The notes beneath the pieces were generated by a model that did not search any database, was not told the DNA's origin, and saw only the letters and a program-made list of their open reading frames with translations. DNA of 64,000 bases from Methylotuvimicrobium sp. KM2 (GTDB lineage Bacteria; Pseudomonadota; Gammaproteobacteria; Methylococcales; Methylomonadaceae), in NCBI RefSeq assembly GCF_038051925.1, contig NZ_CP150634.1, positions 558,001 to 622,000 on the forward strand, given 5' to 3'. Both the position numbers and the translations under genes were made by a program. This document shows positions 1 through 64,000 of this stretch, piece after piece; positions within the stretch are counted from its first letter, which is position 1; the number at the start of each line of letters is the position of its first letter.

Positions 1-114
1 GCTTATAACGGTTCGTCCGTTTATCATCCCGATGCCTCCGACCGCAACGACGACCGTGTGCTTTATCTACGCATGCCCGATCCCGATCATAATGAACCTT
101 GCGATAGCTATTAA
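1..114 (+). CDS. C-terminal end of an unidentified protein (partial)
   Basis: An open frame enters from the left edge and runs 37 codons to a TAA stop at 112-114. The visible tail is hydrophilic and rich in Asp, Pro and Asn, with a Cys six codons before the end. There is too little to assign a family. It lies 57 bases upstream of the moxR-like gene on the same strand. That it is a real gene rests only on its continuous frame and position. Confidence 0.45.
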   Translation, partial: AYNGSSVYHPDASDRNDDRVLYLRMPDPDHNEPCDSY

Positions 115-171
115 CACAATTGCCAGCCGGTATGAACCTGGCATTATTTTAGATTGAGAAGGATTGACAGT

Positions 172-1077
172 ATGGAACATGACTTAGAAGCGTTAATTAA
201 CCAAGCGAACCGAATTATTCTGGGTAAGGATCGGCAAATTCGATTGGCGGTGTGTTGTTTGCTGGCCAAAGGGCATTTGTTGATCGAGGATTTACCCGGC
301 GTGGGGAAGACGACTTTGTCGCATGCGCTGGCTAAATTATTCGGTATGGATTATCAGCGTTTGCAATTTACCAGCGATCTGTTGCCGGCGGATATTATCG
401 GTTCGTCGGTGTTTATGGCGAATGAGCATGCGTTTAAGTTTCATCCCGGCCCGATTTTCAGGCAAATGATCTTGGCCGATGAAATCAATCGGGCTTCGCC
501 GAAGGCGCAAAGCGCTTTGCTCGAGGCGATGGAGGAGCGGCAAGTTACGGTAGACGGGGAAACGTATGCTTTGCCCGAGTTGTTTTTTGTGATCGCCACG
601 CAAAACCCGAATCATCATGTGGGTACGTTTTCTTTGCCCGAGTCGCAATTGGACCGGTTTTTGATGCGGATCGAGTTGGGTTATCCGGATCATCGCGCCG
701 AGTTGTCGTTGTTGTCCGGCGAGGCGCGCTATCGCTTGCTTGAGGATTTGCCGGTGATGATGCCGGCAGAGCGTTTGTTGCAGTTGCAGGATCAAGTGGC
801 GCGCGTGTATGCCTCGCCGGCTTTGTTGAATTATGTGTTGGCGGTCGTGACGTTTACTCGGCAGTCCGATCAGTATCATTGCGGTTTATCGCCTCGGGCC
901 GGTTTGGCTTTGCTGAACGCGGCCAAGGCTTGGGCGTTGTTGGCCAATCGCGACGCGGTGTTGCCCGAAGATGTGCAAGCGGTATTGCCGGCGGTTGCGG
1001 GGCACCGGATTCGTTCCGGGCTGGGGAATTCCGAGTCTATCGTAGCGCCGATTTTACAAAACGTGCCGGCGGTTTGA
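172..1077 (+). CDS. MoxR-family AAA+ ATPase
   Basis: A 301-residue cytoplasmic AAA+ ATPase of the MoxR type, near the usual family length of about 320. The Walker A is GVGKTT at residues 43-48, the Walker B is LADEINR at 101-107, and the sensor-1 segment FFVIATQNP follows near residue 145. MoxR proteins act as chaperones, often for proteins encoded next to them; here the likely partners are the DUF58 and transglutaminase proteins downstream. I chose ATG 172 because GAGAAGG at 156-162 is well spaced from it; a TTG at 154 would place the start before this ribosome site. Unusually, about 800 bp of repeats separate it from the DUF58 gene, so transcriptional coupling may be weakened. Confidence 0.93.
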   Translation: MEHDLEALINQANRIILGKDRQIRLAVCCLLAKGHLLIEDLPGVGKTTLSHALAKLFGMDYQRLQFTSDLLPADIIGSSVFMANEHAFKFHPGPIFRQMILADEINRASPKAQSALLEAMEERQVTVDGETYALPELFFVIATQNPNHHVGTFSLPESQLDRFLMRIELGYPDHRAELSLLSGEARYRLLEDLPVMMPAERLLQLQDQVARVYASPALLNYVLAVVTFTRQSDQYHCGLSPRAGLALLNAAKAWALLANRDAVLPEDVQAVLPAVAGHRIRSGLGNSESIVAPILQNVPAV

Positions 1078-1430
1078 ATGTGGTCTTTCCCTGCCGCCGA
1101 CGCCTGTCGGTCGAGCAACCGCACCCTCTTCGGAACCGGTATCTGAGCAGGACGGGGTTTAAACCCCGTCCTAAACGTTTCGCCCGTGGCCGAAGCAAAC
1201 CGAAAGTAACTATTCAGTCCCCGGAAATTATCGTTCCCACGCTCTGCGTGGGAATGCCTGAGTACCGCTCCAGCGGTACGAGACGCTAGAGCGTCTCGGT
1301 CTTCATTCCCACGCCGGAGCGTGGGAACGATAGGGGCTGTGAATAATTACAACCGAAATGTTTGGAGCAAATCGAAACGTTCGGGGCGGGTTGAATAACC
1401 CGCCCCGCGCTCATCGTTATACATAAATTG
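1078..1430. repeat. Intergenic palindromes (REP-like)
   Basis: No gene is visible. The stretch opens with a fragment resembling the right end of the large repeat family (CGCCGACGCCTGTCGGTCGA then GAACCGGTA). It continues with palindromes built on CGTTCCCACGC...GCGTGGGAATG near 1231-1256, ACCGCTCCAGCGGT at 1263-1276, and CATTCCCACGCCGGAGCGTGGGAACG near 1303-1330. Similar GTGGGAACG palindromes recur at about 9,710, 17,430 and 58,660. GGCGGGTTGAATAACCCGCC (1384-1403) is a further hairpin. Confidence 0.75.
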
Positions 1431-1495
1431 TAGGGTACGCTGCGCGTACCAAAGCCGTGCCCTGACGGTTCGGCTGGCACATGAACATCGAGGGG

Positions 1496-1729
1496 TTAGG
1501 ATTTCGTGATAAATAACGTCCTGGAACTATGAGCCTTGTTGAGGGTTCGGTCACTCGCTTGGCAGGACGCCGTGAATACGTCCGTGTAGGCTTGACGGCG
1601 GTGACTGATTGCCATGGATGGCATGAATGCAGATTTTGCAGGAGCAAAAATCTGCCCTGCCGCCGACACCTGCCAATCGAGCAACCGAACCCTCCTAAAA
1701 TAGGGAAGTTATTTATGGCCAAATCCTTA
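1496..1729 (+). repeat. MITE-like repeat, family 1 (empty copy)
   Basis: The ends are inverted repeats, TTAGGATTTCGTGATAAATA at the left and TTATTTATGGCCAAATCCTTA-like at the right. Inside, GGTTCGGTCACTCGCTTGGC pairs with the complement of the segment at about 1663-1692. The core GGACGCCGTGAATACGTCC (1566-1584) is intact, so this copy lacks the 65-bp nested element seen elsewhere. Both sides carry GGGTACGC palindromes (1431-1450 and 1731-1757). No protein is encoded; short open frames across it are by-products. Confidence 0.82.
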
Positions 1730-1879
1730 CCAGGGTACGCACAGCGTACCCTACGCGGATCAACGAGCGTTAGGTGTGGGATATCCAAGGGTGTTAAGTG
1801 ACAATAAATGGTATCGAGGTCTCATTGGTTAAGATTGCGAAAGGTATATTTTGAAACGAATTACGGCTAGAGGTGTGGG

Positions 1880-2854
1880 ATGAACGCAGATCTAGCGTCA
1901 TTGAAACAAGGTTTCGGGTTCGGGCGTTTTTTCAGGCGGGGCGAGTCTGTCAGCGGTCCGTTGGAGTTGACGCGGCGGCGGGTTTTTATTTTGCCGACGC
2001 AGCGCGGGCTGAGCTTGGTTTATACCATTGTGTTATTGTTGTTGATTGCATTGATTTATAACAATAATTTGGTGTACGGCTTGGCGTTTTTTTTGGCTAG
2101 TCTGTTTTTCGTGACGATTTTGCATACCTATCGGGCGCTGGCCGGGTTGGTGGTAAAAATCGGTTATGCGGCTCCGGTTTTTGCCGGCGAATCGGCGGGA
2201 CTATTATTGACGGTGAGTAATCCGACGGACACTCGTCGCCATGCTTTGTCTGCGCATCTGGAAAGCGAGTCGGTCTTCGATTTGGAGGCTCGGCAAAGTA
2301 AAACGCTTACCTTGTATATGCGCACTCAACAACGCGGTTGGCATTCGATTGGCGCGATAACGCTGGCCAGTCATTATCCGTTGGGGCTTTTTCGGGCCTG
2401 GTCGCCGCTGCGCTTTAGCGATCGGATTTTGGTTTATCCGAAGCCGGCTCGGGATGTCGTACCTTTTCCGGACGCGAGCGGGTCTGACGCGGCCGGGCAG
2501 AGCGTTAGCGACCGCGGGGGGCAAGACGATTTTATCGGCACTCGCGAATATCAGGCCGGGGATTTGTTGCGCCAGATTCATTGGAAGGCTTATGCCAAGG
2601 GTCAAGGTTTGTTGTCTAAACAATATGCCGGCGAGTCGGTCGGCACCGAGTTGTGGCTGGATTATGGGCAGGCTTTCGGGGAGCGAACCGAAGATCGTTT
2701 GAGCCGTTTATGCCGCTGGGTTTTGGATGCCGATACGGCCGGTTTGCGTTATGGCTTGCGTTTGCCGGGTTGCCGTATTCCTCCGGATAACGGTGCTTCG
2801 CATCGAGCCCGCTGTTTGAAGGCCTTGGCTCTTTTTGAGGGCGAGCGATCATGA
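1880..2854 (+). CDS. DUF58 domain protein
   Basis: A 324-residue membrane protein of the DUF58 family, usually encoded between a MoxR ATPase and a transglutaminase-like protein. Two membrane segments lie at about residues 43-60 and 64-83. The family signature follows at about 215-245, with REYQAGD, RQIHWKAYAKG and SKQYAGE. The start at 1880 follows AGGTGTGGG. The stop overlaps the next start by four bases (ATGA), so translation is probably coupled to the transglutaminase gene. The exact biochemical role of the family is unsettled; a cell-envelope or protein-maturation role with MoxR is inferred from context. Confidence 0.9.
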   Translation: MNADLASLKQGFGFGRFFRRGESVSGPLELTRRRVFILPTQRGLSLVYTIVLLLLIALIYNNNLVYGLAFFLASLFFVTILHTYRALAGLVVKIGYAAPVFAGESAGLLLTVSNPTDTRRHALSAHLESESVFDLEARQSKTLTLYMRTQQRGWHSIGAITLASHYPLGLFRAWSPLRFSDRILVYPKPARDVVPFPDASGSDAAGQSVSDRGGQDDFIGTREYQAGDLLRQIHWKAYAKGQGLLSKQYAGESVGTELWLDYGQAFGERTEDRLSRLCRWVLDADTAGLRYGLRLPGCRIPPDNGASHRARCLKALALFEGERS

Positions 2855-4800
2855 ATGCCGGTATCTTACGAGGCTTGTTATTTGCGGTCGCTTTGATCGT
2901 GCTGCCGCACGTCGGTCATATTCCGCCGCTTTTATCCGTATTTTTTGGGGTGTTGTGGATTTGGCGTTTTTGCGGTATTCGTTATCCGAATTGTCTGCCT
3001 AGGGGCATGGCCGCTTCGGTGTTGATGCTGGTCGGTATCGGTTTGCTGGTCGCTCATCATCGAGGCGAATGGGGGATCGATAGCGGTACGGCCTTGTTTG
3101 TGACGGCCTTGGGCTTGAAGTTGTTGGAGTTGAATAAGCCGCGCGATGTTTATTTGATCGCTTATTTGGGCTTTATCGTCATTGCCGCTCAGTTTTTGTA
3201 TTGGCAAAACATCGTTGCCGCCGTTTATGGTTTGTCGGTCAGTGTGTTGTTGTTGGCATGTTTGGTTGCCGTGAATCAGCATGGCCGTCTGTTTCGCGCC
3301 GATGTATTCCGCAGGATTTCGTATTTGTTTTTGCAGGCCCTGCCGATGACGGCAATTTTATTCATGGTGTTCCCTCGGGTGCAGGCGCCTGCCTGGGCAT
3401 TTTTGAATGACGATAAGCATCGGGCGCAGTCGGGGCTCGGCGATATTTTGGAGCCGGGCGCTTTCGATCAATTGGCTTTGTCGCCCAAACTGGCGTTTCG
3501 GGTCAAGTTTGACGGGGCGATGCCGCCTAAGGATCAATTGTATTGGCGCGGCCCGGTGTTTAGTTTTACCGACGGCGTTCGGTGGCGCAAGTCTAATAAT
3601 GCTCATGCCAAGTATTATCAAGAACCCTTGCAGGTATCCGGTCAATCGTATGCCTATCGCTTGTTGCTGGAGCCGCAAGCTCACTCATGGGTGTATGGGC
3701 TGGAGATGCCCGTCGAGTTCGATGATTCGTTGCGGCGCGATGCCAATTATCAGTTGCTTAGTCGGGTTCGGAGCGGGGAGGCCGCCGAATTTAAGCTGGT
3801 GTCTTATTCGCACTACAACACCGGCCGCATTACGCGCTCGGAGTATGCGGAGAACCGGCAGTTACCCGGCGAGCCTTCCGCTGAAGTCGAGTCTTTGGTC
3901 CGGCAGCTACACGGTTTTGACGAGGCGCCCGAGCGGTATTTGAATAATGTGTTGGCGTGGTTTCGGCGGCAGGGTTTTCAATACAGTCTGACACCGCCTT
4001 TGATGCCGGATCGTCCGATTGAAACATTTTTGTTCGAGGCCAAAACGGGTTTTTGCAATCACTATGCGACGGCGTTTGTTTATTTATTGAGGGTCGCCGA
4101 TATTCCGGCCCGTGTGGTTACGGGTTATCAGGGCGGCGAGTTCAATAAAATCGGCCGGTTTTTAGAAGTCCGGCAATCGGATGCGCATGCCTGGGCTGAG
4201 GTTTGGCTGGACGGCAAGGGTTGGGTTCGGGTCGATCCTACGAGTGCCGTTATGCCGGTTCAGACCGCGCAAGATTCGCTTAGGGATGAGCGTCCGGAGT
4301 TCGGAGAGGCGGGTGCGGCGCCAACTGACCGGGAAATTCGTGATTCCTGGTCCGATTTGAAGCCGGTCGAGCAGTTTTGGAATAGTTTGGAATATTACTG
4401 GCAGCGCTGGATCGTCAGTTATGGCAGCGGGACGCGTAGCGATCTGTTGAATCGCCTTCATCTGAAGCATTGGCAAGAGGTGTTGTTCGGCTTGCTGGCC
4501 GTATGGCTTGCGGTGATGTTGATTTTGGCGGGTATGTTGTTGAGGCCTTGGGGCAAGCGTGACGATCCGGTGGTGAAATTGTATCGGAAATTTTGCCGGA
4601 AAATGACCCGGCTGGGCGTGGAGAGAGCAAGCGGCGAAGGACCGATCGATTTTGCGCAAAGAGCAAAGGTGCATTGTCCGGAATTGGCGCGCGATATCGA
4701 TGAGATTACCGAGATATTCGTTAGATTGAAGTATCAACGTGCGGATTCGGACGGCGATTTTAGACGCTTGAGAAGGAAGGTTTCGGGGTTGCGATGTTGA
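2851..4800 (+). CDS. TgpA-like membrane transglutaminase (DUF3488 and transglutaminase core)
   Basis: A 649-residue protein with a hydrophobic N-terminal block of several membrane helices (about residues 5-180), an outward transglutaminase-like domain, a last helix at about 547-568, and a cytoplasmic tail. The catalytic triad can be read directly: Cys402 in KTGFCNHYATAF, His446 in DAHAWAEVWL and Asp462 in VRVDPTS. This is the TgpA arrangement, as in Pseudomonas. It overlaps the DUF58 stop by ATGA and probably forms a unit with it. The natural substrate of TgpA-type enzymes is not established. Confidence 0.92.
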   Translation: MNAGILRGLLFAVALIVLPHVGHIPPLLSVFFGVLWIWRFCGIRYPNCLPRGMAASVLMLVGIGLLVAHHRGEWGIDSGTALFVTALGLKLLELNKPRDVYLIAYLGFIVIAAQFLYWQNIVAAVYGLSVSVLLLACLVAVNQHGRLFRADVFRRISYLFLQALPMTAILFMVFPRVQAPAWAFLNDDKHRAQSGLGDILEPGAFDQLALSPKLAFRVKFDGAMPPKDQLYWRGPVFSFTDGVRWRKSNNAHAKYYQEPLQVSGQSYAYRLLLEPQAHSWVYGLEMPVEFDDSLRRDANYQLLSRVRSGEAAEFKLVSYSHYNTGRITRSEYAENRQLPGEPSAEVESLVRQLHGFDEAPERYLNNVLAWFRRQGFQYSLTPPLMPDRPIETFLFEAKTGFCNHYATAFVYLLRVADIPARVVTGYQGGEFNKIGRFLEVRQSDAHAWAEVWLDGKGWVRVDPTSAVMPVQTAQDSLRDERPEFGEAGAAPTDREIRDSWSDLKPVEQFWNSLEYYWQRWIVSYGSGTRSDLLNRLHLKHWQEVLFGLLAVWLAVMLILAGMLLRPWGKRDDPVVKLYRKFCRKMTRLGVERASGEGPIDFAQRAKVHCPELARDIDEITEIFVRLKYQRADSDGDFRRLRRKVSGLRC

Positions 4801-5240
4801 ATTCGGAAGGGCCGATGGGTTTCGGCTTCCGCCTCTACCCATCCTACGCAAGAGCGACCCTGTAGGATGGGTAGCAGCGAAGCGGAAACCCGTCATCCTA
4901 AATTCGGCAGTTCAACCATGAAGCACATGAAGTTCATGAAGTATTTCAATAGATTACCTAAACATTGCAGCTAACCTTTCGGGTGAGCGAAAGTTGTTCA
5001 TAAACGAATGACAAGTTATTGAGTTAACTTCTTATTCTTCATGATCTTCATGGTGAAATGCTTTTTCTAGGATCATGGGGACTAGGGCGCCCGCAAATGG
5101 CAGGAAAAGATTGCGGACGGGTTGATAAAACCCGTCCGGCGGAAGATAACCGTCGGTGGGGAGAAACGATGGGTTTCGGCTTCCGCCTCTACCCATCCTA
5201 CGCAAGAGCGACCCTGTAGGATGGGGGTATTGCTACCGAC
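4801..5240. repeat. Intergenic repeats between convergent genes
   Basis: No gene is seen. Two copies of a repeat containing TTTCGGCTTCCGCCTCTACC and the hairpin CCATCCTACGCA...TGTAGGATGG lie at about 4812-4898 and 5168-5226. Between them, AACCATGAAGCACATGAAG (4914-4932) recurs in inverted form at about 50270-50290. The region separates the transglutaminase gene from the GH57 gene and may hold their transcription ends, but I see no clean terminator. Confidence 0.6.
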
Positions 5241-5241
5241 T

Positions 5242-7341
5242 TCAGGCCAAATAAATCCTCTCCAATGCGCTGCGCGAGACATTGCCGTGTGAGTCTTCGG
5301 CTTCAATGTAGTAGCGCACATTGCCCGCTCCGACCGGTAAGGACGCGGTGCAATAATCGGCCGATACCGAGGCGCCGGTGTGGCTTGGATATGGGCCGTG
5401 ATTGTTGAGATCCAGGCGTTTCTCGCCGGAAGCTGTGCGCAGTACGAGTGTCGTGCGCTTCAGGCCGGATAGATCGTGGATGAAGGTATGCAGCGTGGCT
5501 TCTCTCGGCGCGGCTTTAAGGCAACCCTGTCCCCAGCAATCGCCGCCCGGGTTTTCCGGCGTTACCCAGGGGGCGAAAATGGTCGGGCCGGTGCGGTCGC
5601 CGACTTGTTTAACGGCGCTGCCGAGTAATTGCCAGCCTTTATTGGCGGCTTCGGTAACTTGTTTATCCCAGACGTCCTGACCGGTCCAATACCAGTAACA
5701 GCTGGTTTCGGCCGTGAGCATCAAGCGCGAGGCTTCTTGCAGCGCTGCATGTTCCGGCGCGCTGTCTTCGATCGTATGCACGAGGTTTTGTAGCGCCGTG
5801 AGCGCGGCCCACGAGTTGAGGTCGGGCGAATAGGATTGGTCGTAGCGGCTGAACCATTTCATGAATTGCGGGTCGCCGTTGTCGGCGCCGCTCCAGGAGC
5901 CGGGTTCGATATGCACGGCCTGAGCCGGGTCGGGCGGGAAACGCCGCAGATAATCCTCGCTGGTGGTCAGTTCGAAGCGCGGGTCTTCTTGCAGCCAGCG
6001 CACCAGTTCGCCGGTGTTGTGGTGATAATAGCTGTCCGCGCCGCCGCCGTGGTTGTCGCCGTCGGAATGCAGCAGAAAAAAAGGCGGATGTTTCGGATCG
6101 AAACTGCCGGTTTCGACGATTCTGTCGTAAACTTGACCGAGTACGTCGGGATATTGCAAGGCGCCGAAGCCGCCCCGGGCGTCTTCATTACCGATATAGC
6201 GCTCGGCCGGAATGCCGATGATTTTATGAATATTGCCGTCCGGGTCTTCGTAGGCGATATATTCGGGCCGCATCAGGCTCGGGGAAATCTTGGAGCCGGC
6301 CCAGATATTGTGCAGTTGAAGCCAATCGTCCACCGGCGGGTTGACTTGTTCAGCGGGGTTGGGCGGCAGCATGCCTTCGTTGATGCCGGCGTAGGGGTAA
6401 TCGCGGCAGGCGCGGTAACGGTGAATGGAATCGTAGATGACCGCTTCGATGCCGGCTTCCTTCAGTGCCGGAATCATGCGCACATGGAAGGCGGTCTCCG
6501 GTGGGAACAAGACTTTGGAGGCTTCGACGCCGAAGTGGGCGCGTATGGCGTCTTGATGCCACTGAATGTGGCGCACGATGTTGCGCGCCGGAATCAGCGC
6601 CATCAGCGGATGAAAGTAGCCGAACGCGGAAAAAGCCATGCGGGGATTGCCGAGTGCGGTTTTGGCGCCGGCGATGCCGCGCAACTCGTTTTTCCAGTCC
6701 GAGAAACGACCGCCGCACAAGCCTTGTGCCTCGCAACGATCGAGTTGTTCGATCAGCGAACCGCTCCAACTGGTCGACAGTCCGGCATGCGGCAAGTTTC
6801 CTTCGTCATATTGGCGCACCGCGGCCGGTAGGAAGCCGGTGTAATTGCCGACACGAGAGCCGAAGATCTCGTCTTTTTCACCATCCCAATAATCGGGATC
6901 GGCCGCGCGGTAATAGGGCTGGTGCATGTGTTTGTGAATACCGAAGTATACCTTGATGCCGTCGGCAATCTCTATTTTCCGTGCGGCGCGAGGAGGAGCG
7001 TCGAGCCGAAGGTCGCGATAGACTTTGATCCAGTCGTCTCCGCCGGCCCGGCTCAAGTCGGCCTGGCGGCAGCCTTCGATCTGTATATTGATGTGGTTTG
7101 CGGCAAATAAACCGGCCGGTATCTTTGCGGTATAAATGTAGTCGCCTTTGTCGTCGGCCCGGCTGCCGATCGCATCATCCTTTATGATTTTTTGTCGGCC
7201 TTCGCCATGCAATATCACTTGCGGAAACGGGATTATGCCGTCGGCGCGAAAGCTGACCTCGAATGATGGGTTTTTTCCCGAGGCATCGCAAGCAAGCGAT
7301 TCGGGGCAATTGATATCCGATAGTTTGGAAAAAATACTCAT
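5242..7341 (-). CDS. Glycoside hydrolase family 57 protein
   Basis: A 699-residue protein whose central part carries GH57 hallmarks: IHKHMHQPYY near residue 134, where the barrel begins, FPPETAF in the middle, and FLLHSDGDNHGGG further on. GH57 enzymes act on alpha-glucans (amylases, 4-alpha-glucanotransferases, branching enzymes). The first 120 residues look like an added beta domain, and the last 90 residues look like a second one. There is no signal peptide, so it is probably cytoplasmic and may act on glycogen. It stands alone between convergent and divergent neighbours. The exact specificity cannot be told from sequence reading. Confidence 0.85.
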   Translation of the reverse strand: MSIFSKLSDINCPESLACDASGKNPSFEVSFRADGIIPFPQVILHGEGRQKIIKDDAIGSRADDKGDYIYTAKIPAGLFAANHINIQIEGCRQADLSRAGGDDWIKVYRDLRLDAPPRAARKIEIADGIKVYFGIHKHMHQPYYRAADPDYWDGEKDEIFGSRVGNYTGFLPAAVRQYDEGNLPHAGLSTSWSGSLIEQLDRCEAQGLCGGRFSDWKNELRGIAGAKTALGNPRMAFSAFGYFHPLMALIPARNIVRHIQWHQDAIRAHFGVEASKVLFPPETAFHVRMIPALKEAGIEAVIYDSIHRYRACRDYPYAGINEGMLPPNPAEQVNPPVDDWLQLHNIWAGSKISPSLMRPEYIAYEDPDGNIHKIIGIPAERYIGNEDARGGFGALQYPDVLGQVYDRIVETGSFDPKHPPFFLLHSDGDNHGGGADSYYHHNTGELVRWLQEDPRFELTTSEDYLRRFPPDPAQAVHIEPGSWSGADNGDPQFMKWFSRYDQSYSPDLNSWAALTALQNLVHTIEDSAPEHAALQEASRLMLTAETSCYWYWTGQDVWDKQVTEAANKGWQLLGSAVKQVGDRTGPTIFAPWVTPENPGGDCWGQGCLKAAPREATLHTFIHDLSGLKRTTLVLRTASGEKRLDLNNHGPYPSHTGASVSADYCTASLPVGAGNVRYYIEAEDSHGNVSRSALERIYLA

Positions 7342-7473
7342 CTTTATGTCCTATGATTTCAACGACTGAGAATGACAAAAGTGTAAGTCTTCCCTCTCAA
7401 TCTGTCGACTTTCGGGTGCTTTAGGACTCGGTCATAAATAATTTCCGTAATTTTCGTGAACAGAATGCTTTGG

Positions 7474-7875
7474 CTAATCGTCGTCTTCTAGTAATTCGAC
7501 ACCGATTCTGCTTCGATGTACGCAGTCGGCGTAGACGTCATCGGAGTTCGACATGCCGCGTGCTTCTAAATAACATTGATGCGAAACCGTCAAATAGTCT
7601 TCCAAGTCCACTTTAGGGGTTTTGTGCCCGGCAAAACGCATGCAGTTGGTAAAGGCGCCGGCATCGTAGATCACTGGGATTTCGACCACGGTCATACTCC
7701 CCCCGGTCGGTACTTTTATGCGCTCCTTGTGCATCGAGATTTTGAAGCAGTTCGAGGCATCGGTGAAATAACCGCGATGATCTTCTCCGGGTTCGGTTTG
7801 GGTGAATGTACCCGAACAACTTTGCAAAATAAGTATCGATATCGACAAGGCGGTTTTTTTAAAACTGAGCATCAT
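7474..7875 (-). CDS. Small lipoprotein of unknown function
   Basis: A 133-residue protein starting with a lysine-containing signal and the lipobox LILQSC, so it is probably lipidated at Cys20. The mature part has four further cysteines (in NCF, NCM, QCY and DCV contexts), which could form disulfides in the periplasm. The tail is acidic (ELLEDDD). I do not recognise a family. The start could be 7875 or the next ATG at 7872. It is transcribed in the same direction as the GH57 gene, 132 bases upstream of it. Confidence 0.7.
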   Translation of the reverse strand: MMLSFKKTALSISILILQSCSGTFTQTEPGEDHRGYFTDASNCFKISMHKERIKVPTGGSMTVVEIPVIYDAGAFTNCMRFAGHKTPKVDLEDYLTVSHQCYLEARGMSNSDDVYADCVHRSRIGVELLEDDD

Positions 7876-7945
7876 TATTAATTAGGGCAAAAGGGGCGAC
7901 AGGCTATTATCGAGCCGAAATGTGACAATTAAATGAATCGGCAAT

Positions 7946-8279
7946 TTAGGATTTCGTGAAAAATAACTTTCCTGGTGCTATGAGTTTTGTAGCGGGTTCG
8001 GTAACTCGCTCGACAGGACGCCGTGAACCCAGCACCTAAATCCAGCACCTAAATTCCATAGCCGATTGGCTTTGTTTAATATCATGACTAATTTAGGTGC
8101 TGGATGAATTCCATGAGTCTTTGGCAATGATTCAAAATCATGGCTTATTTAGGTGCTGGGTGAATACTTCCGTGTAGGCTTGACGGCGGCTTTCCCTGCC
8201 GCCGACACCTGTCAATCGAGCAACCGAACCTGCTTACCTTGCATTAAAAATAGGGAAGTTATTTATGACCGAATCCTTA
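7946..8279 (+). repeat. MITE-like repeat, family 1, carrying a nested element
   Basis: It has the same ends as the copy at 1496 (TTAGGATTTCGTGAAAAATA at the left, ATTTATGACCGAATCCTTA at the right). The core GGACGCCGTGAA is interrupted at 8028-8160 by the CCCAGCACCTAAAT element, then resumes with TGAATAC. Confidence 0.82.
8028..8160. repeat. Nested CCCAGCACCTAAAT element, doubly inserted
   Basis: The outer ends are CCCAGCACCTAAAT at 8028-8041 and its complement, ending at 8160. The direct repeat TGAA flanks it (8024-8027 and 8161-8164), consistent with a 4-base target duplication. At 133 bp it is about twice the usual 65 bp because a second copy with the same ends sits inside it (8042-8103). 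This is a repeat within a repeat within a repeat. Confidence 0.8.
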
Positions 8280-8810
8280 GTTGGATCGAAACGATTTATG
8301 ATTGACCATTCGAAGAGTTTTGTTGAGTTCTTGATTATCAAGGTAATCATTTATTTAATAAATGAGAGCTCATTTCCGCGATAGGTAATATAGTGAGTAT
8401 TCAGTCCCACAGCCATTATCGTTCACATGCTCTGCGCTCGGCGTTATACATAAGTCATTTATTATCCTTTTGCAATTTTTTAGCCAATGAGTCCTCGATA
8501 CCATTTATTGCTGCTTAGCACTCTCGGCTCCGAAATCGCGATCTGGGGATCGCTCCCACATAGCGTCCGCCACTCTCTCTGTGGGAGCGACGCCTTCGTC
8601 GCGACTATCGAAGCCGTTAACGCTCAAACTCCAATAGCCTTTTCGACAACACAGCAATTTAGAACTCGGTCGCTACTTTTTGCACAATAGGTATATTTAT
8701 ACTTGTGTATAACGACGAGTGCTCTGCGTGGGGACGATAGGTGGTGTGAATAATTACGTAATAAATGGTCTGTTGTTAAACGGTTTTTAAAATTTAACGG
8801 GGGAGGGGGT
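8280..8810. repeat. Gap with a dispersed repeat; no gene seen
   Basis: No coding region is supported. At about 8440-8620 there is a reverse-oriented copy of the repeat seen at 21480-21600. It contains ATACCATTTATTG, an ATCGCGATC...GATCGCTCCC segment and GTTATACATAAG. A GTGGGAGCGA palindrome lies near 8568-8600. The last 40 bases before 8811 hold the ribosome site of the aldo/keto reductase gene. Confidence 0.55.
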
Positions 8811-9674
8811 ATGAGTGAAGATGTTCGAATGGGTCCGGTACGTTTGATTCAAGGCATTGAAGTCCCGAGTTTCTTTTATGGGACGGCCTGGAAGGAAGAG
8901 CGGACCGAGGCATTGGTTTTGGCAGCGATCGAAGCCGGCTTCCGGGCCGTCGATACCGCGAATCAGCGGCGGCATTATTACGAAGAGGGCGTCGGACATG
9001 CGCTAAGCAAGGTGCTGGGGGAGGGCCGACTTAAACGCGGCGAGCTGTTTCTGCAAAGCAAGTTTACCTTTGCGGCGAGTCAAGATCATCGGCTTCCTTA
9101 CGATCCCGGTGCGGATTACGCCACGCAGGTTGATCAGTCGTTCAACAGTTCGCTGCAGCACCTCGGTGCCGACTATCTGGATTCCTATATTTTGCATGGA
9201 CCTTCGTTAGGCCAAGGTTTGGCCGAAGCGGATCGAGAAGTATGGCGAGCGATGGAACGACTCTGCAAAGCCGGTTCGGTTCGATTGATCGGCGTTTCGA
9301 ATATCGGCGAGGATCAATTAAGGCTCTTGATCGAATTTGCCGAGATAAAGCCGGCATTCGTGCAAAACCGATGTTTTGCGCGGACGCAATGGGATGCCGG
9401 CGTTCGCGGGTTGTGTGCTGAGCATGGCATCGTTTACCAGGGGTTTTCGTTGTTGACGGCTAACGCTTCCGAATTGAACCGCCCTGTCATGGATCAGGTT
9501 GTAAAGCGCCATGGCTGCACCAAGGCGCAGGCCGTGTTCCGTTTCGCGTTGCAGCTCGGTATGATTCCGTTGACCGGCACGAGCGATCCGGAGCACATGA
9601 AACAAGACTTATCGGTATATGACTTCGCGTTCGATGCAGATGAAATAGCTATGATTGAAAATGTTGCGGCTTGA
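8811..9674 (+). CDS. Aldo/keto reductase
   Basis: A 287-residue TIM-barrel oxidoreductase of the aldo/keto reductase superfamily, which reduces carbonyls with NADPH. The tetrad can be read as Asp in AVDTANQ, Tyr in HYYEEGVG, Lys in LQSKFTF and His in YILHGPS. Later, IGVSNIG and the C-terminal LTGTSDPEHMKQDL match the cofactor loop of the family. A purine-rich ribosome site (GGGGGAGGGGG) directly precedes ATG 8811. The substrate is unknown. It is followed by an MIF-like tautomerase gene about 160 bases on, so the two may be co-transcribed. Confidence 0.92.
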   Translation: MSEDVRMGPVRLIQGIEVPSFFYGTAWKEERTEALVLAAIEAGFRAVDTANQRRHYYEEGVGHALSKVLGEGRLKRGELFLQSKFTFAASQDHRLPYDPGADYATQVDQSFNSSLQHLGADYLDSYILHGPSLGQGLAEADREVWRAMERLCKAGSVRLIGVSNIGEDQLRLLIEFAEIKPAFVQNRCFARTQWDAGVRGLCAEHGIVYQGFSLLTANASELNRPVMDQVVKRHGCTKAQAVFRFALQLGMIPLTGTSDPEHMKQDLSVYDFAFDADEIAMIENVAA

Positions 9675-9699
9675 ATCGATGATTTTCTCGTTTCATCGC

Positions 9700-9777
9700 T
9701 CCAGCGTGGGAACGCATACCGATCTTATCACGGCAACCAAGGTATGGATTCCCACGGAGGACCGTGGGAACCAGAAA
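9700..9777. repeat. REP-like palindromes
   Basis: CGCTCCAGCGTGGGAACGCAT and GATTCCCACGGAGGACCGTGGGAACC form the GTGGGAAC-type hairpins found repeatedly in this window (about 1231, 17434 and 58660). Confidence 0.7.
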
Positions 9778-9832
9778 AAATGCTGCTTAATGGATGGTTC
9801 GAGCCGATAGTTAATGTTAGGAGGAATTTGTT

Positions 9833-10180
9833 ATGCCTTATTTAAAACTCAACACCAATACGCCTATTGACGATGAAAAATCATCGCCATTATTGGCTGA
9901 AATGTCACTGCTTATGGCCAAAGAGACCGGTAAGCCGGAGCGCTATGTCATGGTCGAGCTGGCTTCCGGCAAGCCGATGTTGTTCGGCGGCAGCGATAAG
10001 CCGTTGGCTTATCTCGAATGTAAGAGTATCGGCTTGAGCGTCGCTCAGGCGCGTTCGTTGTCGGCGTCGTTGAGCCGCTTGTTGGAAAAGGAGTTGTCGA
10101 TACCGCCCTATCGCGTCTATATCGAATTCAGTAATTGCCCGGCCGAATTATGGGGATGGAACGGATCGACATTCGGATGA
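9833..10180 (+). CDS. MIF/phenylpyruvate tautomerase-like protein
   Basis: A 115-residue protein of the macrophage migration inhibitory factor fold. It begins MPYLKL, so after removal of Met the N-terminus would be the catalytic Pro1 of the tautomerase superfamily. It ends with GWNGSTFG, the usual MIF C-terminal signature. AGGAGG about 8 bases before ATG 9833 is a strong ribosome site. MIF homologues tautomerise keto-enol substrates in vitro, but the physiological role in bacteria is uncertain. Confidence 0.88.
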   Translation: MPYLKLNTNTPIDDEKSSPLLAEMSLLMAKETGKPERYVMVELASGKPMLFGGSDKPLAYLECKSIGLSVAQARSLSASLSRLLEKELSIPPYRVYIEFSNCPAELWGWNGSTFG

Positions 10181-10269
10181 GCGAGTGATAGGAACGCCCT
10201 GCGTTCAGCCTTCGAAAATTGTGATCACCTAACTTACATGAAGATGCTATCATTACCCCGGCAAATGGA

Positions 10270-10456
10270 AGCGCGTGGCGTTAGTGGAGGGCGAGGCCAC
10301 TCGCCCGACAGGGCGCCGTGAACCCAGCACCTAAGTTCCATAGGTCTTTGGCAATGATCCAAAATCATGGCTTATTTAGGTGCTGGGTGAATACGTCCAT
10401 GTAGGCTTGACGGCGGCTGTCGATCGAGCAACCGCACCCTCTCCGGAACCGGTATT
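10270..10456 (+). repeat. Degenerate family-1 repeat with nested element
   Basis: A family-1-like copy with GGGCGCCGTGAA and later ACGTCCATGTAGGCTTGACG. At 10323-10387 the 65-bp element with ends CCCAGCACCTAAG and CTTATTTAGGTGCTGGG is inserted, flanked by TGAA on both sides. The right part ends CCGGAACCGGTA, like the fragment after moxR. This fills most of the gap between the tautomerase and P-II-like genes. Confidence 0.75.
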
Positions 10457-10538
10457 TTCTCTGCCGAGCTTCTTATATCGAAAAATTAGATAATGAGTCC
10501 AAATCTACGAACTTTCACACTAAGGAAAAGGAGGTTTT

Positions 10539-10886
10539 ATGTTATTTAAATTGATTATGGTCTTTGTCGATGAGGACAAGGTTGAAGACGTTATGGACGC
10601 GTCGAGAAACGCCGGTGCGACCGGTGCGACGATCATCAGTAAGGCTCGCGGGCAAGGTCTCGAAAAAGTCGTCGGTATTTTGGGTTTCGAAATTTTGAGC
10701 CCGCGCGCGGTCGTGCTGATACTGGCCGAGGGGAGGCGGGCCGAATGTATTTTGGAGGCGGTTACCGAAGCCGGCAATCTCGATGAAAGTCTCGGCACCG
10801 GCATCGCCATTCAGCTCGATGTCGACAAGGCCTTGGGTCTCAGCGAGCATATCAAGGAGCTGGAAAAAAAGAAGCCGTTCGCATGA
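10539..10886 (+). CDS. P-II-like regulatory protein
   Basis: A 115-residue protein with the ferredoxin-like pattern of P-II: LFKLIMVFV as first strand, GATGATIISKARGQG leading into the T-loop area, then AVVLILAEGRRAECILEAV and GTGIAIQLDV. The central loop lacks the uridylylated Tyr context of GlnB/GlnK, so it is more like the transport-associated P-II-like proteins than a nitrogen regulator. AAGGAGG just upstream supports ATG 10539. The next gene, 58 bases on, is a monovalent cation/proton antiporter, so it may sense a small ligand and regulate that transporter. That link is inference from adjacency. Confidence 0.75.
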   Translation: MLFKLIMVFVDEDKVEDVMDASRNAGATGATIISKARGQGLEKVVGILGFEILSPRAVVLILAEGRRAECILEAVTEAGNLDESLGTGIAIQLDVDKALGLSEHIKELEKKKPFA

Positions 10887-10944
10887 GCGACGGCGTTTAC
10901 TTTGAGATATTTAACATTTTATTCGAAAAAGAGCGTATTCACCG

Positions 10945-12921
10945 ATGATAGAACAAGCCTTTGTGCAGATATTATTGATGCTTGGCACGTCCGTGGCGAC
11001 CGTCATCCTGTTTCAGAAACTGCACATTCCTTCAAGTCTCGGCTATCTGATGGTCGGCGTGCTGTTCGGCGCGCATACGCCGGGGCCGGTCATCGACGTT
11101 CAACAGATTCGGGAAGTCGCCGAATTCGGTATCGTGTTTTTGCTGTTCACGATCGGCCTGAGTTTTTCGTTGCCGCAGATCCATGCCTTGCGCGGTCAAG
11201 TGTTGAGTCTCGGCACCGGGCAAGTCGTTTTGACGACAGCGTTGATCGGCACGGGCTGTTGGCTGCTCGGTTTGCCGCCGGCGACTTCGTTCGTAATCGG
11301 CGCGGTGTTTGCGCAATCGTCGACGACGATCATCAGCAAACAACTCGCCGAGCAAGGCGAGGAAAATAGTCGGCACGGTCGATTGGGTGTCGCGATGTCG
11401 GTGTTTCAAGACGTGACCGCCGTGCCTTTGATTGTTGTCATTCCGGTGCTCGGCGTGCTCGATGGCGATGCCGGCGTGTTGTTCGAATCGCTTGGCTGGG
11501 CAATGGCCAAGGCTATTGTCGCGTTTTTGCTGGTTTTCATACTGGGCAGATGGTTGCTTCGCCCATTGTTTCATGGCGTCGCGGCCAGGCGCTCCACCGA
11601 GCTGTTCACGCTGACGGTGCTGTTCGTATCGCTGTTGGCTGCGTGGACGACCAGCCAGCTGGGTTTGTCGATGGCGTTCGGTGCGTTTCTGGTCGGCATG
11701 ATGCTCGGTGAGACCGAGTTCCGCCATCAGGTTGAATCGACGATCAGGCCGTTTCGCGATGTCTTGATCGGTTTGTTCTTCGTAAGCATCGGCATGCTGT
11801 TCGATCCTGCCGCGATTCCTCAGAATTGGCAATGGGCGTCGTTAGGCGCCGTCGCGATGCTGGTGTCGAAAACGCTGTTGGTGACGTTGATCGTGCGTTG
11901 GTCGGGGCTCGACGGTCTGACCGCATGGCGTACCGGGTTCTTGCTCGCGGTCGGCGGAGAGTTCGGTTTTGCGTTGCTCGCGATCGCGCTCGATGTGAAT
12001 GCCATTGCCAATGAATATTCACAGATCGTCTTTACTTCGGTGTTGTTTTCGATGATCGCGGCGCCTTTTTTGATTCGATACAACCATGTTCTGGCCGGCT
12101 TGTTGGTGCGAAGGTCGATAAGGCGTCAAAATGATCCCGAAACTTTTCCAGTCAGTTCAGAGGCGACGCAACATTTGCACGATCATGCGATCATTTGCGG
12201 CTACGGTCGCATCGGACAGAGTGTCGGTCATTTTCTGGAAGAAGAAAAAATACCTTATGTCGCGGTCGATCTCGATTCGACGCGTATCAAAGAGGCTCAT
12301 GTCGCCGGTGAGCCGGTCTATTACGGCGACTCGTCGGAGCGGGACATTCTGGAGGCCTTGGGCGTCGATAGCGCCAAATTACTCGTGATCAGTTACGACG
12401 ATGTGTTGTTGGCGAAAAAGATTCTGCATCATGTTCGTACGTTGCGTCCGGATTTGCCTGTCATGGTGCGAACGCGTGACGAGGCTCATGTTGATGAATT
12501 GCGGCAGGCCGGCGCGACCGAAGTTGTGCCGGAGGTGCTCGAAGCCGGGTTGATGATCGCGTCTCATGCCTTGTTATTGCTGAATGTGCCGTTTAATCGT
12601 GTCGTGCGCCGCATGCAACAGCAGCGGGCCGGCCGCTACCGGCTGCTGCGCGAATTGTATCGCGGCGAGGATGTGTCTTTGGATACTCCGGATGCTCTGA
12701 CAGCAGACGGTTTACGGTCTATTTTAATCGTAGCGGGGAGCAATGGGGTCGGTAAAAAACTGTCCGAGTTCGTTTTCGACGACGTGACGATTTCGTCGCT
12801 GGTCCGGCAAGGCAACAGAGAGGAGAACCCGCTTGATGTGGTCATCGCCGAGGGCGATGTCGTCGTGCTGTTCGGAGCGCCCGGCAACTTGGATAGCGCA
12901 GAGCGGCTGTTGCTCGGTTGA
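10945..12921 (+). CDS. CPA2 monovalent cation:proton antiporter with TrkA domains (KefB-like)
   Basis: A 658-residue inner-membrane transporter of the CPA2 family. About 12 helices occupy residues 1-385, with GVLFGAHTPGPV and SFVIGAVFAQSSTTIISKQL as family-typical segments. A cytoplasmic TrkA-N (RCK) domain follows, with the nucleotide loop CGYGRIGQSVG near residue 415, then a TrkA-C domain at about 575-655. Such proteins exchange K+ or Na+ for protons and are gated by ligands at the RCK domain. The upstream P-II-like gene suggests an added layer of control. In a salt- or alkali-tolerant methanotroph this would help cation balance, but the organism's habitat is inferred. Confidence 0.92.
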   Translation: MIEQAFVQILLMLGTSVATVILFQKLHIPSSLGYLMVGVLFGAHTPGPVIDVQQIREVAEFGIVFLLFTIGLSFSLPQIHALRGQVLSLGTGQVVLTTALIGTGCWLLGLPPATSFVIGAVFAQSSTTIISKQLAEQGEENSRHGRLGVAMSVFQDVTAVPLIVVIPVLGVLDGDAGVLFESLGWAMAKAIVAFLLVFILGRWLLRPLFHGVAARRSTELFTLTVLFVSLLAAWTTSQLGLSMAFGAFLVGMMLGETEFRHQVESTIRPFRDVLIGLFFVSIGMLFDPAAIPQNWQWASLGAVAMLVSKTLLVTLIVRWSGLDGLTAWRTGFLLAVGGEFGFALLAIALDVNAIANEYSQIVFTSVLFSMIAAPFLIRYNHVLAGLLVRRSIRRQNDPETFPVSSEATQHLHDHAIICGYGRIGQSVGHFLEEEKIPYVAVDLDSTRIKEAHVAGEPVYYGDSSERDILEALGVDSAKLLVISYDDVLLAKKILHHVRTLRPDLPVMVRTRDEAHVDELRQAGATEVVPEVLEAGLMIASHALLLLNVPFNRVVRRMQQQRAGRYRLLRELYRGEDVSLDTPDALTADGLRSILIVAGSNGVGKKLSEFVFDDVTISSLVRQGNREENPLDVVIAEGDVVVLFGAPGNLDSAERLLLG

Positions 12922-12964
12922 TGAAGTAAGCGGTGGTGGCCGAACGTTCAGCCGTGGCTAATAT

Positions 12965-12994
12965 CTGACAGAAAATTGGACACTCCGATATAAT
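12965..12994 (+). promoter_or_regulatory. Probable sigma-70 promoter for tgt
   Basis: CTGACA at 12965-12970 and a perfect TATAAT at 12989-12994 are separated by 18 bases. They lie 55 bases before the tgt start and after the antiporter stop. Confidence 0.65.
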
Positions 12995-13007
12995 AGCGCG
13001 CTTTTAG

Positions 13008-14165
<1,158 letters not shown>

Positions 14166-14207
14166 TGGCGGCCTTTTGTATAACAACTACTATAAAAGAG
14201 GATAACA

Positions 14208-14555
14208 ATGAGTTTCTTAATTTCCGATGCCATGGCGCAAGCCGCGCCGGCGGCTCAACAACCCGGTTTTGAAGGGTTGCTGTTTCCGCTGGGAATTCTG
14301 GTGTTTTTCTATTTTTTGTTTCTGCGGCCGCAATCTAAGCGCAGCAAGGAACACAAGCAGATGATCGACTCGTTGACTAAAGGCGTCGAAGTCGTGACGA
14401 ATGGCGGCATTTTGGGTAAGGTCGCGGATTTAGACGATAACTTTGTCAAGCTTGAAATCAGCGAGAATGTATTCATTCAGGTTCAACGCCATGCCATCGG
14501 CAGTTTAATGCCGAAAGGCACCTATAAAGCGATCGCCAAAAAACCGAAAGTTTGA
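14208..14555 (+). CDS. yajC: Sec translocon accessory subunit YajC
   Basis: A 115-residue single-span inner-membrane protein. The helix GLLFPLGILVFFYFLFLRPQ is followed by the basic stretch SKRSKEHKQM and the small cytoplasmic domain GVEVVTNGGILGKV that defines YajC. It joins SecD and SecF in a complex supporting protein export. It is followed by secD after 27 bases. Confidence 0.97.
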   Translation: MSFLISDAMAQAAPAAQQPGFEGLLFPLGILVFFYFLFLRPQSKRSKEHKQMIDSLTKGVEVVTNGGILGKVADLDDNFVKLEISENVFIQVQRHAIGSLMPKGTYKAIAKKPKV

Positions 14556-14582
14556 TAGCGGGTTAAAAGTCGGAATAATAAA

Positions 14583-16430
14583 ATGCAAAATCGTTTCCCA
14601 CTCTGGAAAAATCTATTAATCCTGATCGTTTTTTTGATTGGGCTTATTTATGCCTTGCCTAATCTTTTCGGCGACGATCCGTCGGTTCAGGTGTCCTTCT
14701 CGAATGTCAGTACGGTCGAGACCGCCCAGGTTCAGCAGATAGAAGAATTGGTCAAGCAAGCCGGAATGACCATTAAAGAAGTTGAAACCGGTAGCGGAAA
14801 TATCTTGGTTCGTTTCAACGATACCAACGATCAATTGAAAGCGGCGGATTTACTGAGGGATAAACTGGGAAACGATGCTACGGTCGCGCTTAACTTGGCG
14901 CCGGCAACACCCGGCTGGTTGCGCGCGTTCGGCGCAAGTCCGATGTATTTGGGTCTCGATTTGCGGGGCGGCGTGCATTTTATGCTTGAAGTCGATATGG
15001 ATGCCGCGGTCAAGCAAGCCGAGGAGCGTTATAACGATGACGTTCGTTCGGCCTTGCGCGATGCTAAAATCCGTTACCAATCGGTGTCGCAAGAGACCGG
15101 CTATATCCGTGTTAAGCTTAGAGACGAGGAAGATACCAATGCCGCAGTTTCGGTATTGGACAAGGATTTTTCGACGCTGAATATCGAACGGCCGAATGTC
15201 GAGAACGAGCTTTGGCTCCGAATTACTGATGCCGAGCAAAAAGAAGTCAAAAAATTCGCACTGGCGCAAAATATCACGACCTTGCGTAACCGGGTCAATG
15301 AACTCGGGGTCGCCGAGCCGGTCATCCAACAGCAAGGCAACAACCGTATCGTCGTGCAATTGCCCGGTATTCAGGACACGACCCGCGCCAAGGATATTCT
15401 AGGCACGACGGCGACATTGGAATATCGCTTGGTCGACGTCGAACATGACGTGCAAAAAGCATTGAAAGGGCGGCCTCCGGTCGGCAGCCATATCTATTAC
15501 GAGAAAAACGGTAATCCGATTCTATTGGATAGACGCATCATCGTGACCGGCGATCAGATCGTCGACGCTTCGTCCGGTTTGGATCAAAACAGCTCGCCTT
15601 CGGTATTCGTGACCTTGAACGGTATCGGCGCGAAGAAAATGGGTAAGGTGACCAGCGAGAATATCGGCCGGCCGATGGCGGTCGTGTTCGTCGAATATAA
15701 AGTCAAAACGCGTGAAGTTAACGGCGAAAAAGTTCGGACCAAGGAAAAGGTTGAAAAAGTGATCAGCGTCGCGACGATTCGCGATGCGTTTAGTAAACGT
15801 TTCCAAACCACCGGTCTCGATAGTACGACCGAAGCCCGTAATTTGGCTTTATTGCTTAGAGCAGGCGCCTTGGCCGCTCCGGTCGATATTGTCGAAGAGC
15901 GCACTGTCGGTCCGAGCCTCGGTCAAGATAATATCGACCAAGGCATGAGATCGGTCATGGTCGGTTTTGTTCTGGTGTTGTTATTCATGGCGGCTTATTA
16001 CCGCGTGTTCGGTCTGGTCGCGAATCTGGCGCTAGGCTTCAATCTGGTCGTTATCATTGCAATCTTGTCGATGTTGCAGGCGACGCTGACCATGCCGGGC
16101 ATTGCCGGGATCGTGCTGACCATCGGTATGGCGGTCGATGCGAATGTATTGATTTTCGAGCGCATTCGCGAAGAAATCAAAAACGGCAACACGCCGCAAT
16201 CGAGTATCTTTGCCGGTTATGAAAAAGCCTTCGGGACGATTTTCGACGCTAATATCACGACGCTTTTGGTGGCCTTGGTCTTATTCGGATTCGGCACGGG
16301 GCCGGTCAAAGGCTTCGCCGTGACATTATCGATCGGTATTTTGTCGTCGATGTTCACGGCGATTTTAGGTACCCGAATGGTGATTAACTGGATTTACGGC
16401 AGTCGCCGTGTCGAGAAATTGTCGATTTAG
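14583..16430 (+). CDS. secD: Protein translocase subunit SecD
   Basis: A 615-residue RND-type inner-membrane protein that uses the proton gradient with SecF to help pull preproteins through SecYEG. The first helix is near residues 9-26. The large periplasmic part starts with LGLDLRGGVHFMLEV, the characteristic D1 motif, and the C-terminal block has five helices, including GIVLTIGMAVDANVLIFERIREE, which carries the conserved Asp for proton movement. Length matches gammaproteobacterial SecD. It is 28 bases upstream of secF. Confidence 0.97.
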   Translation: MQNRFPLWKNLLILIVFLIGLIYALPNLFGDDPSVQVSFSNVSTVETAQVQQIEELVKQAGMTIKEVETGSGNILVRFNDTNDQLKAADLLRDKLGNDATVALNLAPATPGWLRAFGASPMYLGLDLRGGVHFMLEVDMDAAVKQAEERYNDDVRSALRDAKIRYQSVSQETGYIRVKLRDEEDTNAAVSVLDKDFSTLNIERPNVENELWLRITDAEQKEVKKFALAQNITTLRNRVNELGVAEPVIQQQGNNRIVVQLPGIQDTTRAKDILGTTATLEYRLVDVEHDVQKALKGRPPVGSHIYYEKNGNPILLDRRIIVTGDQIVDASSGLDQNSSPSVFVTLNGIGAKKMGKVTSENIGRPMAVVFVEYKVKTREVNGEKVRTKEKVEKVISVATIRDAFSKRFQTTGLDSTTEARNLALLLRAGALAAPVDIVEERTVGPSLGQDNIDQGMRSVMVGFVLVLLFMAAYYRVFGLVANLALGFNLVVIIAILSMLQATLTMPGIAGIVLTIGMAVDANVLIFERIREEIKNGNTPQSSIFAGYEKAFGTIFDANITTLLVALVLFGFGTGPVKGFAVTLSIGILSSMFTAILGTRMVINWIYGSRRVEKLSI

Positions 16431-16458
16431 GCGCGTTTCGGATTTAAGAAGACTGATT

Positions 16459-17385
16459 ATGAATAATAAAACGATAGATTTTTTGGGAAAGCGTCAGTGG
16501 ATCTATATTATTTCCGCGTTGCTGCTGCTGGTTTCGATCGGGTCGCTGGCGATTCAAGGTTTAAAGATGGGTATCGACTTTACCGGCGGTACGCTAGTAG
16601 AGGTCGCTTATCAAGATGCGGCCGATTTGACGGTGATGCGCGCGGCGCTTGCCGATGAAGGGTTTGGAGACGCAATGGTGCAGCATTTCGGTAGCGCCAG
16701 GGATGTCTTGATTCGCTTGAAGCCCGATGAGACTGTGTCTAGTGCCGAGCTCAGCGCGCGGGTCGTTGCTGCGATCAATAAAAAAACGGCGGAACCGGCC
16801 GAATTGCGCCGTGTCGAATTCGTCGGGCCGCAAGTCGGCGATGAATTGGCGGAAGACGGCGGTTTGGCGATGCTGTATTCGATGTTCGGGGTGTTGATTT
16901 ATATCGCGTGGCGTTTCGAATATAAATTTGCGTTGGGCTCGGTTGCGGCCTTGATTCACGATGTCATTATAACGCTTGGCTTTTTTTCGCTGTTCGGGCT
17001 TGAATTCGACTTGACGGTATTGGCTGCCGTTTTAGCGGTCATCGGTTATTCGCTAAACGATACGATCGTCGTATTCGATCGAATTCGCGACAATTTTAGG
17101 ATTTTAAGGCAAGTCGGTTCCGAGGAGGTTATGAATACTTCCTTGAATGAAACCTTGAGCCGTACTCTGATGACCTCGTTCACGACGATTTTAGTGTTGA
17201 TCGCATTGGCTGTGCTCGGCGGCGAAATTATTCATAATTTTTCAGTGGCTTTGTTGGTCGGTATTTTGATAGGGACTTATTCTTCTATCTATGTTGCGAG
17301 TCCAATCGTGCTGGCGTTAGGAATTACGCAAAAAGATTTGATGGTGCCGGTCAAGGAAGGTACCGATGTGGATGATTTGCCTTAG
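16459..17385 (+). CDS. secF: Protein translocase subunit SecF
   Basis: A 308-residue partner of SecD. After an N-terminal helix it carries GLKMGIDFTGGTLVEV, the SecF counterpart of the SecD motif. The C-terminal helices include AVIGYSLNDTIVVFDRIRDN, the conserved proton-path region. I chose ATG 16459 (MNNKTIDF), because the in-frame earlier start at 16408 lies inside secD and would add residues not typical of the family. Confidence 0.96.
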   Translation: MNNKTIDFLGKRQWIYIISALLLLVSIGSLAIQGLKMGIDFTGGTLVEVAYQDAADLTVMRAALADEGFGDAMVQHFGSARDVLIRLKPDETVSSAELSARVVAAINKKTAEPAELRRVEFVGPQVGDELAEDGGLAMLYSMFGVLIYIAWRFEYKFALGSVAALIHDVIITLGFFSLFGLEFDLTVLAAVLAVIGYSLNDTIVVFDRIRDNFRILRQVGSEEVMNTSLNETLSRTLMTSFTTILVLIALAVLGGEIIHNFSVALLVGILIGTYSSIYVASPIVLALGITQKDLMVPVKEGTDVDDLP

Positions 17386-17663
17386 CATTGTTAGCAGTTA
17401 ACAGTGAATAGTGAATAGGTCCGGGTTTGTCTCGTTCCCAAGCTCCCGCTTGGGAACGCCTACCTTCAAGCTCTGCTTGACGAAGCTCGTAGGATGCGAC
17501 CTGTTTCTGGTTCCCACGGTCCTCCGTGGGAACCCATACCTTGTCAGCCGAGGCAAGATCGGTATGCATTCACACGCTGGAGCGTGGGAACGATAGAATG
17601 ATTATCAATCGGATGTAATTCGTTAGTTTAATTTTTTTTAATACAATTTGGAGTTATTTAAGA
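17386..17663. repeat. REP-like palindrome cluster
   Basis: The gap between secF and ndk holds CCCAAGCTCCCGCTTGGG (17438-17455), CTTCAAGCTCTGCTTGACG, GGTTCCCACGG...CCGTGGGAACCC (17508-17536) and CACACGCTGGAGCGTGGGAACG (17572-17593). These hairpins can act as transcript ends or stabilisers. The last 40 bases contain the leader of ndk. Confidence 0.7.
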
Positions 17664-18095
17664 ATGGCAATAGAACGTACTTTTTCAATCATTAAGCCTG
17701 ATGCGGTCGCGAAAAACGTCATCGGTGAAATTTACAGCCGCTTTGAAAAAAACGGTTTGCAAATCATTGCAGCGAAAATGCTGCACATGACCCGCGAGCA
17801 GGCTGAAGGTTTTTATGCCGTTCATAAAGAACGTCCTTTCTTCAAGGATTTGGTCGATTTTATGATTACGGGTCCTGTCATGATGCAGGTTTTGGAAGGC
17901 GAAGATGCGATTGCAAAAAACCGCGATTTAATGGGCGCGACCAATCCTAAAGAAGCGGCGCCCGGAACGATTCGTGCCGATTTCGCCGACAGCATCGACG
18001 CCAATGCCGTACACGGTTCCGATGCGCCTGAAACCGCTCAGCAAGAAATCGCTTTCTTTTTTACAGAAAATGAACTTTGCCCTCGCACCCGCTAA
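17664..18095 (+). CDS. ndk: Nucleoside diphosphate kinase
   Basis: A 143-residue enzyme that transfers the gamma-phosphate from ATP to other nucleoside diphosphates via a phosphohistidine. It begins [12 protein letters not shown], the family opening, and has NAVHGSDA with the active-site His, followed by FFFTENEL. The length is normal. A GGAG ribosome site precedes ATG 17664. Its end overlaps the start of rlmN by 26 bases, an order common in gammaproteobacteria. Confidence 0.98.
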
Positions 18096-19182
18096 GCTGA
18101 ATAGAATCAATTTGCTCGATTTCGATAGAAAGGGCCTAGAAGCCTTTTTTGTCGAGATCGGCGAAAAGCCTTTTCGCGCGACACAGTTGCTCAAATGGGT
18201 TTACCAGGAAGGCGTCGAGGATTTTTCGCAAATGAGCAATCTGAGTAAGGCCTTGCGCACGCAATTGGCCGAACAATGCTCGCTCGATACGCCCGAAATC
18301 GTGCTCGAACAAATCGCGTCGGACGGCACGCGTAAATGGGTGTTGGAGACTTCTTGCGGAAATCGTATCGAAACGGTTTTTATTCCCGAAGAGGGGCGGG
18401 GTACTTTGTGCGTATCGTCGCAAATCGGCTGCGCATTGGCGTGCACCTTTTGTTCGACTGCCCAGCAAGGGTTTAATAGAAACCTGACGACGGGCGAGAT
18501 TATCGGTCAGTTGTTCGCTGCGCAAAAGCGCTTGGGTTCGGCGCAAAAAATCACCAACGTCGTGATGATGGGCATGGGCGAGCCCTTGCTTAATTTCGAC
18601 AATGTCGTGGCGGCAATGAATCTGATGATGGATGATTTTGCCTATGGTCTGTCGAAGCGACGCGTCACGATCAGCACTTCCGGGATAGTACCGGCGATGT
18701 ATCGCTTGACCGAAGTGTGCGACGTCAGCCTTGCTGTTTCCTTGCATGCCGTGACCGACGAACTGCGCGACGAGTTGGTGCCGATCAATAAAAAATATCC
18801 GTTGAAAGAATTGCTGGCCGCCTGCCGGGATAATGTCAAGCGGTCTCCGCGTCGAAGAATTACTTTCGAATATGTCATGCTGGAGGGCGTCAACGATTCG
18901 GTGCAAGATGCCAAGGCGATGGTCAAACTACTGAAAACCGTACCGTCGAAAATTAATTTAATCCCGTTCAACCCTTTTCCGAATTCACCCTATCGTTGTT
19001 CGAGCAGCGCAACCATCGATCGATTTCGCGCCGTTTTGCATGATGCCGGCATGGTCACGACGATTCGAAAAACACGAGGCGACGATATCGATGCCGCTTG
19101 CGGTCAATTGGTCGGAAAGGTCCAGGATAAAAGTCGCCGGCATTTAAAGCTTAAAGTAACGGACTCGCAACGTGCCGCATAA
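18070..19182 (+). CDS. rlmN: Dual-specificity 23S rRNA A2503 / tRNA A37 methyltransferase RlmN
   Basis: A 370-residue radical-SAM enzyme that methylates C2 of adenosine in 23S rRNA and some tRNAs. The iron-sulfur motif C-x3-C-x2-C reads CALACTFC, followed by [23 protein letters not shown] is the next conserved block. The accepting cysteine lies in the C-terminal [11 protein letters not shown] placed the start at ATG 18070 (MNFALAPAK), which gives the normal length; further in-frame upstream codons lie deep inside ndk. Confidence 0.96.
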
Positions 19183-19954
19183 GATAGCTGTATTTTGTCG
19201 CTCTGTTTCGCTAGCAAGTTTGCTGGTTCTGCTATCGGCTTGTTCTCTCTTCGGTAGTTCCGGTAGCAGCAATGTGGAAGCGGCCGACACCCAGCTTCAA
19301 TTAGGTGTCCGTTACATGGGCATGAATAAGCTTGCGATTGCCAAGGAGCATTTGGAAAGATCCGTCGATCTCAATTCGAAAAACGTCGAGGCACGAAATG
19401 CGCTGGCTTACTTGTACGAAAAACTCAATGATTTCGAGGCGGCAGAGGATAGCTACGAAAAAGCATTGGGATTGAATTCCGAGGACTTCAGCGTGTTGAA
19501 CAATTACGGCCGCTTTCTTTGCGAACGTGGCGAGTATCAGGAGGGCATGGAGCTCTTGGAGCAGGCCGTTGCAAATCCATTGAACAACAGGCAGTGGTTG
19601 GCGGCTACAAATGCCGGTCGTTGCGCATTGATGCAGGATAATTCCGCCATCGCCGAGGCTTACTTGCGGCAGGCTTTGCAAGTTCAGCCGTCTTATGCGC
19701 CGGCGTTGCTGGCAATGCAGAAGTTGAGCTATCAAAAAGGTGATTATTGGGCTGCAAAAGGTTTTTACGAGCGCTATGTCAGCGTTTCTAAGCAAACGGC
19801 CGAATCGCTTTGGTATGCTTATCAAACCGAGCGGGCGCTCGGTAACCAAAACGCCGCCGAACAATACAAAAAACAATTGTTGGAATCATTTCCGTTAGCG
19901 GAAGAGACCAAACGGATTTATTCCGCTCAAGACAAACTGAAACATGGCAAATAA
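19172..19954 (+). CDS. pilW: Type IV pilus biogenesis/stability lipoprotein PilW
   Basis: A 260-residue lipoprotein with signal peptide and lipobox LLSAC near residue 24, followed by TPR repeats (for example [20 protein letters not shown] and [19 protein letters not shown]). PilW/PilF-type proteins help the PilQ secretin assemble in the outer membrane. The start is GTG at 19172, overlapping rlmN by 11 bases. Its own end overlaps hisS by 11 bases, so this run is translated compactly. No other pilus gene is in the window. Confidence 0.9.
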
Positions 19955-21215
19955 CATTCAGGCTATCCGCGGAATGCATGACATTCTGCCGGATCAATCG
20001 CCGCTTTGGCAATATGCCGAGTATATCATTGGAGAAGTGCTTGGCGCCTACGGATACAGTGAAATCAGGTTGCCGATCGTCGAGAAAACCGAACTTTTCA
20101 AGCGCTCGATTGGCGAAGTCACCGATATCGTAGAAAAAGAAATGTACACCTTCGACGATCGCAACGGCGATTCTTTGACGTTGCGCCCGGAAGGAACTGC
20201 GGGTTGTTTGAGGGCTTCGCTCGAGCATGGCCTGTTACACAATCAGGTTCACCGGTTATGGTATTACGGACCGATGTTTCGGCACGAACGTCCGCAGAAA
20301 GGCCGTTACCGTCAGTTTTACCAATTGGGCGTCGAAGCTTACGGTATGTCGGGGCCCGATATCGATGTCGAATTAATTCTACTGAGCCATCGTTTTTGGC
20401 AGCGCTTAGGGATTGCCGATAAAGTCGAGTTGCAGCTCAATACGCTCGGTACCATCGAAGAAAGGCTGGTTTACCGCGAGAAGTTGGTCGATTATTTCAG
20501 CGAGCATCTTGAATTGCTCGACGAAGATAGTCGTCGGCGTTTACACACGAATCCGCTACGGATTCTTGACAGTAAGAATGAAGGGATGCGCGAGTTGATC
20601 GCTAATGCGCCTGAACTAAGCGACTTTTTGGGCAGCGATAGTCAAGCGCATTTCAAGTCGTTAACCGAGACTTTGAAGGTATTGGGTATCGAGTTTGTAT
20701 TAAATACGCGTTTGGTAAGAGGTCTCGATTATTACAGTAAAACCGTTTTTGAATGGGTAACCGCCGAATTAGGTGCGCAAGGCACGATCTGCGCCGGCGG
20801 GCGTTATGACGGTTTGATCGAGCAACTGGGCGGAAAAGCCAATCATGCGGTCGGTTTCGCGATGGGCATGGAGCGTATTTTGGCTTTGATGGAAACTTTG
20901 CCGAATTTGCCGATCAAGCCGGTAGTCGACGTTTATATGATTCGAGTCGGCGAACAAGCAGAGCGAATTAGTATGGAATGGGCCGAGACTATTCGCAATG
21001 AGTTGCCCGGATTAAGACTGCAGCTTAATTGCGGCGGCGGCAGTTTTAAAAGTCAATTCAAGAAAGCCGATAAAAGCGGCGCCGAATATGCTTTGATCGT
21101 TGGTGACGATGAAGCGATACGAGGCGAAGTGGGTATTAAAGCGCTGCGTCAGAATCAGGATCAGCAAAATCTGCTGCTGCAGCAAGCTTTGGAATTTTTA
21201 AAAAGTCGTTTTTGA
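19944..21215 (+). CDS. hisS: Histidine-tRNA ligase
   Basis: A 423-residue class II aminoacyl-tRNA synthetase. It begins [18 protein letters not shown]. Motif 2 reads [20 protein letters not shown]. The histidine-specific block is [15 protein letters not shown], and motif 3 is [12 protein letters not shown]. The C-terminal anticodon-binding domain follows. Length is normal. Confidence 0.98.
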
Positions 21216-21654
21216 GTTGTTGGCAAGGCAAGGCAGGAATTGAAGTCCGAGAACACAAAGTTTACGTATCGGGTCTGTTGTCTCGCTCCCAAGCTCCAGC
21301 TCTCGCCGTTATACACAAGTATCGGTAAACTTGCTAAACAGAGAGCATCGTATTCCTGGAAACGGTGCTATTTGATAAATCTGCGGATATTGAACATCAG
21401 TGGCTTTCCCTCACCTAGCGTTAGGTGAGGGACGACGAAGGCGTCGCTCCCCCCCACAAGGGAGCGGATGCTCTGTGGGAGCGATCCCCTGATCGCGATC
21501 TCGAGGTCGAAAGTGTTAAGTAACAATAAATGGTATCGAAGACTCATTAGCTAAGATTGCAAAACGGTAATTTTTGACTTATGTATAACGATGAGAGATC
21601 CAGCTTGGGAGCGAGTGATCACTAAATTTTTAGCAAAAGCACGATAGAGTATTT
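21216..21654. repeat. Repeat-filled gap between hisS and yfgM
   Basis: No gene is supported. The gap holds the palindrome CCTCACCTAGCGTTAGGTGAGG (about 21411-21432), which recurs inside the repeat at 47543, then GTGGGAGCGATCCCC and a GATCGCGATC segment. At 21515-21600 there is a unit with AAATGGTATCGAAGACTCAT and CTTATGTATAACGATGAG. Related units occur at 1800-1860, 58630-58660 and, inverted, 8450-8530. Confidence 0.65.
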
Positions 21655-22290
21655 ATGGCAATTTACGAAACAGAAGAAGAACAAGTCGAAGCCCTTAAGC
21701 GTTGGTGGAAAGAAAATGGGCGCTCTACGATTACCGGCGTGATTGTCGGTATTGTGATTATCGTCGGCTGGAATATTTGGCAGGATTATAAGCAAAACCA
21801 GGCTTTACAAGCATCGGCTTTGTATGCGCAATTATTGAATGCGCAAAACGAAGGTAATTTGGAGTCCGCCCAAAAAATCGCCGAACGGATACAGGACCAA
21901 TTCGGTGGTACTGCTTACAGCGATTACGCCAATCTATTCGATGCGAAAATCAAGGTGCAGCAGGGTGATTTAGCAGCCGCGAAACAAAGTCTCGAGGCAG
22001 TTGCAAAAAGCGGCGGCGACGAAATTGCTCAAGTTGCAAGGCTCGGCTTGATTCGTATTTTGCTGGCAAAAGGCGAGTATGAACAAGGCTTGCAAATGAT
22101 TGCCGAAGCAAAATACAGTGACGGTTTTTCCGGTGCGTATGACGAATTGAAAGGCGACTTGTATGTTGCGCTCGATCGCTTGGGAGAAGCGCGCACGGCT
22201 TATCAAGCCGCATTGCGTAGCGGACATAAATCGCCGTTGTTGCAATTTAAGCTGGATGACATTACCGAAGCTGAAATCATTGTTAAGTAA
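21655..22290 (+). CDS. yfgM: YfgM-type ancillary SecYEG subunit
   Basis: A 211-residue inner-membrane protein with the family opening ETEEEQVEALKRWWKENG, one helix at about residues 23-43 (TGVIVGIVIIVGWNIW), and a periplasmic TPR-like domain (LLAKGEYEQGLQMI and following). YfgM contacts the SecYEG translocon and periplasmic chaperones. It sits three bases before bamB, as in many gammaproteobacteria. Confidence 0.93.
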   Translation: MAIYETEEEQVEALKRWWKENGRSTITGVIVGIVIIVGWNIWQDYKQNQALQASALYAQLLNAQNEGNLESAQKIAERIQDQFGGTAYSDYANLFDAKIKVQQGDLAAAKQSLEAVAKSGGDEIAQVARLGLIRILLAKGEYEQGLQMIAEAKYSDGFSGAYDELKGDLYVALDRLGEARTAYQAALRSGHKSPLLQFKLDDITEAEIIVK

Positions 22291-22293
22291 TTA

Positions 22294-23475
22294 ATGAGAC
22301 TGTTACTTGTTGCTCTGTTTGGTTTTAGCGTAGCGGGGTGTACTGCCCTGGAATCGTTAAGCGGGATTACCGATTATTTTTTAGGCGGTGAGGACAACAC
22401 CGACCCGCCGAGCGAACTGACCCAGTATGAACCTGAAATTGAATTAGAGTATCTCTGGAAAGAGTCGGTCGGTTCGGGAGCCGGCGAGAAGTTTTTAAAG
22501 TTGATTCCGGCTGTTCATGACGGAAAAATTATTGCCGCCGATACTAAAGGACTGGCATTGGCATTGGATTTGAAAACCGGCGAAGAGATTTGGGAAGCCG
22601 ATACCGAGGCTAAGTTTGCCGGTGGCCCAGGCGTTTCCGATTCGACCGTCGTGCTTGGTACCAGCGATGGCAATGTTGTGGCGCTGAACATGGTTAATGG
22701 TTCAGAGCGCTGGAGCGTTCCTGTGTCGAGCGAAGTGATTTCGGTTCCGGTTGTGTCGCAAGGCGTTATTGTCGTCAGAACTACGGACGGCAGAGTAATG
22801 GCTTTGAATGAAGCCGATGGCGCCACGCTTTGGGAATACGAGCTGAGCGTCCCGGCATTGAGTATCCGCGGCACCGGTGCGCCAATCGTGCTCAATGAAA
22901 ATGTCATCTGCGGTTTTGCAAACGGAAAATTATTGTCGTTGAGGCTAAGCGACGGTAAGCATATCTGGGAAACCAGTATTGCAATTCCGGGCGGGCGAAC
23001 CGAAATTGAAAGGCTGGTCGATTTAGTTGTCGACCCGGTCGCAACCGATGGCGTGATTTTTATTGCCAGTTATCGCGGTGGAACGAGCGGGGTGCTGGAG
23101 CAAAATGGCGATGTTATTTGGCGTAATGCCGATGTTTCGTCTTATACCGGTATGAGTCATGATTGGCGTTATCTTTATATAAGCGACGTCAGCAGCGATG
23201 TATGGCAACTCGATCAACGTAACGGTGCTTCATTATGGAAGCAAAGCGATCTACATCAACGAAAGTTAACGGCGCCGGTAGCCTACGATAATTATGTCGT
23301 GGTCGGCGATTTCGAAGGGTATCTGCATTGGTTGTCTAAAAGCGACGGCAGGCAGATGGGGCGCATTCGGATTACCGATGCGGCGATCGACGCGCAGCCG
23401 GTCGTCGTTGACGACGTGCTGTATGTCTATGCAAAAAACGGCGTTCTTGCCGCATTAAAGGCACGGCTATTATAA
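22294..23475 (+). CDS. bamB: Outer-membrane assembly lipoprotein BamB
   Basis: A 393-residue lipoprotein with lipobox SVAGC at about residues 12-16. It has repeated beta-propeller blades seen as recurring motifs such as [26 protein letters not shown] and [13 protein letters not shown]. BamB binds BamA and assists insertion of outer-membrane proteins. Gene order yfgM-bamB-der supports the call. Confidence 0.96.
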
Positions 23476-23477
23476 AT

Positions 23478-24866
23478 ATGTTACCTGTGATTGCCCTAGT
23501 AGGGCGCCCTAATGTCGGTAAATCGACATTATTCAATTATTTAACACGAAGCCGCGAGGCTTTAGTCGCCGATTACCCCGGGTTGACCCGCGACCGGCAA
23601 TACGGTCGAGTCAACCGCGGTCAGCGCGATTGCCTGGTCGTCGATACCGGCGGGATTGCCGATGACGCGGACGGTATCGATAGCTTTGCCAAAAAACAAG
23701 TGCAAGTCGCGCTCGATGAGGCCGATGTGGTTTTTTTTATCGTCGATGCGCGCGAAGGGCTCAACGCCTCCGATCAAAGCATTGCCGAAAATCTTAGAAA
23801 ACTCGATAAGCCGGTCGTCTTAGTCGTCAATAAAATCGACGGTGTCGACGCGAATGCGGCTGTCGCCGATTTTTATGCGCTGGCGCTTGGCGAGCCTTAT
23901 AAGATCGCCGCGACACACGGACGCGGCGTATTCGAGTTATTGGCGCATGTCGATGAATTGTTGCCTATGGCCGAGACGGATGAAGCCGAGATCGATGCCG
24001 GAATCGGCATTGCAATCGTCGGGCGGCCAAATGTCGGTAAGTCGACGCTGGTCAATAGGTTATTGGGAGAAGAACGGGTCGTCGTTTTCGATGAGCCGGG
24101 TACGACTCGCGATAGCATTTATATTCCGTTTGAACGTAACGGTCAAAAATTTACCTTGATCGATACGGCCGGGATGCGTCGACGGTCCAAGATTGCGCTG
24201 ACCGTTGAAAAGTTCAGTGTTATTAAATCATTGCAAGCGATCGAAAAAGCCAATGTGGTCATTTATTTGATCGATGCCGCCGAAGGCGTGACCGATCAGG
24301 ATGCGCATTTGTTGGGGCTAGTCTTGGAAGCCGGGCGGGCATTGATTATCGGCTTGAATAAATGGGACGGCTTGGGCGTCGATCAAAAGGACCTGATCAA
24401 ACGGCAACTGGACATTAAACTGTCTTTCGTCGATTTTGCGCAAAAGCATCCGATTTCCGCTTTGCACGGAAGTGGAGTCGGTAAATTGTTCGATGTCGTG
24501 CATGAGTTATACGATGCGGCGATGATCGACATGTCGACGCCGGTGCTGACCAACTTTTTGAAGGATGCGGTGACTACACACCAACCGCCGCTGGTTCATG
24601 GAAGACGCATTAAATTGAAATATGCGCATCAAGGCGGCAGAAACCCGCCGGTCGTGGTGATACACGGTACGCAAACCGATGCCTTGCCGGGATCGTATAA
24701 ACGGTTTTTGATGAATTATTTCCGCGACCGTTTGGGGCTCAAAGGGACGCCGATTCGTCTCGAATTCAAATCGCCGGTCAATCCGTTCGCCGGAATCAAA
24801 AATAAATTGACCGATCGTCAAGTCAAGAAAAAGCAAAGATTGGTCAGGCATGCGAAAAAAAAATAG
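23478..24866 (+). CDS. der: Ribosome biogenesis GTPase Der (EngA)
   Basis: A 462-residue protein with two tandem GTPase domains. The first P-loop is [12 protein letters not shown] at about residues 8-19 and the second [12 protein letters not shown] at about 183-194. Matching VVNKIDG and GLNKWDG base-recognition motifs are present, and a KH-like C-terminal domain ends in a lysine-rich tail. Der acts in 50S subunit assembly. It starts two bases after the bamB stop. Confidence 0.98.
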
Positions 24867-25245
24867 CTCCGCGTCATGGTTTTGCCAAAAACCTATGTTC
24901 AAGGACGCCGTGTACCCAGACCTAAAGTATCCAAGATATACTCATCGTAGATGAAAATTCGGCCTCGGGGTGCCCGTCAAAGGACGCCGTGAACCCAGCA
25001 CCTAAATCCAGCACCTAAATTCCATAGCCGATTGGCTATGTTTAATATCATGACTAATTTAGGTGCTGCGTGAATACGTCCATGTTGGCTCTATGCCAGC
25101 TCCATGCTGGCAACGCTTTTGCCGAATAGTTCGACGCTTCCATGTGCTAATGCCCAAAAATATCAATCATTGCTGGTTTTTTTGTCGTAAAAAATGTACA
25201 AAGTGGCATTTCAAATAACCATGAGAATGTTGCTTTAATTTATTT
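24867..25245. repeat. Family-2 repeat remnant with nested element
   Basis: The gap before the globin kinase contains TATACTCATCGTAGATGAAA (24936-24955), the left end of repeat family 2, then GGACGCCGTGAA. The nested element is at 24994-25070, beginning with a doubled CCCAGCACCTAAAT / CCAGCACCTAAAT end, with TGAA on both sides. The right end of family 2 is missing, so this copy is truncated. A second GGACGCCGTG fragment lies at about 24902. Confidence 0.72.
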
Positions 25246-26835
25246 ATGGACGATTTACATTCAGTAAGAGCGATAAGCGATCAGGAGCTTTCCGATCGTC
25301 TAGCGCTTATCCAATTATCGACTCGCGATATCGAGTTGCTAAAAAACTTGCATGCCCGGTTGAAAGACGTTCGCATGGACTTTCTCGATGACTTTTACGT
25401 GCAAATGCTACAGTTTGACGAAACGAGCAAGCTTTTATCGGATCCCGAACAAGTCGAACGCCTAAAAACAAAACAAGCTGCCTACTTCGAACGTTTAATC
25501 GAAGGTCGGTACGATCACGATTATGTCAAGGATAGGGTGCAAATCGGCGCAACGCATCATCGTATCGGTTTGAAGCCGCAATGGTATATTGGCGCTTATC
25601 ATTTTTACTTGGCTTGGCTTTTCGAGCAAATGCAGAGCACTCCTCTTAACGAAAACAAGCAGTGTTTTGAAGCTTTGTTGGCCGTTATCAAAGTTATTTT
25701 GTTCGATATTGAATTGGCGATCGATGCGTATTTTCAAGCCGATCACGATATGCTCAGGCTCATGGCTCAAGTGTTCGAAAGCAATGTCGAGGGGGTATTG
25801 ATCAGCGATACCCGAGGGCGAATTTTGCATGCCAATCGTAAAGTTTCGTCGATAGCAGGTTATTCTCATGAGGAATTATTGCTTTTGCCGGTGACAAGCT
25901 TATTGGCGCCGCAAGAGCGGGACGTGTTTGTCGACTACTGGCGGGGCATTAAAGTCGGGTCGCCCTGGCAAGGCGAAACGTATTTGCAAAAACATGACGG
26001 AAAATCGTTTCCAGCCTGGGTTAATGTCAGCGCTGTGATGGATGATAATAATCAAGTGACTCATTTTGTCATCGAATTTTCCGATATTAGCGCCTATCGC
26101 GAAGCACAAGAAGCATTGCAGCAACGTACCGAGGAGTTGGCAAGATCCAATAAAGAATTGGAGCAGTTTGCCTATGTCGCATCGCATGACTTACAAGAAC
26201 CGCTGCGCATGGTGGCCAGTTTCACGCAATTATTGGCGCGCCGATATGCAGGTAAGCTGGATGCCGATGCCGACGAGTTTATTCATTATGCGGTCGATGG
26301 CGCGACACGAATGCAAACCTTGATCAACGATTTGTTGGCATATTCCAGGGTCGGAACGCGAGTGAAACCGTTCGAGGCGGTGAGTCTCGAAGTCGTGTTG
26401 CAAAAAGCCTTGGATAATTTACGGCTTGTTGTCGAGGAAAGCGGCGCGGAAATCTTTCGGCCAACCCTGCCTACCATCATGGGCGATACTGTCCAATTGA
26501 CTCAATTGTTTCAAAATTTGATCGCCAATGCGATTAAATTCCGTGGCGAAGCGTCACCGAAAATACATATTTCGGCATCATGCTCAGACGATTTTTGGCG
26601 AGTCGAATTAAATGATAACGGAATCGGAATAGCGCCTGAATTTTTTGAACGTATTTTTGTGATTTTTCAACGTTTGCATACGAAGGAAGACTATCCCGGA
26701 ACCGGAATCGGCCTTGCGATCTGCAAAAAGATCGTCGAGCGCCACGGAGGAACGATTAGCGTCGAATCGGAGCCCGGTCAGGGCGCTACTTTTATTGTGA
26801 TATTACCTAAAATCAAAAGCGAGGAAGTGAACTGA
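25246..26835 (+). CDS. Globin-coupled PAS sensor histidine kinase
   Basis: A 529-residue soluble kinase. Residues 15-165 match the globin domain of globin-coupled sensors; the proximal heme ligand is probably His104 in [23 protein letters not shown] domain follows at about 174-285 ([17 protein letters not shown]). Then come a coiled linker, a HisKA domain with phosphoacceptor His314 in [11 protein letters not shown], and an HATPase with [15 protein letters not shown] and [18 protein letters not shown]. The likely ligand is a gas such as O2, NO or CO; the actual ligand cannot be read. Its stop overlaps the next gene's start by one base, so that response regulator is the obvious partner. Confidence 0.88.
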
Positions 26836-27287
26836 TGAGTTTGGAAGAGATTGGCCGTGCCGCGGAGTTTTTGCTGGTAGAGGATAATCCGGGCGATGTG
26901 CGCTTGACCAGAGAGGCTTTAACCGAGAGTAAAGTCAAAAACAATTTGAACGTGGTTGGCGATGGGGAGGAAGCAATGGCCTTTTTGAAACGGCAGGGAA
27001 AATATGCCGAAGCCCCGCGGCCCGATGTTATTCTGCTCGATCTCAATCTCCCCAAAAAAAACGGCCGCGAAGTCTTGGAAGAAATTAAAGCCGACCCGAG
27101 TCTAAAGCGAATTCCGGTTGTCATTATTACTTCCTCCGAAGCCGAGCAGGACGTTTTGAGAACTTATGATCTGCATGTCAATTGTTATGTCAACAAGCCG
27201 GTGGATCTGGAGCAATTTATCAAGGTGGTGCAATCCATCGAAACGTTTTGGTTGACTATCGTCAAGTTGCCTTCTGAAATAGCGTAA
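26835..27287 (+). CDS. Single-domain response regulator (Rcp1-like)
   Basis: A 150-residue CheY-like receiver with no output domain. The acidic pocket is VEDNPGD near residues 15-21, the phosphoacceptor is Asp69 in VILLDLNLP, and the conserved Lys lies in YVNKPVD. Rcp1-like proteins are partners of phytochrome-type kinases. Overlap with the globin kinase stop (TGATG) implies coupled translation. It may relay phosphate to the two following REC-containing proteins or act by protein contact. Confidence 0.92.
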
Positions 27288-27292
27288 CAATC

Positions 27293-29020
27293 ATGAACCA
27301 GGTTGCCGCTAAAGTATTGCTGATCGAGGATAATCCGGGCGATGTTAAATTAGTTCAGGTATTGCTGGAGTCGAGTGATGAGCATCAGCAGCCTTTTGAA
27401 TTGATTAAAGTCGGGCAGCTAAGCGATGCTTTTCCTCTTTTGGCGAAAGGCGGCATCATGGCAATATTGCTCGACTTAGGGTTGCCCGACGGTAATGGGA
27501 TCGATACGCTAATTCGAGTGCATGCTGCCGCCCCTATGATTCCGATAGTCGTGCTCAGCGCCGAGGAAGATGAAATGCTGGCGATACGCTCGGTACAATT
27601 GGGGGCACAGGACTTTTTGGTCAAACAAGGTATTTCGGGCATGCTGCTCAGGCGGGCGATCTGCTATGCGATCGAGCGAAAGCGCTTGATGGAACAATTG
27701 CAGTATTTGGCTCATTACGATGTATTGACCGGGCTTGCGAATCGAAAGTTGTTTTACGATAAGTTGAAACATGATGTGATCGGGGCAAGGCGTTCGAAAA
27801 AATCGCTGGCATTGATCTTTCTTGATCTGAACGACTTTAAAAAAATCAATGATTCTTTGGGGCATCATGCCGGCGACGAATTACTCAAAAATGTTGCGAA
27901 ACGTTTATCCGGTAGTGTAAGGGCCAGCGACTGCGTGGCCAGAATGGGCGGCGATGAGTTTACGATTATCCTCAATGGTTTGAATAACGCAGAGGAAGCC
28001 GCTTTGATCGCCGATAAGATTTTAAAGGCTTTGGTCGAGCCGTTTAAGTTTGAGGGTTCCGTGATGACCGTTCGCGCTAGCCTGGGAATCGCAACTTATC
28101 CCGATGATAGCGATGAATTGGAAAAGCTAATCGGGGCGGCCGATTCGGCAATGTACAAAGCCAAAGTGTCGGGCAGCGAAAAAATCAGCCGGTATTGTTT
28201 TTATTCGGCGGCAATGACTGCAAAGGTTCAGCATGAGATAAAAAAGGTTCGGCAACTTAAACATGCCTTCGAAAACGGTGAGTTCGAGTTGTATTATCAG
28301 CCGGAAGTCGACGTTCATAGCGGAAAGATCATTGGCATGGAGGCTTTGTTACGCTGGCGCCATCCTGATCGCGGAGTTTTGACGCCGTCCTCGTTTATGC
28401 AGGATTTAGAAGATACCGGCCTGATCGTTCCCGTCGGCGAATGGGTCATACGGAAAGCCTGCGAACAATGCAAAGTTTGGCAAGACCAAAATTTCCCGCC
28501 ATTGACGGTGTCGATTAATATTTCGGCAAAACAATTTCGCCATAACGGTTTTGTCGATGGTGTATTGGGCGCTATCGATCAGCTACGTGTGAATCCGTCT
28601 TTAATTGAATTGGATTTTAACGAAGAGACGCTATGGGAAGAAGAGGCGCGCTCCGTTATCGTGCTGGACCGATTAAGCCGAGTCGGTGTGAAACTGTCGT
28701 TGGATCATTTCGGTAGCGGATCGATTTCTTTTAAAACGTTGACTCGCTTTCCGATTCATGCCATCAAAATTGATTATACGCTGATTGCTCAGGCGTCAAC
28801 CGATTCGGCTGAGACGGCGATAGCCAAGGCCGCTATCGAAATTGCTCACATATTCAGCATCAAAGGCTTGGCGGGAGGTATTGAAACCCAGGCGCAACTC
28901 GAGTGGGCACGCCGAATTGCTTGCGATGAGGTGCAAGGATATCTCTATAGCAAGCCTCTTCCGGTTGACGAGGCAACAGCATTAATTGCTAGGCATGATT
29001 CTTTGAGTCCGCAAGACTAA
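27293..29020 (+). CDS. REC-GGDEF-EAL protein with degenerate EAL domain
   Basis: A 575-residue response regulator. The receiver has Asp61 as phosphoacceptor. The GGDEF domain is intact (RMGGDEF, with GGDEF at 219-223) and has a product-inhibition site RASD at 210-213. The EAL domain keeps Glu350, Asn409, Glu444 and Lys492, but DDFGTG has become DHFGSG at 471-476 and the EGVE segment reads GGIE at 528-531. Two metal or catalytic acids are therefore lost, so phosphodiesterase activity is doubtful while cyclase activity looks possible. It starts five bases after the preceding regulator. Confidence 0.9.
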   Translation: MNQVAAKVLLIEDNPGDVKLVQVLLESSDEHQQPFELIKVGQLSDAFPLLAKGGIMAILLDLGLPDGNGIDTLIRVHAAAPMIPIVVLSAEEDEMLAIRSVQLGAQDFLVKQGISGMLLRRAICYAIERKRLMEQLQYLAHYDVLTGLANRKLFYDKLKHDVIGARRSKKSLALIFLDLNDFKKINDSLGHHAGDELLKNVAKRLSGSVRASDCVARMGGDEFTIILNGLNNAEEAALIADKILKALVEPFKFEGSVMTVRASLGIATYPDDSDELEKLIGAADSAMYKAKVSGSEKISRYCFYSAAMTAKVQHEIKKVRQLKHAFENGEFELYYQPEVDVHSGKIIGMEALLRWRHPDRGVLTPSSFMQDLEDTGLIVPVGEWVIRKACEQCKVWQDQNFPPLTVSINISAKQFRHNGFVDGVLGAIDQLRVNPSLIELDFNEETLWEEEARSVIVLDRLSRVGVKLSLDHFGSGSISFKTLTRFPIHAIKIDYTLIAQASTDSAETAIAKAAIEIAHIFSIKGLAGGIETQAQLEWARRIACDEVQGYLYSKPLPVDEATALIARHDSLSPQD

Positions 29021-29037
29021 AATAGCGATCCGTTGAA

Positions 29038-31107
29038 ATGAAAATATTATTAATTGAGGATCATAAGCCGGATGCGATATTGTTGCGTGAATTGTTGAGC
29101 GAAAATAGCGCCGATCAAATTCATTTATTTCATTTGGAGCGACTAGGCGATGCGCTTGAGGCTCTGAAAAGTAGAGAGTTCGATATTGCATTGCTCGACT
29201 TGTCGTTGCCGGATGCTTTTGGGCAGGAAACCTTTCGACGTTTGAATCGAGTTGCACCGAGTTTGCCGATCATTGTCTTGACCGGGATCGACGATCAAGA
29301 GCTGGCAATGGATCTGGCGCAGGCAGGGGCTCAAGATTATCTAGTCAAGAGCGAATTGAGCGGCGGGCTTTTGCATCGTTCGATGCATTATGCGATAGAA
29401 CGTAAACGGGCCGAATTAAAACTTCGTTTGGCGGCCACGGTATTCGAAAGCACGCTCGAAGGTATCATGATTACAGATGCCAAAACTAATATCATCAGCG
29501 TCAACGAAGCATTTTGCGAAATCACTGGCTATGGCAGCGAGGAAATTATCGGTTGCACGCCTGCGATGTTCGAGTCGGAACGTCATAGTAAGGCTTTTTT
29601 TCGGCAATTATGGGATATTCTTAATAAAACCGGTCAATGGCGCGGAGAAATATGGAATCGCCGTAAAAGCGGAGAGGTGTTTCCGGCCTGGGTTAATATC
29701 AGCGCAGTACCTAATATAGCGGACGATAGATTCGGACATTATGTCGCGGTATTTACTGAAATTACCGAACTTAAACTATCCGAAGAAAGATTGAATTATC
29801 TAGCGCATCACGATCCGTTAACCGGACTGCCTAATCGGCTGTTGTTTCAAGACAGATTGGAGCAAGGCGTTCTGCAAGCGCAGCGTAGAAAAAGCATGAT
29901 TGCCGTCATGTTTCTGGACTTGGATCGGTTTAAATTAATCAACGATACGCTCGGTCATCCGATTGGCGACGAGCTTTTAGTCGCGGTTGCCGAGCGCCTG
30001 CGTCGATGCGCGCGCGAAACCGATACGATTGCCCGTTTGGGCGGCGATGAGTTTGCGGTTATTTTGTCGAGCATGACGCGCGAAGAAGATGTCGAGCATG
30101 TGGCGCAAAAGATTATTCAAGCCTTGTCTTCGGTGTTTTGCGTGGGCGGGCATGAGGTCTTTGTCACCACGAGTATCGGAATTACGTTTTATCCGGGGCT
30201 CAATAACGATCGAAGTAAACTTCTGGAGCAGGCCGATGTCGCGATGTATCATGCGAAAAAGCACGGCCGCAATAACTATCAATATTATACGGCGGATATG
30301 AATGCCGCAGCATATGAGCGGTTGATGCTCGAAACGAATTTACGAAGAGCGTTGGAAAGGGAGGAGTTCAGGCTGTATTATCAACCGCAGATTGATGTCC
30401 AAACCGGCGTCGTGACCGGTGTCGAGGCGTTGATTCGTTGGCAAAGTCCGGAGCTTGGTTTGGTTTCTCCAGGAAAATTCATTCCTTTGCTGGAAGAGAC
30501 AGGTTTGATCGTTCCGGTTGGCGAATGGGTTATAGAAACCGCTTGCCGCCAAATGAAAGAATGGATTGATGCCGGATATCCGGCCATGACGATGGCGGTT
30601 AATTTATCCGCAAGACAGTTTCATCAAGTCGATTTAGTGGAAAAAATCGCGCAAATTTTACAAGAGCTTAGTTTACCGCCTGAGTTGTTAGAGTTGGAAT
30701 TGACTGAAAGCATGGTCATGGAGAGCGTCGATTCGGCAATTGAAATTCTACATAGGTTAAAGCGAATGGGCGTCAAGGTGGCAATCGACGATTTCGGCAC
30801 GGGGGTTTCATCTCTGGGGTATTTAAAACATTTTCCGATCGATACCCTGAAAATCAGTCATGATTTCGTATTGAATCTGCCTCGCGATTCGGTGGATGCC
30901 TCAATCGCTTCGGCAGTTATTAATCTAGCGCGCAACATGCAGTTGAGTAGTGTCGCCGAAGGCGTGGAAAATTCCGAGCAAATGGACTTTTTGAGCGCCC
31001 ATGATTGCGAGCGTTTACAAGGGTATTTATTCAGTCGACCGGTTCCGGCGGAAAATATAGCTGAGTTGCTGGAAACATGGCAGTCTATGCCGAAAAAATC
31101 GCGCTAA
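29038..31107 (+). CDS. REC-PAS-GGDEF-EAL bifunctional c-di-GMP protein
   Basis: A 689-residue protein with receiver (Asp54), PAS domain (about 130-245, NEAFCEITGYGSEEI), GGDEF at 335-339 with inhibition site RETD at 326-329, and an EAL domain starting near 445 (Glu463 in GVEALIRW). The EAL has ELTES, DDFGTG, LKIS and AEGVEN, so the metal-binding residues appear intact. It could make or break c-di-GMP. It follows the degenerate-EAL paralogue after 17 bases and shares the signalling block with the globin kinase. Confidence 0.92.
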   Translation: MKILLIEDHKPDAILLRELLSENSADQIHLFHLERLGDALEALKSREFDIALLDLSLPDAFGQETFRRLNRVAPSLPIIVLTGIDDQELAMDLAQAGAQDYLVKSELSGGLLHRSMHYAIERKRAELKLRLAATVFESTLEGIMITDAKTNIISVNEAFCEITGYGSEEIIGCTPAMFESERHSKAFFRQLWDILNKTGQWRGEIWNRRKSGEVFPAWVNISAVPNIADDRFGHYVAVFTEITELKLSEERLNYLAHHDPLTGLPNRLLFQDRLEQGVLQAQRRKSMIAVMFLDLDRFKLINDTLGHPIGDELLVAVAERLRRCARETDTIARLGGDEFAVILSSMTREEDVEHVAQKIIQALSSVFCVGGHEVFVTTSIGITFYPGLNNDRSKLLEQADVAMYHAKKHGRNNYQYYTADMNAAAYERLMLETNLRRALEREEFRLYYQPQIDVQTGVVTGVEALIRWQSPELGLVSPGKFIPLLEETGLIVPVGEWVIETACRQMKEWIDAGYPAMTMAVNLSARQFHQVDLVEKIAQILQELSLPPELLELELTESMVMESVDSAIEILHRLKRMGVKVAIDDFGTGVSSLGYLKHFPIDTLKISHDFVLNLPRDSVDASIASAVINLARNMQLSSVAEGVENSEQMDFLSAHDCERLQGYLFSRPVPAENIAELLETWQSMPKKSR

Positions 31108-31140
31108 GTTGAAAATTAATGCCGAGGGAGTAAACAAGTC

Positions 31141-31572
31141 ATGTGGATCCAAAAGCAAATAAAAATTAGTTCAAAAAAACGCGGCTTTCATTTAATCACC
31201 CCTGAAATCTGTCAAGGCTTACCCGAGATAGGTGCGATCAAGTGCGGGTTATTACATCTATTTATCCAGCATACCTCGGCGTCTTTGGGTATTAATGAAA
31301 ATGCCGATCCCGATGTCAGAATAGATATGGAGGCTTATTTTTCCAAAACGGTCCCGGAAAATGAACCATATTATCAACATACGCTCGAAGGAAGCGATGA
31401 TATGCCGGCGCATATAAAAAACATTATGATCGGCTGTCAGTTGACAATACCGGTGGGTTCGGGGCGGTTGTTGTTAGGAACATGGCAAGGTGTTTATCTA
31501 TGTGAGCATCGGGAAAATGCCGGTACGAGAAATATCATTGCGACGATGACGGGCGAGCCGCTGCATCGCTAG
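31141..31572 (+). CDS. YjbQ family protein (UPF0047)
   Basis: A 143-residue protein of the YjbQ/UPF0047 family. The signature LFIQHTSASLGINENADPDV lies at about residues 41-60, and GTWQGVYLCEHRE near the C-terminus. Some members have weak thiamine phosphate synthase activity, but the physiological role is unsettled. It lies 33 bases after the c-di-GMP gene and may be its last operon member. Confidence 0.92.
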   Translation: MWIQKQIKISSKKRGFHLITPEICQGLPEIGAIKCGLLHLFIQHTSASLGINENADPDVRIDMEAYFSKTVPENEPYYQHTLEGSDDMPAHIKNIMIGCQLTIPVGSGRLLLGTWQGVYLCEHRENAGTRNIIATMTGEPLHR

Positions 31573-31591
31573 CAGTAACGATGCTTTTTGT

Positions 31592-31696
31592 TATACCTAT
31601 CGCACATGAAATTTCGGCATTCGCCTCCCTCGCCAACTGTGGGAGAGGGCTGGGGTGAGGGTTTTAAAAAACCGAAATTTGATGTGCGAAAACTAT
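31592..31696. repeat. Family-2-related short repeat
   Basis: Inverted ends: TATACCTATCGCACATGAAA at the left and TTTGATGTGCGAAAACTATA at the right, with a middle of CCTCCCTCGCC...GAGGGCTGGGGTGAGGG. A matching copy lies at 60299-60404. Confidence 0.78.
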
Positions 31697-31821
31697 AGTC
31701 AAATTACGACACCCATCGGTCGAGCAACCGTCCCCTACTCGGAGCCGGCATCGTGCTTTCACAGTAACGCCCCGATCCACCAGCCTCTCGAGCGGAAAAG
31801 AGTTGGATGAGGTTTTTACTA

Positions 31822-32030
31822 TATACTCAGCGTAGATGAAAATTCGGCCTCGGGGTGCCCGTCAAAGGACGCCGTAAACCCAGCGCCTAATGTCCATAGG
31901 TCTTTGGCAATGATTCAAAATCATGGCTTATTTAGGTGCTGGGTAAATACGTCCATGTAGGCGCTATGCCAGCTCCATGCGCCCCGAGGCTCACTCCGGC
32001 GCTGCCGAAATTTGAAGTGCGAAAGGTATA
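31822..32030 (+). repeat. MITE-like repeat, family 2, with nested element
   Basis: The left end is TATACTCAGCGTAGATGAAA and the right end GAAATTTGAAGTGCGAAAGG plus TATA. The core GGACGCCGTAAA is interrupted at 31879-31943 by the 65-bp CCCAGCGCC...GGTGCTGGG element. Here the flanking duplication is TAAA on both sides, not TGAA. Confidence 0.82.
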
Positions 32031-32064
32031 AAATGATTTCATGTCGATTTCATAGGAGTAATGA

Positions 32065-32520
32065 ATGAAAAAAATATTAGCAATAATGATGATGCTATCT
32101 TTTGGTTTTGCCGGGCGCTTAGCCCTGGCCGAGATTGGACAGGTTAAGGATGTTGTGGTTTATCGAAGCCCCTCTTGTGGATGTTGTGGAAAATGGGTTA
32201 AGCATCTCAAGGATAATAACTTTAATGTGATTGATAATGTTGTTCACGATGTTGACTCGGTTAAACGCAAATATGGGGTTCCCGGCGAGTTGGCTTCCTG
32301 CCATACGGCGATATTGGGCGATTATGTGATCGAAGGTCATGTGCCTGTCGAGGATATCGAAAAGCTCTTGGGTTTAAGTGTCGATGTTTCAGGTATTGCC
32401 GTTCCGGGGATGCCTGTCGGGACGCCTGGTATGGAAATGGGCGATCGCAAAGACGCCTATAAAGTCATTGCTTTCGATAAAGAAAATCGCAAGCAGGTCT
32501 TTAGTGTGCATGAAGACTAA
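32065..32520 (+). CDS. DUF411 periplasmic metal-binding-like protein
   Basis: A 151-residue protein with a signal peptide (first 22 residues, cleaved near ALAE). The DUF411 start VVYRSPSCGCCGKWVKHL contains a C-x-C-C cluster, and a third conserved Cys lies in ASCHTAI. DUF411 proteins often neighbour copper-handling genes, and this one lies 1.6 kb before pmoCAB. A copper role is inference from family context. The ribosome site AGGAG precedes ATG 32065. Confidence 0.85.
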   Translation: MKKILAIMMMLSFGFAGRLALAEIGQVKDVVVYRSPSCGCCGKWVKHLKDNNFNVIDNVVHDVDSVKRKYGVPGELASCHTAILGDYVIEGHVPVEDIEKLLGLSVDVSGIAVPGMPVGTPGMEMGDRKDAYKVIAFDKENRKQVFSVHED

Positions 32521-32671
32521 GATTATCTACTGAGATAACCAAGTCTCGGCGTCGGGAGGCTAAATACCGCCTTCAAAGAAAGTTATGATTTTAGGCGCGA
32601 GGCTGAATACTTTGTGAATTGCCCCCGGTGTTGTTTTGCCAATGTCGAAATTTAACGTACGAAAGGCATGA

Positions 32672-32825
32672 CTTAACCCAGCTTTAACAAGTGTAGTGTC
32701 TACCTCCTATGCTATTGAAATATAATAATTAAAAATCATGCCAAATTTAACTTTGTAGTGCCATAAAATTAATTATTGCATATTATTCAATAACCTATTG
32801 ACGCGCAATGTTAAGGCTGGGTTAA
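32672..32825. repeat. Repeat with ACCCAGCTTTAA ends
   Basis: Left end AACCCAGCTTTAA and right end TTAAGGCTGGGTTAAA. A related copy lies in the opposite orientation at 50811-50912, sharing the middle ATTGAAATATAATAATTAA type sequence. It also contains TGTAGTGCCATAAAAT, which is found at the left edge of the IS1634-type element near 48081. The rest of the gap 32521-32906 shows only the terminator below. Confidence 0.7.
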
Positions 32826-32828
32826 AAA

Positions 32829-32880
32829 TCTCCGCAAAAAAAAATGCCCTCTATTTAGAGGGCATTTTTTTTTGCGGAGA
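32829..32880. terminator. Bidirectional rho-independent terminator
   Basis: A perfect inverted repeat: ATGCCCTCT / AGAGGGCAT around a TATT loop, extended by runs of A and T and by TCTCCGC / GCGGAGA. It lies between the convergent DUF411 gene and the gene at 32907-33344, so it can end both. Confidence 0.85.
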
Positions 32881-32906
32881 TTGGGGTCGAGGATGCGCTA
32901 ATCGGT

Positions 32907-33344
32907 TTATAACTCGTCAATTCCGGATAATCCGTCAATCGACCAATTATCGGTATTCAAAATTCCTGATAGATCATCGCCTTTTTCGTATTTAATCCGG
33001 CAAGCATATCTTCGAGTGATGCTTGCCGTTTCGGGGCCTGCTATTTCAACCTCTGCGTTAATGACGTATTGGTGATTGCCGATACCCCATGCGTTAAGCG
33101 GCTGTGCAGAAAAGAAAACCGAATACTTATTATCAAGCTCTTCTTTGATATAGTTGTTACAGAATGTAAATGCCAGATCGGTCATTTCATTGGAAATGCT
33201 TTCTAGATCGCCGATATCTTCTGAGTCAACAAGAAAAAGATCGGAGCTGGCTACTTGATGCGCAAGTGGCATGATGGCTTCGCGCTGAAATAATATCAGT
33301 CCGATGAAGCCAATGAGAAAAAACAAGAATTTAAAGTTTTTCAT
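32907..33344 (-). CDS. Membrane-anchored protein of unknown function
   Basis: A 145-residue protein with one N-terminal hydrophobic segment (FKFLFFLIGFIGLILF, about residues 4-19), so probably anchored with the rest outside. The mature part is mixed and acidic, with two cysteines (TFCNN and YACRI). I do not recognise the family. No strong ribosome site precedes the start. It shares the bidirectional terminator with the DUF411 gene. Confidence 0.6.
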   Translation of the reverse strand: MKNFKFLFFLIGFIGLILFQREAIMPLAHQVASSDLFLVDSEDIGDLESISNEMTDLAFTFCNNYIKEELDNKYSVFFSAQPLNAWGIGNHQYVINAEVEIAGPETASITRRYACRIKYEKGDDLSGILNTDNWSIDGLSGIDEL

Positions 33345-33548
33345 TGTTGATTTTTATAGTTTGGGATTGTGAACGCAAACAAGATTCTAACAGAATTTCG
33401 GGTGCAGGAAACTCAATTTGTTAAATTGAAAAGTATTGAAATTTTAGGTTGTTAGCATAAAAGAACAGGTGTTGTTGTTAAGACATGGGTAAGTTAGACG
33501 GTTGATGCAAATCCATCGCAGAGCAAAATTCGGTGCGATCACTTAAAT

Positions 33549-33826
33549 TATATTCATCGTAGATGAAAATTCGGCCTCGGGGTGCCCGTCAAAGGACGCC
33601 GTGAACCCAGCACCTAAATTGTCCAAGACAATTGACCTTAGCCAATGAGCTATGGAATTTAGGTGCTGGGTGAATACGTCCATGTAGGCTCTATGCCAGC
33701 TCCATGCTGGCAAGGCCTTTGCGAGCGCCATGGATGGCGTGAATGTCGATTTTGCAGGAGCAAAAATCGACCTAGCACCCCGAGGCCTCCTCCTGCTCTG
33801 CCGAAATTTGAAGTGCGAAAGATATA
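33549..33826 (+). repeat. MITE-like repeat, family 2, with nested element
   Basis: Left end TATATTCATCGTAGATGAAA, right end GAAATTTGAAGTGCGAAAGA plus TATA. The nested 65-bp element is at 33606-33670 with TGAA on both sides, and has a different middle (GTCCAAGACAATTGACC). An additional palindrome, GATTTTGCAGGAGCAAAAATC (33752-33772), lies in the right half. The stretch 33345-33548 shows nothing I can name. Confidence 0.8.
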
Positions 33827-33982
33827 TCGGCATCATATGTTGGTAATGGAACCAAAAAAATCGAAAACAGACTTTGGGTGATGGATGATAAATAAAAGCT
33901 TAAGGGCCGTGAAGGTAGTAAAAAAAAAGGGCCGCTAGCAATTGCTTAAACAATAGCGTACTAGATTGGTCATAAATTTTGT

Positions 33983-34010
33983 TGACAAGCCTTTTCGAAA
34001 TGATAAACTG
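33983..34010 (+). promoter_or_regulatory. Probable sigma-70 promoter of pmoCAB
   Basis: A consensus TTGACA (33983-33988), 16 bases, then TAAACT (34005-34010), about 100 bases before the pmoC start. This leaves a leader of roughly 90 bases containing a short CGCCCTTCGGGG hairpin at 34071-34082. Assignment is by motif and position. Confidence 0.7.
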
Positions 34011-34110
34011 AGCAGCACCAAATTGGACTGGTAGAGCTTGAATAAAGCGTTAAAGGGATGTTCTAAAGCAACCGCCCTTCGGGGTTTTATAAATTTTTTA
34101 GGAGGTAGAA

Positions 34111-34863
34111 ATGGCTGCTACAACTGAGTCAGTTAAAGCTGATGCTGCAGAAGCACCACTTTTGAACAAAAAAAATATGATTGCCGGTGCATCTCTGTAC
34201 TGTGTTTTCTATGCTTGGGTTCGTTGGTATGAAGGCGTTTATGGTTGGTCCGCCGGCCTGGATTCGTTCGCGCCTGAATTCGAAACTTACTGGATGAACT
34301 TCCTGTACATCGAAATGGTGTTGGAAGTATTGACAGCTTCTGTATTGTGGGGTTACCTTTGGAAAACTCGCGATCGTAAAGTGATGTCAATCACTCCGCG
34401 TGAAGAGTTGAGAAGACATTTTACTCACTGGACATGGTTGATGATGTACGGTATCGCGATCTACTTCGGTGCTAGCTACTTCACAGAACAAGACGGTACA
34501 TGGCATCAAACGATCGTTCGTGATACTGACTTCACTCCAAGTCACATCATCGAGTTCTACTTGAGCTACCCAATCTACATCATCACTGGTGGTGCTTCTT
34601 TCTTGTATGCTAAAACAAGACTTCCAACTTACCAACAAGGTTTGTCTCTGCAATACCTGGTTGTTGTTGTAGGTCCGTTCATGATCCTGCCTAACGTTGG
34701 TTTGAACGAGTGGGGTCATACTTTCTGGTTTATGGAAGAATTGTTTGTTGCTCCTCTGCACTATGGCTTCGTCTTCTTCGGATGGTCTGCCTTGGGTGTA
34801 TTGGGTGTAATCAACATCGAGCTGGGCGCATTGTCCAAGCTGCTGAAAAAAGACCTGGCTTAA
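34111..34863 (+). CDS. pmoC: Particulate methane monooxygenase subunit C
   Basis: A 250-residue integral membrane subunit of particulate methane monooxygenase, which oxidises methane to methanol in intracytoplasmic membranes. Asp128, His132 and His145 have the same spacing as the PmoC metal ligands reported for Methylococcus (Asp156, His160, His173). The segment TDFTPSHIIEFYLSYP is strongly typical. AGGAGG (34099) gives a strong ribosome site. The gene is first in pmoCAB. Confidence 0.98.
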   Translation: MAATTESVKADAAEAPLLNKKNMIAGASLYCVFYAWVRWYEGVYGWSAGLDSFAPEFETYWMNFLYIEMVLEVLTASVLWGYLWKTRDRKVMSITPREELRRHFTHWTWLMMYGIAIYFGASYFTEQDGTWHQTIVRDTDFTPSHIIEFYLSYPIYIITGGASFLYAKTRLPTYQQGLSLQYLVVVVGPFMILPNVGLNEWGHTFWFMEELFVAPLHYGFVFFGWSALGVLGVINIELGALSKLLKKDLA

Positions 34864-34895
34864 TCGCTTAAGTCTTGAAAAAAACTATCTCCTGG

Positions 34896-34921
34896 TCGCT
34901 TCTTCTTTACCGAAGAAGCGA
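34896..34921 (+). promoter_or_regulatory. Hairpin between pmoC and pmoA
   Basis: TCGCTTCTTC and GAAGAAGCGA form a 10-bp perfect stem around TTTACC. No T-run follows, so it is more likely an mRNA processing or stability element than a terminator. Confidence 0.7.
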
Positions 34922-34977
34922 TTCAGAAAATAGTAAAAAATAAATAATAATTTTTAAATCCTTTAGGAGGTAAGCTA

Positions 34978-35721
34978 ATGAGCGCATCTCAATCAGCTGT
35001 TCGTTCACGCGCAGAAGCTGTCAAAGTTTCTCGTGCGATCGACTACATGATTCTCTTTACGGCGTTTTTTGTTGTTCTCGGTGGTTATCATATCCACTAT
35101 ATGTTGACCGGCGGTGACTGGGATTTCTGGACTGATTGGAAAGATAGACGTCTATGGGTAACTGTGGCGCCAATCGTTTCAATTACTTTCCCTGCCGCTG
35201 TTCAAGCTGTACTTTGGTGGCGCTATCGCATCGCTTGGGGTGCAACTTTGTGTGTCTTGGGTCTGTTGCTCGGTGAGTGGATCAACAGATACTTCAACTT
35301 CTGGGGATGGACATACTTCCCGGTTAACTTCGTTTTCCCATCTAACCTGATGCCAGGTGCTATCGTATTAGACGTCATCCTGATGCTTTCCAACAGCATG
35401 ACTCTGACTGCGGTTGTTGGTGGTTTAGCTTGGGGCTTGTTGTTCTATCCAGGTAACTGGCCAATCATTGCTCCATTACATGTTCCTGTTGAATACAACG
35501 GCATGATGATGACTCTGGCTGACCTGCAAGGTTACCACTATGTTAGAACCGGTACTCCTGAGTACATTCGTATGGTTGAAAAAGGTACACTGAGAACATT
35601 CGGTAAAGACGTTGCTCCAGTATCAGCGTTCTTCTCTGGTTTCGTAAGTATCTTGATTTACTTCTTGTGGCACTTCTTCGGAAGCTGGTTCGGAAGTGAA
35701 AAATTTGTACAAGGTTCTTGA
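34978..35721 (+). CDS. pmoA: Particulate methane monooxygenase subunit A
   Basis: A 247-residue membrane subunit, the usual PmoA length and the standard methanotroph marker. It contains GGDWDFWTDWKDRRLWVT and FNFWGWTYFPVNFVFPSN, the regions used for methanotroph typing, and several membrane helices. AGGAGG lies eight bases before ATG 34978. Codon use across the pmo genes is distinct from neighbours, with many GTT and GCT codons, as expected for very high expression. Confidence 0.98.
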   Translation: MSASQSAVRSRAEAVKVSRAIDYMILFTAFFVVLGGYHIHYMLTGGDWDFWTDWKDRRLWVTVAPIVSITFPAAVQAVLWWRYRIAWGATLCVLGLLLGEWINRYFNFWGWTYFPVNFVFPSNLMPGAIVLDVILMLSNSMTLTAVVGGLAWGLLFYPGNWPIIAPLHVPVEYNGMMMTLADLQGYHYVRTGTPEYIRMVEKGTLRTFGKDVAPVSAFFSGFVSILIYFLWHFFGSWFGSEKFVQGS

Positions 35722-35814
35722 TACAAACTTAATAATCAAAAAACCGCGGTATATTCATTTTGGATTTACCGGATGCTTATAAAACTATTAATTCTCTGTA
35801 ATAGAGGAGGATAT

Positions 35815-37059
35815 ATGAAAATAATAAAAGACAAAGTTGCTAAATTGTCCTTTGTCGCACTGCTGGTATCAGTAACAGCAGCGATGTTTTACACTCCGAC
35901 AGCATCTGCTCATGGTGAGAAATCACAGGCGGCATTCATGCGTATGCGGACTATTCACTGGTTCGACTTGAACTGGTCTAAAGACCAAGTTTCTGTCAAT
36001 GATACTATGTCAATTTCTGGTAAATTCCACGTTTTCGCGGGATGGCCGGAAACTGTCGATAAACCAGAAGTTGCTTTCTTGAACATCGGTATTCCTGGTC
36101 CTGTATTTATTCGTGCAGGTTCTTGGATCGGTGGTCAGTTGGTTCCACGTTCGGTAACGTTGGAATTGGGCGAAACTTATGAATTTAAAGTTTTGTTGAA
36201 AGCGCGTCGTCCAGGTGACTGGCACGTTCACACTATGATGAACGTTGAAGGCGGTGGTCCAATCATTGGTCCTGGTAAATGGGTAACTATTACTGGTAGC
36301 ATGGGTGATTTCAGAAATCCAATCACTACATTGACTGGTGAAACCATTGACCTGGAAACATATGCACTGGACGGTGTCTATGGATGGCACTTGTTCTGGT
36401 ACGCTTTGGGTGTGGCTTGGATGTTATACTGGTGTCGCAAGCCTGTATTCATTCCACGCAGAATAGCTGTTGACGCTGGTAAAGCCGATTCTTTGATCAC
36501 TCCAACTGATAAAAAAGTTGGTATGGCTTTCGCTGCCGGTACTATGGCTATCGTTGCTATCTCAATGGGTCAAGCCAACGAGAAATATCCTGTTACGACT
36601 CCATTGCAAGCAGGTTTGATGCGCGGTATTAAATCTTTGGAACTTCCACAACCTACAGTTTCTGTAAAAGTTGTTGATGCTTCTTACCGTGTTCCAGGTC
36701 GTGCAATGCAAATGACTTTGGAAATCACTAACAACGGTGATTCTGCAGTTCGTTTGGCTGAGTTCAACACAGCTTCTGTTCGTTTCTTGGATGCTGATGT
36801 ATATGAAGACGACACTAACTATCCAGATGATTTGTTAGCTGAAGAAGGTTTGTCTGTTAGCGATAACAGCCCACTTGCTCCAGGCGAAACAAGAACTGTT
36901 GACGTTACTGCTTCTGACGCAGCATGGGAAGTTTACCGTTTAGCTGACTTGATCTACGATCCAGACAGCCGTTTCGCGGGTCTGTTGTTCTTCATCGACG
37001 AAGACGGCAACCGTCAAATGACAATGGTAGATGCTCCATTGATCCCAACATTCATCTAA
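35815..37059 (+). CDS. pmoB: Particulate methane monooxygenase subunit B
   Basis: A 414-residue subunit with two periplasmic cupredoxin domains joined by two membrane helices. The signal peptide ends at about TASA-H, leaving His33 as the mature N-terminus. His33, His137 and His139 form the known dicopper-type site (DWHVHT), and His48 and His72 match the other reported copper ligands, all at the same numbering as the Methylococcus protein. I chose ATG 35815, since GAGGAGG precedes it and an upstream in-frame ATG at 35773 would place extra residues before the signal peptide. Confidence 0.98.
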   Translation: MKIIKDKVAKLSFVALLVSVTAAMFYTPTASAHGEKSQAAFMRMRTIHWFDLNWSKDQVSVNDTMSISGKFHVFAGWPETVDKPEVAFLNIGIPGPVFIRAGSWIGGQLVPRSVTLELGETYEFKVLLKARRPGDWHVHTMMNVEGGGPIIGPGKWVTITGSMGDFRNPITTLTGETIDLETYALDGVYGWHLFWYALGVAWMLYWCRKPVFIPRRIAVDAGKADSLITPTDKKVGMAFAAGTMAIVAISMGQANEKYPVTTPLQAGLMRGIKSLELPQPTVSVKVVDASYRVPGRAMQMTLEITNNGDSAVRLAEFNTASVRFLDADVYEDDTNYPDDLLAEEGLSVSDNSPLAPGETRTVDVTASDAAWEVYRLADLIYDPDSRFAGLLFFIDEDGNRQMTMVDAPLIPTFI

Positions 37060-37100
37060 TGAATAGCTTGGTCTAGTTATATAGACTAAGTAGGGTTAAG

Positions 37101-37133
37101 AGCCTCCGTGTTGAAAAACGCGGGGGCTTTTTT
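37101..37133 (+). terminator. Rho-independent terminator after pmoB
   Basis: AGCCTCCGTGTT and AACGCGGGGGCT form the stem around a GAAA loop, followed by a run of T. It lies 42 bases after the pmoB stop. Confidence 0.88.
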
Positions 37134-37299
37134 ATGCCTGTTGTTATCGTATTGGGTGGCTGTTTTTAGGTTTGATCATGAATGCAGGAAGTGGGGCTCT
37201 AGCAGTTGGCGGTTTAGGCGGCAATGAGTCTGATACTGGGGAACAAAAATTCTCCTGTATTTGCTGTATTCTGACGCTTTTATCACTCAGGGATGTCGA

Positions 37300-37626
37300 T
37301 GGGTGGCTAGCGGGGTAAATAAGTCCATGTAGGATCTATGCCGGCTGAGGGGCCGAGTACCCATACGCATCAAGCTAAAAACGCCCCCGATCTTTCTTGT
37401 TTGCTATTGAAGCGCGTAGCCCGGATGGAGCGTAGCGAAATACGGGAATGGCGTGGCTCCGAACTTCCCGGATTGCGCTACGCTCCATCCGGGCTACGCT
37501 GTTCAGGATCGCCGGAAGAGGTCCGTTGCGATTTAGTTGCGAGGATCTTTGCTTAGCTTGATGCGTATGGGCCGAACACCCCGAGGCCTCCTCCGGCACT
37601 GCCGAAAGTTGAAGTGCGAAAGGTAT
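37300..37626. repeat. Composite repeat: family 2 interrupted by a CCCATACGCATCAAGC element
   Basis: The outer sequence is a family-2 piece (AAGTCCATGTAGGATCTATG then CACCCCGAGGCCTCCTCC and GAAGTGCGAAAGGTATA at the right end). Inside, about 37360-37571, is an element with ends CCCATACGCATCAAGC and GCTTGATGCGTATGGG. That contains a long palindrome built on CGTAGCCCGGATGGAGCGTA (37415-37499). A partial copy of the inner element lies at about 47779-47950. No gene is visible in 37134-37300 or 37627-37908. Confidence 0.72.
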
Positions 37627-37908
37627 AAATTGACTAAGCCTTCTAAGAAAAGAGAGTAACTATTTGCGAGTATAAGCCTAAAACGAAAGGTTGAGCGCCT
37701 CAAGTTGCGGTTCGTCCTGGGGTGGTCGAAAGGACTGAGGTTTAACCAAGCTTATGAAAGTGTTGTGATCCCTTCATGCTTAGGCTTTTTAGCGTGGCAC
37801 AAACGGTCTGCAACGCATGCCGGGGGGGGGGCTCTTTTTAGGGTTAACCTAGGAGTGTGCATGAGACGGTTATGCAGTCGACAGGTTTTTTGGGTATGTT
37901 TTCATCGT

Positions 37909-38382
37909 TATACCCGTCTTAGATCAAAATTCGGCGTCTGGGTGCCCGCCAACGGACGCCGTGAAGGCTCTATGCCAGCTCCATGCCAGCGTTAGGGGAG
38001 GGGGTGAGCACATTGGCGCCAACTTAAGTAACGTTCATGAAGGCCCGGCAATCGCCAGGCAAATGAAAGTGCAAACTGTGGTGGATGCGGTCACTCGCCC
38101 GATAGGACGCCGTGAACCCAGCACCTAAATCATCCAAGATAGTTAACCATAGCCAATGGACTATGGAATTTAGGTGCTGGGTGAATACGTCCATGTAGGC
38201 TCGGCGGCGGCTATCCCTGCCGCCGACGCCTGTCGGTCGAGCAACCGCACCCTCCTCGGAACCGGTGTTGTTTTTCATAAAGCGGCAAATGCGCCATAGA
38301 ATGAGCGTTAAGTTGGCGCTTATGGGGGTGAGCACTCATAAGCCTCCTCTGGCCCTGTCGAAGTTTGAAGTGAGAAAGGTAT
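37909..38382 (+). repeat. Three-layer nested repeat
   Basis: The outer layer is family 2, TATACCCGTCTTAGATCAAA at the left and GAAGTGAGAAAGGTATA at the right. A second element sits between two copies of GGGGGTGAGCAC (about 37998-38009 and 38325-38336) and has ends GCGCCAACTTAA / TTAAGTTGGCGC; it contains a family-1 core. Inside that core, the 65-bp CCCAGCACCTAAAT element lies at 38117-38181 with TGAA on both sides. Confidence 0.78.
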
Positions 38383-38686
38383 ATATTGCGGTAGGCTTTG
38401 TGCGAATAGTTATAAAGTCGTGTGTTTTTATGCGGTGTGAATACGAACAAAAGTCGTAGTGTTAGTTGTCTGTCTTATGTGGCACTATAGGATCTATTGT
38501 CACAAGCAGAGGTTAAGAAATAGCTGTGTGGGGAATGCAAAAAGAAGAGCGGAAAATATAAGCTAGAAAAAGAAGTTTGATGATTAATCGAGGAGGCTGG
38601 AAAAAAATAAATTTTCAGCGAAAAAAGGAACTGATTGATGGGGAATAACGCGCAGGTAATAAAAGAGGTGGATTGGGTTGTTAATA
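38383..38686. other. Gap with no recognisable feature
   Basis: AT-rich sequence between the nested repeat and the small lipoprotein gene. GAGGAGGCTGG near 38590 resembles a ribosome site but no supported frame follows it. I see no gene, hairpin or repeat here. Confidence 0.4.
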
Positions 38687-38720
38687 TGAACCCGGCTTAT
38701 TAGAAATTAAGCCGGGTTCA
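38687..38720 (-). terminator. Hairpin downstream of the small lipoprotein gene
   Basis: TGAACCCGGCTTA and TAAGCCGGGTTCA form a perfect 13-bp stem with an 8-base loop, 12 bases beyond the lipoprotein stop. The following tail (TATTAACAA on the minus strand) has only a weak U content, so the terminator role is likely rather than certain. Confidence 0.7.
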
Positions 38721-38732
38721 TAAATTCAAAAC

Positions 38733-38849
38733 TTACAACCTAATAGTTGTATTTTCAACTTTTTGTTTGGAGCTATCGGGATCGTCCAGGCAGCCTGTTA
38801 AGCCAACAATCATTAATGCCATAGCTAAAAGTGATAAAACTTTTTTCAT
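38733..38849 (-). CDS. 38-residue small lipoprotein
   Basis: A very short frame beginning MKKVLSLLAMALMIVGLTGC, a complete lipoprotein signal with lipobox LTGC at residues 17-20. The mature peptide is only about 19 residues and acidic (CLDDPDSSKQKVENTTIRL). GGAGGATAGT gives a ribosome site at the right distance. A promoter (38917-38945) and a hairpin (38687-38720) bracket it, so it looks like an independent gene. It resembles entericidin-type peptides in layout only. Its place between pmoCAB and the HTTM-DCC gene may be chance. Confidence 0.75.
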   Translation of the reverse strand: MKKVLSLLAMALMIVGLTGCLDDPDSSKQKVENTTIRL

Positions 38850-38916
38850 ACTATCCTCCAAAAGAATTTATTTTTATATTAATAAAATTACAGTACTAAA
38901 TGCTTAGCACGGTATT

Positions 38917-38945
38917 TTTATATCATGGCAAAAAATTCTATGCAA
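38917..38945 (-). promoter_or_regulatory. Promoter of the small lipoprotein gene
   Basis: On the minus strand, TTGCAT (38940-38945), 17 bases, then TATAAA (38917-38922), about 68 bases before the start codon. Confidence 0.6.
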
Positions 38946-39090
38946 CATTTAAATTAAAATGAGCGTAGAAGTTATAAATGAAATGGAGTCGAAGATTGTT
39001 AAAAAAATAGACTAGTATGTTATTAAGTGGTTGTTATAAAAAAATAAAAAATTGCTAATTGTGCCGATTGTTGATTAAGCAATGGGTACG

Positions 39091-39210
39091 GCTATGGAAT
39101 TTAGGTGCTGGGTGAATACGTCCATGTAGATCCCTCCGCCTAGCGTTGGGTGAGGGATCGAGCAATCTAACTCATCCTTGGGTGCTGCCTAAATTTGAAG
39201 TTCGAAAGGT
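39091..39210 (+). repeat. Truncated family-2 repeat
   Basis: It starts within the nested element (ATTTAGGTGCTGGG then TGAATACGTCCATGTAG), includes the CCTCCGCCTAGCGTTGGGTGAGG hairpin, and ends with AAATTTGAAGTTCGAAAGGT. The left half of both elements is missing. Confidence 0.75.
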
Positions 39211-39241
39211 ATGGTTCAATCGTAAGGGCAAGGGCTTGTCG

Positions 39242-41191
39242 TTATTCGGGTGTTGAGGTGGGCCAATAACTTGATTGAGTAGAGATATTATCCAGCAATG
39301 TTTGGTTTAAATTGCTATGAAATTGCTGCTGTTTCCACTGGACTGCGCCTAGGTTTGACCATTCTCCGCTGAGGTTTTTATTGAGCAAATCATAAACCCA
39401 GTAGGACGGCGCTGAATTTTTCTTAATCTTGATCGTGAACAGGGCGTTATCAAGGTCTAGATGGAGTCTATGTGCCCAGTATGCAGTAATTTTCATGATC
39501 AGTTTGTTAAGTCTAGTGGCGTCAATATTCGGTGTGACAGCGATATTGGCCCACATTGAGTGAACGCGTCCCCAGTGAGGGGCTAATATCCGTCCTTCTT
39601 GGTTGATGAACGGCAGCCAGGCTTCATCTCCGTTATCGTTGGTGTAGGTGATTGCGAGTAACGTGTCGTACCCCTCAAAATGGTCGTGCAAATAAAGAGC
39701 ATGGGGTGTTATGCCGATGAATGAGTGGGATAGTAATAAAATGGAATTGCTGGCTTGAGTCATTGCAAGCATTAAGGGGTTGCTGCGTGTGTCGACATTA
39801 AGCCGGTATAGTAGTCCGTAGTGAATGGAGCTATTGATTTGTAGTATGCAAATGATTAAGAAGGCTTTGGTCAGTGTTTTTAAGTTTCTTCGTGACTGAG
39901 GGTTATTGGTCCCAAAAAAACGGCCATAAAAGCTGTTTAATTTGAATTGGGTTGTGTTTGGAATCGTGCAGTCTTGATTGCATGTTATGCGCTGTCTGTT
40001 ATCGGCTATGTTGCGATAAATAGCTTTGGCTAGATGATGAATGCCGGGGGTGCGGAGTAGCCAGCCAATTAAAAATGGATAGCGCATTTTCATTAGAATC
40101 TGGATGTAGGTGTTGATGCCGTTATAAACCTTACCGTTTTCGTCGACCGAATAAAGATCGGTCAGCAAGGTATCCAATGGCAGGGTAGATAGTGCGGGTT
40201 GTTTATTCGAATAAGTTTGAGCGTCCTTAAATTCAATGCATTTAAAAATATCGAAATGATTGACCGTTAATGCAGTGCGATTGCATAAAGGGCAGTCTTT
40301 GTCGTAGTAGACCAGTAATAAAGGCTGAGCGGGTCTAAGGGCTTTGGCTAAGCGGCGCCACCATGAAAAAGGAACCAGTAAGCTGTAAAAAATGAGCATG
40401 CCAAGGCCAAACGGATAAATATTTAGAGAAATCGTTATGCCAAGGTGTAAGCCAATGCCAATGAATAAGTAGAAGGGGCGTAAGTAGCGGTTTGAGAAAA
40501 AGAATATAAAGCTAAATTGGAACACAATAATGATATAGCCAATCGTCTTTTGTAATATTTCCTGATTAAGGAGCCAGGACATATTGATCGCGGATACATA
40601 ATATGGCTGTGTGGAGGGAAGCCAGGCTCCTAGGCCGTTTCGCCAGTGTTCGGCAAATAATTTATGAATCGCCGAGTCGAAATAAAGAAAGCCTAGGCAG
40701 ATAAAGACGGGAAGCTGGTAGCTCAGGCATGAAACAGTAGGTTTCGGGTGTTGAGAGTAATGGCGAAAGGGTGTGCTGAGTTTTAGTCTTAATTGGTCGA
40801 GCGCAAAGGCTTTGTCGGTCGGCATGAAGAGCAAAAAAAATCCTGATCCAGTCATGAATGCATCAAATCCGCCGTCAAAGTCTCGCTGCATGGGGGTGAA
40901 CTGTACAAAGATAATCCAAAAAAGGTAGCTTACAATTAATGCGTTTTGGCATTGGTAGCCAACGATTATGAATAAAGCAGAAACCGCCCAGAGACAAAGA
41001 AAAAAAGGAATGAGCGGGAACTCAACGTCAATGTAAGGAATTGGGTCGAAAATTAGATGATGGAAATATAATAAGAAGCAGATTTCTTGAAATAATACGA
41101 TGCCGTAGAGCAGTCGAAATAAGCCGATGCCGGTAGCTGGTGCGGGTTTGTTGTGCAGTTGGTGAAGCTTGTTGAAAATAAAATGATACAT
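39242..41191 (-). CDS. HTTM membrane protein fused to a DCC-type thiol oxidoreductase domain
   Basis: A 649-residue protein. Residues 20-280 hold about eight hydrophobic segments with the HTTM pattern (GIGLFRLLYGIVLFQE, QRDFDGGFDAFMTGSGFFLLF, HKLFAEHWRNGLGAWLP), related to the membrane part of vitamin-K-type gamma-carboxylases. A DCC1/DUF393 domain begins at 291 with LLVYYDKDCPLCNRTAL, giving a C300-x2-C303 redox pair. A further helix near residue 430 precedes a 200-residue soluble tail. Function is unknown; a membrane redox or modification role is inferred. It reads away from the small membrane protein gene at 41337, both on the minus strand, with a terminator between. Confidence 0.82.
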   Translation of the reverse strand: MYHFIFNKLHQLHNKPAPATGIGLFRLLYGIVLFQEICFLLYFHHLIFDPIPYIDVEFPLIPFFLCLWAVSALFIIVGYQCQNALIVSYLFWIIFVQFTPMQRDFDGGFDAFMTGSGFFLLFMPTDKAFALDQLRLKLSTPFRHYSQHPKPTVSCLSYQLPVFICLGFLYFDSAIHKLFAEHWRNGLGAWLPSTQPYYVSAINMSWLLNQEILQKTIGYIIIVFQFSFIFFFSNRYLRPFYLFIGIGLHLGITISLNIYPFGLGMLIFYSLLVPFSWWRRLAKALRPAQPLLLVYYDKDCPLCNRTALTVNHFDIFKCIEFKDAQTYSNKQPALSTLPLDTLLTDLYSVDENGKVYNGINTYIQILMKMRYPFLIGWLLRTPGIHHLAKAIYRNIADNRQRITCNQDCTIPNTTQFKLNSFYGRFFGTNNPQSRRNLKTLTKAFLIICILQINSSIHYGLLYRLNVDTRSNPLMLAMTQASNSILLLSHSFIGITPHALYLHDHFEGYDTLLAITYTNDNGDEAWLPFINQEGRILAPHWGRVHSMWANIAVTPNIDATRLNKLIMKITAYWAHRLHLDLDNALFTIKIKKNSAPSYWVYDLLNKNLSGEWSNLGAVQWKQQQFHSNLNQTLLDNISTQSSYWPTSTPE

Positions 41192-41255
41192 TTACTAGAG
41201 CATTATGCTGAATAAATGTATAAATTATAAGGTATTTAGCTTGGAGGTGGGTAGA

Positions 41256-41305
41256 AAAAACAAAGGCCGCCTCTAATACTTATCAGGATTAGCAGGGGCG
41301 GCCTT
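41256..41305 (-). terminator. Terminator of the 43-residue membrane protein gene
   Basis: AAGGCCGCC (41263-41271) and GGCGGCCTT (41297-41305) form a strong stem, extended by TAAT / ATTA. On the minus strand it is followed by GTTTTTTCTAC. Confidence 0.85.
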
Positions 41306-41336
41306 GTGATCTTTTTAAAACTAACGGGGCGTTAGT

Positions 41337-41468
41337 TTATTTGTCTTCGTCGTTAGGCTCAGCAAAAACCCATTTTACTAAGAAGTAGCCGGCTGCGATA
41401 ACGACAATCGCACCGATCATGCCAGCTGGTTCTTTTAACATTTCAGTCAAATCTAAGATCGCACCCAT
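41337..41468 (-). CDS. 43-residue single-span membrane protein
   Basis: It begins MGAILDLTEMLKEPAGMIG, passes through one helix (MIGAIVVIAAGYFLVKWVF, about residues 17-35), and ends in an acidic tail (AEPNDEDK). AGGTAGGA precedes the ATG. A near-consensus promoter and a strong terminator enclose it alone, which suggests an abundant short transcript. I do not recognise the family. Given the strong expression signals and its site about 4.3 kb after pmoCAB, an accessory membrane peptide for the methane-oxidising membranes is one possibility, but nothing in the peptide itself proves that. Confidence 0.78.
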   Translation of the reverse strand: MGAILDLTEMLKEPAGMIGAIVVIAAGYFLVKWVFAEPNDEDK

Positions 41469-41530
41469 GAGTGTCCTACCTGTGTTTTTATATTTTAGAA
41501 AATGCTATAGACATAGCAAATGAGCCATCA

Positions 41531-41558
41531 ATGATACTTTAGACACAGCTAATGTCAA
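41531..41558 (-). promoter_or_regulatory. Strong sigma-70 promoter for the 43-residue protein
   Basis: On the minus strand TTGACA (41553-41558), 16 bases, TATCAT (41531-41536): six of six and five of six consensus bases. The spacing equals that of the pmoC promoter. The leader is about 55-60 bases. Confidence 0.78.
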
Positions 41559-41679
41559 GTTTAATGTTGAAATTTTAAAGCGATGCGCAATTAAGTTAGG
41601 GGGAATGTAAAACTAGAGTAGCAGTAGGTGTGTGTTATAATCCGAAGGACCTATAAAATCAAAGTAAAAAGGTGGGAAG

Positions 41680-42069
41680 ATGAATATAAAAAAGAGCATA
41701 CATGCAATATGGCCCGCTGTTTTATTGGCTTTTGCAGCGAATGCGGAAGTCTTATTAAAAGATCAGTCTGAAATTCTGGGGAAATGGAATCTCTATGCGG
41801 AAGCCGCCAAATTGGAGGGGGAGAAAAAAGATCTGAGTATCGAATGGGACTTTAAAAGTGACGGGGTATTGAACACAAAGTCGATTGATAACTATGGGCG
41901 GACCAAGACATTTGAAGTGGCATTAAAATATTCTGTCGAAGACGGCATGATTAGAAAGCAATCGACTCCCGGACGTGAAAAATACGAATCCTGCAAAGTT
42001 ATTGAAAAATCGGATTCGGATATGATTTTGAAATGTACCTATCTCTTTTTCTTTTTGACTAAAAAATAA
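41680..42069 (+). CDS. Exported protein of unknown function
   Basis: A 129-residue protein with a signal peptide (first 22 residues, ending AANA-E). The mature part opens SEILGKWNLYAEAAKLEG and continues with alternating strands and two cysteines (ESCKV and LKCTY). The GKW start with short beta pattern recalls small lipocalin-like domains, but I cannot assign one. It is followed by another unknown membrane gene 23 bases on, likely the same transcript. Confidence 0.7.
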   Translation: MNIKKSIHAIWPAVLLAFAANAEVLLKDQSEILGKWNLYAEAAKLEGEKKDLSIEWDFKSDGVLNTKSIDNYGRTKTFEVALKYSVEDGMIRKQSTPGREKYESCKVIEKSDSDMILKCTYLFFFLTKK

Positions 42070-42092
42070 TAACTAAAACAGGAGGGTGTGTA

Positions 42093-42518
42093 ATGATTGG
42101 TGGTATTGTTATGATTCTGGTGGCCGTTTGGGTCTACCAGTCGGCTTCGCGAGCTAAAGTAGAAAAAATTCTTTTTTGGGTGGTTTTATGCTCTGTCGTT
42201 TTTTTAGCGGTTCAATTTACGGCGGTTTATTTCAATGTGTATTTACTCGAGACATTTAAAGACGGTGGCTTCGAAGGCGGCTATGAGCGGGATTTGGCTT
42301 CCATCGGCGACCGAAAAACTAAAGGTGGAATATTTCAAGGGTTTACCGGAACCCTGTTGTCCATTGTGTTTGAATTGATGCCGCCGCTTCTGGGTGTCTT
42401 AGCCGTTGCCTTTATTAGAACTAAGTTTATGCTCAAAGAGGCATTGACAGTTTCTAATTTATTTAGCGGAATGAAAGAGTTATTCGTCTCGATTAAGAAT
42501 AGTTTCAAACCGGAATAA
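42093..42518 (+). CDS. Membrane protein of unknown function
   Basis: A 141-residue protein with three hydrophobic segments, at about residues 2-16, 26-50 and 88-110. The loop between the second and third is charged and glycine-rich (ETFKDGGFEGGYERD). No known family is recognised. AGGAGGG gives a strong ribosome site. A terminator follows at 42537-42567, so it ends a two-gene unit with the exported protein upstream. Confidence 0.68.
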   Translation: MIGGIVMILVAVWVYQSASRAKVEKILFWVVLCSVVFLAVQFTAVYFNVYLLETFKDGGFEGGYERDLASIGDRKTKGGIFQGFTGTLLSIVFELMPPLLGVLAVAFIRTKFMLKEALTVSNLFSGMKELFVSIKNSFKPE

Positions 42519-42536
42519 TATCTCGTTTTACCAGGC

Positions 42537-42567
42537 AAAAAGCCCAAGTCCTGCTTGGGCTTTTTTG
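42537..42567 (+). terminator. Rho-independent terminator
   Basis: AAAAAGCCCAAG and CTTGGGCTTTTTT form a hairpin with a T-run, and an A-run on the other side. It can serve both the plus-strand gene ending at 42518 and the minus-strand gene ending at 42572. Confidence 0.9.
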
Positions 42568-42571
42568 TTGA

Positions 42572-42766
42572 TCAGCCAGTAATTTTTGCAACAAGCGATA
42601 CCAAAAGAGCGACAAAAAGAACAGTAAAAATAATGCCGACAATGATGTAAGTGGACAAGTTGCCGTGTTCGAAATCCCTTTGCCTATTTTTGTTGCTTTG
42701 TATGCCGACTGCGGCGGCGAAAACGCTTTTAATTACATTGAGTATCGTCGGTTTCGACATAATCAT
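42572..42766 (-). CDS. DUF2970 small membrane protein
   Basis: A 64-residue protein with the DUF2970 pattern: VIKSVFAAAVGIQSNKNRQR then DFEHGNLSTYIIVGIIFTVL, and one C-terminal helix (about residues 39-60). The family is widespread in beta- and gammaproteobacteria and has no known function. The start may be the second Met (42760). It faces metH, about 100 bases away, divergently. Confidence 0.85.
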   Translation of the reverse strand: MIMSKPTILNVIKSVFAAAVGIQSNKNRQRDFEHGNLSTYIIVGIIFTVLFVALLVSLVAKITG

Positions 42767-42865
42767 CTCCCTAAAAATCCGTTAAGCATAATGCGGCTCG
42801 ACAGCTTGTCAAGCCAAGCTTTATCCGGGTGTTATGCCCTTATTTAACTTCTAGCATGTAAGTAC

Positions 42866-45800
42866 ATGAATAAATTAGAAAACTTTAAAAAAAGACTGTC
42901 CCAAAGTATCCTGTTTTTAGATGGCGCTATGGGCACGATGATTCAAAGCTACAAATTGGAAGAAAAAGATTATCGGGGCAAGCGTTTTTCGGATTGGACT
43001 GTCGATCTAAAAGGTAACAATGATCTGCTGTCTTTGACTCAGCCGGATATTATTAAAGCGATTCATTGCGCTTATCTTGAGGTCGGCTGCGATATTATCG
43101 AGACGAATACCTTTAACGCGACGCAAATTGCGATGGCCGATTATCAAATGGAATCATTGGCCTATGAAATTAATTTGGAATCGGCGCGGATAGCTAGACA
43201 AGTTGCTGATGAATATAGTCAAAAAACACCTGAAAAGCCGCGCTTTGTTGCCGGTATTTTAGGACCGACAAACCGGACGGCATCGATGTCGCCCGATGTC
43301 AACGACCCCGGTTTTCGTAACATCGATTTCGATACCTTGGTCGATGCTTATACCGAAGCGATACGCGGCTTAATCGACGGCGGTGTCGATATTCTTTTGA
43401 TCGAAACGGTATTCGATACGCTCAATGCCAAGGCGGCTATTTTCGCGGTCGATCAATATTTCGAGGCGATCGGTTATAAGTTGCCGGTCATGATTTCCGG
43501 CACGATTACCGATGCTTCGGGCAGAACGCTGTCGGGCCAAACCGTCGCGGCGTTTTGGAACTCGCTCAGTCATATCGAGCCGATTTCGTTCGGCTTCAAC
43601 TGTGCCTTGGGTGCCAAAGAGCTTAGACAACATATCGAGGAATTATCATCGATCGCCGACACGCATGTGTCGGCTCATCCGAATGCCGGTTTGCCGAACG
43701 AGTTCGGCGAATATGATGAATCTCCGGAAGACATGGCCTTGGAGTTAGCCGATTGGGCCGCGAACGGTTATTTGAACATCATCGGTGGCTGCTGCGGCAC
43801 GTCGCCCGAGCATATCAAGGCGATCGTCGAGGCGGTCAAGCAATACCCGCCGAGAGTCGTTCCCGTCATTGAACGACAATGCCGCCTGGCCGGTCTTGAG
43901 CCGATGAATATCGGGCCGGACTCGTTGTTCGTCAATGTCGGCGAACGGACCAACGTGACCGGCTCGGCGAAATTTAAGCGCTTGATCGTCGAAGGCGATT
44001 TTGAAACCGCATTGGAAATTGCCAAGGATCAGGTCGAAAACGGCGCGCAAATCATCGACATCAACATGGACGAAGGCATGTTGGAGTCGAAAGAAGCAAT
44101 GGTGCGTTTTCTAAGCCTGATCGCTGCCGAACCGGATATCGCCAAGGTGCCGGTCATGCTCGATTCGTCGAAGTGGGACATTCTCGAAGCCGGCTTGAAA
44201 TGCATTCAAGGCAAGGGCGTCGTTAATTCGATCTCGTTGAAGGAAGGCGAAGAAGCCTTCATACAGCATGCCAAGTTGATACGGCGCTACGGCGCGGCCG
44301 CGATCGTGATGGCGTTCGACGAACAGGGCCAGGCCGATACGCGCGATCGAAAAATCGAAATTTGCAGCCGCGCCTATCGCATTTTGACCGAGCAATTGAA
44401 TTTTCCGGCCGAGGATATTATTTTCGACCCGAACATCTTCGCGATCGCAACCGGTATCGACGAGCACAATAACTACGGCATGGATTTCATCGAAGCAACC
44501 CGCGAGATTAAGCGGACCTTGCCGCATGCCCTGGTATCGGGCGGCGTGTCGAACGTGTCCTTTTCGTTCCGGGGCAACAACCCGGTCCGGGAGGCAATAC
44601 ATGCGGTATTTTTATTTCATGCGATCAAGGCCGGCATGGACATGGGTATCGTCAATGCCGGGCAATTGGCGATCTATGAAGACATTCCGCTGGAATTGCG
44701 CGATGCGGTTGAGGATGTCGTGCTCAATCGCAACGATCACGCGACCGAACGTTTGCTGGAGTTGGCCGAAAAATATCGCGGCGATGGCAGCACGGCAGCC
44801 AAACCTGAAGAGCTGGAATGGCGAAGTTGGCCGGTTACTAAAAGGCTCGAGCATGCCCTGGTTAAAGGTATCGCCGATTTCATCGACGAAGATACCGAGC
44901 AGGCCCGGCAAGAAGCCGAAAAACCGTTGCATGTGATCGAAGGCGCGTTGATGGACGGTATGAACGTAGTCGGTGATTTGTTCGGGGCCGGCAAAATGTT
45001 CTTGCCGCAAGTCGTTAAGTCGGCGCGGGTCATGAAAAAAGCGGTCGCGTATTTGATGCCGTTCATGGAAGCCGAGCAAAACGGAGAAATGCAGAGCAAC
45101 GGCAAAATATTGATGGCCACCGTCAAGGGCGACGTGCATGACATCGGCAAAAACATCGTCGGCGTGGTGCTGCAATGCAATAACTTTCAAGTCATCGACT
45201 TGGGTGTGATGGTGCCGGCCGAAAAAATCTTGCAGACCGCGCGCGATGAAAACGTCGATATCATCGGGCTGAGCGGATTGATCACGCCATCCCTCGATGA
45301 AATGGTGCACATGGCCAAGGAAATGGAGCGTCAAGGCTTCGATATTCCGTTGATGATCGGCGGCGCAACGACTTCAAGAGCCCATACTGCGGTCAAGATC
45401 GAGCCTAACTATCACGGTCCGGTTGTTTACGTCGCCGATGCCTCCAGAAGCGTCGGTGTGGCCAGTCATTTGGTCAGCGACGACTCCAAGGAAGCATTTA
45501 CCCAAAAAATCAAGGAAGAATACAAGGAAGTTCGGGAAAGGCATCAGGGGCGTAAAGCCAAGACCAAGCAGCATAGCATTGAGCAGGCGAGGCGTAATAA
45601 ATTCAATTGGACCGATTACGAGCCGGTCAAGCCCACCTTTTTAGGTACTAAAGTCATTGATCGCTTTCCTCTCGATACGTTGGTTTGGTATATCGATTGG
45701 ACGCCGTTCTTCCATACCTGGGAATTGGCCGGTAAATATCCCGATATTTTCGAAGACCGAGTCATCGGCGAAGAAGCTAGAAAACTGTTCGACGACGCGC

Positions 45801-46537
45801 AAGTGATGTTAAAAAAAATCATCAACGAAGAGTGGCTTCAGGCTCGTGCCGTTATCGGGTTCTACCCGGCCAACAGCGACGGCGACGATATCATTTTATA
45901 TAAAGACGATTCTCGCCTTGAAAAGCGAGAAATTTTGCATCATTTGCGTCAGCAAAGTGTCAAGGCGCCGGGGCGGCCGAATTATTGTTTGTCCGATTTC
46001 ATCGCGCCTATCGACAGCGGCAAGACAGATTATCTAGGTGGTTTTGCGGTAACGACCGGCATTGGCATCGAAGCTAAGCTCGAAGAATTCGAAAAAGACC
46101 ATGACGATTACAGCTCGATCATGCTCAAGGCCTTGGCGGACCGATTGGCCGAAGCCTTTGCCGAGTATATGCATGAAGCGGTCAGGAAGGATTTTTGGGG
46201 TTATGCAAAAGACGAACAATGGCGTAACGAGGAGCTGATAGCCGAGTCTTATCAAGGCATAAGGCCGGCTCCGGGGTACCCGGCTTGCCCGGATCATACC
46301 GAAAAGAGCAAATTGTTCGAGTTGCTCAATGTGACTGCGACGACCGGAATAGAGTTGACCGAGAGTTACGCGATGTATCCGGCCTCGGCGGTCAGCGGCT
46401 GGTATTTTTCGCATCCTGAAGCCCAGTATTTCAATGTCGGCAAGATCGATCACGATCAACTCGAAGACTATGCGCGCCGAAAAGGCATCGCGAAGGAAGT
46501 GGCTGAGCGGTGGTTGTCCGCGCATTTGCATCACTGA
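42866..46537 (+). CDS. metH: Cobalamin-dependent methionine synthase
   Basis: A 1223-residue enzyme that transfers a methyl group from methyltetrahydrofolate to homocysteine using B12. Domains in order: homocysteine-binding (about 1-330, with IETNTF and the zinc cysteines GGCCGTS), folate-binding (about 350-610, [14 protein letters not shown]), cobalamin cap and binding (about 650-890, with [14 protein letters not shown] carrying the Co-ligand His), and reactivation domain (about 900-1223, [12 protein letters not shown]). Length equals that of E. coli MetH. I see no cobalamin riboswitch in the short upstream gap. Confidence 0.98.
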
Positions 46538-46547
46538 GGATCTTTTT

Positions 46548-47045
46548 ATGATTGAACGCGCGATCGAGCGCATCATGTATGCGAGCCGTTGGATTTTGGC
46601 ACCGGTGTATCTAGGAATGAGCGTTGCCTTGTTGGCGATATCGGTAAAATTTTTTCAGGAGATCATTCATTTTGTTCCTCATATCCTTGAGATCGATGAA
46701 GCGAACTTGACCTTGAAGTTATTGACCTTGATCGACCTAACGCTGGTCGGTAGTTTGATTATTATCGTGATGTTCAGCGGCTATGAAAATTTCGTTTCGC
46801 AAATGGATATCGGTTTGTCGACCGAAAAACTGGGCTGGCTCGGAACACATGATTACGGTTCTCTAAAAATAAAACTGGCATCGTCGATCGTCGCGATCTC
46901 GTCGATTCATTTATTGAAGGTCTTCATGAACATACAGGCGACCGACAACGACAAGATTTTATGGTATGTCGTTGTGCATTTAACTCTGGTGATTTCTGCG
47001 CTGTTGATGGGTTTTCTCGATAAAATAAGCAAGCATCATGACTAA
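46548..47045 (+). CDS. YqhA/UPF0114 family membrane protein
   Basis: A 165-residue protein with the family opening [21 protein letters not shown], four hydrophobic segments, and the conserved [13 protein letters not shown]. Function unknown. I chose ATG 46548, preceded by GAGGATC and 10 bases after metH; the frame is open further upstream inside metH. Its TAA stop lies in the left end of the repeat at 47042. Confidence 0.9.
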
Positions 47046-47229
47046 GGAATATGTGCAAAATATCGTCTATAAGTAGTAGGTTTTGCGGCGGTTCAGTGAC
47101 TCGCTTGACAGGGCGCCGTGAATACGTACATGTAGGCTTGACGGCGGCTCCCTGCCGCCGACACCTGTCAATCGAGTCACTGAACCCCCTTCAACAATTG
47201 TCGAAGTTATTTCATGCTCGTTCCTAAGT
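47042..47229 (+). repeat. MITE-like repeat, family-1 variant, filling the yqhA-glutaredoxin gap
   Basis: Left end CTAAGGAATATGTGCAAAAT and right end TTATTTCATGCTCGTTCCTA plus AG are imperfect inverted repeats. The core GGGCGCCGTGAATACGTACA is uninterrupted. A close copy lies at 63729-63920 with the same ends. It contributes the yqhA stop codon and the most obvious start codon of the next gene. Confidence 0.8.
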
Positions 47230-47480
47230 TGATGCTGTTCGGCACGCAAGGCTGCCATTTGTGCGAGCAAGCGGAGGAAATGCTGGCTAGTTATCTGACT
47301 GATAATAACGATATCGAGATCGAGATCGAGTCGATCGACATTGCCGAATATGAGAAATGGCAGGAACGTTACGCGATACGCATTCCGGTGTTGTTGCATG
47401 AGGCGTCCGGTATTGAGCTTTGTTGGCCGTTTGATCAACTCGATGTGGAGAAGCTTGTCGCAATGATTAGCGGAAAGTAG
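47214..47480 (+). CDS. Glutaredoxin-like protein (DUF836)
   Basis: An 88-residue thioredoxin-fold protein. The redox motif C-x2-C is in GTQGCHLCEQAEEML, and IRIPVLL provides the cis-Pro. This small family often occurs as a single gene. The ATG at 47214 lies within the preceding repeat's right end. An ATG at 47232 (MLFGTQGCHLC) would start the protein as is common in the family, so the first six residues are uncertain. Confidence 0.85.
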   Translation: MLVPKLMLFGTQGCHLCEQAEEMLASYLTDNNDIEIEIESIDIAEYEKWQERYAIRIPVLLHEASGIELCWPFDQLDVEKLVAMISGK

Positions 47481-47542
47481 ATGATGGTAAGCGGTAAGCG
47501 GTAAGCCGTGTATTGCTTGATCCCATACGCGGGGCGGGTATT

Positions 47543-47716
47543 TATACTCATCGTATATCAAAATTCGGCGCCGGAGTGTCCGTCAAAGGACGCCGTGAAT
47601 ACGTCCCTGTAGGCTCTATGCCAGCTCCATGCTGGTCCCTCACCTAGCGTTAGGTGAGGGATCGAACACCCCGGCGCCTCCTCTGGCATTGCCGAAATTT
47701 GAAGTGCGGAAGGTAT
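47543..47716 (+). repeat. MITE-like repeat, family 2 (empty copy)
   Basis: Left end TATACTCATCGTATATCAAA, right end AAATTTGAAGTGCGGAAGGT plus ATA. The core GGACGCCGTGAATACGTCC is uninterrupted, giving the empty-site sequence for the nested element. It contains the CCTCACCTAGCGTTAGGTGAGG hairpin. Confidence 0.82.
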
Positions 47717-48079
47717 AACCCGCCCCGAACGTTTTGGTTTGCTTTGACAATGATTGAAACGTTTAGGACGGGGTTACAAACCATACGCATCAAGCTAAAA
47801 ACGGCCACACCAGACCACGTCTGCTCTTTCCAAAGTTGCTATTAAAGCACGTAGCCCGTATGCAGCGAAGCGGAATACGGGAATGGCGTGGCTCCGAGCT
47901 TCCCGGATTGCGCTACGCTCCATCCGGGCTACGCTGGTTAGACTCGCCGAAAGCGATTGGTAGCGATTTAGCCCACCTTTAACATTTTCTAGTAAATATC
48001 TATCATTCGCAAAAATTATTAATTTTTTAACTAATTGATATCATTGGGCTATAAAAATCGACTTCCTCGAAAATGGCTA
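47717..48079. repeat. Partial copy of the ATACGCATCAAGC element
   Basis: CCATACGCATCAAGCTAAAA at about 47783 and the palindrome GTAGCCCGTATGCAGCGAAG ... CGCTACGCTCCATCCGGGCT match the element at 37360-37571, but the right end is lost. The remaining sequence to 48079 is AT-rich with no gene. Confidence 0.65.
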
Positions 48080-50077
48080 ATGTAGTGCCATAAAATGCCT
48101 TAGGCATCTTGCGCCGCCTCGCGGTTTGCGCTAAGTTGACGGCATGTTTATTCGACGCACTCAAACCCGCTGCAGAGCCACCGGCGAACCTCATGAGACT
48201 TATCGACTGGTTCATTCCGAACGCATCGGTCAAAAAGTTAAACAGGTCACACTGCTGAATCTAGGCCGGCATTTTTCGATCCAGCCCACTTTTTGGCCGG
48301 CCTTATGTCGCCGTGTCCTGGAGTTGTTATCGTTGCAAACGAGTTTATTCGATCCGGACTTACCTCAGACGGTGGCCTTGGCCGCGGAACATATCGCCGC
48401 GCGCTTGTTGGCGGAAAGCGCGCCATTGCTCGTGAGGCTTTCGTTGATCCCGACCCCAGCCATGAGTGTCGTCAATGAAGCCGCACAGGCGGCTTCGGAA
48501 TCGGTCTCGTCGGAGCCACCGGAGTCCCGGACTCCCGCTGAAATATATACCATTGATGCGAACTCGCTGGAATTAGCGAGGCCCCGTTCGATCGGTGTCG
48601 AGCAGGTCGGTTTGGCGGCGATGGACTTGGTCAATTTTACCTCGCTGCTGATGGGACTGGGTCTCTCCGGGCCGATACGGGCGGCGGTCGTGGGTTCGAT
48701 CATCGGGCGCATGGCAGCGCCGGCTTCTGAGGCCGCCACGCACCGTTGGCTAGGTCAGCGCAGCGGTTTGGGCGAGCTGTTGGACGTCGATTTCGAACGC
48801 ATGAAGCCGATCACGTTGTATCGGGCTTCAGACGCTTTGATGAAGCACCGGGACGTCATCGAACGCACGCTGTTCAACCGGGTGCACGATCTGTTCGGTT
48901 TCGAGACCACGGTTACCTTATACGACTTGACCAATACCTACTTCGAAGGCACGGCGGCCGCCAATCCGAAAGCGCAACGGGGCCGCTCCAAAGAAAAGCG
49001 CCGCGACTGTCCACTGGTCACGCTGGGCTTGGTGCTCGATGGCAGCGGCTTCGTCCGCCGTTCCCAGACCTTCGACGGCAATGCCTCGGAAGGCAAGACC
49101 TTGGCCGAGATGCTCAAAGACCTCGGTGCACCACCCGGCGCCTTGGTGGTCATGGACGCAGGCATCGCCACGGAAGCCAATCTCACCTGGCTGCGCGAAC
49201 ACGGTTACCGCTATCTGGTCGTCAGCCGCGAACGCGCTCGGCAATTCGAAGCCGACACCGCGATCCCGATCGAAACCGCCGCCGGCTCCGCCGTCCACAT
49301 CCAGCGCATCGACGACAGCGAACACCAAGAAGTGCGCTTGTATTGCTACTCCGAACAGCGCGAACAAAAAGAGCGCGGCATCAATCAACACCTGTGCGAG
49401 CGCTTCGAAGCCGGATTACAAAAAATCGCCGACGGCCTCCACAAGCCTCGCGCCGAAAAGCGCCTCGACAAACTGCAACAGCGCATCGGTCGGCTCCAAG
49501 AAAAATACCACGGTATCGGCCAGCATTACACGATCGAACTGACCCCGGATGAGACCGGCGAAAAAGTCATCGGCCTGACCTGGTCGAAACAGCCCAAAGC
49601 CGGCAGCCGCCTGAGCCATCCCGGCGTCTATTGCCTCCGCAGTAACGAAACGCAATGGGATGCTGAAAAACTGTGGCGCACCTATATCATGCTCACCGAC
49701 CTGGAAGCGGTGTTTCGTAGCCTTAAATCCGAACTCGGGCTTCGTCCGGTCTACCATCACAAAGAAGTCCGCGTCGACGGCCATTTGTTCATCACCGTCC
49801 TGGCCTATCAGTTCGTGCAAATCATCCGCCGGCAACTGAAAGAACACGGCATTCACGACCGCTGGTCCACACTGCGCGACATCTTGTCCGTTCAGCAGCG
49901 CGTCACCGCCTCCTTCCGGCGCGCCGACGGCGGTATTCTGCACATCCGCAAAAGCACACAACCGGAAGCGGAATTAGCACGGATTTACCACACATTGGGC
50001 CTTGACCCGCTTCCTGGAGGTGTACAAAAAACTCTACTATAGATCGAATTACGCTTAAAAAACGCCTATGTAGTGCC
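48080..50077 (+). mobile_element. IS1634-type insertion sequence
   Basis: The element is recognised by its transposase (48144-50042). Short direct repeats ATGTAGTGCC occur at 48080-48089 and 50068-50077 and may be the target duplication or part of the ends. I could not find convincing terminal inverted repeats by eye, so exact borders are uncertain. Confidence 0.65.
48144..50042 (+). CDS. IS1634-family transposase
   Basis: A 632-residue DDE transposase. Catalytic-region landmarks are YDLTNTYFEG, VVMDAGIATEANL, and near the C-terminus DLEAVFRSLKSELGLRPVYH, with FITVLAYQFVQIIRRQL following. It appears full-length with no internal stop. GC content is higher than that of the flanking sequence, consistent with mobility. 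Confidence 0.92.
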   Translation: MFIRRTQTRCRATGEPHETYRLVHSERIGQKVKQVTLLNLGRHFSIQPTFWPALCRRVLELLSLQTSLFDPDLPQTVALAAEHIAARLLAESAPLLVRLSLIPTPAMSVVNEAAQAASESVSSEPPESRTPAEIYTIDANSLELARPRSIGVEQVGLAAMDLVNFTSLLMGLGLSGPIRAAVVGSIIGRMAAPASEAATHRWLGQRSGLGELLDVDFERMKPITLYRASDALMKHRDVIERTLFNRVHDLFGFETTVTLYDLTNTYFEGTAAANPKAQRGRSKEKRRDCPLVTLGLVLDGSGFVRRSQTFDGNASEGKTLAEMLKDLGAPPGALVVMDAGIATEANLTWLREHGYRYLVVSRERARQFEADTAIPIETAAGSAVHIQRIDDSEHQEVRLYCYSEQREQKERGINQHLCERFEAGLQKIADGLHKPRAEKRLDKLQQRIGRLQEKYHGIGQHYTIELTPDETGEKVIGLTWSKQPKAGSRLSHPGVYCLRSNETQWDAEKLWRTYIMLTDLEAVFRSLKSELGLRPVYHHKEVRVDGHLFITVLAYQFVQIIRRQLKEHGIHDRWSTLRDILSVQQRVTASFRRADGGILHIRKSTQPEAELARIYHTLGLDPLPGGVQKTLL

Positions 50078-50345
50078 TTACGGTCATTTATGATCCAATA
50101 AAATATTGATTCATAAAGAGTTTTAAAGTTAGGTGTCAAACATGGGTTAGCAGCGGGGATGTCTGTGCTTAGGGTTTGGTCGTAAACAACTTCCCTATTT
50201 TTAGGGAGGGGTCGGTAGCTCGATTGGCAGGTGTCGGCGGCAGGGAAAGCCGCCGTCAAGCCAAGTAAAGACTTCATGTGCTTCATGGTTAAACTGCTGA
50301 ATTTAAGATGATGGCTGTTTTCGACGGCCAAACCAAGAGTGCCGG
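50078..50345. repeat. Truncated inverted family-1 repeat
   Basis: At about 50166-50262, in reverse orientation: AGGGTTTGGTCGTAAACAAC, GGTCGGTAGCTCGATTGGCA and CCGCCGTCAAGCC. The core is missing. CTTCATGTGCTTCATGGTT at 50271-50289 is the inverted match of 4914-4932. No gene is seen. Confidence 0.65.
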
Positions 50346-50744
50346 TTATTTTTTCTCGGGTTGTTTCGGTTGCGCGAGTTCGAAAATGATCAATTCGGCG
50401 GAGCTTTTGCCGACATTTTCGACCGACATGACATCTCCGGACTCCCAGAAAACGTCACCGGCTGAATAAACTCCCGTTTTATCGCCTTCAATGACCTTTA
50501 ACTTGCCTTTGACGACATAGCGAGGGCCAGGGCCGTCGTGGGTATGGTCCGGTGTTTTGAATCCTGCCGGAATGGTGACTTTGATTGTCTTGGCATTGAC
50601 GGTATTCGACGGTAATTCGATCTGTTGTTCTAATAATAGCTTTCTATCGAATTTGCCTTGAGTTTGCGCGGTCGCCGTTGAAATGCCCAGCGTTAGCATG
50701 GCTAAAGGTAACCCTGCGTATTTTAAATAACAATTATTATTCAT
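50346..50744 (-). CDS. Exported cupin-domain protein
   Basis: A 132-residue protein with a signal peptide (ending near ATAQ) and a single cupin barrel. PDHTHDGPGPRYVVKGKLKV carries the first metal motif (His-x-His and a later residue), and FWESGDVMSVENVGKSSAEL the second. Substrate unknown; it probably binds a metal in the periplasm. Confidence 0.85.
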   Translation of the reverse strand: MNNNCYLKYAGLPLAMLTLGISTATAQTQGKFDRKLLLEQQIELPSNTVNAKTIKVTIPAGFKTPDHTHDGPGPRYVVKGKLKVIEGDKTGVYSAGDVFWESGDVMSVENVGKSSAELIIFELAQPKQPEKK

Positions 50745-50810
50745 TTTCCTTTCTCCCGTATAAATTTATTGTGAGATTGTTTGATTGTTAGTTGGTGATT
50801 TTGTTGCATT

Positions 50811-50912
50811 TACCCAGCTTTAATATTTATGGGTATAAGGTATTGAAAAATTAATTATTATATTCAATGTCATAGTCCATAGTTAGCGCATTTTTTAAGG
50901 CTGGGTCAAATC
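50811..50912. repeat. Repeat with ACCCAGCTTTAA ends, second copy
   Basis: Ends TACCCAGCTTTAA and TTAAGGCTGGGTC; in inverted orientation its middle matches the copy at 32672-32825, from which it differs by lacking about 50 bases. Confidence 0.68.
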
Positions 50913-50931
50913 TTGCTATTTCAATAAGAAA

Positions 50932-51471
50932 TTACCAAATCAAATCGTCCGGTATTTGATAATCGGCATAGGGGTCGTCAGCTTCGGGTTGTTTAGGGGG
51001 TTCGTTGATTAAAACGATCACGCCTGGTAAGCGTTGTTCGATTTTTTGGGCAATTTCGAGCGGTACGATTTGGTATTGTTTTTCGCAAATGACGATTGCC
51101 GCACGGCCATTGACGATTTGATTTCGTACGAACTCCGAAACATATACCGATTTAACTTTGCCGTTATCGTTAAAATTGTATCTTACGCCGTCATTGCTTT
51201 GCGCAAACTTATGTTGTTCGACCAATTGTTTGATCTGCGCGGCTAGCTGTTTACGTTCCGTTTCCTCTTTTTTTAGTTGATTAAGCAGGCGGTCTTTCTC
51301 TTGTTGTTCCGTTTTCGCTTTTTGTATCTCAAGTCGAGTTTGCTCCGCAGCTGCATGGGCATTCTTTTTGGGTTGTTTGCGTTTTTCGGCTCGGATTTGT
51401 TTAGCCTTGGTGTCGCTGGCAAGGCCCGACTTAAGCAGTTGTTCCTGTAGGCTTAATTTTTTTTGACTCAT
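50932..51471 (-). CDS. DUF2058 (YaiL-like) protein
   Basis: A 179-residue cytoplasmic protein of the DUF2058 family. It begins MSQKKLSLQEQLLKSGLAS, has a highly charged coiled-coil (about residues 20-85) and the compact domain YNFNDNGKVKSVYVSEFVRN to the end. The family role is poorly defined, with nucleic-acid contacts suggested. I took ATG 51471; the open frame extends upstream into the antiporter gene, without family similarity. Confidence 0.88.
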   Translation of the reverse strand: MSQKKLSLQEQLLKSGLASDTKAKQIRAEKRKQPKKNAHAAAEQTRLEIQKAKTEQQEKDRLLNQLKKEETERKQLAAQIKQLVEQHKFAQSNDGVRYNFNDNGKVKSVYVSEFVRNQIVNGRAAIVICEKQYQIVPLEIAQKIEQRLPGVIVLINEPPKQPEADDPYADYQIPDDLIW

Positions 51472-51494
51472 GGTTTTTCGTGACGGCAATAAGT

Positions 51495-52466
51495 TTAAAT
51501 AGTAGTGACCGAAAAGATCAGATAACAGGTATAAGCGATGTAGGCCGATAATAATAATCCGCCTTCGATACGGTTGATTCGCCCTCCGCCATTGTAGGAA
51601 TAACCCAGGACGAAAAGAGAAGCCGTTAACGCAGCCATGACCGGCCAATCTCTGATCAAAATATCTTCAGGGATCGTCATGGGGTGTATGGCTCCCGCGA
51701 TCCCGACGACCGCAGTCGTATTAAACAGATTGGACCCGATAATATTCCCCAAGGCAATATCGTGCTCACCCTTCTTGGCGGCGATGACCGATGATGCTAG
51801 TTCCGGCAGGGATGTGCCGATTGCAACGATGGTTAGGCCAATAATCAAGTCGCTGACGCCTAGGCTTTGCGCAATCGTGACCGCGCCTGAGACCAACATC
51901 TGTGAGCTGACGACCAATAATACCAAGCCTACGGCAACCCAAAATAAAGCACGTCCAAGTGTCATCGCGTGGGCTTGCAATTCGGATTCCATTTCTTTTT
52001 CGAAACTATCGGAGTCTTTATGCATGCCTTGGATGATGGTCCAGGCCATAATCATGCCAAACACCGCTAATAAAAGCCAGGCATCCAATTGAGTGAATTC
52101 GTTGTCATAAATTTGCCAAGCGGCGAATAGCGTGACAGCGCTAAGAATGGGGAGTTCTTTTCGAAGCACTTGTGAGTGAACGGCAATCGGGCTGATAATC
52201 GCGGTAATGCCGAGTATTAATGCGATATTGGTGATGTTTGAACCGTAGCCGTTGCCTAATGCAATATTCGGATTGCCATGCCATGCCGATATGGCGGACA
52301 CAGCCATTTCCGGGGCGGAGGTGCCGAAGCCGACGATGACCATGCCAATCAATAGCGGCGACATGCCTGCAAAATTCGCAACAGCGGCCGCGCCTTCGAC
52401 AAAGCGATCGGCGCTCCAAACTAACAATGCTAAACCGACAATGATTAGAACAACGGATAACGCCAT
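51495..52466 (-). CDS. Calcium/sodium antiporter (CaCA family)
   Basis: A 323-residue inner-membrane exchanger with about ten helices. The two alpha repeats read GFGTSAPEMAVSAIS near residue 47 and AIGTSLPELASSVIA near 210, each with GNGYGSNITN or GNIIGSNLFN after it. This is the YrbG-like pattern. I chose ATG 52466, preceded by GGAGTCTCC; the longer frame adds 30 non-family residues. It ends 23 bases before the DUF2058 gene, so the two may share a transcript. Confidence 0.93.
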   Translation of the reverse strand: MALSVVLIIVGLALLVWSADRFVEGAAAVANFAGMSPLLIGMVIVGFGTSAPEMAVSAISAWHGNPNIALGNGYGSNITNIALILGITAIISPIAVHSQVLRKELPILSAVTLFAAWQIYDNEFTQLDAWLLLAVFGMIMAWTIIQGMHKDSDSFEKEMESELQAHAMTLGRALFWVAVGLVLLVVSSQMLVSGAVTIAQSLGVSDLIIGLTIVAIGTSLPELASSVIAAKKGEHDIALGNIIGSNLFNTTAVVGIAGAIHPMTIPEDILIRDWPVMAALTASLFVLGYSYNGGGRINRIEGGLLLSAYIAYTCYLIFSVTTI

Positions 52467-52628
52467 GGAGACTCCAAAAAAGAAATACAGAATTTTATGA
52501 TTCCGTATAGGGAAGGGTAAAGGAAATCGATTACAATCGAGCTTTGTAAGAGCCATTGTAGTACCGGTTTTATAACCGAATTATATTCCAATTCGGATGA
52601 TAGCTTGCCACTAAATCAAGGAGGCGCA

Positions 52629-53735
52629 ATGAGAATAGGTATTCCGAAAGAAATAAAGGATCAAGAAGGAAGGGTGGGCCTGACTCCCTCTGCCGCCGGA
52701 ATATTGGTCGAGCGAGGCCACGAAGTGTTAGTTGAAATCGGTGCCGGATTAGATTCGGGGTTTACAGATAATCATTACAAGCAGCTTGGTGTTAATTTGG
52801 TTTCAGCATCGGAGGCTTGGCAGGCGGACCTAGTGGTTAAGGTCAAGGAGCCGTTGCCTGCCGAGTATCAGTATTTGAAGCAACAAACGGTTTTTACCTT
52901 TTTGCATTTGGCCGGCGTCGATCCGGCTTTGACCGACATTTTGCTCACAAATGGTACCACCGCGATTGCCTACGAACTGGTTGAAGATGAGCAAGGCCGG
53001 TTGCCGATTCTAGTGCCGATGAGTGCGATAGCCGGCAATGTCGCGGTCTTGATGGGTGCGTATTATCTGGCTAAGTTCAATGGCGGCAAAGGCGTTCAAT
53101 TAGGCCGCATTGGCAAGAACAGGCATGGTAATGTGTTGGTCGTAGGCGACGGCGTGGTTGGCATGCATGCCGCTCGCGTGGCATCGGCAATGGGAGCCGA
53201 GGTTTATGTCGCCGGTATCGACAAATCGCACATGGATTGGTTGAGAAGAAACGAGTTGCCGGAAGTCAATTTCGTATTATCGACGCCGGAAAATATAAGC
53301 CGCATTGTTACCGAGGCAGACCTCATTATTGGGGCCGTGTTGTGCAGGGGAGACAAAGCGCCTAAAGTCATCACCGAACAAATGATAGCGACGATGATGC
53401 CCGGCTCGGTCGTTGTCGACGTCAGTATCGACCAAGGCGGTTGCATCGAAACTTCGCGGCCGACATCGCATACCGAGCCCGTTTACAGGACGCATGGCGT
53501 GATTCATTATTGCGTTAGCAATATGCCCGGCGCCTACCCTCGAACCTCGACACTGGCGCTCAATGAAGCGACTTTGCCTTTTGTTCTAAAGCTGGCCGAA
53601 GCAGATAAAGAAGGGCTTGAGCATCTTGACAGTGGATTAAAGAAAGCAGTCATGACTTATCACGGACAGTTGACCAATCATGCTGCAGCTGCAGCGCTTG
53701 ACAAATTAAAGCATTATCGGGCTTTGGTTGATTAG
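52629..53735 (+). CDS. ald: Alanine dehydrogenase
   Basis: A 368-residue NAD enzyme that interconverts L-alanine and pyruvate plus ammonia. Landmarks: MRIGIPKEIKDQEGRVGLTP at the N-terminus, VKVKEPLPAEY, the NAD loop VVGDGVVGMHAARVASAMGA, and VDVSIDQGGCIETSRPTSH. I chose ATG 52629 because AAGGAGGCGC precedes it. In methanotrophs it can assimilate ammonium at high concentration. It stands alone. Confidence 0.97.
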   Translation: MRIGIPKEIKDQEGRVGLTPSAAGILVERGHEVLVEIGAGLDSGFTDNHYKQLGVNLVSASEAWQADLVVKVKEPLPAEYQYLKQQTVFTFLHLAGVDPALTDILLTNGTTAIAYELVEDEQGRLPILVPMSAIAGNVAVLMGAYYLAKFNGGKGVQLGRIGKNRHGNVLVVGDGVVGMHAARVASAMGAEVYVAGIDKSHMDWLRRNELPEVNFVLSTPENISRIVTEADLIIGAVLCRGDKAPKVITEQMIATMMPGSVVVDVSIDQGGCIETSRPTSHTEPVYRTHGVIHYCVSNMPGAYPRTSTLALNEATLPFVLKLAEADKEGLEHLDSGLKKAVMTYHGQLTNHAAAAALDKLKHYRALVD

Positions 53736-53747
53736 CGTGGGAAAAAT

Positions 53748-53988
53748 CAGCAATTCCCAGTTTGAGCAGTTTCGCCGATTTTAGGGTGTGGGGTATGCCT
53801 GTCGAGGAACGCCGTAAACCCATCCATGGGGGCTTGTCGGCAGCAGGGCAGATTTTGCATTACGTCAAGGATGGCGTGTAGTAGGGCAATGCAGGAGCAA
53901 TTGCCGAGGAGCAAAAATCTGCCCTGCTGCCGACATCCTCGCCAAGCATACCCCTCACCCTTTTTGATCTCCAAATTGGGAATTGCTG
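53748..53988 (+). repeat. MITE-like repeat with CAGCAATTCCCAGTTTG ends, long form
   Basis: Left end CAGCAATTCCCAGTTTGAGC, right end CCAAATTGGGAATTGCTG. The long form contains an inner inverted repeat (GGCAGCAGGGCAGATTTT...AAAATCTGCCCTGCTGCC). A 79-bp short form lies at 60892-60970. Confidence 0.8.
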
Positions 53989-54057
53989 GGGAAAAATAGT
54001 TCGGATTTCGATAGTTGGTTTTTTTGATAGTCCTTTAACGAGAAGTTTTTCCAGAGG

Positions 54058-54318
54058 TTAACGCTGCTGCCGCCAACGGTAATACACTTTCCCGTCATCG
54101 CATTGCCAACTCAAGCGTTGACTCCCGCTGTCGTTGATAAACGGTTGGCAATCGTGGTCGATTTTAAATTGTTCCCATTCGCCGTCGTCGATATTGGAAC
54201 TGATGTAAGCACCGATCAACTTAAAAATGACAATACCGAATAACAGAACAATGATGGTTGTTGCAAGGTTATGTCGTAATAACAATATTATTTTTGCGGC
54301 TTTATGGAATAAGTACAT
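54058..54318 (-). CDS. Small membrane protein of unknown function
   Basis: An 86-residue protein with one helix (NLATTIIVLLFGIVIFKLIG, about residues 17-37). The outer part is acidic then basic with two cysteines (DHDCQPF, SWQCDDG) in a layout that suggests one disulfide. I do not recognise a family. The ribosome site AGGAAGG lies near the start. Confidence 0.62.
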   Translation of the reverse strand: MYLFHKAAKIILLLRHNLATTIIVLLFGIVIFKLIGAYISSNIDDGEWEQFKIDHDCQPFINDSGSQRLSWQCDDGKVYYRWRQQR

Positions 54319-54374
54319 GGCAGCCTTCCTGTTCGGTTATTGAATATGATTATCCTAAGAAGAGCAGTTGGCAT

Positions 54375-54530
54375 GTGTTGTAGACCGTTCGTGCTGAGCC
54401 AAGTCGAAGCATGAACGGTCTACAACACTTTCACCGGCTTGGTGAAGCCTCAAACTACCCTCACCCTTCGACAAGGCTCTCTTGAGCGCAGACGAAGGGC
54501 TCAGAGCGAACGGGTAGTTTGAGTCTCTTA
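54375..54530. repeat. Two palindromic repeats
   Basis: GTAGACCGTTCGTGCTGAGC at 54381-54400 pairs with GCATGAACGGTCTAC (54409-54423), and CTCAAACTACCC (54450-54461) with GGGTAGTTTGAG (54511-54522), the latter enclosing CCCTTCGACAAGG. These are common REP-like forms. No gene is seen in 54319-54588. Confidence 0.65.
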
Positions 54531-54588
54531 GCTGCTCTTTTTAGGATTATTGTTTGTTCATCGATGCCTATTTGAGTTTTGTGTTGCT

Positions 54589-55956
54589 TTATTCGGGCTC
54601 CGAATTCAACGGCAGTTCCCGAGGAGCTTGGTCGGTGGATTGCTTGGCTTTTCTCGCGGCCTGTATCATTTCGTTGCGCCGTTTCTCGAGTACCAGTAGC
54701 TCGATATCCCTGCGTAAATATTCGGAAGTTTCCTGAGTGGCTTCATAGCGTTTTTTCTGCTCTTCGATCTGCATCGCCAGTTCCATTTCCTTCAGGCGGC
54801 TTTCGTGTTGCAGCCTTTTCGCATGCAACTTTTCCTGCAATTTCTGAGCTTCTGATTGTTTTTGCGCAGCTAAAGCCCGTTCCGCTTCGGATTCGATTTG
54901 TTTTAAGCGCTGTTCCTGTTTGAGCTTTTCTTGTTGCATGCGTTCTTTCGCGGCATTCCATTGAGCTTGTTGTTCTTCGAACAGTTTGAGTTCGGCTGCG
55001 AGCTCTTTTTCTTTCAGTAACTGTTGATGCCTCAACTTTTCTTCTTGCAGTCGTTGCTCGTTTTCAAGTTGTTTAGCCAGTTGTTGGCGTTGCAATTCTC
55101 GTTGCGTTTCCTGCTCAAGCTCTTGCAGACGGGTTTGATGCCGGACGCGCTCTATGTACAGGCGTTCTTCCAGGTTGAATTGCTCGGTTATTTGTCGCTC
55201 TTGCTCCTTTAGTAAGCGCAAATTGGATTCTGCCTCAAGTGCTTGTTCTTTGATTTTTAATTCCGTTTCCCGGTTTCTTTTTTCGATAAGCAGGCGTTCT
55301 TGTTCTTCTTGTTGGCGCAGGTTTTCCCTATTTTGACGTTCCTTGAATTCGAAGTTTTTCTTTTGGATTTTTAAATAAATATCTTCTCGAGCAAAACCAT
55401 TGTTCAGGTTTTGCGATTGCGCAACATCGGCAAAAGACGGTTGTATCGAGCATAACGCACGACACTGGATATGTTGAGTGATTAGTGTTTCGTTGATTTG
55501 CGATTGAATTCGCTTTTCGATCGGCGCTAAACCGGATTCTATCCATTCGCCATTGTCGAGTTTTTTAATTTCCTGGTCGATGACATCGCGAACCAGGCTT
55601 TCATAAGCTTTTTTGATATGTCGGTTGATCTCGGGCAAGGTCTCAAGATGTGCCATCGCATAGTGAATCGAGGCTTGAAAATGAATCGTCAGATTGATTT
55701 CGAGTGAGCAAAAACCGCCGTAGAGTTCGGCGCGACAGATCATCAGCCAGTCTTCGATCGGTAGATGATAAATACGATGGTAAAAACGCGGAGTAAATGT
55801 TGTGGGACGTGGAAAGGCCTTCCGATAAGGACCTAGTTTTGCGACGACTAAACGTCGGCTGCCGTCGAAGCCCGGGTCCCAAGTTTCGTCTTGGTCGTTC
55901 GCTTCGCTGGCGATATCGGCTAGCCAGAGGTCCAGAGGCGATTTAGTGCTGTTCAT
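54589..55956 (-). CDS. Coiled-coil protein with SPFH-like N-terminal part
   Basis: A 455-residue protein of unknown function. The first 190 residues are ordered and resemble the SPFH/flotillin pattern by eye: strands such as LEINLTIHFQASIHYAM, then KKAYESLVRDVIDQEI and IEKRIQSQINETL, then SIQPSFADV. Residues 205-430 are one long charged coiled coil rich in Gln, Glu and Arg. There is no signal peptide. It overlaps the downstream end of the membrane-protein gene by 14 bases, so the two are almost certainly co-translated and may form a complex at the inner membrane. The SPFH link is a weak reading and needs a profile search. Confidence 0.75.
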   Translation of the reverse strand: MNSTKSPLDLWLADIASEANDQDETWDPGFDGSRRLVVAKLGPYRKAFPRPTTFTPRFYHRIYHLPIEDWLMICRAELYGGFCSLEINLTIHFQASIHYAMAHLETLPEINRHIKKAYESLVRDVIDQEIKKLDNGEWIESGLAPIEKRIQSQINETLITQHIQCRALCSIQPSFADVAQSQNLNNGFAREDIYLKIQKKNFEFKERQNRENLRQQEEQERLLIEKRNRETELKIKEQALEAESNLRLLKEQERQITEQFNLEERLYIERVRHQTRLQELEQETQRELQRQQLAKQLENEQRLQEEKLRHQQLLKEKELAAELKLFEEQQAQWNAAKERMQQEKLKQEQRLKQIESEAERALAAQKQSEAQKLQEKLHAKRLQHESRLKEMELAMQIEEQKKRYEATQETSEYLRRDIELLVLEKRRNEMIQAARKAKQSTDQAPRELPLNSEPE

Positions 55957-57229
55957 GGGTAGCGGGTTCGGTATTCATCGTTACAGGTTCTGCGCGTCCG
56001 GATTGCTCCTTGATTTTTTGTAGTTTATCGCCAAGCTTTTCGGCAATTAACGGATAAAGCGTCGGCGCGAATTCCACGGTACGGTCGTCGACTTTACGCA
56101 AAAAGCCCCGGCTAAGCAACAGGCCGACCGCAAACATTCTCGGCCAGTCTATATAGCGTTTGGCTTTTTCGATTTCGGTTTTTTCGATAATCATTTCCAG
56201 GGCATCGTTTTCGTTGATGCGAAATTGCGTGAATTGTCTAAGGCACTCGAAAACCAACTCTTCCTCTTGTTCAGTTAGTGGACCGGGAGCGGTGAATTCC
56301 AGGCGGTAGGAGAGCAGTACGGTAAAAAAATCGACCATGCCCGCGCACACTAAAGCAAAGGTCGAAAAGCCCGTCCACATTGCAAATGACGGTTTGATGC
56401 CTTGGATATATTGCGAGTAAGGCATCAATACCGGTGCCGCGGGTAAATGGGTGTTGAATTTGGCGACTTGCCGATTGAATTGCAATTGAACGGTCTGCAA
56501 GCCGCTCGATATCTGTTGATATATTTCTCGAATAGCTTCGGAATCTTGGTCAAGTTGATTTAAATTGGCTTGGAGTGCGCCGATTTGGACATCGAGTAAC
56601 GCAAGCTGTTCTTCAAGCCCCGCCAATTCGGATTTTTTGTTTTGAAAAAGCTCGTTATAGTGCCGCCAGATTCGGCCTTCACCGACTTGGTTTCTTAATG
56701 AGGGAGGGATTTCAGGATGCGTGCCGAAATAAGCTTGAGTGACTTGTTGGTTCAATTCCTCGACTTCTAGCCGCTCTTTCGCCAACAATTCTCCTTTAAT
56801 GGCGATAATTTTGCGTAAATAATCCTCGACTTTATTGCGGACTTCGTTGAGGCGTTGGATATGAATCGTATCTTGTTCGGAGATTTCATAAAACTTGAAA
56901 TAAGAAAATGACACCGATGCCCCCAATGCGATCAACAGCGAGGCAAGCACGCTAAAATAACGCAATCGATTGGCGCGCCAATGAATTCCGGCGATCTCAA
57001 ATGAGCAAATCACGATGATCGATTGAATCGCGACCGTGATGATTAGCGCGATCCAGGGTGTGATGAAATGCGACATGCCGTAATATGTCGTAAACCCGGA
57101 AGCCAAACTGAGCGCGAGAACGATGGGAATGGTCCATATTCGCATCAGACTTACGAATAGGGTTTGTATGATGTTGATGAGACGTCCTAGGCCGCCGCTT
57201 TTCATTTTTATAATTATTCGGTTGTCCAT
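55943..57229 (-). CDS. Membrane protein with a coiled-coil loop, partner of the coiled-coil protein
   Basis: A 428-residue protein. Three N-terminal helices (about 28-50, 55-78 and 88-110) are followed by a coiled-coil section (about 118-270) and another helix at about 287-312, then a 110-residue soluble tail. I do not recognise the family. The start could be 57229 or an in-frame Met at 57205. Its stop overlaps the next gene's start by 14 bases. Confidence 0.75.
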   Translation of the reverse strand: MDNRIIIKMKSGGLGRLINIIQTLFVSLMRIWTIPIVLALSLASGFTTYYGMSHFITPWIALIITVAIQSIIVICSFEIAGIHWRANRLRYFSVLASLLIALGASVSFSYFKFYEISEQDTIHIQRLNEVRNKVEDYLRKIIAIKGELLAKERLEVEELNQQVTQAYFGTHPEIPPSLRNQVGEGRIWRHYNELFQNKKSELAGLEEQLALLDVQIGALQANLNQLDQDSEAIREIYQQISSGLQTVQLQFNRQVAKFNTHLPAAPVLMPYSQYIQGIKPSFAMWTGFSTFALVCAGMVDFFTVLLSYRLEFTAPGPLTEQEEELVFECLRQFTQFRINENDALEMIIEKTEIEKAKRYIDWPRMFAVGLLLSRGFLRKVDDRTVEFAPTLYPLIAEKLGDKLQKIKEQSGRAEPVTMNTEPATHEQH

Positions 57230-57338
57230 CGTCTGACTTTATGTTGTTATTCGAGCAAGCGTTATTGCGGAAATTTAGTAGGATTAAAAAAATTCTGCTA
57301 ATAGTATCACATTGAATTTAAATAGTTTCTATTGAAAA

Positions 57339-57501
57339 TATACTTCGCGCGGTCATGTTTGCGGCTTTTATGGCAATGCTATTTTGTTCGAGAGCAAGGC
57401 GCGAAAACAGGCGCATAGCAAGCTATGTAACTGTTTTCGCAACGCCGCTCTCGGACAAAAGAGCGCGTCAGCTTACCGAAAATGTGGCCGCGCGAAGTAT
57501 A
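57339..57501. repeat. Repeat with TATACTTCGCGCGG ends
   Basis: Left end TATACTTCGCGCGGTCA, right end TGGCCGCGCGAAGTATA. Inner arms are GAGAGCAAGGCGCGAAAACA and the complement near 57435-57455. The right end plus AT makes TATAAT (57498-57503), which could act as a -10 for the dehydrogenase gene. A related fragment (TGCTTCGCGCGGTTATGTTT) is at 63670-63689. Confidence 0.7.
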
Positions 57502-57562
57502 ATCAATCGGTTGTCTTTATCCCGGCTGTTGCGAGAGCGTTTTAACATAGCGAGTATCAATC

Positions 57563-58474
57563 ATGAAAATAGCCATAATCGGAGCCGGCCATGTCGGTTC
57601 TTCTTTAGCCTATGCTTTGGTGTTGAAGGGCTTGGGTAGTCATTTGTTGCTGGTTAACCGGGATGCGACCAAAGCGTTGGGCAATGCCTTGGATTTACAG
57701 CATACCCTGGCTTTTTGCGAACGGCCGATGCAAATAGAGGGCGGCCCGCTTGAAGAGGCGGTAGGCTGCGATATCGTCGCGATCACCGCTTCGGCGCCGA
57801 TGACAAAAGGCATGATTTCTCGTATGGAATTGGGCAAAGCCAATGTCGAGTTGTTCAAGTCGTTGATTCCAATGCTGGCCGAAAATAATCCTGAAGCTGT
57901 TTTTATTATCATCACGAACCCGGTCGATGTGATGACTTGTTGGGCTACGCGGATTTCGGAGTTGCCCCCTTCAAAAATCGTCGGCATAGGCACGCTGGTC
58001 GATTCGGCACGTTTCAGGACCCTATTATCCAAGGCCGAACAGATTCATCCCGACGATTTAAGAGCCTATATTCTCGGCGAGCACGGACCGAATCAGTTTC
58101 CGGTATTCAGCCATGCTTCGGCCGGCGGCGAACCGATAACCGATAGTCCGAGGCATAGAGAGATTTTTGAAGAGGTCAACAAGGCTGGCTTCGAGGTCTA
58201 TCGATTGAAAGGCTATACCAATTTCGCGATTGCTTCAGCCGCTTGTGAAGTCATCAGAACCATCGTTCACGATGAACACCGAACGATGCCGCTCAGTACT
58301 TGCTTCGATGATTGGCAGGGCATCAAAGACAATTGCTTCAGCATTCCGGTCGTGCTAGGTCGTTCCGGTATTATCCGATATTTACAGCCCGACTTGAACG
58401 AAATAGAACACGATGCGTTGAAGAATACGGCCAGAACGGTCCGAGCCAATATCGATAGTTTATTGTTTGGGTAG
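57563..58474 (+). CDS. Lactate/malate dehydrogenase family protein, atypical
   Basis: A 303-residue NAD(P)-type 2-hydroxyacid dehydrogenase. GAGHVGSSLAYAL is the dinucleotide loop. The catalytic His174 is in LGEHGPNQFP, with Asp147 and Arg150 in VDSARF and Arg87 in ISRMEL. Two positions differ from common LDH and MDH: the residue six before Arg87 is Thr81 instead of Gln or Arg, and the Asp that usually ends strand 2 is Asn32 in LLLVNRD. The substrate is therefore unclear and NADPH use is possible. The gene stands alone. Confidence 0.85.
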   Translation: MKIAIIGAGHVGSSLAYALVLKGLGSHLLLVNRDATKALGNALDLQHTLAFCERPMQIEGGPLEEAVGCDIVAITASAPMTKGMISRMELGKANVELFKSLIPMLAENNPEAVFIIITNPVDVMTCWATRISELPPSKIVGIGTLVDSARFRTLLSKAEQIHPDDLRAYILGEHGPNQFPVFSHASAGGEPITDSPRHREIFEEVNKAGFEVYRLKGYTNFAIASAACEVIRTIVHDEHRTMPLSTCFDDWQGIKDNCFSIPVVLGRSGIIRYLQPDLNEIEHDALKNTARTVRANIDSLLFG

Positions 58475-58572
58475 GTGAAAGATGAAAGGTGAAAGGTGAA
58501 AGGTGAAAGGTGAAAGGTGAAAGATGAAAGAGGAAAGGGGAAAGGGGAAAGGGGAAAGGGGAAAGAGGAAGG
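58474..58572. repeat. Heptanucleotide tandem repeat (GAAAGGT / GAAAGGG)
   Basis: Directly after the dehydrogenase stop, about seven units of GTGAAAG/ATGAAAG type are followed by about five of GGGAAAG type. The exact 7-base period makes copy-number change likely. A few further units (AAGATGAAGGGGGAAAGGTG) occur near 58708. Confidence 0.88.
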
Positions 58573-58579
58573 GAGTCTT

Positions 58580-58700
58580 GTGGGAGCGATCCCCAGATCA
58601 CGATTTCGAAGCCGGTAAGCTTGGGTGAATAAGAAATGGTATCGAAGTCACATGGGTCAAGGTTCCTCGTTACCGCCGCTCCAGCGTGGGAATGCATGCC
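58580..58700. repeat. Dispersed repeat fragments
   Basis: GTGGGAGCGATCCCCAGATC and AGAAATGGTATCGAAGTCAC match the unit at 21480-21560; CGCTCCAGCGTGGGAATGCAT (58679-58699) is a REP-like palindrome. Confidence 0.6.
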
Positions 58701-58734
58701 AAAGCTGAAAGATGAAGGGGGAAAGGTGGCTGAA

Positions 58735-60216
58735 TCAAATATCGTGTTCGTGGCGCAGTAGCGGTCGAATATCGAACCACGTCGCGGTAACTAGATAAGC
58801 CGTAAGGATTGCCGAAGCGCTGAGCCAGGTGTTGATAAGATAGACTTCTGTCGCGAAATGATGCGCAGCATATAATGTCAAGCCGAAGGCGATATAGCCG
58901 GTGATCTTGCCTAGCTTATAGGGTACCGGATAGTAGCGGCGCCCCAGTAGCCAGGAGATGACGACCATGAATAGATAGCACGCCAGCGTCGCCCAGGCAG
59001 AACCGTGATAGCCCCAAATCGGGATCCACCAAATATTCAGCCAGGCTGTTAACCCTGCGCCCGCCAAAGATACCCAAGCGCCCATGCCGGTGCGGTCGGT
59101 CAATTTGTACCAGATCGACAGATTGACATAGATGCCGAGCAGTAGATTTGCGATCAATAAGACCGGCACAATATCGAGGCCTTCACGGAAATCCGAGCCG
59201 ATAAAATATTGAAAGAAATCGATGAATAACGTCACGACTAGAAAAATAAACACGCCGAAGATTACAAAATAATTCATGATCAATGCATAAGACTTTTGTG
59301 CATCCTCACGTCCGGCTATGCTAAAGAAAAACGGTTCGCCAGCATAGCGGAAAGCTTGCACGAACAGGCTCATCAGAATCGATAATTTATAACAGGCGCC
59401 ATAGATACCGAGCATTTGCAGATTGGTATCCAAATCATAAGGCAGCATATATTTCAATATTGCCCGGTCGAGCATTTCGTTAACCATGCCGGCGAACCCG
59501 ATAATGACCATCGGCAATGAATAGATCAACATCGGTTTGAGTATAGTCGGGCTTAGCTGCAGGCGTATGCCGCGCAGTTGCGGAATCAGTAACAGGAATT
59601 TAAAACAACTGGCCAGCAGGTTGGCTAGGAAAATATATCCGACACCGATTGCCGGGTCGTAAATAAAACGAATCGCCGAATCCGGCCAGGCCGCAGCGAT
59701 TTTAGGACAAGCAACCAGAAAAAACAGATTGAGGCCGATGGTCAAGAAAATCTCGGTTAATTTGATGCCGGCAAAACGCCATGCCCGGTTTTCCGCGCGT
59801 AACCGCGCGAACGGCAGCGCCGTTATCGCGTCCAGAACTAGAATCGATGCAAACCAAAGAATATATTCAGGATGTTCGGCGTAATGTAGATGCTCCGCCA
59901 AAGTTTCGTTGAAAAATACGATGAACCCCAGAAAAGTCAGATTGACCAAAACTAGAAAGCTTTGCGCGCCGGCATAGACCGTCTCGTTCGAAAAATTCTG
60001 TTTATTGCGAAATCGGAAATAGCCGGTTTCAAGGCCGCCGATCAACAGTACTGCGAAGAAACCGGCATAGGCATAAAATTCCGAGACCACGCCGTATTCG
60101 CCGGTACTGAACGTATAGGTGTATAGCGGGACCAGAAGATAATTAAGAAAACGGCCGATGATGCTGCTAAGGCCGTATATTGCGGTCTGTGAAACGAGTT
60201 GACGTAATGGATTCAA
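58735..60216 (-). CDS. Polysaccharide flippase (Wzx/oligosaccharide transporter family)
   Basis: A 493-residue inner-membrane protein with 12-14 hydrophobic segments. The start MNPLRQLVSQTAIYGLSSII and NYLLVPLYTYTFSTGEYGVV match the polysaccharide transporter group of the MOP flippase superfamily, which moves lipid-linked sugars across the membrane. No glycosyltransferase is beside it, so it is an orphan in this window. It is convergent with the dehydrogenase gene. Confidence 0.9.
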   Translation of the reverse strand: MNPLRQLVSQTAIYGLSSIIGRFLNYLLVPLYTYTFSTGEYGVVSEFYAYAGFFAVLLIGGLETGYFRFRNKQNFSNETVYAGAQSFLVLVNLTFLGFIVFFNETLAEHLHYAEHPEYILWFASILVLDAITALPFARLRAENRAWRFAGIKLTEIFLTIGLNLFFLVACPKIAAAWPDSAIRFIYDPAIGVGYIFLANLLASCFKFLLLIPQLRGIRLQLSPTILKPMLIYSLPMVIIGFAGMVNEMLDRAILKYMLPYDLDTNLQMLGIYGACYKLSILMSLFVQAFRYAGEPFFFSIAGREDAQKSYALIMNYFVIFGVFIFLVVTLFIDFFQYFIGSDFREGLDIVPVLLIANLLLGIYVNLSIWYKLTDRTGMGAWVSLAGAGLTAWLNIWWIPIWGYHGSAWATLACYLFMVVISWLLGRRYYPVPYKLGKITGYIAFGLTLYAAHHFATEVYLINTWLSASAILTAYLVTATWFDIRPLLRHEHDI

Positions 60217-60298
60217 GGTCGGCGATTCGGGTTGTGACGAGCGGCCTAATATTATGGCCTAAAATTTTTCAGTTAGCAGTTAGCAGTTAGAAGGGTAG

Positions 60299-60404
60299 TA
60301 TACCAATCGCACATCAAATTTCGGCACTTCAATACCTCCTCCCTCCGGGAGAAGGCTAGGATGAGGGGGATAAAAAAACCGAAATTTGATGTGCGAACAC
60401 TATA
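60299..60404. repeat. Family-2-related short repeat, second copy
   Basis: Left end TATACCAATCGCACATCAAA, right end AAATTTGATGTGCGAACACT plus ATA, with a CCTCCCTCCGGGAG segment between. Matches the copy at 31592-31696. Confidence 0.78.
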
Positions 60405-60542
60405 TAGTAGGTGGGCAAAAATGCGGCGCAATAGCGGTTGCCAATTGCGCCATGGCTTGTTTATCGAATTTGGAAAGCGGACGTTTATTTCAGCATATTT
60501 CCAGATACGAAGCTTTTGATATCGGCGGTAGGATCGACCGAA

Positions 60543-60785
60543 TCAAGGATAGATTACCTTGGGTTGGAAATAGGCGGCCGGATATTTGGGATCGAATTCG
60601 ACTTTTGCTGCTGGCTTCGGCGCTGCAGGTTTTGTATCCGACTTTTCGGCTAACTCTTTATCGATATAAACAACTTTCGGTTGAAAATTACTGGCCGGAT
60701 ATTGATCGTCGCTGGCGGCTGAAGTCGTCATTGACGCGAAAGTGAATCCGAATGCGGCCAAGCCTAATAGGATTGTTTTGATCAT
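60543..60785 (-). CDS. Small periplasmic protein with a duplicated YPAxxFQPKVxY motif
   Basis: An 80-residue protein. A signal peptide of about 23 residues ends at SAASDD. The mature part holds YPASNFQPKVVY and, at the very end, YPAAYFQPKVIYP, separated by a Pro/Ala/Lys linker (DTKPAAPKPAAKVEF). The motif twice at the two ends suggests a repeat-binding or structural peptide. I do not recognise a family. GGAGGACC lies before the start. Confidence 0.68.
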   Translation of the reverse strand: MIKTILLGLAAFGFTFASMTTSAASDDQYPASNFQPKVVYIDKELAEKSDTKPAAPKPAAKVEFDPKYPAAYFQPKVIYP

Positions 60786-60891
60786 TATTGTATGGTCCTC
60801 CAGGTGGTGGAATATTAGTCCGCCATTATCTTGGATAGCGGGGCATAAAGGGCTACAAGTATCGGGTATTTTTCCCGGTCCTGCAACCGTG

Positions 60892-60970
60892 CAGCAATTC
60901 CCAGTTTGAGCATTCTCACTGGATTAGGGTGTGGGGTATCCCTGTTTGATCCCCAAATTGGGAATTGCTG
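60892..60970 (+). repeat. MITE-like repeat with CAGCAATTCCCAGTTTG ends, short form
   Basis: 79 bp; the ends equal those of 53748-53988, and the middle keeps only TTAGGGTGTGGGGTAT, so it looks like an internal-deletion form. Confidence 0.8.
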
Positions 60971-61009
60971 GCAACCGGAGAGGACGTTTAAAACGACTGC
61001 CGGTTAAGC

Positions 61010-61750
61010 TCATAACAGCGCTCTGATTTCAGGATGATCCTTAAGCAATTTTTGTCTGAACGCCTCAATAGCCGTCTCGTCGTCGCGTATGTCTCTCGGA
61101 ATGTCCACGCGGATTTCGCTGAGCGACTGCATCGGCGGCGGCGATAGAAATATCAGTCGGTCGGCTAACGCGATCGCTTCGCGCAAATCGTGCGTGACGA
61201 ACAAGACCGTATGCGGGCGCTGTTGCCAGAGTCCTATCAACAATTCCCTGACCTGACGCGCGGTTGGTGCATCAAGCGATACGAAAGGCTCGTCCATCAA
61301 TAGCACGTCGGGGTCGACCGCAAAGGCCCTGATAATCGAGACGCGCCGGCTCATGCCTAAAGAGAGTCGCTCAGGGTAGACATGCTGGGCCTGCGTCAAT
61401 TGCATCGTTTCGAGTAATGCGTCGACCGTTTTCGGATCGTAATCGCTGGACAAGGTCAGCGTGATATTTTCTCTTACCGTTCGCCAGGGCAGCAGACGAG
61501 GGTTTTGGAACACGTAACCGATTTTCGGCGCTTTATGCTGTTGCTCCACGCTAATTTCGCCGCTGTAATCCCGATCGAGTCCGGCGATGATGTTTAGCAG
61601 CGTAGTTTTGCCGCAGCCGGACGGCCCGACCAGACAAATGAATTCGTTACTCGGCAAGGATAGTTTTAAATCTGCAATCGCTCGGTGTAGACCGGCTTGT
61701 CCGGCTGCGGGATAACTTTTGTTGATAATGTCGACAGTAATTGCGGTCAT
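61010..61750 (-). CDS. ABC transporter ATP-binding protein (nitrate/sulfonate/taurine type)
   Basis: A 246-residue ATPase with Walker A GPSGCGKTT, Q-loop VFQNPRLLPWRTV, a signature region reading LSLGMSRRV (usually LSGGQ-like) and Walker B DVLLMDEPFVSLD. It fits the SsuB/TauB group. I chose the ATG at 61750, which overlaps the permease stop as ATGA and has AAGGTGG before it; another ATG at 61759 is possible. Confidence 0.9.
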   Translation of the reverse strand: MTAITVDIINKSYPAAGQAGLHRAIADLKLSLPSNEFICLVGPSGCGKTTLLNIIAGLDRDYSGEISVEQQHKAPKIGYVFQNPRLLPWRTVRENITLTLSSDYDPKTVDALLETMQLTQAQHVYPERLSLGMSRRVSIIRAFAVDPDVLLMDEPFVSLDAPTARQVRELLIGLWQQRPHTVLFVTHDLREAIALADRLIFLSPPPMQSLSEIRVDIPRDIRDDETAIEAFRQKLLKDHPEIRALL

Positions 61751-62508
61751 CGGCGCCACCTTCCGGCTTTTCGGTCGAGCGGTTTCAGAATGAGCAGCTC
61801 GATCATTTGAATCACTGCAACGAACGCGATTGTATAGGCCAAAATCCCTGCGACGTCGAATAATTGAAAAAACAGGTGAAGTTGGTAGCCCATGCCGTTA
61901 CTGCGGCCGAGCAGTTCGACGACGAGGATGATTTTCCAGATTAGTGCCAGACCGGAACGCGTCGCGCCCATTACAAACGGATGCAGCTGCGGCCAGATGA
62001 CATGACGCAACGTCTTGAGCTTGCTGAAACGATAGCAGCGGGCCATTTCCAGTAAATCCTTGTCAAGCGCTCGAGTGCCCTCGCGAATCGTGACGACGAC
62101 ATTCGGTAATTTGTTGATCACGACCGCAAGAATCGCGGCCGACTCGACCAGTCCGAACCAAACGTAGCAGAGAATGATCGTCACCAATGCCGGAATATTC
62201 AAAAAAATTACCAGCCAGTTGTCGAAGAAAACATCCAGTTTTTGGTTTCTGCCCAGTAAGATGCCTATTGCGCAACCGAGCAACATAGCGACCATAAAAC
62301 TCGATATTAGTCTGAGCAGTGTCATGCCCAGATGATATGGCAGTTGGCCGGATAAGGTTTCTTGCCAGAATACCTCGGCCACCGTTGCCGGCGTCGGTAG
62401 GCTATTGTCGCTGAGATAAAGAGCAAGGCCCTGCCATAGTCCTATAAAGAGCAGAATCGACAACAGATTGAGTGTTCTGGAATGGCTTAAGAATTTAGTT
62501 ATGGTCAT
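61747..62508 (-). CDS. ABC transporter permease (nitrate/sulfonate/taurine type)
   Basis: A 253-residue membrane protein with about six helices. The coupling segment reads MARCYRFSKLKTLRHVIWPQLHP, related to the EAA loop of the family. It lies between the binding-protein gene and the ATPase gene and overlaps the latter by four bases. Confidence 0.9.
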   Translation of the reverse strand: MTITKFLSHSRTLNLLSILLFIGLWQGLALYLSDNSLPTPATVAEVFWQETLSGQLPYHLGMTLLRLISSFMVAMLLGCAIGILLGRNQKLDVFFDNWLVIFLNIPALVTIILCYVWFGLVESAAILAVVINKLPNVVVTIREGTRALDKDLLEMARCYRFSKLKTLRHVIWPQLHPFVMGATRSGLALIWKIILVVELLGRSNGMGYQLHLFFQLFDVAGILAYTIAFVAVIQMIELLILKPLDRKAGRWRR

Positions 62509-62619
62509 GTTTGGATTGAGTACAGCAGCATTTCGTTGATTATGCTGCTATTGACGAAAGAGCTTCCTTTTATTAGTTCGAGTTTTTTGGTATTCCTTCA
62601 ACTCATTGACATCCTGGTA

Positions 62620-63594
62620 TTATTCTTGGTCGGCGACCCAAAAGGTGCCCGGCTGCAGGTTGTCTTCTTTTCCGGTCAGTTTGTTGCGGCTCACCGTTTT
62701 CAAAATACGGTAGATGCGGTTAGCCGCATTTTTTTCATGGCTCCCCCATCGTTTTACGGTGCCTTCGCAGTAACGCTTACGTAGTACGCTTTGAGTGTGC
62801 GTATCATCGGTTTGCGTTAACGGTAAGATTTTTTGCCAGGCTTTATCCGATTCGCATAGCAATGCGCGGGCTTGTCGGGTGGCTTGCAAAAAACCGGTCA
62901 GTGCTTGTTTATGTCGCTCGGCCCAGCTTTGTTTGAAGACATAGCCAAGAGTCGGAACCTCCTCTTCTATACCTAGTGTTTTGATCAACGCTTGACCATT
63001 GATAATTTGGCGATATCCTTGGGCTTCAAGTTTGGCGGCAAAATGCCAATATGTCATGACGGCATCAAGGCGGTTGCTGAGCATTTGCTGATTGAGTAAA
63101 GGTGGAGCGCCGTAGACCTTTTCGATAGATGAAGCGATTTCGCTATTGCCTTGTTTTTGGAAAACGGCTTGCATCAGCAACCCGTTTTTGTCGAGTTCTC
63201 CGCCGGCGATGCCTAAGCGCTTATCTTTAAGGTCGTTTAGCGTTTTGATGGGGCTGTTTTCGGTAACGACGAGCCCGCCCGAGACATTTGAGTAAGGATA
63301 AAATGAATAATCGGCGCCCATCGAGCGCAATTTCGATACCCATATCCAGTCGGAGACGATGATATCGACCGCGCCTGATTGAAGTGCGATTTTGCCGGCT
63401 TCAGGGTTGGCCAGTGGATGAATGGCCAATTTAAATTTGCCGGATTCGTCGAGTTTAGCGCTTTGTAAGGTTTGGACTTCCCAAGCTGCCGTGCCGAACT
63501 CCAAAATGCCCAGGCGGATGGTAACGGGTTCTGTGGCGAAGCTGTTAAGCGAAAACAACAAGCCAAGCCATAAAAAGTGTAATTGTTTTTTCAT
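62620..63594 (-). CDS. ABC transporter substrate-binding protein (NMT1/nitrate-taurine-like)
   Basis: A 324-residue protein with a signal peptide (ending near SFATEP). The body has the periplasmic-binding fold of the NMT1-like group: IRLGILEFGTAAWEVQTLQ, LQSGAVDIIVSDWIW, then KTLNDLKDKRLGIAGGELDK and LSNRLDAVMTYWHFAAKL. The ligand is unknown. I chose ATG 63594, preceded by AGGATGACTCC; ATG 63603 lies too close to its ribosome site. The gap of about 110 bases to the permease gene shows no terminator. Confidence 0.9.
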   Translation of the reverse strand: MKKQLHFLWLGLLFSLNSFATEPVTIRLGILEFGTAAWEVQTLQSAKLDESGKFKLAIHPLANPEAGKIALQSGAVDIIVSDWIWVSKLRSMGADYSFYPYSNVSGGLVVTENSPIKTLNDLKDKRLGIAGGELDKNGLLMQAVFQKQGNSEIASSIEKVYGAPPLLNQQMLSNRLDAVMTYWHFAAKLEAQGYRQIINGQALIKTLGIEEEVPTLGYVFKQSWAERHKQALTGFLQATRQARALLCESDKAWQKILPLTQTDDTHTQSVLRKRYCEGTVKRWGSHEKNAANRIYRILKTVSRNKLTGKEDNLQPGTFWVADQE

Positions 63595-63728
63595 TGGAGT
63601 CATCCTTTCTATTCGATAGTCAATAACCGAAACATTTTAACTCGTTTTGGTTCTGAAATGGGGCGGCTATGCTTCGCGCGGTTATGTTTGCGCTCTGCAT
63701 GGCTCTGTTGTTCGACGCTTATAGGGAA

Positions 63729-63920
63729 GTAAGGAATATGCACAAAATAACTTCTACAAGTAGTAGGCTTTGCGGAGGTTCGGTGACTCGCTTGACAGGA
63801 CGCCGTGAATACGTCCATGTAGGCTTGACGACGGCTATCCCTGCCGCCGACACCTGTCAATCGAGCCACCGAATCCCCTTCCAACAGTTGTCTAGGTTAT
63901 TTCATGCTCGTTCCTAAGCG
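63729..63920 (+). repeat. MITE-like repeat, family-1 variant, second copy
   Basis: Left end GTAAGGAATATGCACAAAAT, right end TTATTTCATGCTCGTTCCTA plus AG. The core GGACGCCGTGAATACGTCCA is uninterrupted. This is the closest relative of the copy at 47042-47229. The stretch from 63921 to the window end has no supported gene. Confidence 0.8.
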
Positions 63921-64000
63921 GTAGACTGCGTCTGGAACCGGCAGTCGAGAGCAAAGCACTAAAACAGACTGTGAGCCGTATTGTGATAATATTGCCACAT

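Follow-up and report, generated by a model that had tools for sequence, protein, structure and literature searches.

A 43-codon gene between pmoCAB and a metH-like gene, on the minus strand of the 64,000-nucleotide stretch of Methylotuvimicrobium sp. KM2 analysed here (the window), encodes a conserved membrane peptide. With moderate confidence, we read its product as a single-helix inner-membrane protein that serves methane-type pMMO, most likely as a small accessory subunit bound to PmoABC. The initial annotation had suggested an accessory peptide of the methane-oxidising membranes on the basis of gene position and signal strength; that role is strongly supported by phylogenetic distribution, but not by position or by the promoter spacer, and the association with PmoABC itself is presumed. 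Co-distribution, purifying selection, a recurring promoter, in most cases a terminator, and a two-helix, single-span shape all count in favour of a subunit, and because the distribution fits, we suppose that the peptide serves methane-type pMMO alone. In the arrangement that we propose, the peptide would be made from its own promoter and would be a small accessory subunit bound to the trimer of PmoABC within the membrane, with its membrane helix packed against the trimer and its short amphipathic first helix resting at the membrane surface, and it may stabilise the trimer or its array. Binding to PmoABC, its stoichiometry and its effect are predictions.

The gene and its product

The gene and the signals around it are the following.

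41558-41531, minus strand: promoter TTGACATTAGCTGTGTCTAAAGTATCAT, TTGACA-16-TATCAT (promoter scan)
41501..41520, minus strand: possible 5' leader hairpin, GCTA/TAGC (compensatory changes among host-family relatives)
41466..41481, minus strand: ribosome site AGGTAGGA and start codon (sequence)
41468-41337, minus strand: peptide gene, 43 codons (open reading frame and homologues)
41318..41338, minus strand: hairpin AAACTAACG-CCC-CGTTAGTTT at the stop codon (hairpin scan, which lists it on the plus strand)
41305-41255, minus strand: intrinsic terminator, a GC-rich hairpin followed by TTTGTTTTTT (folding)

The frame at 41468-41337 translates as MGAILDLTEMLKEPAGMIGAIVVIAAGYFLVKWVFAEPNDEDK and has the single membrane helix and acidic tail first described for it. 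In the structure model (mean pLDDT 83.6) a helix of residues 3-12 is followed by a second helix of residues 14-34, with a proline at position 14; the first is amphipathic and the second includes a typical membrane span, with an invariant tryptophan near its end and the acidic tail beyond it. Such a single-helix peptide would be expected in the inner membrane. It has no cysteine. Six residues (M1, G2, I4, L5, P14 and W33) are invariant among 24 aligned sequences; a copy outside that alignment, from genome G761, has V at position 4. Copies in one family outside the class, that of genome G435, have 37 residues and are nearly tail-less, and the acidic tail is therefore dispensable for the peptide family.

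Among 130 distinct coding sequences, representing 89 distinct peptides, the median pairwise dN/dS was 0.105 over 3,220 pairs, restricted to those of intermediate synonymous divergence and calculated from the first 36 codons. Since dN/dS among homologues is near 0.1 and the position of the promoter recurs across the order, the frame is a real gene under purifying selection. Neither Pfam nor NCBIfam has a family that matches the peptide above its curated cut-off, and a fold search with the structure model returned just two matches, both with E above 6.

Distribution within the host family and order

In the host family the peptide is encoded by 144 of 151 genomes, which represent 29 of its 29 genera, and nearly always in a single copy; G091 shows a further full-length match. 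Here pmoA was detected in 130 of 151 genomes, so that 125 have both genes, 19 the peptide alone, five pmoA alone and two neither; a profile search of the five pmoA-only genomes found no full-length peptide, and three genomes with pmoA and without the peptide (G087, G127 and G145) are 95-99% complete. The 19 and the five count against a subunit, and assembly gaps may lie behind both groups. As both genes are near-universal in the host family, their co-occurrence there is uninformative.

Across the order, a single-sequence query found the peptide in 173 of 201 genomes and pmoA-type genes in 166 of 201. Two other pmoA-bearing families, f4 and f6, have the peptide; in family f2 two genomes combine a diverged peptide with pmoA and a third has neither. 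A profile search of 14 genomes of family f7, among them 12 with a lower-scoring CuMMO, found no full-length peptide, and the CuMMO-bearing genomes of families f3 (one) and f8 (two) gave none either. We infer that f7 is a Cycloclasticus-like family, and likewise the CuMMO types of f7, f3 and f8. A pattern scan of 84,980 species, with patterns that would miss the form found in the family of G435, returned 203 loci encoding a relative, and the 80 loci kept from it carry methanotroph names or unspecific ones (e.g., uncultured proteobacterium). A lack of homologues in related methanotrophs, which would have told against the initial annotation, is clearly contradicted: they were found all through the host family, in further families of the order and outside the class, named Methylocystis plasmids included.

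Distribution outside the order

Of 398 genomes drawn from the phylum, two besides the window's own, G350 and G435, had a CuMMO scoring over the cut-off, and the only other strong full-length peptide was that of G435, which lies outside the class. G350 belongs to the same class as the window and has three CuMMO copies with a CuMMO score above that of G435, yet no peptide, which counts against a subunit. The family of G350 gave no full-length peptide in 51 genomes; CuMMO is confirmed there for G350 itself, and its members are presumably ammonia oxidisers. With no full-length copy in the genomes searched of this family, f7, f3 and f8, the peptide appears not to be a subunit common to all copper membrane monooxygenases.

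The family of G435 is more informative about methane-type pMMO. Among its 149 genomes a full-length peptide (48 bits or more) is present in 11 of the 11 with pmoA and in one of the 138 without. That exception, G658, is a draft genome of genus g208, of which five other peptide-bearing members have pmoA. The association is strong when kinship is ignored (Fisher p 9e-16), and the peptide here occurs where methane-type pMMO does and, G658 apart, nowhere else, as expected of a subunit. In a smaller draw from this family, sMMO was found in six of 114 genomes, three of which have pmoA and the peptide and three neither (G652, G680 and G713); two of the latter, G680 and G713, share genus g296 with G761, which carries both pmoA and the peptide. 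The status of G680 and G713 is read from their absence in complete match lists, and their membership of the draw from the numbering. Because these three genomes with sMMO and no pmoA have no peptide, its presence tracks pMMO rather than the ability to oxidise methane in general. The family is probably alphaproteobacterial and probably includes Methylocystis, as near-identical copies of its peptide sit on three Methylocystis plasmid records. On none of the three is a gene listed under the match, in a gene table that is incomplete; two of the copies are on M. parvus OBBP pMpar-2 (L209:12001-12111, with a TTG start) and on a plasmid of Methylocystis sp. MJC1 (L210:12001-12111). The window peptide itself had no plasmid match.

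Weaker matches were treated as chance: partial ones of up to 25.1 bits in the phylum draw and up to 16.4 bits in the profile search of the five genomes and the order, and, among genomes of the G435 family, three with E close to 0.008, with four of 14-18 bits in the family of G350. Second matches in G435 and G749 (25.9 and 30.6 bits) were excluded from the peptide family. They come from a 39-residue frame, MCDGEGLGLIQMAMTP...RWV, seen at loci L176 and L200 (G435) and L199 (G749), that resembles the peptide from residue 5 onwards at 26-31 bits. At L176 it lies between genes that by eye are MerR-like and MerP-like, a setting reminiscent of mercury resistance, and it is perhaps a distant paralogue serving metal resistance.

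The same distribution would be predicted if the peptide bound no particular partner and shaped or stabilised the internal membranes that house pMMO, through lipids and curvature. Internal membranes accompany pMMO, and sMMO-only methanotrophs are without them; an amphipathic N-terminal helix joined to one membrane span would suit such a role, and so would the lack of a matching chain in pMMO structures. Members of ammonia-oxidiser families can also have internal membranes, however, and the 51 genomes of the presumed ammonia-oxidiser family of G350 yielded nothing beyond the four partial matches. The invariance of M1, G2, I4, L5, P14 and W33 among the 24 aligned sequences suggests specific contacts. 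We regard membrane shaping of this kind as unlikely and prefer an accessory subunit of pMMO.

Transcription signals

The promoter and ribosome site of the initial annotation were both found, the former as TTGACA-16-TATCAT and the latter directly upstream of the ATG. With 11 of 12 matches, the promoter is the best promoter-like site in positions 36000-46000, an interval that holds nine such sites against a shuffle mean of 16.4; as this count is below that of the shuffles, the promoter match alone proves nothing. Among upstream regions of the relatives, scored after duplicates among 137 distinct copies and regions of fewer than 150 upstream bases had been left out, 75 of 124 have at least 10 of 12 matches, with a mean of 9.5 against 8.25 in first-order shuffles, and many single regions are individually non-significant. 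An element TTGAC[A/T]-16/17-[T/A]AnnnT stands 50-115 bases upstream of the ATG in 72 of 89 distinct peptides (a raw count); it is seen in the host family, f4 and f6, and none was found in alphaproteobacterial-type copies.

Most host-family copies have an extended motif, TTGACWTTA-N7-CTAAAG-TAnnAT, in which CTAAAG forms the end of the spacer. This motif, which was derived from the peptide gene and its relatives themselves, matches the window once with no mismatch, where 0.01 matches are expected at up to three mismatches; in 2.2 Mb of loci picked around the peptide it occurs, at up to four mismatches, 89 times before the peptide and 24 times elsewhere (with two to four mismatches). The promoter of pmoC (TTGACA-16-TAAACT, 33982-34009) likewise has a spacer of 16 bases, as had been pointed out at the outset, but the resemblance is weak and CTAAAG is missing from the pmoC promoter; we rejected the idea that the promoters show the peptide and pmoC to be co-regulated. 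At 42785-42812, also on the minus strand, another TTGACA-16 promoter-like site overlaps a terminator-like hairpin immediately before the metH-like gene.

Between promoter and ribosome site, the possible leader hairpin is paired in 90.7% of 150 cells across 30 host-family sequences, with 14 cells changed on both sides. Paired cells and covariation exceed all 500 shuffles, while two of five measures fall within them (double-sided pair changes were matched in 113 of 500 and pair types in 375 of 500), and the leader of the window copy alone folds preferentially in another way (z-score 0.24). Downstream, the GC-rich hairpin with its T-run is present at 41305-41255 as described (z-score -5.8 for 41255-41340); a simple hairpin scan did not list it, its loop presumably being longer than that scan permits. 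A terminator above 95% of mononucleotide shuffles was found in 82% of 89 downstream regions and in just one of the seven listed f4 regions.

Small single-span peptides with strong promoters and their own terminators include type I toxins. The gene might encode a short hydrophobic peptide of toxin-like or stress function, or simply be an inherited gene of the lineage, with only an accidental link to pMMO; being near-universal in the host family, it gives a correlation of little weight there. This we consider improbable, given nearly always one copy per genome (two in G091), strong purifying selection, the lack of the gene, in a family of another class, from all but one of the genomes without pmoA, even within a genus, and a search of viral contigs in which none was found to encode the peptide. 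A gene maintained for pMMO remains the reading that we prefer.

Genomic neighbourhood

The genes on either side of the peptide, and the pmo operon, are arranged as follows.

34111..37059, plus strand: pmoCAB, PF04896, PF02461 and PF04744 (domain search), with a promoter-like site at 33982-34009
39242..41191, minus strand: DCC1-like (PF04134) protein of 649 aa with weak SdpB-family similarity, downstream of the peptide
41680..42069, plus strand: 129-aa protein, probably exported (by eye), no Pfam family, divergent neighbour
42093..42518, plus strand: 141-aa protein, by eye likely to be in the membrane, without a family above cut-off, divergent neighbour

The stretch from 39242 to 42518 forms a conserved cluster, in which the DCC1-domain gene and the 129-aa and 141-aa genes surround the peptide. 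The unit had been described as isolated, which holds for its transcription signals but not for its setting in the host family, where neighbour genes are conserved. A frame of 632 residues at 48144-50042 appears transposase-like by eye.

These neighbours raise the prospect that the peptide is a small subunit of some other complex that accompanies pMMO, for electron delivery or maturation, with the DCC1-domain protein and the two divergent neighbours as its partners. Within the host family, the DCC1-domain membrane-protein gene lies downstream of the peptide in 24 of the 27 regions where the peptide was located (two of 29 regions were left out, their peptide having been missed by the search pattern), and at both f2 loci examined the DCC1-domain gene, the two small genes and the peptide are all on one strand. 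At E 1e-3, however, none of the three neighbours was found beside the peptide in 14 regions of f4 and f6 or in one of G435, and they are therefore not general partners, a role for which we rejected them; moreover, the peptide has no cysteine to offer a thiol-disulfide enzyme. We judge such a complex to be quite unlikely, and a subunit of pMMO itself to be the better explanation.

Closeness to pmoCAB, noted from the outset, recurs without being general. Distances of 4-8 kb between the peptide and pmoA are seen in five host-family genera (g1, g3, g6, g25 and g29); in g3 two genomes show this distance and a third about 24 kb, and in g29 three of four genomes show it. In g11 (Methylomonas-type), eight single-contig genomes have their listed pmoA matches over 100 kb away from the peptide. 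The gene is neither in nor adjoining the pmo operon, and it is unlinked in many genera, which counts against a subunit; so does the finding of a single peptide gene in genomes that have the pmo genes twice.

Structures of pMMO

The available text of PMC8098663 describes a helix without identity in the crystal structure of pMMO from Methylocystis sp. Rockwell (4PHZ), a single helix associated with pMMO as we propose for the peptide, which is itself carried by Methylocystis plasmids. That text, so far as it could be drawn on here, assigns no sequence to the helix, and identity with the peptide is a candidate only. In a map of Methylococcus pMMO in isolated membranes there are densities outside the model which, in the excerpted account, the authors regard as potentially lipids (PMC9445010).

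Among PDB chains with assigned residues, neither the window peptide, its f4 variant, the alphaproteobacterial-type homologue nor the profile found a match, and the sequence is thus not present as a chain in any pMMO entry within a search that covered 9cl1-9cl6 and 11ll, chains made solely of unknown residues being outside the library. This counts against a subunit. The f4 variant used as a query is one that we take to represent Methylococcus. The 9cl entries reportedly come from native membranes, and a study of 2025 is said to have found identifiable extra helices in them; if so, those extra helices are probably other proteins. Either the helix of the peptide has been left unassigned, or the assigned helices belong to other proteins, or the peptide is lost on purification. 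We count the peptide as a candidate for the helix in 4PHZ.

Sequences of other extra helices were sought among small membrane-protein candidates in 2.0 of the 3.37 Mb of a Methylococcus-like genome. Of 85 such candidates, 24 were run against the PDB as one concatenated query, and eight sequences matched, RnfA/NqrE and MlaE-type chains with no pMMO entry among them; a stricter first filter had given 14 such candidates in this genome. The same genome has frames at L282:19549 and L283:1520 with a repeated FLSCLCGSE, probably translated repeat DNA.

Known systems and significance

Small extra subunits with one helix have precedents. CydX and CcoQ are supernumerary one-helix subunits of respiratory enzymes, usually encoded in the operon of the enzyme; the peptide resembles them in size, in its single span and in its conservation with one enzyme, but differs in that its gene is a separate unit. 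PmoD, which likewise has a membrane helix, is presumably comparable as an accessory protein in methane oxidisers, although we take it to be much larger and copper-binding, and it reportedly occurs in ammonia oxidisers as well, whereas the peptide is cysteine-free and the presumed ammonia-oxidiser family gave no full-length copy of it in 51 genomes. AmoX, AmoY and AmoZ are small helical membrane subunits of a copper membrane monooxygenase that, according to the accessible part of PMC10030591, were recognised from their conservation and the linkage of their genes together with native gels and proteomics. As described there, they have one or two predicted spans, are larger (AmoY 9.6 and AmoZ 12.8 kDa), are unique to ammonia-oxidising archaea and are linked to amo in some families; the comparison is by description. 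In the open-access literature searched, we found no paper that names the peptide gene for bacterial pMMO. Small extra subunits of copper membrane monooxygenases were thus already known, and the peptide would add a new family to them, its physical association with the enzyme being presumed.

pMMO is the main methane-oxidising enzyme of methanotrophs, and its activity, in the part of PMC9445010 available to us, is 5-10 fold lower in membranes than in cells, and in detergent lower again by about 10 fold. In its boldest form, which we put forward tentatively and hold to be somewhat short of probable, our interpretation is that proteobacterial pMMO has a fourth, separately encoded one-helix subunit, overlooked for its size, that this is the unassigned helix, and that it helps to explain the loss of activity on purification. 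With a conserved microprotein linked to pMMO there is a definite sequence to try in the maps already available, and a single gene that can be deleted in a tractable host such as Methylotuvimicrobium; supplying the peptide might help recombinant pMMO.
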